NCBI RefSeq assembly: GCF_000955955.1
Contig: NZ_JYJG01000306.1
Span: forward strand, 1-31,235
Length of the DNA stretch: 31,235 bases
Direction of reading: 5' to 3'
Source: Lentzea aerocolonigenes
GTDB lineage: Bacteria > Actinomycetota > Actinomycetes > Mycobacteriales > Pseudonocardiaceae
Shown: piece by piece, positions 1 to 31,235 of the stretch
Position numbering within the stretch: position 1 is the stretch's first letter
Layout of the letters: each line of letters begins with the position of its first letter
Position numbers and translations under genes: made by a program
The notes under the pieces: model-generated
Databases searched by the model: none
Told to the model about the DNA's origin: nothing
Seen by the model: the letters and a program-made list of their open reading frames with translations, nothing else

Positions 1-334
1 CGCACGGCAGGCGACCCCTCCGCTGGAACGCGACCAGCCCTCGCAAGCCGACCATCGCACGGCGCGTCAGCGCCCGGCCGAACGACCACCGGTGCAAGCA
101 AGCCGACCACCGCGCAGGCGCCACCGGCCCCAGCCACCCCTCGTAACCACCCGCCAGCGTGACCCAGCCCGCAAACCCGCCCCGAAGCCTTTCTCGATAA
201 AGCGACTGACCAGTACAAACACCAAGACCAGGATTGGTCTAAAGGGCGTTAACCAACCACTCAACCGCATCGCCACGCACCGTAACCAACCGTGGGCCTC
301 GTCACCTAAACGCCCACATGGCTTGCCCGGCGCG

Positions 335-380
335 GTGACGCGAGGTTACGTTCCCTGCCGCATGTCACAGTTCGATAACC
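335..380 (+). promoter_or_regulatory. Candidate MtrA-type sites upstream of the M23 peptidase
   Basis: Two paired motifs are visible: GTGACGCGAGGTTACG near 336-351 and GTCACAGTTCGATAACC near 365-381. Each is two GTNAC-like half-sites about one helical turn apart. Further single GTAACC/GTTAACC motifs lie near 139, 248 and 283. MtrA, the response regulator that controls cell-wall hydrolase genes in actinobacteria, is known to bind direct repeats of this kind. The assignment is inference from motif and neighbouring gene. Confidence 0.35.
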
Positions 381-443
381 GCGAGGACACGGACCAACCC
401 CGAAACGGTCCAGTCCGACCAGGGCTCCGCAGAGCCCGTCGGC

Positions 444-668
444 AGGCCCCCGAATCCCGCCGGCGGACCCGAGAGAGCCCACCGCAGGGCTGAGACGCCC
501 AGCACCGGCCAGGCCCCCGAAGCCTGAACGGTGCCGAGCCTCGAAGCCTCAAGGCCCCCGAAGCCTCAAGGCCCCCGAAGGCGCAAGGCCCCCGAAGCCG
601 AGCGAGCCGTCAAAGGCCCTGCGACACCAAGCCAGGCCCCCGAAGCCAGGCCGCGCCAAGGCCCCCAG
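444..668 (+). repeat. Cluster of AGGCCCCCGAA repeats in the leader
   Basis: The 11-mer AGGCCCCCGAA occurs exactly at 444, 511, 552, 569, 586 and 634, and a degenerate copy (AGGCCCCCAG) lies at 659. The three central copies are spaced exactly 17 bp apart. Because 17 is not a multiple of three, the array cannot encode a repeated peptide, which argues that it is non-coding. In RNA each GGC-CCCCGAA-GCC unit could form a tiny hairpin. Confidence 0.75.
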
Positions 669-711
669 CCCGAAACGCACGAGAGCGGTTACCGGACTCC
701 CCCGAGTGCAT

Positions 712-716
712 GGAGG
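712..716 (+). promoter_or_regulatory. Shine-Dalgarno site fixing the M23 peptidase TTG start
   Basis: GGAGG lies six bases before TTG at 723. No comparable site precedes the in-frame upstream ATG at 531, and the repeat array lies between the two. This decides the start. Confidence 0.7.
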
Positions 717-722
717 CAAGTC

Positions 723-1508
723 TTGGCACGGCATCGAGCGAAGGGCCACCTGGTGGACGTCATCGCCAGAGTCGACCTGGACCGCAAGAAGGCCGTTGCG
801 GCTGTGGTGGCCGCGGGCGCACTGGCCGGCGCCGGCTTCACCCAGGCGATGGCCACGGTCACGCCTGTGGACCGGATCATCCCCGTGGCCGCGACGAAGG
901 ACCTCGCGGCGGTGATGACCGGACAGCCGCAGCAGGACATCACCACGATCCACTCGCTGGACACCACTGCCGAGACGCGCAAGCTGTTGCAGGCCGAGCA
1001 GATCCAGGTGCAGTACCACGTCCGCGAGGCGCTCAGGACGGCGCAGGACGGCTTCACCAAGCGCGAGGAAGCGGCCAAGGCCGAGCAGGCCCGCATCAAG
1101 GCCGAGGAAGACGCCAAGCGCCCGAAGTGCGTCAGGCCCGCGCAGGGGACGTTCACGTCCGGCTTCGGCGCGCGGTGGGGCACCAGTCACATGGGTGTCG
1201 ACATCGCCAACGCCATCGGCACGCCCATCGTGGCGGCCATGGACGGCACGGTCATCGAGGCCGGGCCCGCGTCCGGGTTCGGGCTGTGGGTGCGGATCCA
1301 GCACGAGGACGGCACGATCACCGTTTACGGGCACATGAACACCATCGACGTGCCGCAGGGTGCGAAGGTCAAGGCAGGGCAGCAGATCGCGACGATCGGC
1401 AACCGCGGCCAGTCGACTGGGCCGCACCTGCACTTCGAGGTGTGGATCGGTGGCTCGCAGAAGATCAACCCGGTGGGCTGGTTGGCGGACCGCGGAGTCT
1501 CGCTGTAG
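723..1508 (+). CDS. Membrane-anchored M23 family metallopeptidase
   Basis: Probable peptidoglycan endopeptidase of the LytM/M23 family, 261 aa, acting outside the membrane. The start is TTG 723 with GGAGG six bases upstream; the protein then begins MARHRAKGH, and an upstream extension would be translated repeat. Residues 24-44 (AVAAVVAAGALAGAGFTQAMA) form a single anchor or uncleaved signal. Residues about 100-132 are charged and probably coiled coil. The M23 domain fills about 143-250. The zinc ligands are visible as H156/D160 (HMGVD) and H237 (HLH, 235-237), with the YGHM motif at 202-205 and the conserved GNRG...GPHLHFEV stretch. The catalytic domain therefore looks complete. Such proteins remodel the wall during growth and division and are often MtrA or c-di-AMP controlled; only MtrA-like motifs are seen here. 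A strong hairpin follows the stop codon. Confidence 0.9.
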   Translation: MARHRAKGHLVDVIARVDLDRKKAVAAVVAAGALAGAGFTQAMATVTPVDRIIPVAATKDLAAVMTGQPQQDITTIHSLDTTAETRKLLQAEQIQVQYHVREALRTAQDGFTKREEAAKAEQARIKAEEDAKRPKCVRPAQGTFTSGFGARWGTSHMGVDIANAIGTPIVAAMDGTVIEAGPASGFGLWVRIQHEDGTITVYGHMNTIDVPQGAKVKAGQQIATIGNRGQSTGPHLHFEVWIGGSQKINPVGWLADRGVSL

Positions 1509-1521
1509 TAGTAATCTCCGG

Positions 1522-1548
1522 CCACGCCGCCAAGAACTGGCGGCGTGG
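1522..1548 (+). terminator. Strong hairpin, probable U-less terminator
   Basis: CCACGCCGCCA, loop AGAAC, TGGCGGCGTGG: a perfect 11-bp stem with a 5-nt loop, 14 bp after the M23 stop codon. No T-run follows, as is common for actinobacterial hairpin terminators. It also buries GTG 1545, which argues against that codon as the start of the next gene. Confidence 0.65.
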
Positions 1549-1553
1549 AACCC

Positions 1554-1557
1554 GGAG
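1554..1557 (+). promoter_or_regulatory. RBS fixing the GTG 1566 start of the ligase
   Basis: GGAG lies eight bases before GTG 1566. The resulting N-terminus MIYRSPLP matches the usual start of 4CL-type ligases, whereas GTG 1545 lies inside the terminator hairpin. Confidence 0.55.
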
Positions 1558-1565
1558 CCGAGCAA

Positions 1566-2981
1566 GTGATCTACCGCAGCCCCCTGCCCGCGGTGGCCGT
1601 CCCTGCGACCACGGTCCCCGCACACGTTCTCAGGCGCAGCGACGACAAGGTCGCGCTCAAAGACGCCGTCACGGGTGAGGCACTCACCTACGCCGAGCTC
1701 AAAAACGACGCCGACAAGACCGCCAGAGGCCTTGTCGCCCAAGGGATCAAGCCCGGCGACACGATCGCGATCGCGAGCGTGAACCGGCCGAGGTACGCCG
1801 TCGGATTGCACGCGATCATGGCCGCGGGAGCGGCGGCCGTGCTCATCAACCCGCTCCTCACGCCACAAGAGATCGAGCGACTCAAGACCCTCGCGAACGT
1901 GCGCAACACGCTCGACCTCGACGACCTGCCGCGAGACGACACGGCGCAGCTCCCGCGAACCGACCCGGCACAGACCGCCGCCGTCCTCTTCTCCAGTGGC
2001 ACCACGGGAATCACCAAGGCAGTCAAGCTCAGCCACCGGGCTCTCGTCGCCAACCTCGAGCAGCAACGCCAAGGCTGGCGCATCGACGAGACGGACGTGC
2101 TCGCCGCGAACCTGCCGTTCTTCCACATCTACGGCTTCGCGATCATTCTCAACTCCGGCCTCCTCGGCGGCGCCACGCTCATCACCATGCCGCGCAGCGA
2201 CCCGGGCACGTACTTACGACGCCTCAACGAGCACAAGGTCACCCGCGCGTTCCTAGTGCCACCACTGGCAGCCGCCATCGCGGACCACGAAGGAACACCA
2301 CCGCCGCAACACCTCAAGCTCGTGCTCTGCGGCGCCGCCCCGCTCGACGAAACGACAAGACGACAAGCCGAACGGAAACTCAACGCGCCCGTCCGGCAGG
2401 GCTACGGCTTGACCGAAGCAGGTGGCACGCACCAGACGTTCGACGACGACACGGACACCGACCCGCAGAGCGTCGGCGTGCTCAGTCCGGGCACCGAAGC
2501 GCGGATCACGGAACAAGGCGAGATGCTCATCCGCGGCCCGCAGGTCATGGACGGCTACCTGAACGACGAGGAAGCCACCCGACAGGCCTTCGTGGACGGT
2601 TGGCTCAGGACAGGTGATCTCGTGCGTGTCCACAACGGCCGGTTCTACGTCGTCGACCGCGTCAAGGAAATGATCAAGTACAAGGGTTACCAGGTCGCGC
2701 CCGCCGAGCTGGAAGCGTTGTTGCGCAGGCATCCCGCGATCAAGGACGCGGCCGTCGTCGGTGCGCCCGATCGGGCTAACGGCGAGGTGCCCAAGGCCTT
2801 CGTGGTGACGCAAGGCGACGTCACGGCCGAGGAGCTCATCGCGTTCGTGGCGGCGGAGGTGGCGCCTTTCAAGAAGGTGCGCCAGGTTGAGTTCGTGGAA
2901 GAGATACCCAGGTCGGTCTCCGGCAAGATCCTGCGCCGGTTGCTCAAGGACCCCCAGAAGGATCCACGGTGCGAGTCCTGA
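1566..2981 (+). CDS. 4-coumarate-CoA ligase-like acyl-CoA synthetase
   Basis: ANL superfamily adenylate-forming enzyme, 471 aa, expected to activate an arylpropenoic or related carboxylic acid with ATP and load it onto CoA. Visible motifs are the P-loop SSGTTGITK from residue 143, GYGLTEAGG, DGWLRTGDL, the hinge VDRVKEMIKYKGYQVAP typical of 4CLs, and the catalytic lysine in SVSGKILRR (K454). The protein is about 50 residues shorter than typical 4CLs. The shortfall lies before the P-loop, where INPLLTPQEIERLKTL runs quickly into the nucleotide-binding segment. It overlaps the next gene by 13 bp, so the two are probably translated together. The nearby aromatic amino acid lyase makes cinnamate-type acids the natural substrate guess (inference). 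A fatty-acid or aryl-acid ligase remains possible. Confidence 0.88.
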   Translation: MIYRSPLPAVAVPATTVPAHVLRRSDDKVALKDAVTGEALTYAELKNDADKTARGLVAQGIKPGDTIAIASVNRPRYAVGLHAIMAAGAAAVLINPLLTPQEIERLKTLANVRNTLDLDDLPRDDTAQLPRTDPAQTAAVLFSSGTTGITKAVKLSHRALVANLEQQRQGWRIDETDVLAANLPFFHIYGFAIILNSGLLGGATLITMPRSDPGTYLRRLNEHKVTRAFLVPPLAAAIADHEGTPPPQHLKLVLCGAAPLDETTRRQAERKLNAPVRQGYGLTEAGGTHQTFDDDTDTDPQSVGVLSPGTEARITEQGEMLIRGPQVMDGYLNDEEATRQAFVDGWLRTGDLVRVHNGRFYVVDRVKEMIKYKGYQVAPAELEALLRRHPAIKDAAVVGAPDRANGEVPKAFVVTQGDVTAEELIAFVAAEVAPFKKVRQVEFVEEIPRSVSGKILRRLLKDPQKDPRCES

Positions 2982-3694
2982 TCACCGGAGGCGCGAAGGA
3001 GCTCGGCAGGGCCTTCAGTGAAGTCCTTGGCGCGCAAGGACATCAGCTCGTCATCACCGGCCGCGACGAGAAGGCGCTCGACGCCGCCGGAACAGAGCTG
3101 AAAGCCAAGGGCGTCGACGTCGAGACGCACGTCGCCGACCTCGCGGACCCGCACGCGACACCGAAGCTCATCGAGGGCCTCGGCAATCTTGACGTGCTGG
3201 TCAACAACGGCGCGCTCGGCGGACCGGTCGGGCCCACGTGGCAGGTCGACGAGGACGACTGGTGGCGCACGTTCGAGGTCAACCTGCGCGGCACCGCGGC
3301 AGCCATGAACGCCGCGATTCGCACCATGACGAGCGGGCGGATCATCAACGTGGTCAGCAACGCCGGTGTGCACCGCTGGCCTTACGTCACGGCGTACTCG
3401 GTGTCGAAGGCCGCCGTGATCAAGCTGACCGAGAACGTCGCGATCGAGCTGAAACGACGGCCGATCGCGGTGCTGAGCTACGACCCCGGCATGGTCGACG
3501 TCGGCCTGATGGGCCGCGGCTGCGCGCTGGACTCCGGCAACCCGCACGAGCAGCGCATCGCAACGTGGGCGAGATCTCAGCGCGACAACGGCAGGTTCAC
3601 CCCGGTGGAGCAGTCGGCCGGTCTTTTGGCCCGAATCGTGAGCGGAGAGTTCGATCACCGTTCTGGCGGACTCCTCACGCCCGCAGACGGCTGA
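2969..3694 (+). CDS. Short-chain dehydrogenase/reductase
   Basis: Classical SDR-fold NAD(P)-dependent oxidoreductase, 241 aa. The GTG start lies inside the ligase gene (13-bp overlap) with AAGGA upstream. The catalytic tetrad is present: N105 (EVNLRG), S130 (NVVSNAG), Y143 and K147 (YSVSK). The nucleotide-binding motif is TGGAKELG (6-13), so the middle glycine of TGxxxGxG is Glu11. The structural NNAG motif reads NNGA (79-82). R32 after the second beta strand (TGRDEK) suggests NADPH preference. The substrate is unknown. In this neighbourhood it could reduce a CoA ester-derived aldehyde or a side-chain ketone, but nothing in the sequence shows that. Confidence 0.85.
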   Translation: MRVLITGGAKELGRAFSEVLGAQGHQLVITGRDEKALDAAGTELKAKGVDVETHVADLADPHATPKLIEGLGNLDVLVNNGALGGPVGPTWQVDEDDWWRTFEVNLRGTAAAMNAAIRTMTSGRIINVVSNAGVHRWPYVTAYSVSKAAVIKLTENVAIELKRRPIAVLSYDPGMVDVGLMGRGCALDSGNPHEQRIATWARSQRDNGRFTPVEQSAGLLARIVSGEFDHRSGGLLTPADG

Positions 3695-3780
3695 TATTTG
3701 TTCGTGTAGAGCGTTTAGGCCCTTCCTCGCCGACAGGTCAACGGGGATCGTCGCGAGAGGCTCCCCGAATCGTCGTCCAC

Positions 3781-3786
3781 AGGAGG
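3781..3786 (+). promoter_or_regulatory. Strong RBS of the ammonia-lyase
   Basis: AGGAGG four bases before GTG 3791 fixes the start. The 96-bp gap after the SDR is the only real intergenic space within the five-gene set and could hold its own promoter, but no convincing -35/-10 pair was found. Confidence 0.6.
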
Positions 3787-3790
3787 CGTC

Positions 3791-5302
3791 GTGCCTGTCG
3801 GAACATCGTCCGCTGCCGTGAACTTGGCAGCGGCACTCGAACCCGCCCACCTCGAACTCGCGCGAAATCCGTTGCCCGTCGAACTTCCCGGTGACGTGAG
3901 AACACGGATAACGCACTGCCGGGAGTTCGTGCTCGACGTCAGCGGTTCCGGACGCGCGATCTACGGTGTCACAACGGGTTTCGGCCCGCTGGTCGAGTTC
4001 GCGGGCCGCGCGGACGGCGCCGGTCAGAGCGACAACACGATCCTCCACCACATCGTCGGGCACGGCGGGCTGATGCCGCCGGCGATCGCCCGCGCGGCCG
4101 TGCTGGCGCGGCTGTTCTCGTTGGCGCAAGGGCGATCCGGAGTGTCGGAGCACGTCGTCGAAGCGTTGATCGCCATGCTGGGCACCGAGTTCGCCCCCGC
4201 CGTGCCCCGGCTCGGCTCGGTCGGCGCCAGCGGTGACCTCCAGCCGCTGGCCTACGTCGCGCATGCGTTGCGCGGCAACGGGAATGCGTTTTTCCGCGGT
4301 CAGCTCATGCCTGCGGAACAAGCGCTCGCCGAAGCCGGACTCCGGAAGCTGGAACTCGACGGACGCGACGCGCTCGCGCTGGTGAACGGCATTTCGGTGA
4401 CCGCCGCCGCACTCGGACTCGCTGTCGCACAGGCGAACCGCTCGCACCGGACCGCGGAGCTGCTGTCCGCCCTGATGACCGACATCCTCGGCTGCGGCCG
4501 CGAGTTCACCTCGGTCGAGCTGCTCGCCGCGTTCGGCCACCCGGACGTCGCGGACACCGGCGCCGCCATCAGGACCTGGCTCGAAGGCAGCCGGCCGTCC
4601 GGTGAACGCCCGCTGCAGGAGGCCTACAGCATCCGCTGCGCACCCCAGCTGATCGGCGCGGCCGGCACGAGCGTGCGGCACGCGGAAGTGGTGGTGCGGC
4701 GCGACCTCAACGGCGTGAGCGACAACCCGTTGTTCTTCCCGGAGACCAAGGAGGTCGTGCACGGCGGCAACTTCTTCGGTCAGCCCAGCGCCTTCGCGGC
4801 CGACCAGCTCAACGTCGCCCTGGTGCAGCTGGGCAACCTGGCCGAACGCCAGCTCGACCTCCTGGTGGATCCCCAGCGCACCAACGGGTTGCCGCCGATG
4901 CTCAGCCCGCAGCCCGGGAAACACCACGCGCTGCAGGGTGTCCAGCTGTGCACGACGGCGACGGTGGCGGCGATGCGCCGCGCCGCCGCGCCCGCCTCGG
5001 TGCAGAGCCTGCCGACGAACCTGCACAACCAGGACGTCGTCCCGTTCGGCACCCAGGCCGCATTCACCGCACTCGACCAGGCCGGACTGCTGCGCTACCT
5101 GCACGCCGGGCTCGCGATCGGGCTGCGCCAGGCGGTGCACGTCGGCGCGCGCCGCCCGCAGGCCCCGAAGCTCAGGGAGGTGTTCGACAGGATCGCCGGC
5201 GAAGTGCCGCCGATCGTGGAGGACCGGCCACTCGACACCGCGCTCGGCGCCACCGCGGACCTCCTCGACACCATCGTGTCCGAAGTGGAGGGTGTGCGAT
5301 GA
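3791..5302 (+). CDS. Aromatic amino acid ammonia-lyase/aminomutase, probably tyrosine-specific
   Basis: MIO-dependent HAL/PAL/TAL family enzyme, 503 aa, a normal bacterial length. The A146-S147-G148 triad (GSVGASGDLQPL) forms the MIO cofactor. Y58 in IYGVTTGFGPL is the catalytic tyrosine. H86-H87-I88 lies 28-30 residues after it, the same spacing as H88-H89-L90 in Rhodobacter TAL, where His89 reads the tyrosine hydroxyl (comparison from memory). NQDVV near 417 is of PAL/TAL type, while histidine ammonia-lyases have NQEDH there. The likely reaction is L-tyrosine or L-DOPA to coumarate or caffeate. FGPLV after the catalytic loop also recalls the tyrosine aminomutases of enediyne clusters, so beta-tyrosine formation is an alternative. 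No other hut genes are present. Its stop overlaps the start of the next gene (ATGA). Confidence 0.88.
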   Translation: MPVGTSSAAVNLAAALEPAHLELARNPLPVELPGDVRTRITHCREFVLDVSGSGRAIYGVTTGFGPLVEFAGRADGAGQSDNTILHHIVGHGGLMPPAIARAAVLARLFSLAQGRSGVSEHVVEALIAMLGTEFAPAVPRLGSVGASGDLQPLAYVAHALRGNGNAFFRGQLMPAEQALAEAGLRKLELDGRDALALVNGISVTAAALGLAVAQANRSHRTAELLSALMTDILGCGREFTSVELLAAFGHPDVADTGAAIRTWLEGSRPSGERPLQEAYSIRCAPQLIGAAGTSVRHAEVVVRRDLNGVSDNPLFFPETKEVVHGGNFFGQPSAFAADQLNVALVQLGNLAERQLDLLVDPQRTNGLPPMLSPQPGKHHALQGVQLCTTATVAAMRRAAAPASVQSLPTNLHNQDVVPFGTQAAFTALDQAGLLRYLHAGLAIGLRQAVHVGARRPQAPKLREVFDRIAGEVPPIVEDRPLDTALGATADLLDTIVSEVEGVR

Positions 5303-6057
5303 GCGCCCCCGTCTGCCTGCCCGCCTGGGGTCACACCTGGGTCGATCTGCCGGTGCTGCGCATGCCGATGCCGGGTGCGGAATTGATTCCGTGCACGACC
5401 GGCTGCTATCAGATTCCAATCGACATCGGCACGCCGGAGGATCCGGTCGATCGAGCCGTCCACCGGTGGTTTCTCGGGCATCACGGCGCATTTCTGGTCT
5501 GGAGGTTTCTTTCGGCTTCACTCGATCGGTTGATACGCGAGCCTGATTCGCAACTAGTCCGCCTCACTGCGCTTGGATATGACGCGTACTCGGTCATGCT
5601 TGCCTATTCGGGCAGTTGTTCCCGTGAGGTGTACGAGGACGTCATCCGGCCGATGATGATGGCGTTCGACCCGGCGTTCAGCGGGCGGTGGGCTCGTGAC
5701 TACGAGCAGCTGCCCGGCCTGCTGCGCCGGGCCCGTACCGCACTGGGGCCCGTGGCGGCCGCACCCGTTTCCATCGCGAGCAAGGCGAACCTGTTGGCAC
5801 ACATGGAGGTCATGCGCAGACTCGTGCCCGGCGGCAACTCGCTGCTGCGCGAGTCGGGGCGTACGCGCGTGGCCACCACCGACGCCGAGCGCGCCCGGTT
5901 CGACGAGTTCTTCCTCGTCAGCAGGGAGAACGTGTGCGTGAGCCGCTACCGCGCACACCGCGCCGCCGTGCTGTCCGCGATCGGCCACGACCTCGCGAAA
6001 CACCCGCTGCGGCCCGAGGACACCGAAACACTCAGGGCGTTCGCCACTCGACTATGA
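5299..6057 (+). CDS. Candidate heme-dependent L-tyrosine 3-hydroxylase
   Basis: A 252-aa soluble protein that starts at an ATG overlapping the lyase stop (ATGA). It resembles the LmbB2/Orf13/SibU/TyrH group of histidine-ligated heme enzymes that convert L-tyrosine to L-DOPA with peroxide. Supporting points are the opening GHTWVDLPVLRMPMPG, the helical segment VHRWFLGHHGAFLVWRF (54-70) and NLLAHMEVMRRLVPGG (164-179). H61 or H62 and H168 are 106-107 residues apart, close to the spacing recalled for distal His88 and heme ligand His196 of the Streptomyces sclerotialus enzyme. The assignment rests on recognition and this spacing, not on an alignment. Codon use is atypical for about 5380-5640 (ATA, CTA, CTT, GGA, TAT codons) and normal after that. 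The flanking tyrosine lyase and O-methyltransferase fit a catechol-forming step. Confidence 0.62.
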   Translation: MSAPVCLPAWGHTWVDLPVLRMPMPGAELIPCTTGCYQIPIDIGTPEDPVDRAVHRWFLGHHGAFLVWRFLSASLDRLIREPDSQLVRLTALGYDAYSVMLAYSGSCSREVYEDVIRPMMMAFDPAFSGRWARDYEQLPGLLRRARTALGPVAAAPVSIASKANLLAHMEVMRRLVPGGNSLLRESGRTRVATTDAERARFDEFFLVSRENVCVSRYRAHRAAVLSAIGHDLAKHPLRPEDTETLRAFATRL

Positions 6058-6070
6058 AGGAAGGCCGCGC

Positions 6071-6727
6071 GTGAACGACTTCAAGACCGTGGTCATGACC
6101 CCGCAGATCTACCAGTACGTGCGCAGGCAGGCAGGCCAGCCCACCGCGGTGCAGGAGAAGCTGATCGCGAGGACGCTGGAGCTCGGCGACTCGGCGGAGA
6201 TGCAGATCCCGCACGAGCAGGCCGTTCTGCTGTCCCTGCTGGTCAAGCTCACCGGCGCGCAGACGATCGTCGAGGTCGGCACGTACACCGGGTACTCCAC
6301 GCTCGCGTTCGCGCAGGCGCTTCCCCCGCACGGCAGGATCATCACCTGCGACATCTCGGTCGAGTGGACCACGATCGCCGAGGAGGCGTGGGTGGCCGCG
6401 GGCGTGCGCGACAAGATCGACCTGCGCCTCGGAGCGGCCGCGCAGACGCTGGCCGAGCTGCCGGAAGAGCCGGTCATCGACCTGGTGTTCATCGACGCGG
6501 ACAAGGTCGGCTACGTCCACTACTGGGAACTGTTGGTGCCACGCGTGCGTCAGGGCGGTCTGCTGCTCGCGGACAACACGCTCTACTACGGCGAGGCGGC
6601 CTCGGAGCAGCCGGAGGGCAACGCCGCGGCGATCGACGCGTTCAACCAGTTCGTGCAGCGTGACCCGCGGGTGGAGTCCGTGCTGGTGCCGATTGCGGAC
6701 GGGCTCACTTTCGCCAGGAAGTTGTAG
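6071..6727 (+). CDS. Caffeoyl-CoA-type class I O-methyltransferase
   Basis: SAM-dependent, metal-dependent catechol O-methyltransferase of the Methyltransf_3 (CCoAOMT) family, 218 aa, the usual length. The GTG start has AAGGAAGG upstream and lies 13 bp after the hydroxylase stop. Motif I IVEVGTYTGYST binds SAM. LVFIDADKVGYVHYW carries the metal-binding aspartate, and LLLADNTLYYG the following Asp-Asn pair. The family methylates one hydroxyl of vicinal diols such as caffeoyl-CoA or DOPA-like catechols, which fits a catechol made by the preceding hydroxylase (inference). Its last two codons overlap the -35 box of the next operon. Confidence 0.88.
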   Translation: MNDFKTVVMTPQIYQYVRRQAGQPTAVQEKLIARTLELGDSAEMQIPHEQAVLLSLLVKLTGAQTIVEVGTYTGYSTLAFAQALPPHGRIITCDISVEWTTIAEEAWVAAGVRDKIDLRLGAAAQTLAELPEEPVIDLVFIDADKVGYVHYWELLVPRVRQGGLLLADNTLYYGEAASEQPEGNAAAIDAFNQFVQRDPRVESVLVPIADGLTFARKL

Positions 6728-6750
6728 GCATACCGACCGGTCGGTAGGGT
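6722..6750 (+). promoter_or_regulatory. Promoter of the LLM oxidoreductase/TetR operon
   Basis: TTGTAG (6722-6727), a 17-bp spacer and TAGGGT (6745-6750). The spacing is ideal, and the spacer is almost entirely the operator palindrome. Confidence 0.6.
6731..6746. promoter_or_regulatory. TetR-type operator, perfect 16-bp palindrome
   Basis: TACCGACCGGTCGGTA is perfectly self-complementary and sits between the -35 and -10 boxes. A TetR-family gene ends the operon, so autorepression by blocking RNA polymerase is the natural reading. Confidence 0.8.
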
Positions 6751-6780
6751 GGCCTGCAGGTCGCTGACTTGGAGGCGTTC

Positions 6781-7731
6781 ATGGCTCGTTGGGGAATCAC
6801 GCTGCCGCTGCTCGGCGTGCCGGTGCTGGAGCACCGCGCGCTGGTGTCCGAGCTCGCCGGGCTCGGCTACACCGACGTGTGGTCGGCCGAGACGACCGGC
6901 ACGGACGCGTTCACGCCGCTCGCGCTGGCCGCGCAGTGGTCCTCCGAGCTGCGGTTCGGCCCGGCGATCGTGCCGGTCTACACGCGCGGCCCGGCGACGC
7001 TGGCGATGAGCGCGGCGACGATGGCCGAGGTGACCGGCGGCCGGTTCGTGCTGGGCATCGGCTCGTCGTCGCCCGCGATCGTGCAGCGCTGGAACGCCAT
7101 CCCGTTCGAGGAGCCGTTCAAGCGGACCCGCGACACGCTGCGCTTCCTCAAGGCGGCGCTGGCGGGGGAGAAGGTCACCGCCGAGTACGACACGTTCAAG
7201 GTGTCTGGCTTCAAGCTGGAGCGCCCACCGGCCGAGAAGGTGCCGATCATGCTGGCCGCGCTGCGGCCGAACATGCTGCGCCTGGCCGCGCGCGAGGCAG
7301 ACGGCGCGATCACGAACTGGCTGGCCGCCGAGGACGTGGCGCAGGTCCGCTCGGAACTCGGTGACGCCGAACTGGCCGCGCGGATCTTCGTGTGCCCGAC
7401 CGAGGACGCCGACGCCGCACGGGCGCTGGGCCGCATGCTGATCAGCACCTATCTGACCGTGCCCGCGTACGCGGCGTTCCACGACTGGCTGGGCCGCGGT
7501 GAGGCGCTGCGCCCGATGCACGAGGCGTGGGCCGCCGGCGACCGCAAGGCCGCGTCGAAGTCCATCCCGGACGAGGTCGTGGACGCGCTGGTCGTGCACG
7601 GTTCGCTGGACCAGTGCCGGGCACGCGTCGCCGAGTACCAGACCGCGGGCGTCGACACCCCGATCATCGCGCTGCTCCCGACCGGTGGTGACCAGGTCGA
7701 ACAGGTGCGCGCGCTGGCACCCAAGGCCTAG
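6781..7731 (+). CDS. LLM-class F420-dependent oxidoreductase
   Basis: Luciferase-like TIM-barrel flavin/F420 oxidoreductase, 316 aa. ATG 6781 is chosen because GGAGG (6771-6775) lies five bases upstream; a TTG at 6769 overlaps that RBS. Family signs are the N-terminal WGITLPLLGVPVLEH, the strand GLGYTDVWSAET, the segment GPAIVPVYTRGPATLAMSAATMAEVTGGRFVLGIGSSS, and the later VPIMLAALRPNMLRLAAREADGAITNWLAAEDV. The exact substrate cannot be read from sequence. Cofactor F420 is likely because this subfamily is actinobacterial and F420-linked. It is followed two bases later by the tetR gene and shares its promoter and operator. Confidence 0.88.
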   Translation: MARWGITLPLLGVPVLEHRALVSELAGLGYTDVWSAETTGTDAFTPLALAAQWSSELRFGPAIVPVYTRGPATLAMSAATMAEVTGGRFVLGIGSSSPAIVQRWNAIPFEEPFKRTRDTLRFLKAALAGEKVTAEYDTFKVSGFKLERPPAEKVPIMLAALRPNMLRLAAREADGAITNWLAAEDVAQVRSELGDAELAARIFVCPTEDADAARALGRMLISTYLTVPAYAAFHDWLGRGEALRPMHEAWAAGDRKAASKSIPDEVVDALVVHGSLDQCRARVAEYQTAGVDTPIIALLPTGGDQVEQVRALAPKA

Positions 7732-7733
7732 CG

Positions 7734-8306
7734 ATGCCCGGCGCGACCGAGCAGAAGATCATCGACGCGGCCGTGCGCCTGTTCGCGTCGCAGGGCTACG
7801 ACGCGACCTCGGTGCAGGAGATCGTCACGGCCGCGGAGGTGACGAAAGGCGCGCTGTACCACTACTTCCGCGCCAAGGACGACCTGCTCTTCGAGATCTA
7901 CCGGCTGCTGATCACGTCCCAGTCCGCCGACATGGACCGGATCATCGGCCTCGGGCTGTCGTCCTCCGAGACCGTCCGGGAGATCCTGTGCTCACTGGTG
8001 GTCTCGACGGCCGAACGGGTCGACGAGACCGCGGTGTTCGTGCGGGAGCTGCACCGGCTCGGCGAGGACCGGATGACCGAGTTCCGCGCCGAGCGCCGCC
8101 GGTACCACGAGACGTTCCTCGCGGTGATCGAGAAGGGGCAGGCGGACGGCTCGTTCAGCTCGTCGGTGCCCGCGGACACGGTGGTGCGGATCGCGGTGGG
8201 CGTCGTGAACCAGCTGCCCATGTGGTACCGGCCGGACGGTCCGAAGCCGCCTCCCGTGCTGGCCGGGGAGATCGCCGACTTCGTGCTGGCGGGCCTGTCG
8301 GCGTGA
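7734..8306 (+). CDS. TetR/AcrR family transcriptional regulator
   Basis: A 190-aa TetR-type repressor. The N-terminal helix-turn-helix (KIIDAAVRLFASQGYDATSVQEIVTAAEVTKGALYHYFRAKDDLL, residues about 8-52) is canonical. The C-terminal ligand domain (about 60-190) has no recognisable ligand signature. The ATG lies two bases after the oxidoreductase stop, so the two are co-translated. It most likely binds the palindrome at 6731-6746 and represses its own operon. An effector related to the oxidoreductase substrate is plausible but not shown. Confidence 0.92.
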   Translation: MPGATEQKIIDAAVRLFASQGYDATSVQEIVTAAEVTKGALYHYFRAKDDLLFEIYRLLITSQSADMDRIIGLGLSSSETVREILCSLVVSTAERVDETAVFVRELHRLGEDRMTEFRAERRRYHETFLAVIEKGQADGSFSSSVPADTVVRIAVGVVNQLPMWYRPDGPKPPPVLAGEIADFVLAGLSA

Positions 8307-8401
8307 GGCTCGGTCTCGCGCTCACCTGGCGCGGGCGTTGATCTCTGCGGTCCGGTAACAACGGGCGGTGCGAGGCCGAACTTCCTGGTGAGGGGGTCTT
8401 C

Positions 8402-8923
8402 ATGTCGCGGGAACCGATCGAGTTCGGCATCGCGCCGCCGTTGTACGAGCCGCCCAAGTCGCCGAAATGGCCGTGGGTGATGTTGCTGGTCGTCGTGGTG
8501 CTGGTGGGTGGCGCGCTCACGTTCGGCAAGTACGTCGAGAACCAGCTGCGGCAAACCCTCACCCACCCGGAGGGCAAGCTGACCTCGTCGGAGCCTCCGG
8601 TGACGTCGGAACCTCCGGTGACGTCTGAACCGCCTGCCACTCGTGTCGTGGTGTTCGAGGTGGCGGGCACCGGTACGGCCTTCAACATCACCGCGACCGT
8701 CGGCGCGTCCGTGTTCAACCAGGCGAGCGTGCCGCTGCCGTGGACGAAGACCGTCGAGGTGCCGGCCGACGCCGCGACCAGGCCGGTGATGCTCGTGGTG
8801 GTGGCCGGTGCGGACGGCGCCGAGGTGCACGGCAAGTACGAAGTCCGAACGGTCGACGGCACGACTGTCCGCGAGGGCAAGGCTTCCGGGCCCTACGGCG
8901 TGCTGACGATCACCGATCAGTAG
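8402..8923 (+). CDS. MmpS-like membrane-anchored protein with SEPPVT repeats
   Basis: A 173-aa protein with a short cytoplasmic N-terminus, one transmembrane helix (about 24-42, WVMLLVVVVLVGGALTFG), a proline-rich linker and an extracytoplasmic beta domain. The domain VVVFEVAGTGTAFNITATVG...VPLPWTKTVEV has the pattern of MmpS/transport-accessory proteins. No MmpL transporter is nearby, so the partner is unknown. The linker DNA (8588-8641) is an 18-bp tandem repeat, two near-identical copies and a diverged third, encoding SEPPVT. The ATG has a GAGGGGG element upstream. The 3' end overlaps the convergent peroxiredoxin gene by 14 bp. Confidence 0.65.
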   Translation: MSREPIEFGIAPPLYEPPKSPKWPWVMLLVVVVLVGGALTFGKYVENQLRQTLTHPEGKLTSSEPPVTSEPPVTSEPPATRVVVFEVAGTGTAFNITATVGASVFNQASVPLPWTKTVEVPADAATRPVMLVVVAGADGAEVHGKYEVRTVDGTTVREGKASGPYGVLTITDQ

Positions 8924-9371
8924 ACAGTTGCCGGAGCGCCGCGAGTGCCTTGTCCGCGTGGGCGTTCATCGAGAACTCGCTCTTGATCACCTCGATGACC
9001 TCGCGGTCGGTGTCGATGACGAACGTGTGCCGCTTGACCGGGATCGGCCCGAACCGCCGCTTCACGCCGAACTGCTCCGCGACCTCGCCGTCGACGTCGG
9101 ACAGCAGCGGGTAGTCGAAGTTGTTCAGCTCCGCGAACTGCTTCTGCTTCGCCACGTCGTCCGTCGAGATGCCGACCCGCTGGGCACCTGCTTCGGTGAA
9201 CTCGGCGGCGAGGTCGCGGAAGTGGCAGCTCTGCGCGGTGCAGCCGGCCGTCATCGCGGCGGGGTAGAAGAAGAGCACGACCGGGCCGCTGGCGAGCAGT
9301 TCGGACAGCTTGCGCTCGGTGCCGTCCTGGTCGGGCAGGGAGAAGTCGGGGGCGAGGTCGCCGGGCTTCAT
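8910..9371 (-). CDS. bcp: Peroxiredoxin, Bcp/PrxQ type
   Basis: AhpC/TSA-family thiol peroxidase of the Bcp/PrxQ group, 153 aa, the family length. The peroxidatic cysteine is C44 in AMTAGCTAQSC, and the second cysteine, C49, is five residues on, as in E. coli Bcp (atypical 2-Cys). FFYPAAMTAGCTAQSCHFRD and the terminal FVIDTDREVIEVI are typical. It reduces hydroperoxides in the cytosol with thioredoxin. The start is ATG 9371, 23 bp from the divergent LacI-type gene, so any promoter must overlap that gene's start or lie in its coding region. Confidence 0.93.
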   Translation of the reverse strand: MKPGDLAPDFSLPDQDGTERKLSELLASGPVVLFFYPAAMTAGCTAQSCHFRDLAAEFTEAGAQRVGISTDDVAKQKQFAELNNFDYPLLSDVDGEVAEQFGVKRRFGPIPVKRHTFVIDTDREVIEVIKSEFSMNAHADKALAALRQLSTDR

Positions 9372-9394
9372 GGATCTCCAATACGCTCGGTGCC

Positions 9395-10315
9395 GTGACC
9401 AGCATGTCCGATGTGGCCAAGGCTGCAGGGGTGTCCGCTGCGACCGTATCGCGGGCCCTGCGCGGCGAACCGGGCGTGTCCGAGGCGACCAGGCAGCACG
9501 TGAGCGAGATCGCGCGGCAGATGAAGTACGCCATCGCGCGCGACGCGTCCTCGTTGGCCGGAGGCCGCCGTTATGCGATCGCGGTGCTGACGTCCGAGGT
9601 CAGCCCGGTGCTGGCCGGTGCGGAGGGCGCGCTGCGGCAGGCCGGGTACGACGTGCTGCTCTACGTGCTCGGGGATGTCGCGTCGCGTGCGAAGTTCTTC
9701 GACGAGCTGCCGCTGGGGCGCCGGGTGGACGGAGTGCTTCTTCTGTCCATGTCTTTGACAGAGTCCGAACAGGTCGCCCTGGCCTCTCTCGAAGTTCCCC
9801 ACGTCACGATCGACGACGCCGATCTCCGGCACGCGCTGCGGACGGCCCTGGAGCACCTGCTGGCTCTCGGGCACCGCGACGTGGCTCTGGTCCTGTCGGA
9901 CGGTGAGGACGAGGCGTACGACGAGATCCTGGTGGCCGCCGGGCTGGAAGTCCGTCCGGAGTGGACGGTCTGGTGTTCGCCGACCGTCGACGGCGGCGAG
10001 CAGGTGGTCGACGTGCTGCTGGACGGCGAACGCCTGCCCACCGCCGTGATCAGCTCGAACGGCGCGGCTGCGTTGGGCATCTACCTGCGCATGCAGCGGG
10101 ACGGGCGCGCGGTGCCGGACGAGGTGTCGATCGTGTCGCTGGACGGGCAGGAGCTCACCCGCGTGGTCGGGCTGACCGCGGTCGAGGGTGCGGCGAAGGA
10201 GCAGGGGGAGCGGGCGGTCGCGGACCTGTTCACGTTGATCCGGGGCGGGGAGATCGAGCCGGCCGATCACCTGGTGCGGCTGGTCGTCAGGAACTCGAGC
10301 GGCCCCGCGAGCTGA
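9395..10315 (+). CDS. LacI family transcriptional regulator
   Basis: A 306-aa LacI/GalR-type regulator. The N-terminal helix-turn-helix and hinge (MSDVAKAAGVSAATVSRALRGEPGVSEATRQHV) are canonical. The periplasmic-binding-like sensor domain covers about 60-300 and is slightly short, with the usual NPFFAEL region after the first strand reduced to SEVSPVLAGAEG. The start is GTG 9395, or ATG 9404; there is no clear Shine-Dalgarno site, and TACGCT at 9381-9386 could be a -10 for a leaderless message. Such proteins sense sugars. The malQ/tre genes downstream and the CRE-like site at 22850-22863 are possible targets, but neither link is shown. Confidence 0.9.
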   Translation: MTSMSDVAKAAGVSAATVSRALRGEPGVSEATRQHVSEIARQMKYAIARDASSLAGGRRYAIAVLTSEVSPVLAGAEGALRQAGYDVLLYVLGDVASRAKFFDELPLGRRVDGVLLLSMSLTESEQVALASLEVPHVTIDDADLRHALRTALEHLLALGHRDVALVLSDGEDEAYDEILVAAGLEVRPEWTVWCSPTVDGGEQVVDVLLDGERLPTAVISSNGAAALGIYLRMQRDGRAVPDEVSIVSLDGQELTRVVGLTAVEGAAKEQGERAVADLFTLIRGGEIEPADHLVRLVVRNSSGPAS

Positions 10316-10351
10316 CGAAACGCAGCTTGCAAACCGATGCGTTCCACCTGC

Positions 10352-10726
10352 TCAGTCTCCCGGATAAATGGTCACGTAGGCGCCGTTGACCACCCAACTG
10401 GCCCGCCGGTCCGAGGTCGCGGTGCCACTGGCGAGCGGCATCCACCACGACCGTTCCGCGTGGGTGTGCACACGGAGCCGGACCTCGCCGTCCTCCCGGC
10501 TGACCTCGAACGTGCCGATCGCGCTGATCTCCTCCGGCGTCAGAGAACCGTCCGCGGCAGCCGCTCGCAGCGCCGGGGTGATGTCCTGGATTTGGCTGAC
10601 CGCATCTCTCCTGGCCCCAGAGAACGCGATGTTCCAGGCCGCGAACAGCCACACCAGCAGCACCGCCGCCACACCGCCGAGCAGCCACAGGAAGATGCGC
10701 ACGGCGGGAAAGTACTGTGAGTGCAT
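10352..10726 (-). CDS. Small membrane protein of unknown function
   Basis: A 124-aa protein from ATG 10726 with one N-terminal transmembrane helix (about 10-34, IFLWLLGGVAAVLLVWLFAAWNIAF) and a soluble domain of mixed alpha/beta character ending in ASWVVNGAYVTIYPGD. I do not recognise the family. The start codon shares bases with the ATG of the divergent Rid-family gene (CATG at 10724-10727), which is unusual. A GTG at 10702, just before the membrane helix, would relieve this but lacks a Shine-Dalgarno site. It converges with lacI, 36 bp apart. Confidence 0.6.
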   Translation of the reverse strand: MHSQYFPAVRIFLWLLGGVAAVLLVWLFAAWNIAFSGARRDAVSQIQDITPALRAAAADGSLTPEEISAIGTFEVSREDGEVRLRVHTHAERSWWMPLASGTATSDRRASWVVNGAYVTIYPGD

Positions 10727-11150
10727 GCCCGCCGAAGAGCGTTTGACCGAACTGCCCGCGCTGCCGAACACCCCCGGCTACGCCCACGCCGTGACGGTCA
10801 CCGGGAAGCTCGCCTTCGTCTCCGGTCAGGTCGCGATCGACGCCAAGGGGTGCGCGGTCGGGGTCGACGACCTGGGCGCGCAGACCAGGCAGGCGTTGAG
10901 CAATCTTCATCACGTGATCCAAAACATCGGCGCCGACTGGTCGGATGTCATCAAGTTCACCTGGTATGTGCTTGATGCGTCGGAGGTTCAGACCATTCGT
11001 GATGTCCGCGACGAGATTCTGCGGCCCGCGCTGGGAGAAGTGCACAACCCGGCGAGCACGTTGGTTCAGGTGGCGGCGTTGTTCGGGCCGGAATTCCTGG
11101 TCGAGGTCGAGGCTGTGGTGTCGATTCCGGCAGAAGCATCGGATGTTTAA
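10725..11150 (+). CDS. RidA/YjgF/YER057c family protein, non-canonical
   Basis: A Rid-superfamily trimer-forming protein, 141 aa. The fold signatures FVSGQVAID, LSNLHHVIQNIGADWSDVIKFTWYVLD and NPASTLVQVAALFGPEFLVEVEAVV are clear. The catalytic arginine of RidA (Arg105 in E. coli, within PARS) is replaced by Ser111 in NPAST. It therefore probably lacks classic imine/enamine deaminase activity and belongs to one of the other Rid subfamilies. The sequence TACTGT (10713-10718) lies six bases before the ATG and there is no Shine-Dalgarno site, so a leaderless message is likely. Confidence 0.85.
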   Translation: MPAEERLTELPALPNTPGYAHAVTVTGKLAFVSGQVAIDAKGCAVGVDDLGAQTRQALSNLHHVIQNIGADWSDVIKFTWYVLDASEVQTIRDVRDEILRPALGEVHNPASTLVQVAALFGPEFLVEVEAVVSIPAEASDV

Positions 11151-11254
11151 TCAAATGCACTGTGGGTGGGTGTCTCGACCGGCCTGCACCCTTCGGGTGA
11201 CCAGGGACCATTTGCTCTGGTAATAAGCTTCGAGCTGTGACATAGCTTGTAGTT
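11151..11254 (+). other. Intergenic hairpins between the Rid gene and malQ
   Basis: A tight hairpin CACCC TTC GGGTG (11187-11199) is followed by ACCAG...CTGGT (11200-11221). The first arm can also pair with upstream GGGTG (11168-11172), giving two exclusive folds. It may be a terminator or a leader structure. TAGCTT at 11243-11248 could be a -10 for malQ. Confidence 0.3.
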
Positions 11255-11266
11255 GTGGAGGAGTCG

Positions 11267-13066
11267 GTGGCGCGGCTGGCGGACGCCTGGGGCGTTGCCA
11301 CTCGGTACGAGAACGCGGACCAGCAAGAGGTCGTGGTCGACACCGAGGTCGTCGTCAAGATCCTCGCCCAGTTCGGCGTCGATGCGTCCACTGAGGACTC
11401 GATCGCCCGTGAGCTGGCCAAGATCGAGCAACTCAGACGAGAGCGCGCGCTTCCTCCGACGATCGTGATCCGCGAGTACGAGACGTACGACCTGCGCGGG
11501 CCGGCCACAGTTCACCTCGAAGACGGCGGCACGCTCCAGGTCGAGCGCCACCTGCCGGACTCGTTGCCGCTGGGCTGGCACCGGATCGTCACGGACAAGC
11601 AGACGATCACGCTGGCCGTCGCGCCCAGGAAGTTGCCGGACGTCCCGCACACCTGGGGCTGGATGCTGCAGCTCTACGCCGCCCGTTCGAAGGACTCGTG
11701 GGGGATGGGCGACTTCGCCGACCTCGCCACGATCGCGCGTCGTTCTTCGCTGGAGCTGGACGCGGGCGTGGTGCTGGTCAACCCCGTGCAGGCCCCGTCG
11801 CTCACGCACCCGGTCGAGCGCTCGCCGTACTCGCCGACTAGCCGCCGGTTCGCGAACCCGCTGTACCTGCGGATCACCGACACCGCGGAGTTCCTGCAGG
11901 CCTGCCCGCGCACCCGGCAGCTGATCCGCGACCTGAGGCCGCCGAACGAGGACCTGATCGACTACGACGCGATCTGGGACGCCAAGAGGCAGGCGCTCGA
12001 GCTGCTGTTCCCCGGCGGCGACGTCGAGATGGACGACGATCTCAAGGCGTTCGCCACGTACTGCGCATTGGCCGAGATCCACGGCAAGGACTGGCGCGAG
12101 TGGCCCGCGAAGGCGGAGGCTCCGGCGGACCGAGTCGCCTTCCACGCCTGGCTGCAGCACCTCTGCACCCGTCAGCTGCAGGACGTGCGGCTCGCCGCGC
12201 ACGAAGCCGGCATGGCCATCGGCGTCATCCACGACCTGCCGGTGGGCGTCTCGCCGGGCGGCGCGGACACGTTCGCGGACCCGGACGTCTTCGCCATCGA
12301 CGTCACGGTCGGTGCGCCGCCGGACGCGTTCAGCGCCGACGGCCAGGGCTGGGGCCTGCCGCCGTGGCGCCCGGACAAGCTCGCCGAGACCGGCTACCGC
12401 CCGTTCCGCCAGGTCCTGCGCAGCGTCCTGAAGCACGCCGACGGCATCCGCATCGACCACGTCGCCGGGCTGTGGCGGCTCTGGTGGATCCCGCCGGGCG
12501 AGCCGCCGTCGCGCGGCACCTACGTCTACTACGACGCCGACGCGATGCTCGGCGTGCTCGCGCTGGAGGCCTACCGCGCGGGTGCCGTCGTGGTCGGCGA
12601 GGACCTCGGCACGGTCGAGCCGGTCGTCACCAAGACGTTGCAGGAGAACGGCATGCTGACCAGCGCTGTTCTCTACTTCCAGCGCGACTACTACGCCGAG
12701 GGCCACCCGCTGATCCCGCCGTCGCAGTGGAACCCGAACCAGATGGCCAGCATCTCCACGCACGACCTCCCGACGGCCGCGACGTTCTTCGCGGGCTCGG
12801 ACGGCCCCGACTTCGACGAGCTGATGCGCCAGGAAGGCATCGATCCCAATGATCGAGTGGCCGGCGCCCACGAGTTGCTGGCGCAGGCACCCTGCGCGTT
12901 GGTCCTGACTTCACCTCAGGACGCTCTGCGGGAAACCCGGCAGCCCAACGTGCCGGGCACGATCGACGAGCACCCGAACTGGAGAATTCCCCTGCCCGTG
13001 GCATTGGACGATCTCTTTCCACGCGTCCGGGACATCACCCGTCCCCTGCGCAGCCGGGAAAGATGA
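11267..13066 (+). CDS. malQ: 4-alpha-glucanotransferase (GH77)
   Basis: Amylomaltase, 599 aa from GTG 11267, which has GGAGG five bases upstream; an in-frame GTG at 11255 is the alternative. It transfers maltosyl/glucosyl units between alpha-1,4-glucans in the cytosol. GH77 catalytic residues are visible: nucleophile D397 in DGIRIDHVAGLWRLWW, acid/base E445 in VVGEDLGTV, and D500 in STHDLPT. An N-terminal actinobacterial domain (about 1-150, LADAWGVATRYENAD...) precedes the barrel. FSADGQGWGLPPW is the typical GH77 substrate loop. It stands apart from treXYZ by about 770 bp and two small genes but feeds the same maltodextrin pool. Confidence 0.95.
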   Translation: MARLADAWGVATRYENADQQEVVVDTEVVVKILAQFGVDASTEDSIARELAKIEQLRRERALPPTIVIREYETYDLRGPATVHLEDGGTLQVERHLPDSLPLGWHRIVTDKQTITLAVAPRKLPDVPHTWGWMLQLYAARSKDSWGMGDFADLATIARRSSLELDAGVVLVNPVQAPSLTHPVERSPYSPTSRRFANPLYLRITDTAEFLQACPRTRQLIRDLRPPNEDLIDYDAIWDAKRQALELLFPGGDVEMDDDLKAFATYCALAEIHGKDWREWPAKAEAPADRVAFHAWLQHLCTRQLQDVRLAAHEAGMAIGVIHDLPVGVSPGGADTFADPDVFAIDVTVGAPPDAFSADGQGWGLPPWRPDKLAETGYRPFRQVLRSVLKHADGIRIDHVAGLWRLWWIPPGEPPSRGTYVYYDADAMLGVLALEAYRAGAVVVGEDLGTVEPVVTKTLQENGMLTSAVLYFQRDYYAEGHPLIPPSQWNPNQMASISTHDLPTAATFFAGSDGPDFDELMRQEGIDPNDRVAGAHELLAQAPCALVLTSPQDALRETRQPNVPGTIDEHPNWRIPLPVALDDLFPRVRDITRPLRSRER

Positions 13067-13081
13067 AACTTTTGCGTAACG

Positions 13082-13108
13082 GCAGGTCACGCACCTGCGG
13101 AGTACTGT
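13082..13108 (+). promoter_or_regulatory. Putative promoter with inverted repeat, upstream of small gene
   Basis: GCAGGT CACGC ACCTGC (13082-13098) is a 6-bp inverted repeat just before a -10-like TACTGT (13103-13108). The 10-mer AGTACTGTGA also occurs at the Rid gene promoter (10711). The repeat overlaps the expected -35/spacer, so it could be an operator. Confidence 0.4.
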
Positions 13109-13159
13109 GAGGCCGTCACCCGACGGCGGACGACGAACGTTTTGGAGGTGGCGTACCAG

Positions 13160-13459
13160 ATGAGCTCAGCCGTGAGCACGCGGAACCCAACCGGCGTGCT
13201 TGAACTGGCCGTCGAGCAGGTTCTCGCTTCGGTGAGACCGGCCGCACTCGGCGACCCGGTGGTCGGGGCACGGCGCGCGGAGGAATCCCTGCGTGACGCG
13301 CTGCGGGACGCAGGACCCGTGGACGACAACATCGCCCTGCAGCACGCGCTGGCTTGTGCGGAAGCTGCTTGTGAGCACCTGAAGTACGTGGAGATCCAGG
13401 AAGCACGCACGTTGCTCACGGCCGCACGTGGGCAGCTGGTGCTGGCGCACGAGAGGTAG
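13160..13459 (+). CDS. Small helical hypothetical protein
   Basis: A 99-aa protein with the GC3 bias of a real gene. ATG 13160 has GGAGGTGG upstream (13144-13151); an in-frame TTG at 13142 overlaps that RBS and is unlikely. The sequence is mostly alpha-helical (LELAVEQVLASVRPAAL, ARRAEESLRDALRDAG, NIALQHALACAEAACEHLKYVEIQEARTLLTAARGQL), without signal peptide or membrane segment. I do not recognise the family. It lies between malQ and treX with its own promoter-like sequence, so a role in alpha-glucan metabolism cannot be assumed. Confidence 0.65.
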   Translation: MSSAVSTRNPTGVLELAVEQVLASVRPAALGDPVVGARRAEESLRDALRDAGPVDDNIALQHALACAEAACEHLKYVEIQEARTLLTAARGQLVLAHER

Positions 13460-13468
13460 GCGGCTGGT

Positions 13469-13714
13469 TCACGCTTTCGTGAGAACTTCTCTCGAGCGGG
13501 CTCGTGATCGACGCCCGCTCGTAGGAGTGCCGCGGATCAGGGCGTGATCCAGGGCGGCACGCGGTCGCCCGAACGGTGGTCGAGCCGGAACCGCGGTCGA
13601 GGCCAGACCGTCCAGCAGGGTCCGCACGGAGACGCGGTCTTCGCCGCGCACCTCGTCGAGCCCCTTCAGCACCAGAACCACGCGTGGAGGTGCCGGGTTG
13701 AGCAGGTGGTCCAT
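13469..13714 (-). CDS. Possible small hypothetical protein
   Basis: An 81-aa frame on the minus strand. Its first two-thirds (MDHLLNPAPPRVVLVLKGLDEVRGEDRVSVRTLLDGLAS) looks protein-like and has good third-position G/C. The last third is Arg/Ser-rich with poor codon use, overlapping a hairpin at 13493-13521. No convincing RBS is seen. It may be a real small gene, a gene remnant or chance; no family is recognised. The opposite-strand frame over the same region looks worse. Confidence 0.35.
   Translation of the reverse strand: MDHLLNPAPPRVVLVLKGLDEVRGEDRVSVRTLLDGLASTAVPARPPFGRPRAALDHALIRGTPTSGRRSRARSREVLTKA
13493..13521. terminator. Hairpin after the 99-aa gene
   Basis: CGAGCGGG...CCCGCTCG, 8-bp perfect stem with a 13-nt loop, 33 bp after the 99-aa gene stop. 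A smaller hairpin (TCACG CTTT CGTGA) precedes it near 13469-13482. No T-run is present. Confidence 0.4.
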
Positions 13715-13834
13715 CAAGCCGTCGCTGAAACCCCCACCGCCGCAGAATTACCGGTGCGGGCACAGGCGTGATGCCGGTCCGGCGTTAGGTGGATAGGGTC
13801 GGCGGGTAGCTACTTGGCTGTGACGAGGAGCATC
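13715..13834 (+). promoter_or_regulatory. Upstream region of treX, candidate start signals
   Basis: Contains GAGGAG (13825-13830) four bases before GTG 13835, which favours that start. TAGCTA/TACTTG around 13807-13816 could be a -10, in which case GTG 13820 might be used leaderless. No clear -35 is seen. Confidence 0.35.
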
Positions 13835-15940
13835 GTGCGACCCTGGCCTGGAAGGCCCTACCCGCTGGGCGCCGGATATGACGGTGTTGGCACCAATTTC
13901 GCCCTGTTCTCCGAGGTCGCGGAGTACGTGGAACTCTGCCTCTTCGACGAGGACGGCACAGAGACACGCGTGAGGCTGCCGGAGGTGGACGGCTTCGTCC
14001 ACCACGGCTACCTGCTCGGCGTCGGTCCTGGCCAGAAGTACGGATATCGCGTGCACGGCCCGTACGACCCGGCACGGGGCCTCAGGTGCAACCCCAACAA
14101 GCTGTTGATCGACCCGTACGCCAAGGCCATCTCCAACGGCCTGGCGTGGGACGAGGCGCTGTACGGGTACAAGTTCGGGTCGCCGGACGAGCGCAACGAC
14201 ACGGATTCGGCGCCGCACGTGCCCAAGAGCGTCGTGGTGAACCCGTTCTTCGACTGGACGAGCGACAGGTTGCCCAAGACGCCGTACAACGAGAGCGTCA
14301 TCTACGAGGCCCACGTGCGCGGCCTCACGATCGACCACCCGGAGATTCCGCCGCGGCTGCGGGGTACGTACGCGGGCCTCGCGCATCCGGTGATGATCGA
14401 CCACCTGACCAAGCTCGGCGTGACGGCGGTCGAGCTGATGCCGGTGCACCAGTTCATCAGCGATCACACGCTGGCCGAGCGCAGGCTCAGCAACTACTGG
14501 GGTTACAACACGATCGGCTTCTTCGCGCCGCACGACGCCTACTCGGCGTTGCCGCTGAACCAGGTGCAGGAGTTCAAGGGCATGGTCAGGGCCCTGCACC
14601 AGGCGGGCATCGAGGTCATCCTCGACGTCGTCTACAACCACACCGCCGAGGGCAACCATCTCGGGCCGACTCTGTCCATGCGCGGGATCGACAACGAGTC
14701 GTACTACCGGCTGGTGGAGGACGACCCGAAGTTCTACATGGACTACACGGGCACCGGTAACTCGCTGAACGTGCGGGCGCCGCACACGTTGCAGCTCATC
14801 ATGGACTCGCTGCGGTACTGGGTCACCGAGATGCACGTCGACGGCTTCCGGTTCGACCTCGCGGCGACGCTGGCCAGGGAGTTCTACGACGTGGACCGGC
14901 TGGCGACGTTCTTCGAAGTCGTGCAGCAGGATCCGGTGGTGTCGCAGGTCAAGCTGATCGCGGAGCCGTGGGACGTCGGGCCCGGTGGGTACCAGGTCGG
15001 CAACTTCCCGCCACTGTGGACGGAGTGGAACGGGCAGTTCCGGGACACGGTGCGGGACTTCTGGCGCGGGGAGCGGGCGACGCTCGGCGAGTTCGCGTCC
15101 CGGATCACCGGCAGCAGCGACCTCTACCAGGACGACGGGCGCAGGCCGTACGCGTCGATCAACTTCGTGACGGCGCACGACGGGTTCACGCTGAACGACC
15201 TGGTGTCGTACAACGAGAAGCACAACGAGGCCAACGGCGAGGACAACCAGGACGGCGAGAGCCACAACCGGTCCTGGAACTGCGGTGTCGAGGGGCCGAC
15301 GGACGACGAGGAAGTGCTCACGCTGCGGGCGCGGCAGCGGCGGAACCTGATGGCGACGATGCTGTTGTCGCAGGGTGTGCCGATGATCGTCAACGGCGAC
15401 GAGTTCGGGCGCACGCAGCACGGCAACAACAACGCGTACTGCCAGGACAACGAGGTGTCGTGGGTCGACTGGTCGTTGCTGGAGAGCAACGCCGAGCTGG
15501 TCGAGTTCACCGCCGCGCTGTCGCGGTTCCGCAGGGCGCACCCGGTGTTCCGGCGCAAGCGGTTCTTCGCGGGCCGGCCGATCCGCAAGGGCGAGGAGCT
15601 GCGCGACATCGCGTGGTTCACCCCGTCCGGCGAGGAGATGACCGAGCAGAACTGGGAGGACGACTTCGGCAAGTGCGTCGTCATCTTCCTCAACGGCGAG
15701 GGCATCCCGGACCTCGACTCGCGCGGCATGCGGGTGGTCGACGACTCGTTCCTGATGGCGTTCAACGCGCACTACGAGGACATCGAGGTGACGTTGCCGG
15801 ACGTCGAGTACGGTCCTGAGTGGACGGTGGTGGTCGACACGACGACCGGGCACGTCGGCAACGGCGAGAAGCCCGTCGTCGCGGGCGGGCAGCTGACCCT
15901 CACCGCGCGGTCGCTCGTGGTGCTGCAGAGGGTGGGCTGA
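13835..15940 (+). CDS. treX: Glycogen debranching enzyme (GH13, isoamylase type)
   Basis: TreX/GlgX, 701 aa, hydrolyses alpha-1,6 branches of glycogen or maltodextrin to feed TreY. GTG 13835 gives the usual N-terminus MRPWPGRPYPLGA; TTG 13814 and GTG 13820 are alternatives. An N-terminal CBM48 domain (about 8-100) precedes the GH13 barrel. Catalytic residues are D341 (GFRFDLAATL), E377 (LIAEPWDVG) and D449 (VTAHDGFTLNDLVSYN). The ANGEDNQDGESHNRSWNCGVEG loop is characteristic of TreX/GlgX. Its TGA shares its final base with the treY ATG, so the three tre genes form a coupled operon. Confidence 0.96.
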   Translation: MRPWPGRPYPLGAGYDGVGTNFALFSEVAEYVELCLFDEDGTETRVRLPEVDGFVHHGYLLGVGPGQKYGYRVHGPYDPARGLRCNPNKLLIDPYAKAISNGLAWDEALYGYKFGSPDERNDTDSAPHVPKSVVVNPFFDWTSDRLPKTPYNESVIYEAHVRGLTIDHPEIPPRLRGTYAGLAHPVMIDHLTKLGVTAVELMPVHQFISDHTLAERRLSNYWGYNTIGFFAPHDAYSALPLNQVQEFKGMVRALHQAGIEVILDVVYNHTAEGNHLGPTLSMRGIDNESYYRLVEDDPKFYMDYTGTGNSLNVRAPHTLQLIMDSLRYWVTEMHVDGFRFDLAATLAREFYDVDRLATFFEVVQQDPVVSQVKLIAEPWDVGPGGYQVGNFPPLWTEWNGQFRDTVRDFWRGERATLGEFASRITGSSDLYQDDGRRPYASINFVTAHDGFTLNDLVSYNEKHNEANGEDNQDGESHNRSWNCGVEGPTDDEEVLTLRARQRRNLMATMLLSQGVPMIVNGDEFGRTQHGNNNAYCQDNEVSWVDWSLLESNAELVEFTAALSRFRRAHPVFRRKRFFAGRPIRKGEELRDIAWFTPSGEEMTEQNWEDDFGKCVVIFLNGEGIPDLDSRGMRVVDDSFLMAFNAHYEDIEVTLPDVEYGPEWTVVVDTTTGHVGNGEKPVVAGGQLTLTARSLVVLQRVG

Positions 15941-18018
15941 TGGGCGCGCCCGATTCCACGTACCGCGTTCAGCTCACCCCGGACTTCACCTTCGCCGACG
16001 CCGCCGCCATCGCGGACTACCTGCGGCGACTGGGAATCGGCGCGCTGTACGCGTCGCCGATGCTCGACGCGCGGCAAGGCTCGACCCACGGCTACGACGT
16101 CGTGGACCCGACCCGTGCACGGCCTGAGCTCGGTGGCGACGAAGGCCGCCGGGCACTGCAGAAGAGCTTGGCAGAGCACGAACTCGGGCTCGTCGTCGAC
16201 ATCGTGCCGAACCACATGGTCGTGCCGAACCCGTGGTGGGACGACGTCCTCGCGAACGGTCGGAACTCCAGGTACGCGCGGTACTTCGACATCGACTGGT
16301 CGTCCGGCAAGGTGCTGCTGCCGGTGCTCGCGGAAGGGGCGCAGGACGAACCGGGCGAGCACTCCGTCAAGGTCGACTGGCGGCGCGGCAACTCCGAGCT
16401 CAACTACCGCCGGTTCTTCGACATCACCGAGCTCGCGGCGGTGCGGGTCGAGGACCCGGAGGTGTTCGAGGCGACGCACCGCGAGGTCCTGTCGTGGGGT
16501 GTCACGGGACTGCGCGTCGACCACCCGGACGGTCTCGCCGATCCGGGCGGGTACTTCCGCAGGTTGCGCGAGCACTTCGACGGCTGGCTGGTCGTGGAGA
16601 AGATCCTCGGCCCTGACGAGTCGCTGCCGCAGAGCTGGCCGGTCGACGGCACCACGGGTTATGACGCGTTGCGCGAGGTCTGCGGTGTGTTCATCGCGCC
16701 CACCGACGCGTTCGCGGGTGATTTCCACACCGTCGAGCACGAGTCACGGCAGCAGGTGGCGGACTCGATCCTGGTCGCCGAGGTGCGCCGGATCGCCCGC
16801 CTCGTGCAGGGCGTCGACTTCGAGGACGCTTGCCAGGCCGTTGCCGAGGTGATGGTCGGCTTCCCGGTCTACCGGTCGTACCTGCCGGAAGGTTCAGGCC
16901 ACTGGGAAACCGCGGTCCGCAAGGCCAAATCGCCTGCCGCGCGCGCACTCGACGAGCAGGTGCGCAACGATCCGCACGGTGAGCTGGCGACCAGGATCCA
17001 GCAGACGTCCGGCATGGTCGTCGCCAAGGGCACCGAGGACACCGCGTTCTACCGCTACACGAACTTCGTGGCGCTCAACGAGGTCGGCGGCTCGCCGGAC
17101 AGGTTCGGCATGCCGGTCACCGAGTTCCACCAGCGCGCCCAAGCCCGCGAAGCGCAGACGCCCCGAGCAATGACCGCGCTGTCGACGCACGACACCAAGC
17201 GGTCCGAGGACGTCAGGGCCAGGCTCGCGGTGCTGGCCGAGATCCCGGACTCCTACCTCGCGTTCGAGAGCGCGATGTCCGAGAAGCACGGCATCTCCGA
17301 ACCGACGCTGAACCGTCTCGCGTGGCAGTCGCTGGTCGGCGCGTACCCGATCACCGAGGACCGTCTCGGGCAATACCTCGAGAAGGCGTCCAGGGAAGCC
17401 AAGATCAAGACGTCCTGGGTCGACCGGAACGCCGAGTTCGACGCCGAGGTGGCCGCGTGGCCGGCGAAGGTGCTGAACGAACCCGAGGTCGCCGCGTTCG
17501 CCGAACGGATCAAGGCTCCCGGCTGGGCGAACTCGTTGGGGCAGAAGCTGGTCCAGCTCACGGCGCCCGGCGTGCCGGACATCTACCAGGGCACCGAGCT
17601 GTGGGACTTCTCGCTGGTCGACCCGGACAACCGCCGGCCGGTCGACTACGAGGTCCGCGCAGAGCTGCTGGACCGCATCGAAAAGGGCTGGCTGCCGGAG
17701 ATCGACGACTCCGGCGCGGCGAAGCTCCTGGTCGTGCAGAAGGCTTTGCACGTCCGCAAACGCGGTCTGCATGGCTACCGGCCGCTGCACGCCGAAGGCC
17801 CGGCCGCCGAGCACGTGCTGGCGTTCGAACGCTCCGGCGTGATCACGGTGGCGACGAGGCTGCCGGTCGGGCTGGCGCAGAAGGGCTGGCAGGACACGGT
17901 TCTGCCGCTGCCGGGTACGAAGTGGACGGACGTGCTCACCGGCCGGCCGGCCACCGAGGACCTGGCCGGACTGCTCGGCACCTATCCGGTCGCACTGCTG
18001 GTTCAGGGGGACGAGTGA
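15940..18018 (+). CDS. treY: Maltooligosyltrehalose synthase
   Basis: GH13 transglucosylase, 692 aa, which isomerises the reducing-end alpha-1,4 bond of maltodextrins to the alpha,alpha-1,1 bond of maltooligosyltrehalose. The ATG overlaps the treX stop (TGATG). TYRVQLTPDFTFADAAAIADYL and ALYASPMLDARQGSTHGYDVVDP are typical TreY openings. Catalytic residues are D194 (GLRVDHPDGLADP), E220 (VVEKILGPDE) and D418 (STHDTKRSEDVRAR). GTEDTAFYRY and PGVPDIYQGTELWDFSLVDPDNRRPVDY are further family signatures. The protein is slightly shorter than the usual 750-800 aa. GTGA overlap with treZ. Confidence 0.96.
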   Translation: MGAPDSTYRVQLTPDFTFADAAAIADYLRRLGIGALYASPMLDARQGSTHGYDVVDPTRARPELGGDEGRRALQKSLAEHELGLVVDIVPNHMVVPNPWWDDVLANGRNSRYARYFDIDWSSGKVLLPVLAEGAQDEPGEHSVKVDWRRGNSELNYRRFFDITELAAVRVEDPEVFEATHREVLSWGVTGLRVDHPDGLADPGGYFRRLREHFDGWLVVEKILGPDESLPQSWPVDGTTGYDALREVCGVFIAPTDAFAGDFHTVEHESRQQVADSILVAEVRRIARLVQGVDFEDACQAVAEVMVGFPVYRSYLPEGSGHWETAVRKAKSPAARALDEQVRNDPHGELATRIQQTSGMVVAKGTEDTAFYRYTNFVALNEVGGSPDRFGMPVTEFHQRAQAREAQTPRAMTALSTHDTKRSEDVRARLAVLAEIPDSYLAFESAMSEKHGISEPTLNRLAWQSLVGAYPITEDRLGQYLEKASREAKIKTSWVDRNAEFDAEVAAWPAKVLNEPEVAAFAERIKAPGWANSLGQKLVQLTAPGVPDIYQGTELWDFSLVDPDNRRPVDYEVRAELLDRIEKGWLPEIDDSGAAKLLVVQKALHVRKRGLHGYRPLHAEGPAAEHVLAFERSGVITVATRLPVGLAQKGWQDTVLPLPGTKWTDVLTGRPATEDLAGLLGTYPVALLVQGDE

Positions 18019-19688
18019 GCTTCGAGGTCTGGGCGCCGACACCCGAGTCGGTGCACGTGCGCGTCGACGGCTTCGACCACGAGATGAAGCGCGACGGCGA
18101 CTGGTGGCGTTCAGACGCTGAGGGCACCGACTACGCGTTCGTCATCGAGGGCCAGGCTTATCCGGATCCGCGGTCGCTGTGGCAGCCGAACGGCGTGCAC
18201 GAGGCGTCCCGCGTCTACCGGCACGACTTCGGTTGGACCGACCAGGGCTGGACGGGCCGGGCGTTGCAGGGCGGCGTGATCTACGAGCTGCACATCGGCA
18301 CGTTCACGCCAGAGGGCACGTTCGACGCGGCCATCGGGAAGCTCGACCACCTGGTGGACCTCGGCATCACGTTCGTCGAGGTCATGCCGGTCAACAGCTT
18401 CGACGGCGTCGAGGGCTGGGGTTACGACGGCGTGCTGTGGGGCGCGGTGCACGAGCCCTACGGCGGCCCGGACGGCTTCAAGCGGTTCGTCGACGCCTGC
18501 CACGCGCGGGGTCTCGCCGTGCTGCTGGACGTCGTCTACAACCACCTCGGACCGTCCGGCGCGTACCTCGACAAGTTCGGCCCGTACTTCGCGGGCCGCA
18601 ACGACTGGGGACCGGGCCTGAACCTCGACGGACCGAACTCCGACGAGGTCCGCAGGTACGTGATCGACAACGCGCTGCAGTGGCTCGGCGACTTCCACGT
18701 CGACGGCCTCAGGCTCGACGCCGTGCACGCACTGGCCGACCGGCGCGCGGTGCACGTGCTCGAAGAGCTGGCCGCGGAGGTGGACGCGCTCTCGGCAGGG
18801 CTCAACCGACCGCTCAGCCTGATCGCCGAGTCCGACCTGAACGACGCGAAGCTCGTCACGGCACGGGAAGGCGGCGGGTACGGACTGCAGGCGCAGTGGT
18901 CCGACGATCTGCACCACTGCCTGCACGTCGCACTAACGGGCGAAACTTTCGGCTACTACGAGGACTTCGCGGCACCGGGAGCGTTGCAGAACACGCTGGA
19001 GAAGGTCTTCTTCCACGCCGGCACCTGGTCGTCGTTCCGCGAGAAGCACCACGGCAAGCCGGTCGACACCGCGCTGATCCCGGGTTACCGGTTCCTCGCG
19101 TACACGCAGAACCACGACCAGATCGGCAACCGGGCAACGGGCGACCGGCTGCCGGCCACGGTCTCGACCGGGAAGTTGTTGTGCGCGGCGGCGATCGTGC
19201 TGACCTCGCCGTACACGCCGATGATCTTCATGGGCGAGGAGTGGGCCGCGAGCACGCCGTGGCAGTTCTTCGCGTCCTTCCCGGACCCGCAGCTGGCCGA
19301 GGCCGTGCGGACCGGCCGCCGCAAGGAGTTCGCGCGGCACGGCTGGGGCGAGTCGGACGTGCCGGACCCGATGTCACCACAGACCGTCGAGAACTCGCGC
19401 CTGAAGTGGAACGAGGTCGACAGCGCTGATCACGCGAAGGTGCTGGAGACCTACAAAGCGCTGATCGCGTTGCGCCGCTCCCGCCCGGAGCTCGCCGACC
19501 CGCGGTTGGACAGGTTCGTGGTGGAGCAGGACGGGCTGTGCTTGGTGCTGCACCGCGGGACGACCCGCGTGGTGGTGAACCTCGGCACGACGCCCGTCCC
19601 GCTGCCTCAGGGCGACGTGCTGCTGACCTCCTCGGCCAGCCCGTCGTCACTTTCCCCGGAGTCGTTCGCGGTCGTCGCGTCGACGTGA
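18015..19688 (+). CDS. treZ: Malto-oligosyltrehalose trehalohydrolase
   Basis: GH13 enzyme, 557 aa, which releases trehalose from maltooligosyltrehalose. The GTG start overlaps the treY stop (GTGA). The N-terminal CBM48-like domain (FEVWAPTPESVHVRVDG) leads to the barrel, with YELHIGTFTPEGTF and GWGYDGVLWGAVHEPYGGP. Catalytic residues are D235 (GLRLDAVHAL), E272 (LIAESDLND) and D368 (QNHDQIGNRA). SPYTPMIFMGEEWAA is typical. With treX and treY it completes conversion of glycogen to trehalose, a compatible solute and carbon store. The last 82 bp are also read on the other strand as the end of the ANTAR gene. Confidence 0.96.
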   Translation: MSFEVWAPTPESVHVRVDGFDHEMKRDGDWWRSDAEGTDYAFVIEGQAYPDPRSLWQPNGVHEASRVYRHDFGWTDQGWTGRALQGGVIYELHIGTFTPEGTFDAAIGKLDHLVDLGITFVEVMPVNSFDGVEGWGYDGVLWGAVHEPYGGPDGFKRFVDACHARGLAVLLDVVYNHLGPSGAYLDKFGPYFAGRNDWGPGLNLDGPNSDEVRRYVIDNALQWLGDFHVDGLRLDAVHALADRRAVHVLEELAAEVDALSAGLNRPLSLIAESDLNDAKLVTAREGGGYGLQAQWSDDLHHCLHVALTGETFGYYEDFAAPGALQNTLEKVFFHAGTWSSFREKHHGKPVDTALIPGYRFLAYTQNHDQIGNRATGDRLPATVSTGKLLCAAAIVLTSPYTPMIFMGEEWAASTPWQFFASFPDPQLAEAVRTGRRKEFARHGWGESDVPDPMSPQTVENSRLKWNEVDSADHAKVLETYKALIALRRSRPELADPRLDRFVVEQDGLCLVLHRGTTRVVVNLGTTPVPLPQGDVLLTSSASPSSLSPESFAVVAST

Positions 19689-19975
19689 TCCCACAACAGC
19701 TGGTCGGTCGGCTTCACCGGCCTGCCCAGATGAGCGTGCACGAACGCCGCCACCAGCCGGTCGGCGGCGACGTGCAGCTTGATGTTGTGGTGCTGGGAGA
19801 TGTGGACCAGCAGCCCGAACGCCTGCTGGGGTGTGCAGGGTTTGCGTGCGGCGATCAGGCCCGTGGCCTGCCCGATGACGGTCCGGGACACCAGAGCTTT
19901 GCGCAGCCCCGCCACCTCGGCCTCGAGGGCGGTGATTCTCGCGGACGACACCGCCGGCTCCTTTCGCGTCGTCAT
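19607..19975 (-). CDS. ANTAR-domain RNA-binding antiterminator
   Basis: A 122-aa protein from ATG 19975, with a short coiled coil (ARITALEAEVAGLRKAL) followed by an ANTAR domain (about 22-80: SRTVIGQATGLIAARKPCTPQQAFGLLVHISQHHNIKLHVAADRLVAAF). ANTAR proteins bind paired hexaloop RNA hairpins and prevent transcription termination. No GAF, PAS or receiver domain is attached, so a separate sensor or constitutive action is implied. There is no Shine-Dalgarno site before ATG 19975, and a longer start up to 20050 is open but less likely. Its C-terminal tail overlaps treZ by 82 bp, convergently. A long hairpin with a six-base loop lies 66-100 bp upstream in its own leader. Confidence 0.85.
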   Translation of the reverse strand: MTTRKEPAVSSARITALEAEVAGLRKALVSRTVIGQATGLIAARKPCTPQQAFGLLVHISQHHNIKLHVAADRLVAAFVHAHLGRPVKPTDQLLWDHVDATTANDSGESDDGLAEEVSSTSP

Positions 19976-20040
19976 GGTCACAGCGGCATGCCGGTGGGAC
20001 GACGGTGCTCTGGGAGCTTGCGTTGCGAAGGGCGGGTACA

Positions 20041-20075
20041 CCCAGGGCAAGCCGTCTCATCGGCTTGCGGCTGGG
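20041..20075 (-). other. Hexaloop hairpin upstream of the ANTAR gene
   Basis: On the minus strand an 8-bp perfect stem (GCAAGCCG/CGGCTTGC) closes loop ATGAGA. An outer CCCAG/CTGGG stem, separated by a small asymmetric bulge, gives about 13 bp in all. ANTAR targets are hexaloop hairpins, but the usual loop has A1 and G4; here A1 is present and position 4 is A. Only one such hairpin was found. Confidence 0.4.
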
Positions 20076-20106
20076 TTCTCAACCGCGAGTGATCACCTTA
20101 TCAACT

Positions 20107-20131
20107 GTTTCGGACGGTGCTCGCCGGGTAA
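20107..20131 (+). promoter_or_regulatory. SigB-type promoter of csbD
   Basis: GTTT (20107-20110), 15-bp spacer, GGGTAA (20126-20131), matching the actinobacterial SigB/SigF-group consensus GTTT-N14-16-GGGTAY in all but the last base. It lies 42 bp before the csbD ATG, at a good distance for a transcript start near 20138. Confidence 0.7.
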
Positions 20132-20172
20132 CCAGTGGACGTAGCTGACCGTCCACTGAAGGAGCCTGATCC

Positions 20173-20352
20173 ATGGGTGCCGACGACAAGTTCAGCAACA
20201 AGGCTGAAGAGATGAAGGGCCGCGCCAAGGAAGCTGTCGGCGACGCCACGGACAACGAGCAGTGGCAGGCCGAGGGCCGCGCCGAGCGCGCGAAGGCCGA
20301 CATCAAGCAGGCCGGCGAGAAGGTCAAGGATGCCTTCAAGTCCGACAAGTAA
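20173..20352 (+). CDS. csbD: CsbD family general-stress protein
   Basis: A 59-aa, very hydrophilic, Lys/Glu/Ala-rich helical protein of the CsbD family (DKFSNKAEEMKGRAKEAVGDATDNEQWQAEGRAERAKADIKQAGEKVKDAF). The pattern NKxEExKGxxKExVGdaTgn is the family signature. The biochemical role is unknown; in Bacillus it is a SigB-dependent stress protein. AAGGAG lies nine bases before the ATG. The SigB-like promoter upstream fits stress induction. The next gene's ATG lies inside its last codons (23-bp overlap). Confidence 0.93.
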   Translation: MGADDKFSNKAEEMKGRAKEAVGDATDNEQWQAEGRAERAKADIKQAGEKVKDAFKSDK

Positions 20353-20959
20353 CACAGCCTCCGCCGCCCAGTTCGTCCCCGAGGGGAAGAGCTGGGCGGC
20401 GTTGCGCGCGGCCGCGAGCGAGTGCCGCGGGTGCGACCTGTACGAGGACGCCACCCAGACGGTGTTCGGCGAGGGGCCGATCCGGGCCGCGAAGCTGATG
20501 ATGGTGGGGGAGCAGCCGGGCGACCGCGAGGACGTCGCGGGGCACGTGTTCGTCGGCCCGGCCGGGCGGTTGCTGGACAAGGCGCTGGCCGCCGCCGAGA
20601 TCGTTCGCGACGAGGTCTACCTCACGAACGCGGTGAAGCACTTCAAGTTCACCCAGCGGGGCAAGCGCCGGATTCACGAGACACCTCGCCGGTCGGAGGT
20701 GGTGGCCTGCTTCCCGTGGTTGCGCGAGGAGCTCCGCGTGGTGAAGCCGCAGCTCGTCGTGGCGCTGGGAGCGGTGGCGGCGAAGGCGTTGCTGGGGCCG
20801 TCGTTCAAGCTGATCGAGAACCGCGGCAAGGTGCTGGAGGCCGACGGGCTGCGCGTCGGGGTGACCGTGCACCCGTCCGCGGTGGTGCGGGCCGAGAACT
20901 TCACGGAGGCGTTCGACGCGTTCGTGAGTGATCTGAAGGTGTTGCGAGAAGCCCTGTGA
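20330..20959 (+). CDS. udgX: UdgX-type uracil-DNA glycosylase (covalent uracil-DNA binder)
   Basis: A 209-aa UDG-superfamily protein. GEQPGDREDVAGHVFVGPAGRLLDKAL is the uracil-pocket motif of family 4/UdgX. The inserted loop K112-R-R-I-H116 (GKRRIHETP) is the hallmark of UdgX; in the mycobacterial protein the loop histidine attacks the abasic sugar and leaves the enzyme covalently on DNA. Cys32, Cys35 (CRGCDLY) and Cys127 (VVACFPWL) suit a [4Fe-4S] cluster. The position of the remaining family-4 cysteine is His104 (NAVKHFKF). TVHPSAVVR is the C-terminal catalytic motif. ATG 20330 overlaps csbD, so it probably shares the stress promoter. The structured element at 20968-21027 follows. Confidence 0.92.
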   Translation: MPSSPTSNTASAAQFVPEGKSWAALRAAASECRGCDLYEDATQTVFGEGPIRAAKLMMVGEQPGDREDVAGHVFVGPAGRLLDKALAAAEIVRDEVYLTNAVKHFKFTQRGKRRIHETPRRSEVVACFPWLREELRVVKPQLVVALGAVAAKALLGPSFKLIENRGKVLEADGLRVGVTVHPSAVVRAENFTEAFDAFVSDLKVLREAL

Positions 20960-20967
20960 ATGGGACA

Positions 20968-21027
20968 ACCCCTGGACGACTCCCGCGTTAACGGGCTGAG
21001 CGGGACCAGCGCTCAGAGTCCAGGGGT
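20968..21027. other. Three-way-junction-like structured element
   Basis: A perfect 10-bp outer stem, ACCCCTGGAC (20968-20977) with GTCCAGGGGT (21018-21027), encloses two adjacent hairpins. These are CCCG-CGTTAA-CGGG (20982-20995) and CTGAGCG-GGACCAG-CGCTCAG (20996-21016). Only five bases in the 60 are outside a stem or hairpin loop. It begins 8 bp after the udgX stop, so termination is one role. The fold is as good on either strand. Confidence 0.7.
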
Positions 21028-21029
21028 CG

Positions 21030-21088
21030 GGTGGCTGCCTGGGTTTACGACTAGGCGTCACCGAGGGCGGTCCTAGCGGACAGCCACC
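21030..21088. other. Second stem-loop, next to the three-way element
   Basis: GGTGGCTG (21030-21037) pairs with CAGCCACC (21081-21088). Inside, CTAGG (21051-21055) pairs with CCTAG (21072-21076). On the minus strand its 5' arm is formed by the last codons of a 12-codon frame (21111 to 21073). Confidence 0.5.
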
Positions 21089-21142
21089 TCACGAGTCCGG
21101 TTGCTATACAACTTTGGACCACCTCCTCTCTTGTGTACTGCG

Positions 21143-21172
21143 AACCTATGTCGTGATCGGCTGGCGTCGCAA
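21143..21172 (-). promoter_or_regulatory. Candidate minus-strand promoter of a leader or small RNA
   Basis: Reading the minus strand: TTGCGA (21172-21167), 18-bp spacer, TAGGTT (21148-21143), a good housekeeping-type promoter. About 15 bases on comes AGGAGGT (21127-21121), then TTG 21111 opening a 12-codon frame (MYSNRTREVAVR) that stops at 21073. The RNA would run into the two structured elements and end antisense to the 3' end of udgX. Confidence 0.4.
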
Positions 21173-21182
21173 CGGACTTTTC

Positions 21183-21346
21183 AAGTGCCGTGCCCCCAAC
21201 CCGCGTCGCCCTGTTTCGCGTCCAGGCGGGCGCATGGCGGTGCCGCCCCCACGCCCTCATATCGGGCATATGGGGGCGTGGGGGCGGTGTCGCGAGGTGT
21301 CCTACTGGGCGTGAAACAGCCGATGCGGGTTGGGGGCACGGCACTT
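21183..21346. repeat. 164-bp near-perfect palindrome
   Basis: The outermost 22 bases (21183-21204) are perfectly complementary to 21325-21346. Within them CTGTTTCGCGTCCAG (21211-21225) pairs with CTGGGCGTGAAACAG (21305-21319) with two mismatches. The core 21243-21262/21268-21287 is a 20-bp stem with one T/G mismatch and a CGGGC loop. Together this is a nested hairpin element. No transposase and no target duplication were seen; it may be a MITE-like or REP-like dispersed repeat. Confidence 0.8.
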
Positions 21347-21372
21347 TCGCCGCTTGGCCCGCCTGTTTCGCG

Positions 21373-21378
21373 TAGAAT
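21373..21378 (+). promoter_or_regulatory. -10 box of the XRE regulator, probably leaderless
   Basis: TAGAAT lies eight bases before ATG 21387, and no Shine-Dalgarno site is present. CTGTTTCGCGT just before it (21363-21373) repeats 21211-21221 in the palindrome and could be an autoregulatory site. Confidence 0.5.
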
Positions 21379-21386
21379 CCGCACTC

Positions 21387-21644
21387 ATGGTTCGCATTCC
21401 CCTGACCTCGACTGAGCGGGAGCGCGGCCGGCGGCTCGGTCAGTTGCTGCGGGACGCCCGCGGCGAGGAGAGCATGGTCGAGATCGCGGCGCGCGCCGGG
21501 TTGTCGGCCGAGACCGTGCGCAAGATCGAGACGGGACGTGCTCCCACGCCGTCGTTCTTCACGATCGCCGCGCTGGCGGGTGCGTTGGGCATCTCGCTGG
21601 ACATGATCAACGAGCTGCTGGCGCCGCAGAGCCGCTCGGCCTAG
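21387..21644 (+). CDS. Small XRE-family HTH regulator
   Basis: An 85-aa protein that is almost entirely an XRE/Cro-type helix-turn-helix (ERGRRLGQLLRDARGEESMVEIAARAGLSAETVRKIETGRAPTPSFFTIAALAGALGISLDMINELL). I recall this as a common short, conserved type in actinobacteria; its function is not established. The ATG is eight bases from a TAGAAT box, so the message is probably leaderless. It follows the 164-bp palindrome directly. The stop overlaps the convergent P450 stop by 4 bp. Confidence 0.9.
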   Translation: MVRIPLTSTERERGRRLGQLLRDARGEESMVEIAARAGLSAETVRKIETGRAPTPSFFTIAALAGALGISLDMINELLAPQSRSA

Positions 21645-22822
21645 GACCAGGCGACGGGCAGCGCCAGCGGGCCGCGCATGGCCATGCCGGTCCGCCACTG
21701 CACCTCGTCGGCCAGCCGGAGTCCGGGGAACCGGGTGAGGATCGCCGTCAGCGCGACCTGCAGGTCCATCCGGGCGAGCTGCGCGCCGATGCAGTGGTGC
21801 GGTCCGTGCCCGAACGTCAGGTGCCCCTTGGCGTTGCGCGTGATGTCGAACCGGTCGGGGTCGGTGTACTGGCGCGGGTCGCGGTTGGCGGCGTGCTTGG
21901 CGAGCAGCACGGGTTCACCCGCCTTCACCGTGCCGCCGCTCAGTTCCACGTCCTCCAGCGCGTACCTCGGCAGGATGTCCGAGATCTCCTGCGCCGGAAT
22001 CCACCGCAGCAGCTCCTCCACAGCACCTGGCATCAGCTCTGGGTTCGTCCGCAGCAGCGAGGCCTGCTCGGGGAACTGCAGCAGGGTGTAGACCGAGTTG
22101 GCGATGTGGGCGGCGGTGGAGTCGTAGCCCGCACCGAGCAGCAACACCGTGAGCTGCACCAGTTCTTCCGCGGTGAGCCGGTCGCCATCTTCCTGCGCGA
22201 CCACGAGTGCGCTGATCAGGTCGTCTTCCTGATGCACGCGCCGCTGGCCGGCGAGTCCGGCGAGGTAGTTCGCCAGCTCGCCCAGCTTCGCCAGCTTCTC
22301 CTCGTCGGTCATCGCCGTGATGGACATGAACGCGGCGGCGAGGTCCTGGAAGTGGTCGCGGTCGTCGTACGGCACGCCGAGCAGGTCGCAGACCATCAGT
22401 CCTGGCAACGGAACCGCGTACGCCGTGACGAGATCTGCTGGTGGACCGGCCTTTTCCACGTCGTCGAGCAACTCGGCGGCGAGCCGTTCCGCGTTGGCGC
22501 GCAACTGTTCCACGCGCCGCACGGTGAACGCGTGTGCCAGCAAACGGCGCAGGCGGGTGTGGTCCGGCGGGTCGAGGTCGGTGAGGATCGCGCCCATCCG
22601 CTGCGGGCCCATCCGCGGTGTGTCGCGGATTGCGGCCTGCGCGAGGCTGAACCTGTTGTCGCTCAACGCGATTCGCACGTCGTCGTATCTCGTGAGCAGC
22701 CAGCCTTCCTCACCATGAGGGAGCTGGACACGGGCGAGGGGTTCGTCGTTCTGGAGCCTGCCGTACTCGGGGTCGATCGTGAGTCCGTCCACCGGGCCGA
22801 ACGGGTAGGAACGCACAGACAT
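21641..22822 (-). CDS. Cytochrome P450
   Basis: A soluble bacterial P450, 393 aa. ATG 22822 is selected because GGAGG lies six bases upstream; codons before it are open but unlikely. Signatures are the I-helix LLLGAGYDSTAAH with the acid-threonine/serine pair for oxygen activation, EELLRW (ExxR), and the heme loop FGHGPHHCIGAQLAR with Cys344. HRFSLAQ-type and DPPDHTRLRRLLAHAFTVRRVE regions resemble CYP105/107-like families that oxidise antibiotics or xenobiotics. No ferredoxin gene is adjacent, so electrons come from partners elsewhere. The substrate is unknown. Confidence 0.95.
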   Translation of the reverse strand: MSVRSYPFGPVDGLTIDPEYGRLQNDEPLARVQLPHGEEGWLLTRYDDVRIALSDNRFSLAQAAIRDTPRMGPQRMGAILTDLDPPDHTRLRRLLAHAFTVRRVEQLRANAERLAAELLDDVEKAGPPADLVTAYAVPLPGLMVCDLLGVPYDDRDHFQDLAAAFMSITAMTDEEKLAKLGELANYLAGLAGQRRVHQEDDLISALVVAQEDGDRLTAEELVQLTVLLLGAGYDSTAAHIANSVYTLLQFPEQASLLRTNPELMPGAVEELLRWIPAQEISDILPRYALEDVELSGGTVKAGEPVLLAKHAANRDPRQYTDPDRFDITRNAKGHLTFGHGPHHCIGAQLARMDLQVALTAILTRFPGLRLADEVQWRTGMAMRGPLALPVAWS

Positions 22823-22849
22823 GAGCATCCTCCAGTGTTGCTTCGCGGC

Positions 22850-22863
22850 GGTAAACGCTTTCA
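22850..22863 (-). promoter_or_regulatory. CRE/LacI-type operator
   Basis: Minus strand TGAAAGCGTTTACC matches the LacI/CcpA-family consensus TGWAANCGNTNWCA at 13 of 14 positions. It lies 27 bp before the P450 start and 18 bp upstream of the glycosidase promoter, so it could act on either. Confidence 0.5.
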
Positions 22864-22881
22864 TCCGAGGCTTGCGCGCCC

Positions 22882-22910
22882 TTGACTGGCTTTGAGGGTC
22901 ATCTTAGGCT
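22882..22910 (+). promoter_or_regulatory. Promoter of the glycosidase operon
   Basis: TTGACT (22882-22887), exactly 17 bp, TAGGCT (22905-22910). It is close to the housekeeping consensus, predicts a transcript start near 22917 and leaves a leader of about 54 nt. Confidence 0.7.
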
Positions 22911-22970
22911 GCGCTCGTAGGTACACCTCCGATCTTTGGTCGCAGCCGCCGCGGACCTGAAAGGTGTTCT

Positions 22971-25775
22971 GTGGAGCTGTCGCGGCGCGGACTGTTCAGC
23001 GGGGTGGTGGCTGGGGCGGCGCTCACGGCGCTGCCCGGTGGTGCGAGTGCGGACATCGGTGGTGCCGGGTGCGCGACGAGGATCGACTGGGAGCGGTTCC
23101 TCGGCGAGCAGGACCTGGTCTGGCAGCGTATCCCGCGCGCCTGGTACGAGGGTCCGTTCCTGGGCAACGGTTTCCTGGCCACCGCGGTGTACCGCGAGCC
23201 CGGGGCGAATGCGATCCGGTTCACCGTCGACCACGCCCTGGTGCAGGATCACCGGCCCCAGTTCGGGAACGAGTGGGGAGTGGCGCGGCTGCCGGTCGGG
23301 CGGGTGCTGCTGACGCCGGTCGGCAAGATCACCGGCGTTGATCTCCGGCTCGACCTGTGGAACGCCGAGCTGCGCGGCAAGATCGTCACGGACAGAGGTG
23401 AGCTCGCGGTCCGGTCGTTCGTGCACGCCGAGAAGTCGTTGCTGCATCTGGAAGTACGGCCTTCGAGTGGCGAACGCGACTTCACGCTGGAGTTCCTCGC
23501 GCTCGACGCGATGAGCCCGCGGATCATCCGCGAGCCGCCGCCCGCGACGTTCCCGCCCAACCCGAAGCCGGTGACGCGCACCGAGAACGGGCTCACGCTC
23601 GTCACCCAGGAGATGGTCGCGGGCGGCCAGACGGCGACGGCGTACCGGATCAGGAAGCAGGGCCGTGCGGAACTGCTGCTGTCGGTCGCGCACTCGTTCC
23701 CCGACCGCACGGCCGAGGCGACGGCGAGGGACGCGGTCGCGAAGGCGTCGATCCCCGAGATGCTGCGCTACCGGCACCAGCAGTGGTGGCATCGCTTCTA
23801 CCGAAAGAGCTTCGTGTCCGTGCCGGACGCGTTGATGCAGAGCTTCTACTGGATCCAGCTGTACAAGCTCGCGTCCGGCGCCCGCGCGGAAGCCCCGATC
23901 ATGCCCACGACCGGCCCGTGGCTGGAACCGACGCCGTGGCCGTCGGTGTGGTTCAACCTCAACGCCCAGCTGGAGTACTGGGCCGTGCTCGCGTCGAACC
24001 ACCTCGAACTCGATCCGATACCGCGCACGATCTCGCAGAACCAGCAGATCCTGATCGACGCGTTGCGGCCCGAGTTCCGCGCCGACTCGATGGGGCTGCG
24101 GCGCAGCACCGATCCGACGTTCCAGGACGCGGGCTTCGTCGGCTCGCCGCTGCACCCCTCGCCGGACCCGGAGATCGGCAACCTGCCTTGGTTGCTGCAC
24201 AACGCGTGGCTCAGCTACCGGCACACGATGGACGAGCGGATCCTGCGCGACACGGTCTTCCCGGTGCTGCGCCGATCCACCAACTACTACCTGCACTTCC
24301 TGCGCAAGGGCAACGACGGCAAGCTGCACCTGCTGCCGACCTACTCGCCCGAGTACGGCGTCGCGCCGGACTGCAACTTCGACCTGGCCCTGTTGCGCTG
24401 GTCGTGCCGGACTCTCCTCGAGTCAGCGAAGATCTTGAAGATCGACGACCCGCTGACGGTGAAGTGGCAGGAGGTGCTGGACCAGCTCGTCGAGTACCCG
24501 GTCGACGCGGGCGGGTTCATGATCGGTGCCGGGGTTCCGTTCGCCAAGTCGCACCGGCACTACTCGCACATGCTCGCGGTCTACCCGCTGCACGAGGTCA
24601 CCTGGGAGCAGCCGGAACGCCGCGACCTCATCGAACGCTCGCTGAAGCACTGGCTGAGCTTCGAGGGTTCGTTGCGCGGCTTCACCTTCACCGGTGCGGC
24701 CTCGATCGCCGCCCAGATGACCCGCGGCGACGAGGCGCTGAAGTACCTGCGCGAGTTCGTCGCCCGGTTCGCCCAGCCCAACACGATGTACTTCGAGGCA
24801 GGTCCGGTGATCGAGACGCCTCTGTCGGCAGCCAAGTCGTTGCAGGACATGCTGATCCAGAGCTGGGGCGGGCTGATCCGGATCTTCCCGGCGGTGCCCG
24901 CGGTGTGGCAGGACGTGACGATCCACGACACCCGGACCGAGGGCGCGTTCCTGGTCAGCGCGGTGCGGCGCGGTGGCAGGACGCGGTTCGTGCGCGTGCA
25001 CAGCGAAGCCGGCCAGCCGTGCCGCATCCGGACGGGCATCGAGGGACGCATCGAGGTGCGCGGCTGTTCCCGGTGGAGCGTCCGTGACGGCGTGGTGGAG
25101 CTGGAGCTTCGTCGTGGCCAGGAAGCGTTGATCCACGCTCGTGGCGAGCGTGACTTCACCATCGCGCCTGTGCGGGTGACTGAACCGGGCAGGCGCTGGG
25201 GATTGCCCGCGTTGCCGCCCGGTGGCAGCGCGGTGCCGGTGGACATCAGCGCGGCGTTCGACAACGACGGGCTGTCCAACGAGTTCACCAGCCGTGACGG
25301 CGATTTCGACGGTTCCGGCAACACCTATCCGGCCGCGCAGTTGCCGCAGACCGGCTCGGTGACTGACGACAGCATCCTGTTCGAGTTCCACAACGGTGAC
25401 GAGGCGAGCAGGAACAACGTCATCGCTGCCGGGCAGGCGCTGGCTGTTCCTGCCGGGAAGTACGTGAAGCTGCACCTGCTCGCGGCCGCCGACACCAACA
25501 ACGTCGAGGCGGACGGCGCGCTCGGGTACGCCGACGGCGCGGTTCCCGCCCGGTTCCGGGTCACCGCGTGGCAGCAGCGGCCGCAGTTCGGTGAGTCGGA
25601 ACCCGTTGCCACGACGTTGATGCACACGCCGGCCGGCCCGGTGCAGAAGCAGGTGTCGATCTTCCACCAGACGATCGAACTGGACGCCACGAAGGAACTC
25701 TCCGCCGTCACCTTGCCCAGGACGAGCGGGCCGCGCCTGCACGTCTTCGCGATCACCCTGGAGAAGCCGAAGTGA
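22971..25775 (+). CDS. Secreted GH95-like glycoside hydrolase (alpha-L-fucosidase type)
   Basis: A 934-aa exported glycosidase. The GTG start has AAGG six bases upstream. The N-terminus is a Tat signal (SRRGLFSGVVAGAALTALPGGASA). An N-terminal beta-sandwich domain (about 40-270, WYEGPFLGNGFLATAVYREPG) leads to an (alpha/alpha)6 barrel. HRHYSHMLAVYPLHE is the GH95-type motif, and FTGAASIAAQM occupies the expected position of the following helix. GH95 enzymes remove terminal alpha-L-fucose or alpha-L-galactose; the exact specificity is not determined. Residues from about 755 (VPVDISAAFDNDGLSNEFTSRDGDFDGSGNTYPA) form an extra C-terminal beta domain common in actinobacterial glycosidases. It overlaps the next gene by 4 bp, so the two enzymes are made together. 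Confidence 0.82.
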   Translation: MELSRRGLFSGVVAGAALTALPGGASADIGGAGCATRIDWERFLGEQDLVWQRIPRAWYEGPFLGNGFLATAVYREPGANAIRFTVDHALVQDHRPQFGNEWGVARLPVGRVLLTPVGKITGVDLRLDLWNAELRGKIVTDRGELAVRSFVHAEKSLLHLEVRPSSGERDFTLEFLALDAMSPRIIREPPPATFPPNPKPVTRTENGLTLVTQEMVAGGQTATAYRIRKQGRAELLLSVAHSFPDRTAEATARDAVAKASIPEMLRYRHQQWWHRFYRKSFVSVPDALMQSFYWIQLYKLASGARAEAPIMPTTGPWLEPTPWPSVWFNLNAQLEYWAVLASNHLELDPIPRTISQNQQILIDALRPEFRADSMGLRRSTDPTFQDAGFVGSPLHPSPDPEIGNLPWLLHNAWLSYRHTMDERILRDTVFPVLRRSTNYYLHFLRKGNDGKLHLLPTYSPEYGVAPDCNFDLALLRWSCRTLLESAKILKIDDPLTVKWQEVLDQLVEYPVDAGGFMIGAGVPFAKSHRHYSHMLAVYPLHEVTWEQPERRDLIERSLKHWLSFEGSLRGFTFTGAASIAAQMTRGDEALKYLREFVARFAQPNTMYFEAGPVIETPLSAAKSLQDMLIQSWGGLIRIFPAVPAVWQDVTIHDTRTEGAFLVSAVRRGGRTRFVRVHSEAGQPCRIRTGIEGRIEVRGCSRWSVRDGVVELELRRGQEALIHARGERDFTIAPVRVTEPGRRWGLPALPPGGSAVPVDISAAFDNDGLSNEFTSRDGDFDGSGNTYPAAQLPQTGSVTDDSILFEFHNGDEASRNNVIAAGQALAVPAGKYVKLHLLAAADTNNVEADGALGYADGAVPARFRVTAWQQRPQFGESEPVATTLMHTPAGPVQKQVSIFHQTIELDATKELSAVTLPRTSGPRLHVFAITLEKPK

Positions 25776-27766
25776 GAGCTCTGCTCACCGCGCTGGCGCT
25801 CGTCGCAGCGTCCGTCGCCGTACCCACGTCACCCCCTGCTGTCGCGGCGGATCCCACGCTCGCGCTGACGCCGCCGATGGGGTTCAACAACTGGAACACC
25901 ACCGGCTGCGACATCAACGAGCAGATGATCCGCGACATGGCGGACATCTTCGTGTCCAAGGGTTTGAAGGACGCGGGCTACCAGTACGTGAACGTCGACG
26001 ACTGCTGGGCGGACCTCACGCGTGATCCCGAGACCGGGCGGCTGCGCAACCACCCGACGCGGTTCCCCAGCGGCATGAAGGCTTTGGCCGACTACATCCA
26101 CGCGCGCGGCCTGAAGTTCGGCATCTACACCAGCGCGGGCACGCAGACCTGCGCGAAGACGATGCCTGGCGCTCTGGACCACGAGGAGCTCGACGCGCAG
26201 ACGTTCGCGGACTGGGGCGTCGACTACCTGAAGTACGACAACTGCAACAACGAGGGCCGTCCCGCGCTGGAGCGCTACACGAAGATGCGTGATGCGCTGA
26301 AGAAGACCGGGCGCCCGATCGTCTACTCGATCTGCGAGTGGGGCCAGAACAAGCCGTGGGAGTGGGGCAAGGACGTCGGGAACCTGTGGCGCACCACCGG
26401 TGACATCAACGACACCTGGTCCAAGACCGTCGAGATCCTGAAGCTCAACGCGCCGCTCGACGCCTATGCCGGTCCTGGGCACTGGAACGACCCGGACATG
26501 CTGGAGGTCGGCAACGGGCAGCAGTCGACCGTTGAGTACCAGAGCCACTTCGCGCTGTGGTCGATCATGACGGCGCCGCTGCTGATCGGGGCGGACCTGC
26601 GCAAGGTGTCGGCCGAGCACTTCGACATCCTGCGCAACAAGGAGATCATCGCGATCAACCAGGACAGGCTCGGCGTCCAGGGCAAGGTGATCAGGCAGGA
26701 GAACGGGCAGTGGGTGTTCGTGAAGCCGCTGGCCAACGGGGACAAGGCTGTCGCGCTGTTCAACGAGTCCGAGGTGAACGCGACGATCTCGACCTCCGCA
26801 CGCGATCTCGGGTTGCCGCGGAGCGTTGGCTACACCGTGCGGGATCTGTGGCAGCACAAGAACTTCCAGTCGGCCGGCAAGATCTCGGCCGCGTTGCCGC
26901 CGCACGGCACGGCGATCTTCCGGGTGAAGGCGTCGCAGGACTGGTACCGGCATGAGCCCGCGATCGACACCTCGTTGGACATCGCGCCTCAGATCCCGGG
27001 GATTCCCTCGACGATCACGCCTGCCGGTGAGCCTTTCGTGGCAACGGTTTCCGCGACCAACCAGGCGCCGATCCCGGTGCTGAACGCTGCTACTTCGTTC
27101 GTCGCGCCTGCCGGGTGGAAGGTGGAGAAGCTCTCTTCCGAGCGGGCTCCTGTGCTGTTGACGTCGCAGTCGGTGCAGAGCAAGTGGAAGGTGACGCCAC
27201 CTGCTGGGGTGGTGCCGGGTTCGCATGTCCTGAACGGCTCGCTGGGCGTCACGTGGGTCGGGCACGGCAAGCTGACGCGCCCGGTGAACTCATCGGTGCT
27301 GGTGCCGGTCGCGCCACCGTCCGGGGCTTCTTTGTGGGCCAGTGACGTCAAGTTCACGACCGAACGCAGTGGTTATGGGCCGGTGGAACGTGATCGGTCC
27401 AACGGCGGCTTCGTCGGCGGCGACGGCAAGACGTTGACCATCAACGGAAAGACCTACGAGAAGGGGCTCGGCGCACATGCCAACGCCGAGCTGATTCTGT
27501 ACGTGGGTGGCCGCTGCAGCTCGTTCACGTCCGACGTCGGCATCGACGACGAACGGGACGTGAACAAGCTCGGCTCGGCGATCTTCGAGGTGTGGGCGGA
27601 CGGGGTGAAGGTCGCCTCCAGCGGCCTGCGCACCTGGCAGGACGACGCCATCTCGCTGTCGGGTTCTTTGGTGGGCGCCAAGTTCCTGCGGCTCGTGGTC
27701 AACGACAGCGGTGACGGCGTCAGGTTCGATCGTGGAGATTTCGCCGGCGCAAAGCTGACCTGCTGA
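25772..27766 (+). CDS. Secreted GH27 alpha-galactosidase with NEW3 and NPCBM domains
   Basis: A 664-aa exported enzyme with a Sec signal (about 1-26, cleavage near AVAADP). The GTG start overlaps the previous stop (GTGA). The GH27 barrel follows: PPMGFNNWNTTGCDI, YVNVDDCW, nucleophile D156 in YLKYDNCNN and acid/base D211 in RTTGDINDTW. DLWQHKNF begins the C-terminal antiparallel domain. A NEW3-type beta-sandwich lies around 400-510. The last 140 residues, with GLGAHANAELILYVGGRCSSFTSDVGIDDE, are an NPCBM carbohydrate-binding domain. It cleaves terminal alpha-galactose (or beta-L-arabinopyranose in some members) from plant polysaccharides outside the cell. Its 3' end overlaps the convergent permease gene by 47 bp. 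Confidence 0.94.
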   Translation: MRALLTALALVAASVAVPTSPPAVAADPTLALTPPMGFNNWNTTGCDINEQMIRDMADIFVSKGLKDAGYQYVNVDDCWADLTRDPETGRLRNHPTRFPSGMKALADYIHARGLKFGIYTSAGTQTCAKTMPGALDHEELDAQTFADWGVDYLKYDNCNNEGRPALERYTKMRDALKKTGRPIVYSICEWGQNKPWEWGKDVGNLWRTTGDINDTWSKTVEILKLNAPLDAYAGPGHWNDPDMLEVGNGQQSTVEYQSHFALWSIMTAPLLIGADLRKVSAEHFDILRNKEIIAINQDRLGVQGKVIRQENGQWVFVKPLANGDKAVALFNESEVNATISTSARDLGLPRSVGYTVRDLWQHKNFQSAGKISAALPPHGTAIFRVKASQDWYRHEPAIDTSLDIAPQIPGIPSTITPAGEPFVATVSATNQAPIPVLNAATSFVAPAGWKVEKLSSERAPVLLTSQSVQSKWKVTPPAGVVPGSHVLNGSLGVTWVGHGKLTRPVNSSVLVPVAPPSGASLWASDVKFTTERSGYGPVERDRSNGGFVGGDGKTLTINGKTYEKGLGAHANAELILYVGGRCSSFTSDVGIDDERDVNKLGSAIFEVWADGVKVASSGLRTWQDDAISLSGSLVGAKFLRLVVNDSGDGVRFDRGDFAGAKLTC

Positions 27767-29096
27767 GCGCGATCGCGGCGATGACGGCGACGAGCACGCC
27801 CGTGGAGAGGATCTGGCCGCGGGCCTGCTCGTCGTTCAGCATCAGGACGATGATCGCGGCGATGCCGGCGAGCGCCAGCCAGGACAGGTACGGGTAGCCC
27901 CACATCGGGACGGCTGGGTTGTCCATCGTCCTGCGCAGGCGGATCTGGGAGATCGCGATGAACGCCCAGACGACCAGGAGTGCGGAGCCGACGGCGTTGA
28001 GCAGCAGCAGGAACACCGTGTCCGGCCACAGGTAGTTCAGGATGACTGAGAAGAAACCGAAAGCGACTGACGCCAGGACGGCGTTCCTCGGGACGCCGTT
28101 CTTCCTGTCCAGCATCGCTTTCGGGGCCTCGCCGCGTTCGGCGAGCGAGCAGAGCATGCGGGCGGCGCCGTAGAGGGTGGCGTTGATGGCGCTCAGCAGC
28201 GCCACGAAGATGACGACGTTCATGATCTGGGCGGCGGCCGGGATGCCGAGCTTGTTGAGCACGGCCGCGTACGGGCTGGCGCCGACCTCGGAGTCGTTGT
28301 ACGGCAACAGGGTCACGACGACCGCCATGGAACCCAGGTAGAAGACGAGCAGCCTCGTGATCGAGGTGCGCACGGCCTTCTTGATGGCGTGCTCGGGGTC
28401 TTCGGCGTCGGCTGCGGCGATGGTGACGACCTCCAGGCCGCCGAACGCGAACACCACGGCCATGAACCCCGCGATGACGCCACCCCAGCCGTGGGGGATG
28501 AAGTCGTGCAGGTTGCTGAGGCCTGGGGAGCCGACGTTCGGGAGCAGGCCGGCGATCGCCAGCGCGCCGAGAGCGAGGAAGAGCACGATCGCGGCGATTT
28601 TGAGGCCCGCGAACCAGAACTCGAACTCGCCGAAGTTGCGGACGTTGGTCAGGTTGACCGCGGTGAGGGCCGACATGAAGACCAGGACCCAGGCCCACTG
28701 CGGGACGGCGGGGACCCAGCCGGCTGCGATCTTGGCGGCGCCGGTGGCTTCCACGGCCAGCACGACTCCCACTGTTCCCCAGTAGCACCAGCCGACGGTG
28801 AATCCAGCCCACGGTCCGATCGCCTTTTCGGCGTGGACGGAGAAGGCGCCACCGCTGGGATGTTCCGCGGCCATTTCGCCGAGCATTCGCATGATCAGCA
28901 GCGCCAGAAATCCGGCCAGGCCGAATGAGATGAGCACGGCCGGTCCTGCCACTGCTATGCCGGCGCCTGTGCCCACGAAGAGACCGGCGCCGATGACGCC
29001 GCCCAGCGCGATCATGGTCACATGGCGTTCTTGCAGGTGAGTCACGCTCTCCAGCCCCGTTCGAGTGTGCCGATGGCGGCCCGATAGTGAGTTCAT
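27720..29096 (-). CDS. APC superfamily amino acid permease
   Basis: A 458-aa, 12-helix inner-membrane transporter of the amino acid-polyamine-organocation superfamily, AAT/GABA-permease type. The N-terminus HLQERHVTMIALGGVIGAGLFVGTG carries the consensus substrate-binding glycine-rich break in TM1. AAEHPSGGAFSVHAEKAIGPWAGFTVGW after TM2 and FAFGGLEVVTIAAADAEDPEHAIKKAV in TM6 to loop are family signatures. The substrate cannot be read from sequence. The ATG at 29096 lacks a clear RBS. TTGATT-N18-CATGAT on the minus strand (about 29140-29111) is a possible promoter, leaving a short leader. It overlaps the GH27 gene convergently by 47 bp. Confidence 0.94.
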   Translation of the reverse strand: MNSLSGRHRHTRTGLESVTHLQERHVTMIALGGVIGAGLFVGTGAGIAVAGPAVLISFGLAGFLALLIMRMLGEMAAEHPSGGAFSVHAEKAIGPWAGFTVGWCYWGTVGVVLAVEATGAAKIAAGWVPAVPQWAWVLVFMSALTAVNLTNVRNFGEFEFWFAGLKIAAIVLFLALGALAIAGLLPNVGSPGLSNLHDFIPHGWGGVIAGFMAVVFAFGGLEVVTIAAADAEDPEHAIKKAVRTSITRLLVFYLGSMAVVVTLLPYNDSEVGASPYAAVLNKLGIPAAAQIMNVVIFVALLSAINATLYGAARMLCSLAERGEAPKAMLDRKNGVPRNAVLASVAFGFFSVILNYLWPDTVFLLLLNAVGSALLVVWAFIAISQIRLRRTMDNPAVPMWGYPYLSWLALAGIAAIIVLMLNDEQARGQILSTGVLVAVIAAIALSRSALRRRNLHDRT

Positions 29097-29157
29097 GGCG
29101 GCGGAGAGTCAAATCATGTGATCGGAGTTACATCTCAATCAAGTGAGGTCGAGGACG

Positions 29158-29628
29158 ATGAACTCGCCCAAGGGAGTATTACCGCAACTCGACACGTTTT
29201 CCAGCGCGCTCGAGCGTTACTCGGACTGGGGATGGCTGGTGTTGCGGTCGGAGAACCGGCTGTTGCTGACCACCGATCACGCCGTGTCCGCGGTGGAGCT
29301 CGCGGCTGGGATCGGCGGGGAGGTGCAGCACTACCTGTCCGTCAGGATGCTGGGTGGGCCCGTGGTGGTGCTGCCCGGGGCTCCTGGGCGGTGGTTGATC
29401 CTCACCTCGTCCGCCGACGAGGCCTCGCAGGTGAACCTGATCCGCTTGCGGGCTCGGGGAGCGTTGACCCATCGGCTGGGGACGCTGGTGCCGTTGCCGC
29501 CTTCGCGGATCGATCGTGGCGGGGTGGGGTGGCTTGGCGACGTTCCGGCGGAGAAGCCGTTCCTGCCGCCGTTCTCCGCTGTGGTGGCGGCTCTTCGTGC
29601 GGTGACGGAGACCGCCGGGCTGCGGTGA
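29158..29628 (+). CDS. Small prim-pol N-terminal-like protein
   Basis: A 156-aa soluble protein from ATG 29158 (a GTG at 29143 is also in frame; the RBS is GAGG-like in either case). The stretch GGPVVVLPGAPGRWLILTSSADEASQVNLIRLRARGALTHRLGTLVPLPPSRIDRGGVGWL resembles the bifunctional DNA primase/polymerase N-terminal-like small proteins common in actinobacteria. I do not see a clear catalytic DxD motif, so it may be non-catalytic. It lies divergent from the permease and converges with the lectin gene, whose stop is 2 bp away. Function unknown. Confidence 0.55.
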   Translation: MNSPKGVLPQLDTFSSALERYSDWGWLVLRSENRLLLTTDHAVSAVELAAGIGGEVQHYLSVRMLGGPVVVLPGAPGRWLILTSSADEASQVNLIRLRARGALTHRLGTLVPLPPSRIDRGGVGWLGDVPAEKPFLPPFSAVVAALRAVTETAGLR

Positions 29629-29630
29629 GC

Positions 29631-31118
29631 TCAGTGGCCGCCGGTGCCCGAGGTCCACAGCACCGTGCTGCCGGAGTAGATCACGGCGTTGCCGTCGTCC
29701 TGGACCGCGAGGCGGGCGCCTGACCTGCCGCCGGAGCCGCTGGCCCACACCGCGCGGCCACGCGAGTCGTAGATCACGAAGTTGCCGTCGCGCTGCATCA
29801 ACGCCACCGCGCTGCGCTTGCCGGTCGTGCCGGACGCCCACAGCACCTGTCCGGTCGAGGTGTAGGCCAGCACGAGGTTTCCGTCCTGCTGCAACGTCAA
29901 CCGGAAGCGCCCGTCGCACGAGGTCTGGCTCCGGCCGGGGAACACCGCCTCGTCCGGGTTCAGCCAGGTGCACCCGGCCGGTGCGCCGCCGACCTTCAGG
30001 ATGCCCGGTTCGGTCACGCCGATCGCGAAGTTCAGCTTGCCGCTGGTGAACTCCGGCTGCAGCACGCTCGCGTCGGCGCTCCCGACCTGATAGCCACCGG
30101 GATCGGCCTGTCCGCTACCGCACTCCGTCGTCGGCACACCGACGTGCCGGGACTCGTCGGCGTTGCCCGTCACGGTCCAGTCGCGCACGCCGTTGATCGC
30201 GTACCCGTAGCCCATGTGCAGACCGCGCAACCGGTTGCCGGTCACCGTGGCGCCGTGCACCGTGCCGGGGTCCTCGCACGTCCACACCCGCAGGCCCATG
30301 GCGATCCCGACCTTGATGAACGCGCTCTTCGCGTCGATCACGTTGCCGCGCACGACGGTGCCGGTGTAGTTGCCGCTCATGGGTTTGTGGTCGACCAGGT
30401 TGATCCCGCCGAGCAGCTCGCGCTTCTCCGCGACGATCGTGTTGTTCTCGACGGTGGATCCGGGTGCGCCGAACACGACGATGGCGCCGTCGGTCGCGTC
30501 GGTGATCGTGTTGTCGCGCACCAGCGAGTTGCCGCACGCCAAGGAGATGCCGTCCGCCCAGTTGGGACTGAGACCCGCGGGGCCGATCCGGTTGCCGATG
30601 ATCTGCCCGCGCTGGCAGTGCGGCACGCTGTCGGTGACCACGCCTTCGTAGAAGTGCAGTGCGGACCACGTGCGCGGCTCGATGATCGTGTTGTCGCGCA
30701 CGATCTGGTCGAGTGCGCCGCCCATGGACACCAGGGCGGGCACGTTCCCGTCCAGCCTGCCGAGTGCCGGTCGGTTGCCGTCCACCACGACGCCCCGCAG
30801 GGTCACGGCGTCCTGGTAGTTGCCGTCGACCGCGCCGGCCAGCGCGGGCGAGACGATCCGCAAGGTCGCCGGACTGGCCGCGTTCGCCTCAGTGGTGATC
30901 TCCTGGCCCGGTGCCGTGAACCGCACCGGTGCGCTGAGCGAGAACACAGCTCCCGAGCAGAGCACGGCTTTCGCGCCAGGACCGCTCAGCGCCGCGTTGA
31001 TCGCCGCCTCGGTGCCGGACGGGATGCACGCCGCCGCGCCTGCCTGCCGTACGGGCACGCAGATCGCGAGCGCCGTCAACAAGCACAGACTGATACCTCG
31101 GAACTTCCGCGCGCCCAT
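29631..31118 (-). CDS. Secreted right-handed beta-helix protein with C-terminal bulb-type lectin domain
   Basis: A 495-aa exported protein. A Sec signal (about 1-28, GISLCLLTALAICVPVRQAGA) is followed by a pectate-lyase-like start (IPSGTEAAINAALSGPGAKAVLCSGAVFSLSAPVRF). A right-handed beta-helix comes next, with PbH1-type turns (NTIIEPRTWSALHF, NRIGPAGLSPNWADGISL, NTITDATDGAIVVFGAPGSTVENNTIV, TVTGNRLRGLHMGYGYAI). The last 110 residues are a B-lectin domain with three QxDxNxVxY-type repeats: QQDGNLVLAY, QRDGNFVIY and QDDGNAVIY. The first lacks the Tyr in register. This suggests mannose binding coupled to a polysaccharide lyase/hydrolase-like or structural domain. Catalytic residues are not identified. 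ATG 31118 has GGGGGA upstream. Confidence 0.85.
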   Translation of the reverse strand: MGARKFRGISLCLLTALAICVPVRQAGAAACIPSGTEAAINAALSGPGAKAVLCSGAVFSLSAPVRFTAPGQEITTEANAASPATLRIVSPALAGAVDGNYQDAVTLRGVVVDGNRPALGRLDGNVPALVSMGGALDQIVRDNTIIEPRTWSALHFYEGVVTDSVPHCQRGQIIGNRIGPAGLSPNWADGISLACGNSLVRDNTITDATDGAIVVFGAPGSTVENNTIVAEKRELLGGINLVDHKPMSGNYTGTVVRGNVIDAKSAFIKVGIAMGLRVWTCEDPGTVHGATVTGNRLRGLHMGYGYAINGVRDWTVTGNADESRHVGVPTTECGSGQADPGGYQVGSADASVLQPEFTSGKLNFAIGVTEPGILKVGGAPAGCTWLNPDEAVFPGRSQTSCDGRFRLTLQQDGNLVLAYTSTGQVLWASGTTGKRSAVALMQRDGNFVIYDSRGRAVWASGSGGRSGARLAVQDDGNAVIYSGSTVLWTSGTGGH

Positions 31119-31194
31119 GAATCCCCCAGTTCGGCACCGTCAGCCCCGCGATCATGGCACGCCACTCGACGGTTGATTCCAAGGGGTCGGCTCT

Positions 31195-31219
31195 GTTGGC
31201 GTCTGCAAGTACCGCCAAC
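31195..31219. promoter_or_regulatory. Inverted repeat upstream of the beta-helix lectin gene
   Basis: GTTGGCG (31195-31201) and CGCCAAC (31213-31219), 7-bp perfect arms with an 11-bp spacer, 77-101 bp upstream of ATG 31118. It could be an operator. The rest of 31119-31235 shows no clear gene. Confidence 0.3.
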
Positions 31220-31235
31220 TCTTGATCAAATCGCC

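Follow-up and report, generated by a model that had tools for sequence, protein, structure and literature searches.

Five genes on one strand and their flanking features

The window, by which we mean the whole 31,235-nt stretch of Lentzea aerocolonigenes DNA analysed here, carries five genes on the plus strand at positions 1566-6727, encoding, in order, an acyl-CoA ligase, an SDR, a MIO-type aromatic amino acid lyase, a putative heme-dependent tyrosine hydroxylase (TyrH) and an OMT. Four of the families named in the original prediction were assigned by Pfam (ligase, SDR, lyase and OMT), and the fifth, TyrH, was recognised through the solved structure 7kqr. The host carrying the set is a soil actinobacterium. 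The genes had been described as overlapping or within about 15 bp of each other, which holds for three of the four junctions: ligase and SDR overlap by 13 bp, lyase and TyrH overlap by 4 bp, and 13 bp separate TyrH from OMT. The gap between SDR and lyase is 96 bp. Because this gap contains a conserved leader 5´ of the lyase, the locus probably comprises two units, split before the lyase gene.

The non-coding leader (3715-3766, plus strand) was recognisable in 23/23 type-1 loci, as we call those of the same genus, including the loci without an SDR, and is probably the promoter/operator or the leader of a lyase-TyrH-OMT unit. A hairpin was predicted in 21 aligned leader sequences, with 0/20 predicted pairs changed on both sides, and no Rfam family matched the leader at the gathering threshold. 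On these grounds a riboswitch was rejected, a promoter or operator being as likely. The sole Rfam match in the window is an sRNA at 20960-21136. One word of the leader, GGGATCGTCGCGAG, has one further copy in the host genome (C360).

A perfect palindrome, ACCGACCGGTCGGT (6732-6745, no strand), lies between the OMT gene and the gene for an F420-dependent luciferase-like oxidoreductase (LLM; 6781-7731, plus strand), which is followed by a gene for a TetR regulator (7734-8306, plus strand; PF00440 and PF17932). It is the only exact copy in the window, where 11 sites with up to three mismatches were found compared with 4.9 expected, and an exact copy occupies the OMT-LLM gap of all 23 type-1 loci. 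The palindrome is a probable TetR operator, suggesting that LLM belongs to a TetR-controlled unit of its own, and TetR is probably autoregulatory together with LLM. The LLM protein matched PF00296 (2.8e-63), exceeded the cut-off of TIGR03841 and is 32% identical to its next best match in its own genome; both LLM and TetR are kept in 22/22 same-genus loci. LLM homologues (62-64%) were found ~2-13 kb from second-type clusters in L059, L081 and L084, and the palindrome is absent from these three loci and from L149. An association of LLM with the pathway, as a sixth enzyme, is uncertain.

Sequence and structural features of the five proteins

The lyase (3791-5302, plus strand) matched PF00221 (2.5e-128, 429 bits) and contains the MIO triad A146-S147-G148 and the catalytic tyrosine Y58. 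Its H86 aligns with His89 of the Rhodobacter sphaeroides tyrosine ammonia-lyase (TAL), a position occupied by Phe in chain 2o78; published papers describe His89 as setting tyrosine selectivity. This TAL-type His was detected in 23/23 type-1 lyases and 23/23 module lyases from related loci (the motif search read 23 of 24). The second selectivity residue, Leu90 in the R. sphaeroides enzyme, is His87 in the window. At this position, His was found in 17/23 type-1 lyases, and Leu in 6/23 as well as in 23/23 of the module lyases covered by the search. Because the Leu is replaced by His, the window lyase was filed as TAL-like and not as a TAL.

With the window lyase alone as query, the top solved match, at 232.8 bits, was 7tqr, an entry whose label reads probable histidine ammonia-lyase. 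Tyrosine aminomutase scored 220.3 bits compared with 219.2 for 2o6y, which we take to be the R. sphaeroides TAL although its PDB label reads putative histidine ammonia-lyase. The entries 2qve and 2rjr are the tyrosine aminomutase SgcC4 of C-1027. With a family profile (A3, eight rows, with L001, L063 and the distant L004 left out), 2o6y was the best solved match (9.2e-95), above 7tqr and the histidine ammonia-lyase chains, and TAL scored 321 bits vs 289 for tyrosine aminomutase. The lyase was below the cut-off for all eight NCBIfam models matched. HutH models scored highest, with 349.8 bits against a cut-off of 539.15 for the HutH equivalog TIGR01225, while the tyrosine 2,3-aminomutase equivalog TIGR03832 gave 271.4 bits against 501.

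TyrH (5299-6057, plus strand) had no match in the Pfam copy used and was identified by homology to the solved heme TyrH 7kqr (E 4.5e-23). H61 and H168, presumably the proximal and distal heme histidines, align with His residues of 7kqr and are invariant in 18 aligned sequences, the window protein and LmbB2 included. When a structure model (pLDDT 86.7) was compared with the PDB using Foldseek, 7/7 matches at E <0.001 were TyrH structures (TM by query 0.70-0.74), on which the model superposes loosely (rmsd 4.6-6.2). The protein has 252 aa, compared with 316 aa for the solved chain and 317 aa for LmbB2. Sequence and model together place it in the heme-dependent TyrH/LmbB2 superfamily as a putative L-tyrosine 3-hydroxylase.

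The OMT (6071-6727, plus strand) matched PF01596 (Methyltransf_3; 4.8e-53, 179.9 bits against a cut-off of 22), consistent with a cation-dependent enzyme of the CCoAOMT/COMT type, and its solved relatives include caffeoyl-CoA OMTs and norbelladine OMTs. The ligase (1566-2981, plus strand, GTG start at 1566) has an AMP-binding and a C-terminal domain (PF00501, 1.6e-69, and PF13193), and its best solved match is 4-coumarate-CoA ligase 2 (5bsw, 3.3e-76). It is an ANL-fold enzyme with 4CL proteins as closest solved relatives and a predicted 4CL-type specificity. The classical SDR (2969-3694, plus strand; PF00106, 1.1e-38) contains the TGGAKELG and S-Y-x3-K motifs, and its nearest solved relatives are generic SDRs and reductases. 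Plant cinnamoyl-CoA reductase (CCR) is an extended SDR, and none of 49 solved SDR matches at E up to 1e-15 was labelled CCR. A true CCR therefore finds no support in the sequence, and at most the SDR works like one. Pfam scans of 21 window proteins (sets of 7, 6 and 8, the last two at E 1e-8), representing most but not all window genes, gave neither a PKS nor an NRPS domain, in agreement with the expectation that the window contains neither.

Conservation in the genus and recurrence in four families

In each of the 22 same-genus loci fetched, the genes for lyase, TyrH and OMT are free of stops and almost complete. Only 11 of these loci have both an almost complete ligase and an almost complete SDR; taken singly, ligase and SDR are covered to at least 70% in 16/22 and 14/22, respectively. 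The trio has median dN/dS values of 0.19-0.24, reflecting purifying selection; ligase and SDR, where present, gave 0.26 and 0.28, and the neighbouring genes 0.15-0.32. In-frame stops were seen in three same-genus ligases, all within the last five residues, and were rejected as a sign of decay. The M23 gene has stops in 6/21 rows near a doubtful start; together, these cases suggest that stops at alignment ends mean little. One of the 23 same-genus genomes (G023) gave no TyrH match. The original prediction had taken the five genes for one tight unit, and this view is not upheld: the genus keeps lyase-TyrH-OMT and has repeatedly lost ligase and SDR. Given this difference in retention (22/22 vs 11/22), the conserved function probably ends at a ferulate-type acid. 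The product of this locus need not be the acyl-CoA that had been proposed.

The set also recurs in 26 other loci in four families, with the lyase in 24, the OMT in 26, the ligase in 25 and the SDR in 22 (gene ends are approximate), bearing out the expectation that lyase, TyrH, OMT and the other families would be found together in relatives. Ligase and SDR form one fused protein (ligase::SDR) in 17/26 loci, and five of the fusions were checked with Pfam. Also encoded are a zinc alcohol dehydrogenase (MDR) in 15/26 loci, a multicopper oxidase, with an N-terminus that by eye is export-signal-like, in 6/26, and a wax-ester-synthase-type acyltransferase in 5/26. No MDR match was found in the window or in the 22 type-1 loci. 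Two PKS queries matched in the fetched stretch of 12/26 loci, the host's second cluster C620 included, and in 14/26 they found nothing, a count that may be too high because a KAS III-type gene in L060 escaped them. The ligase::SDR fusion was also seen where the PKS queries had no match, in loci from Nocardia, Actinoallomurus and Glycomyces.

A TyrH tree was built with 71 rows, a subset of the fetched loci that covers 10 of the 80 named loci and includes near-copies; three of the 23 type-1 rows and L116, missed by our home-made gene caller, are not part of it. A lyase of the same type was present in the stretch for 43/52 rows of one clade, compared with 0/19 LmbB2-like rows. Five rows of the lyase-rich clade are TyrH-OMT pairs without the lyase. 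Several branches of the tree are long, and its inner order is unsure.

A proposed route from tyrosine and its alternatives

The tyrosine-to-phenylpropanoid reading of the original prediction is well supported at the sequence level by the recurrent co-occurrence, the heme histidines and the TAL-type His. We put at about 60% the probability that the trio makes a ferulate-type acid from tyrosine and that, where ligase and SDR are intact, a CoA ester is formed and reduced by the SDR to the aldehyde. We infer the individual reactions, their order and the end product as follows. TyrH would hydroxylate L-tyrosine to DOPA, the TAL-type MIO lyase would deaminate, and the OMT would methylate the 3-OH, on caffeate or, if methylation precedes deamination, already on DOPA, to give 4-hydroxy-3-methoxycinnamate. 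With the ligase intact, as in the window, the acid would be activated to the CoA ester, which the SDR would most likely reduce to the aldehyde. The ligase::SDR fusion, often beside a zinc alcohol dehydrogenase, points to such a CoA-ester reduction as the role of the SDR, for which the original prediction had given no explanation.

More tentatively, the set may represent a native actinobacterial monolignol-type route from tyrosine via DOPA, caffeate, feruloyl-CoA and coniferaldehyde to coniferyl alcohol. The enzymes would be the heme hydroxylase, TAL, OMT, ligase::SDR fusion and zinc alcohol dehydrogenase; in some strains, a wax-ester-synthase-type enzyme would then carry out an acylation, or a multicopper oxidase would couple phenols. 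The window, in which ligase and SDR stand without the alcohol dehydrogenase, would be a reduced, genus-wide version with ferulate or the aldehyde as its last product.

It is doubtful, if worth considering, that the conserved genes yield 3-methoxytyrosine or free ferulate, a small molecule acting as pigment, antioxidant or signal, and that the Lentzea ligase and SDR are vestigial. This overlaps with the route proposed above and differs in giving ligase and SDR no role. The retention of the trio in all 22 fetched loci, the independent loss of ligase and SDR, and the TyrH-OMT pairs lacking a lyase are consistent with it, whereas the dN/dS values of ligase and SDR, inside the range of their neighbours, argue against it. 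Unlikely in our view is the supply of a feruloyl-CoA-type starter to a PKS, with the SDR as a polyketide tailoring reductase. The PKS matches in 12/26 related loci, C620 among them, speak for this role, but the other 14 (perhaps fewer, given L060), the fusions in PKS-match-free loci of three genera and the lack of a PKS domain among the 21 scanned window proteins do not.

Were the MIO enzyme a tyrosine/DOPA 2,3-aminomutase, the set would make 3-methoxy-beta-tyrosine, and the ligase would activate it for attachment to another molecule. MIO-fold lyases and mutases differ little, and the window lyase alone scores about the same against both. The family profile, however, favours TAL, the TAL pair His-Leu is present in the 23 module lyases read, the ligase is most similar to 4CL and is fused with the SDR in relatives, and no carrier protein or NRPS was found among the 21 scanned window proteins. 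The beta-tyrosine alternative offered in the original prediction consequently has a low likelihood. We rejected, as highly improbable, a histidine ammonia-lyase that is grouped with the other genes by accident. HutH models top the NCBIfam matches and 7tqr is the best single solved match of the window sequence, but the HutH scores are below cut-off, H86 occupies the TAL position, the family profile ranks 2o6y first, a stronger PF00221 protein (631 bits) is encoded elsewhere in the host genome, and the gene association recurs across four families. As far as the sequences tell, none of the three outcomes that would speak against the original prediction (relatives without the five genes together, a lyase acting only on histidine, a 5299 product unable to bind heme) is indicated.

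Comparison with known systems

Among the matches listed in a search of the open-access literature, we found no description of this gene set. One paper deals with p-coumarate in Kutzneria (PMC10777205), and a review notes that there is little information on the making of caffeic and ferulic acid by actinobacteria (PMC8773403). The gene set, with its unusual entry enzyme, is a specific candidate answer, and since some of the clusters have no PKS match, searches keyed to PKS/NRPS genes would overlook them. The ligase::SDR fusion could serve for obtaining aldehydes from phenolic acids.

The plant monolignol pathway uses PAL/TAL, C3H, CCoAOMT/COMT, 4CL, CCR and CAD. The succession of steps would be the same here if the module SDR and zinc alcohol dehydrogenase act as reductases, and a TAL-type entry and CCoAOMT-type methylation are likewise shared. 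However, plants hydroxylate with a P450, whereas here a heme tyrosine hydroxylase presumably acts before deamination; the plant CCR has as its counterpart a classical SDR, fused to the ligase in most related loci; and the window itself has no counterpart of the alcohol dehydrogenase. The fusion together with the zinc alcohol dehydrogenase suggests that a lignin-like precursor route was assembled in bacteria out of other components.

Sam8 is the TAL of the pathway to the caffeoyl unit of saccharomicin. This actinobacterial route, from Saccharothrix espanaensis, includes Sam5, according to the above review (PMC8773403). Sam5 hydroxylates p-coumarate, whereas in the set described here a heme TyrH presumably acts on tyrosine, and an OMT is added. 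LmbB2 makes DOPA and contains heme b, as shown in another paper (PMC3851162). With LmbB2 and SsTyrH (lincomycin, pyrrolobenzodiazepines) the window TyrH has the superfamily, the fold and the histidines in common, but it lies across a 100/100 split from the LmbB2-like rows (LmbB2 itself is outside the tree) and has a MIO lyase and an OMT as neighbours instead. The window lyase shares its MIO fold with the aminomutase SgcC4, which scores similarly with the window sequence alone but lower with the family profile, and no NRPS partner was seen among the scanned window proteins. With the R. sphaeroides TAL 2o6y, which the family profile ranks first among solved structures but the window sequence alone does not, the lyase shares the equivalent of His89 and differs in having His in place of the adjacent Leu.

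Gene arrangement of the set

Gene calls and Pfam families bore out the original prediction of five genes on a single strand. On the plus strand, a 4CL-type ligase gene (1566-2981) overlaps that of a classical SDR (2969-3694) by 13 bp; a 96-bp gap separates the latter from the MIO lyase gene (3791-5302), which overlaps the gene for the heme tyrosine hydroxylase TyrH (5299-6057) by 4 bp, and a metal-dependent OMT gene (6071-6727) follows after 13 bp. Pfam assigned an M23 peptidase upstream of the set and an F420-type luciferase-like oxidoreductase (LLM, 6781-7731, plus strand) and a TetR regulator (7734-8306, plus strand) downstream. As also predicted, no PKS or NRPS domain was reported among the 21 window proteins scanned. 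Elsewhere in the window, three consecutive alpha-amylase-family genes (13820-19688) and a 4-alpha-glucanotransferase gene (at 11255) resemble a glycogen-to-trehalose cluster, and Rfam matched the sRNA Ms_IGR-5 (RF02471) at 20960-21136 on the minus strand.

Assignment of the hydroxylase and the lyase

The window TyrH matched the solved heme tyrosine hydroxylase 7kqr (E 4.5e-23), and its structural model (mean pLDDT 86.7) gave seven PDB matches at E < 0.001, all TyrH, although the rmsd was 4.6-6.2. H61 and H168, invariant in 18 aligned sequences including the window protein and LmbB2, correspond to a pair of 7kqr histidines, taken to be the distal and proximal heme residues. LmbB2 has been demonstrated to contain heme b and to convert tyrosine to DOPA (PMC3851162). 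Among TyrHs from named genomes, the nearest (L125-L141, 84-92% identity) all belong to Lentzea, which makes a Lentzea host very likely.

Alignment of the window lyase revealed the MIO triad and the catalytic tyrosine. With a profile of eight family members, the best solved match was 2o6y (321 bits), which we take to be the R. sphaeroides TAL, ahead of 7tqr (295), tyrosine aminomutase (289) and the histidine ammonia-lyase 1gkm (283); the window lyase alone gave a different ranking (7tqr 232.8, aminomutase 220.3, 2o6y 219.2 bits). H86 is aligned with a histidine of 2o6y that is phenylalanine in chain 2o78; His89 is reported to touch the 4-hydroxyl and His89Phe to switch the enzyme to phenylalanine. 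This TAL-type histidine was found in all 23 type-1 lyases (the window and its 22 same-genus counterparts) and in all 23 lyases read from the 24 lyase-bearing module loci, L093 being the one unread. The next residue is leucine in 23/23 of these module lyases and histidine in 17/23 type-1 lyases, including that of the window, which may be a sign of an altered substrate.

Conservation within the genus

TyrH matches were found in 31 of 149 genomes, host included, and in 22 of the 23 other same-genus genomes; the 22 counterpart loci were fetched via these matches. In all 22, the lyase, TyrH, OMT, LLM and TetR genes covered at least 88% of the window protein and had no in-frame stops; their median dN/dS values were 0.14-0.24. 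At a 70% coverage threshold, the ligase was present in 16 loci and the SDR in 14 (both in 11, ligase only in 5, SDR only in 3, neither in 3). A 40-50 bp non-coding sequence in the pre-lyase gap (3715-3766) was recognisable in all 23 type-1 loci, even those lacking the upstream SDR. From this leader and the frequent absence of ligase and SDR, we conclude that lyase, TyrH and OMT probably form a separate unit whose function does not need these neighbours. Such independence makes a free acid the favoured candidate for the conserved product. The OMT-LLM gap contains a perfect 14-bp palindrome (6732-6745), likewise in 23/23 loci, which is the probable operator of the TetR regulator and suggests that LLM-TetR is an additional self-regulated unit.

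Recurrence and a fuller module

The TyrH profile matched 76/390 family genomes, 20/397 sampled in the order and 4/396 sampled in the phylum, the host being counted in each and some matches being weak. Around many of these matches, ~20 kb was fetched. A tree of 71 TyrHs had two sides (100/100 support). On one, with 19 rows, none of the fetched stretches contained such a lyase; the other comprised 52 rows (20 type-1, 25 module, 5 TyrH-OMT pairs and 2 with neither), near-copies included, such that rows are not independent events. On this second side a lyase lay in the fetched stretch for 43/52 rows. Carriers include Nocardia higoensis, Actinoallomurus spadix, Glycomyces dulcitolivorans, Umezawaea beigongshangensis, Saccharothrix yanglingensis and four Amycolatopsis species. 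The host genome as searched (G000; 10.2 Mb, 648 contigs, the window being C576) carries a second, divergent set (L057, contig C620, 354-13984, both strands) neighbouring AT, KS, KR/DH and P450 genes.

Among 26 module loci from four families, picked for showing the set and including near-copies, so that counts describe variety and not frequency, we found the OMT in 26, ligase in 25, lyase in 24, SDR in 22, a zinc ADH (MDR) in 15, a match to either of two PKS queries in 12, a multicopper oxidase with a SnoaL-like protein in 6 and a WS/DGAT-type acyltransferase in 5. Ligase and SDR shared a single open frame in 17/26. Pfam confirmed the fusion in L058, L068, L147, L154 and L160, the acyltransferase in L067, L147, L154 and L160, the MDR in L058, L067 and L147, and the oxidase with the SnoaL protein in L058 only. 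The fusion argues that the SDR would act on the ligase's product, and the adjacent ADH and alcohol-using acyltransferase fit with an alcohol as a later product. L061 and L062, two second-type clusters that have the fusion, an ADH and an oxidase, showed no lyase in the fetched stretch; in each genome, the type-1 lyase might supply this cluster as well as the type-1 set. TyrH-OMT pairs with no lyase in the fetched stretch were also seen in Streptomyces and Nonomuraea (L165, L167, L168, L170; the tree holds L165 and L167 only), perhaps supplying 3-methoxytyrosine for other products.

Proposed route and comparison with known systems

TyrH probably hydroxylates tyrosine to DOPA. From there, two orders of reaction would lead to ferulate: deamination to caffeate followed by methylation, or methylation before deamination. 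The five tree rows with a TyrH-OMT pair and no lyase hint that DOPA itself may be a substrate of the OMT. Where a strain has ligase and SDR, the acid may be converted further to a CoA ester and an aldehyde. The module's fused ligase-SDR, zinc ADH and acyltransferase follow, as genes, the scheme of monolignol logic; against such a reading, the SDR's solved relatives are generic.

Each enzyme family in the set is already known. For the set combined with heme TyrH, ligase::SDR fusion and ADH, no description was found among the open-access papers listed. Actinobacteria are known to make a caffeoyl unit by a route that involves Sam5 (PMC8773403).
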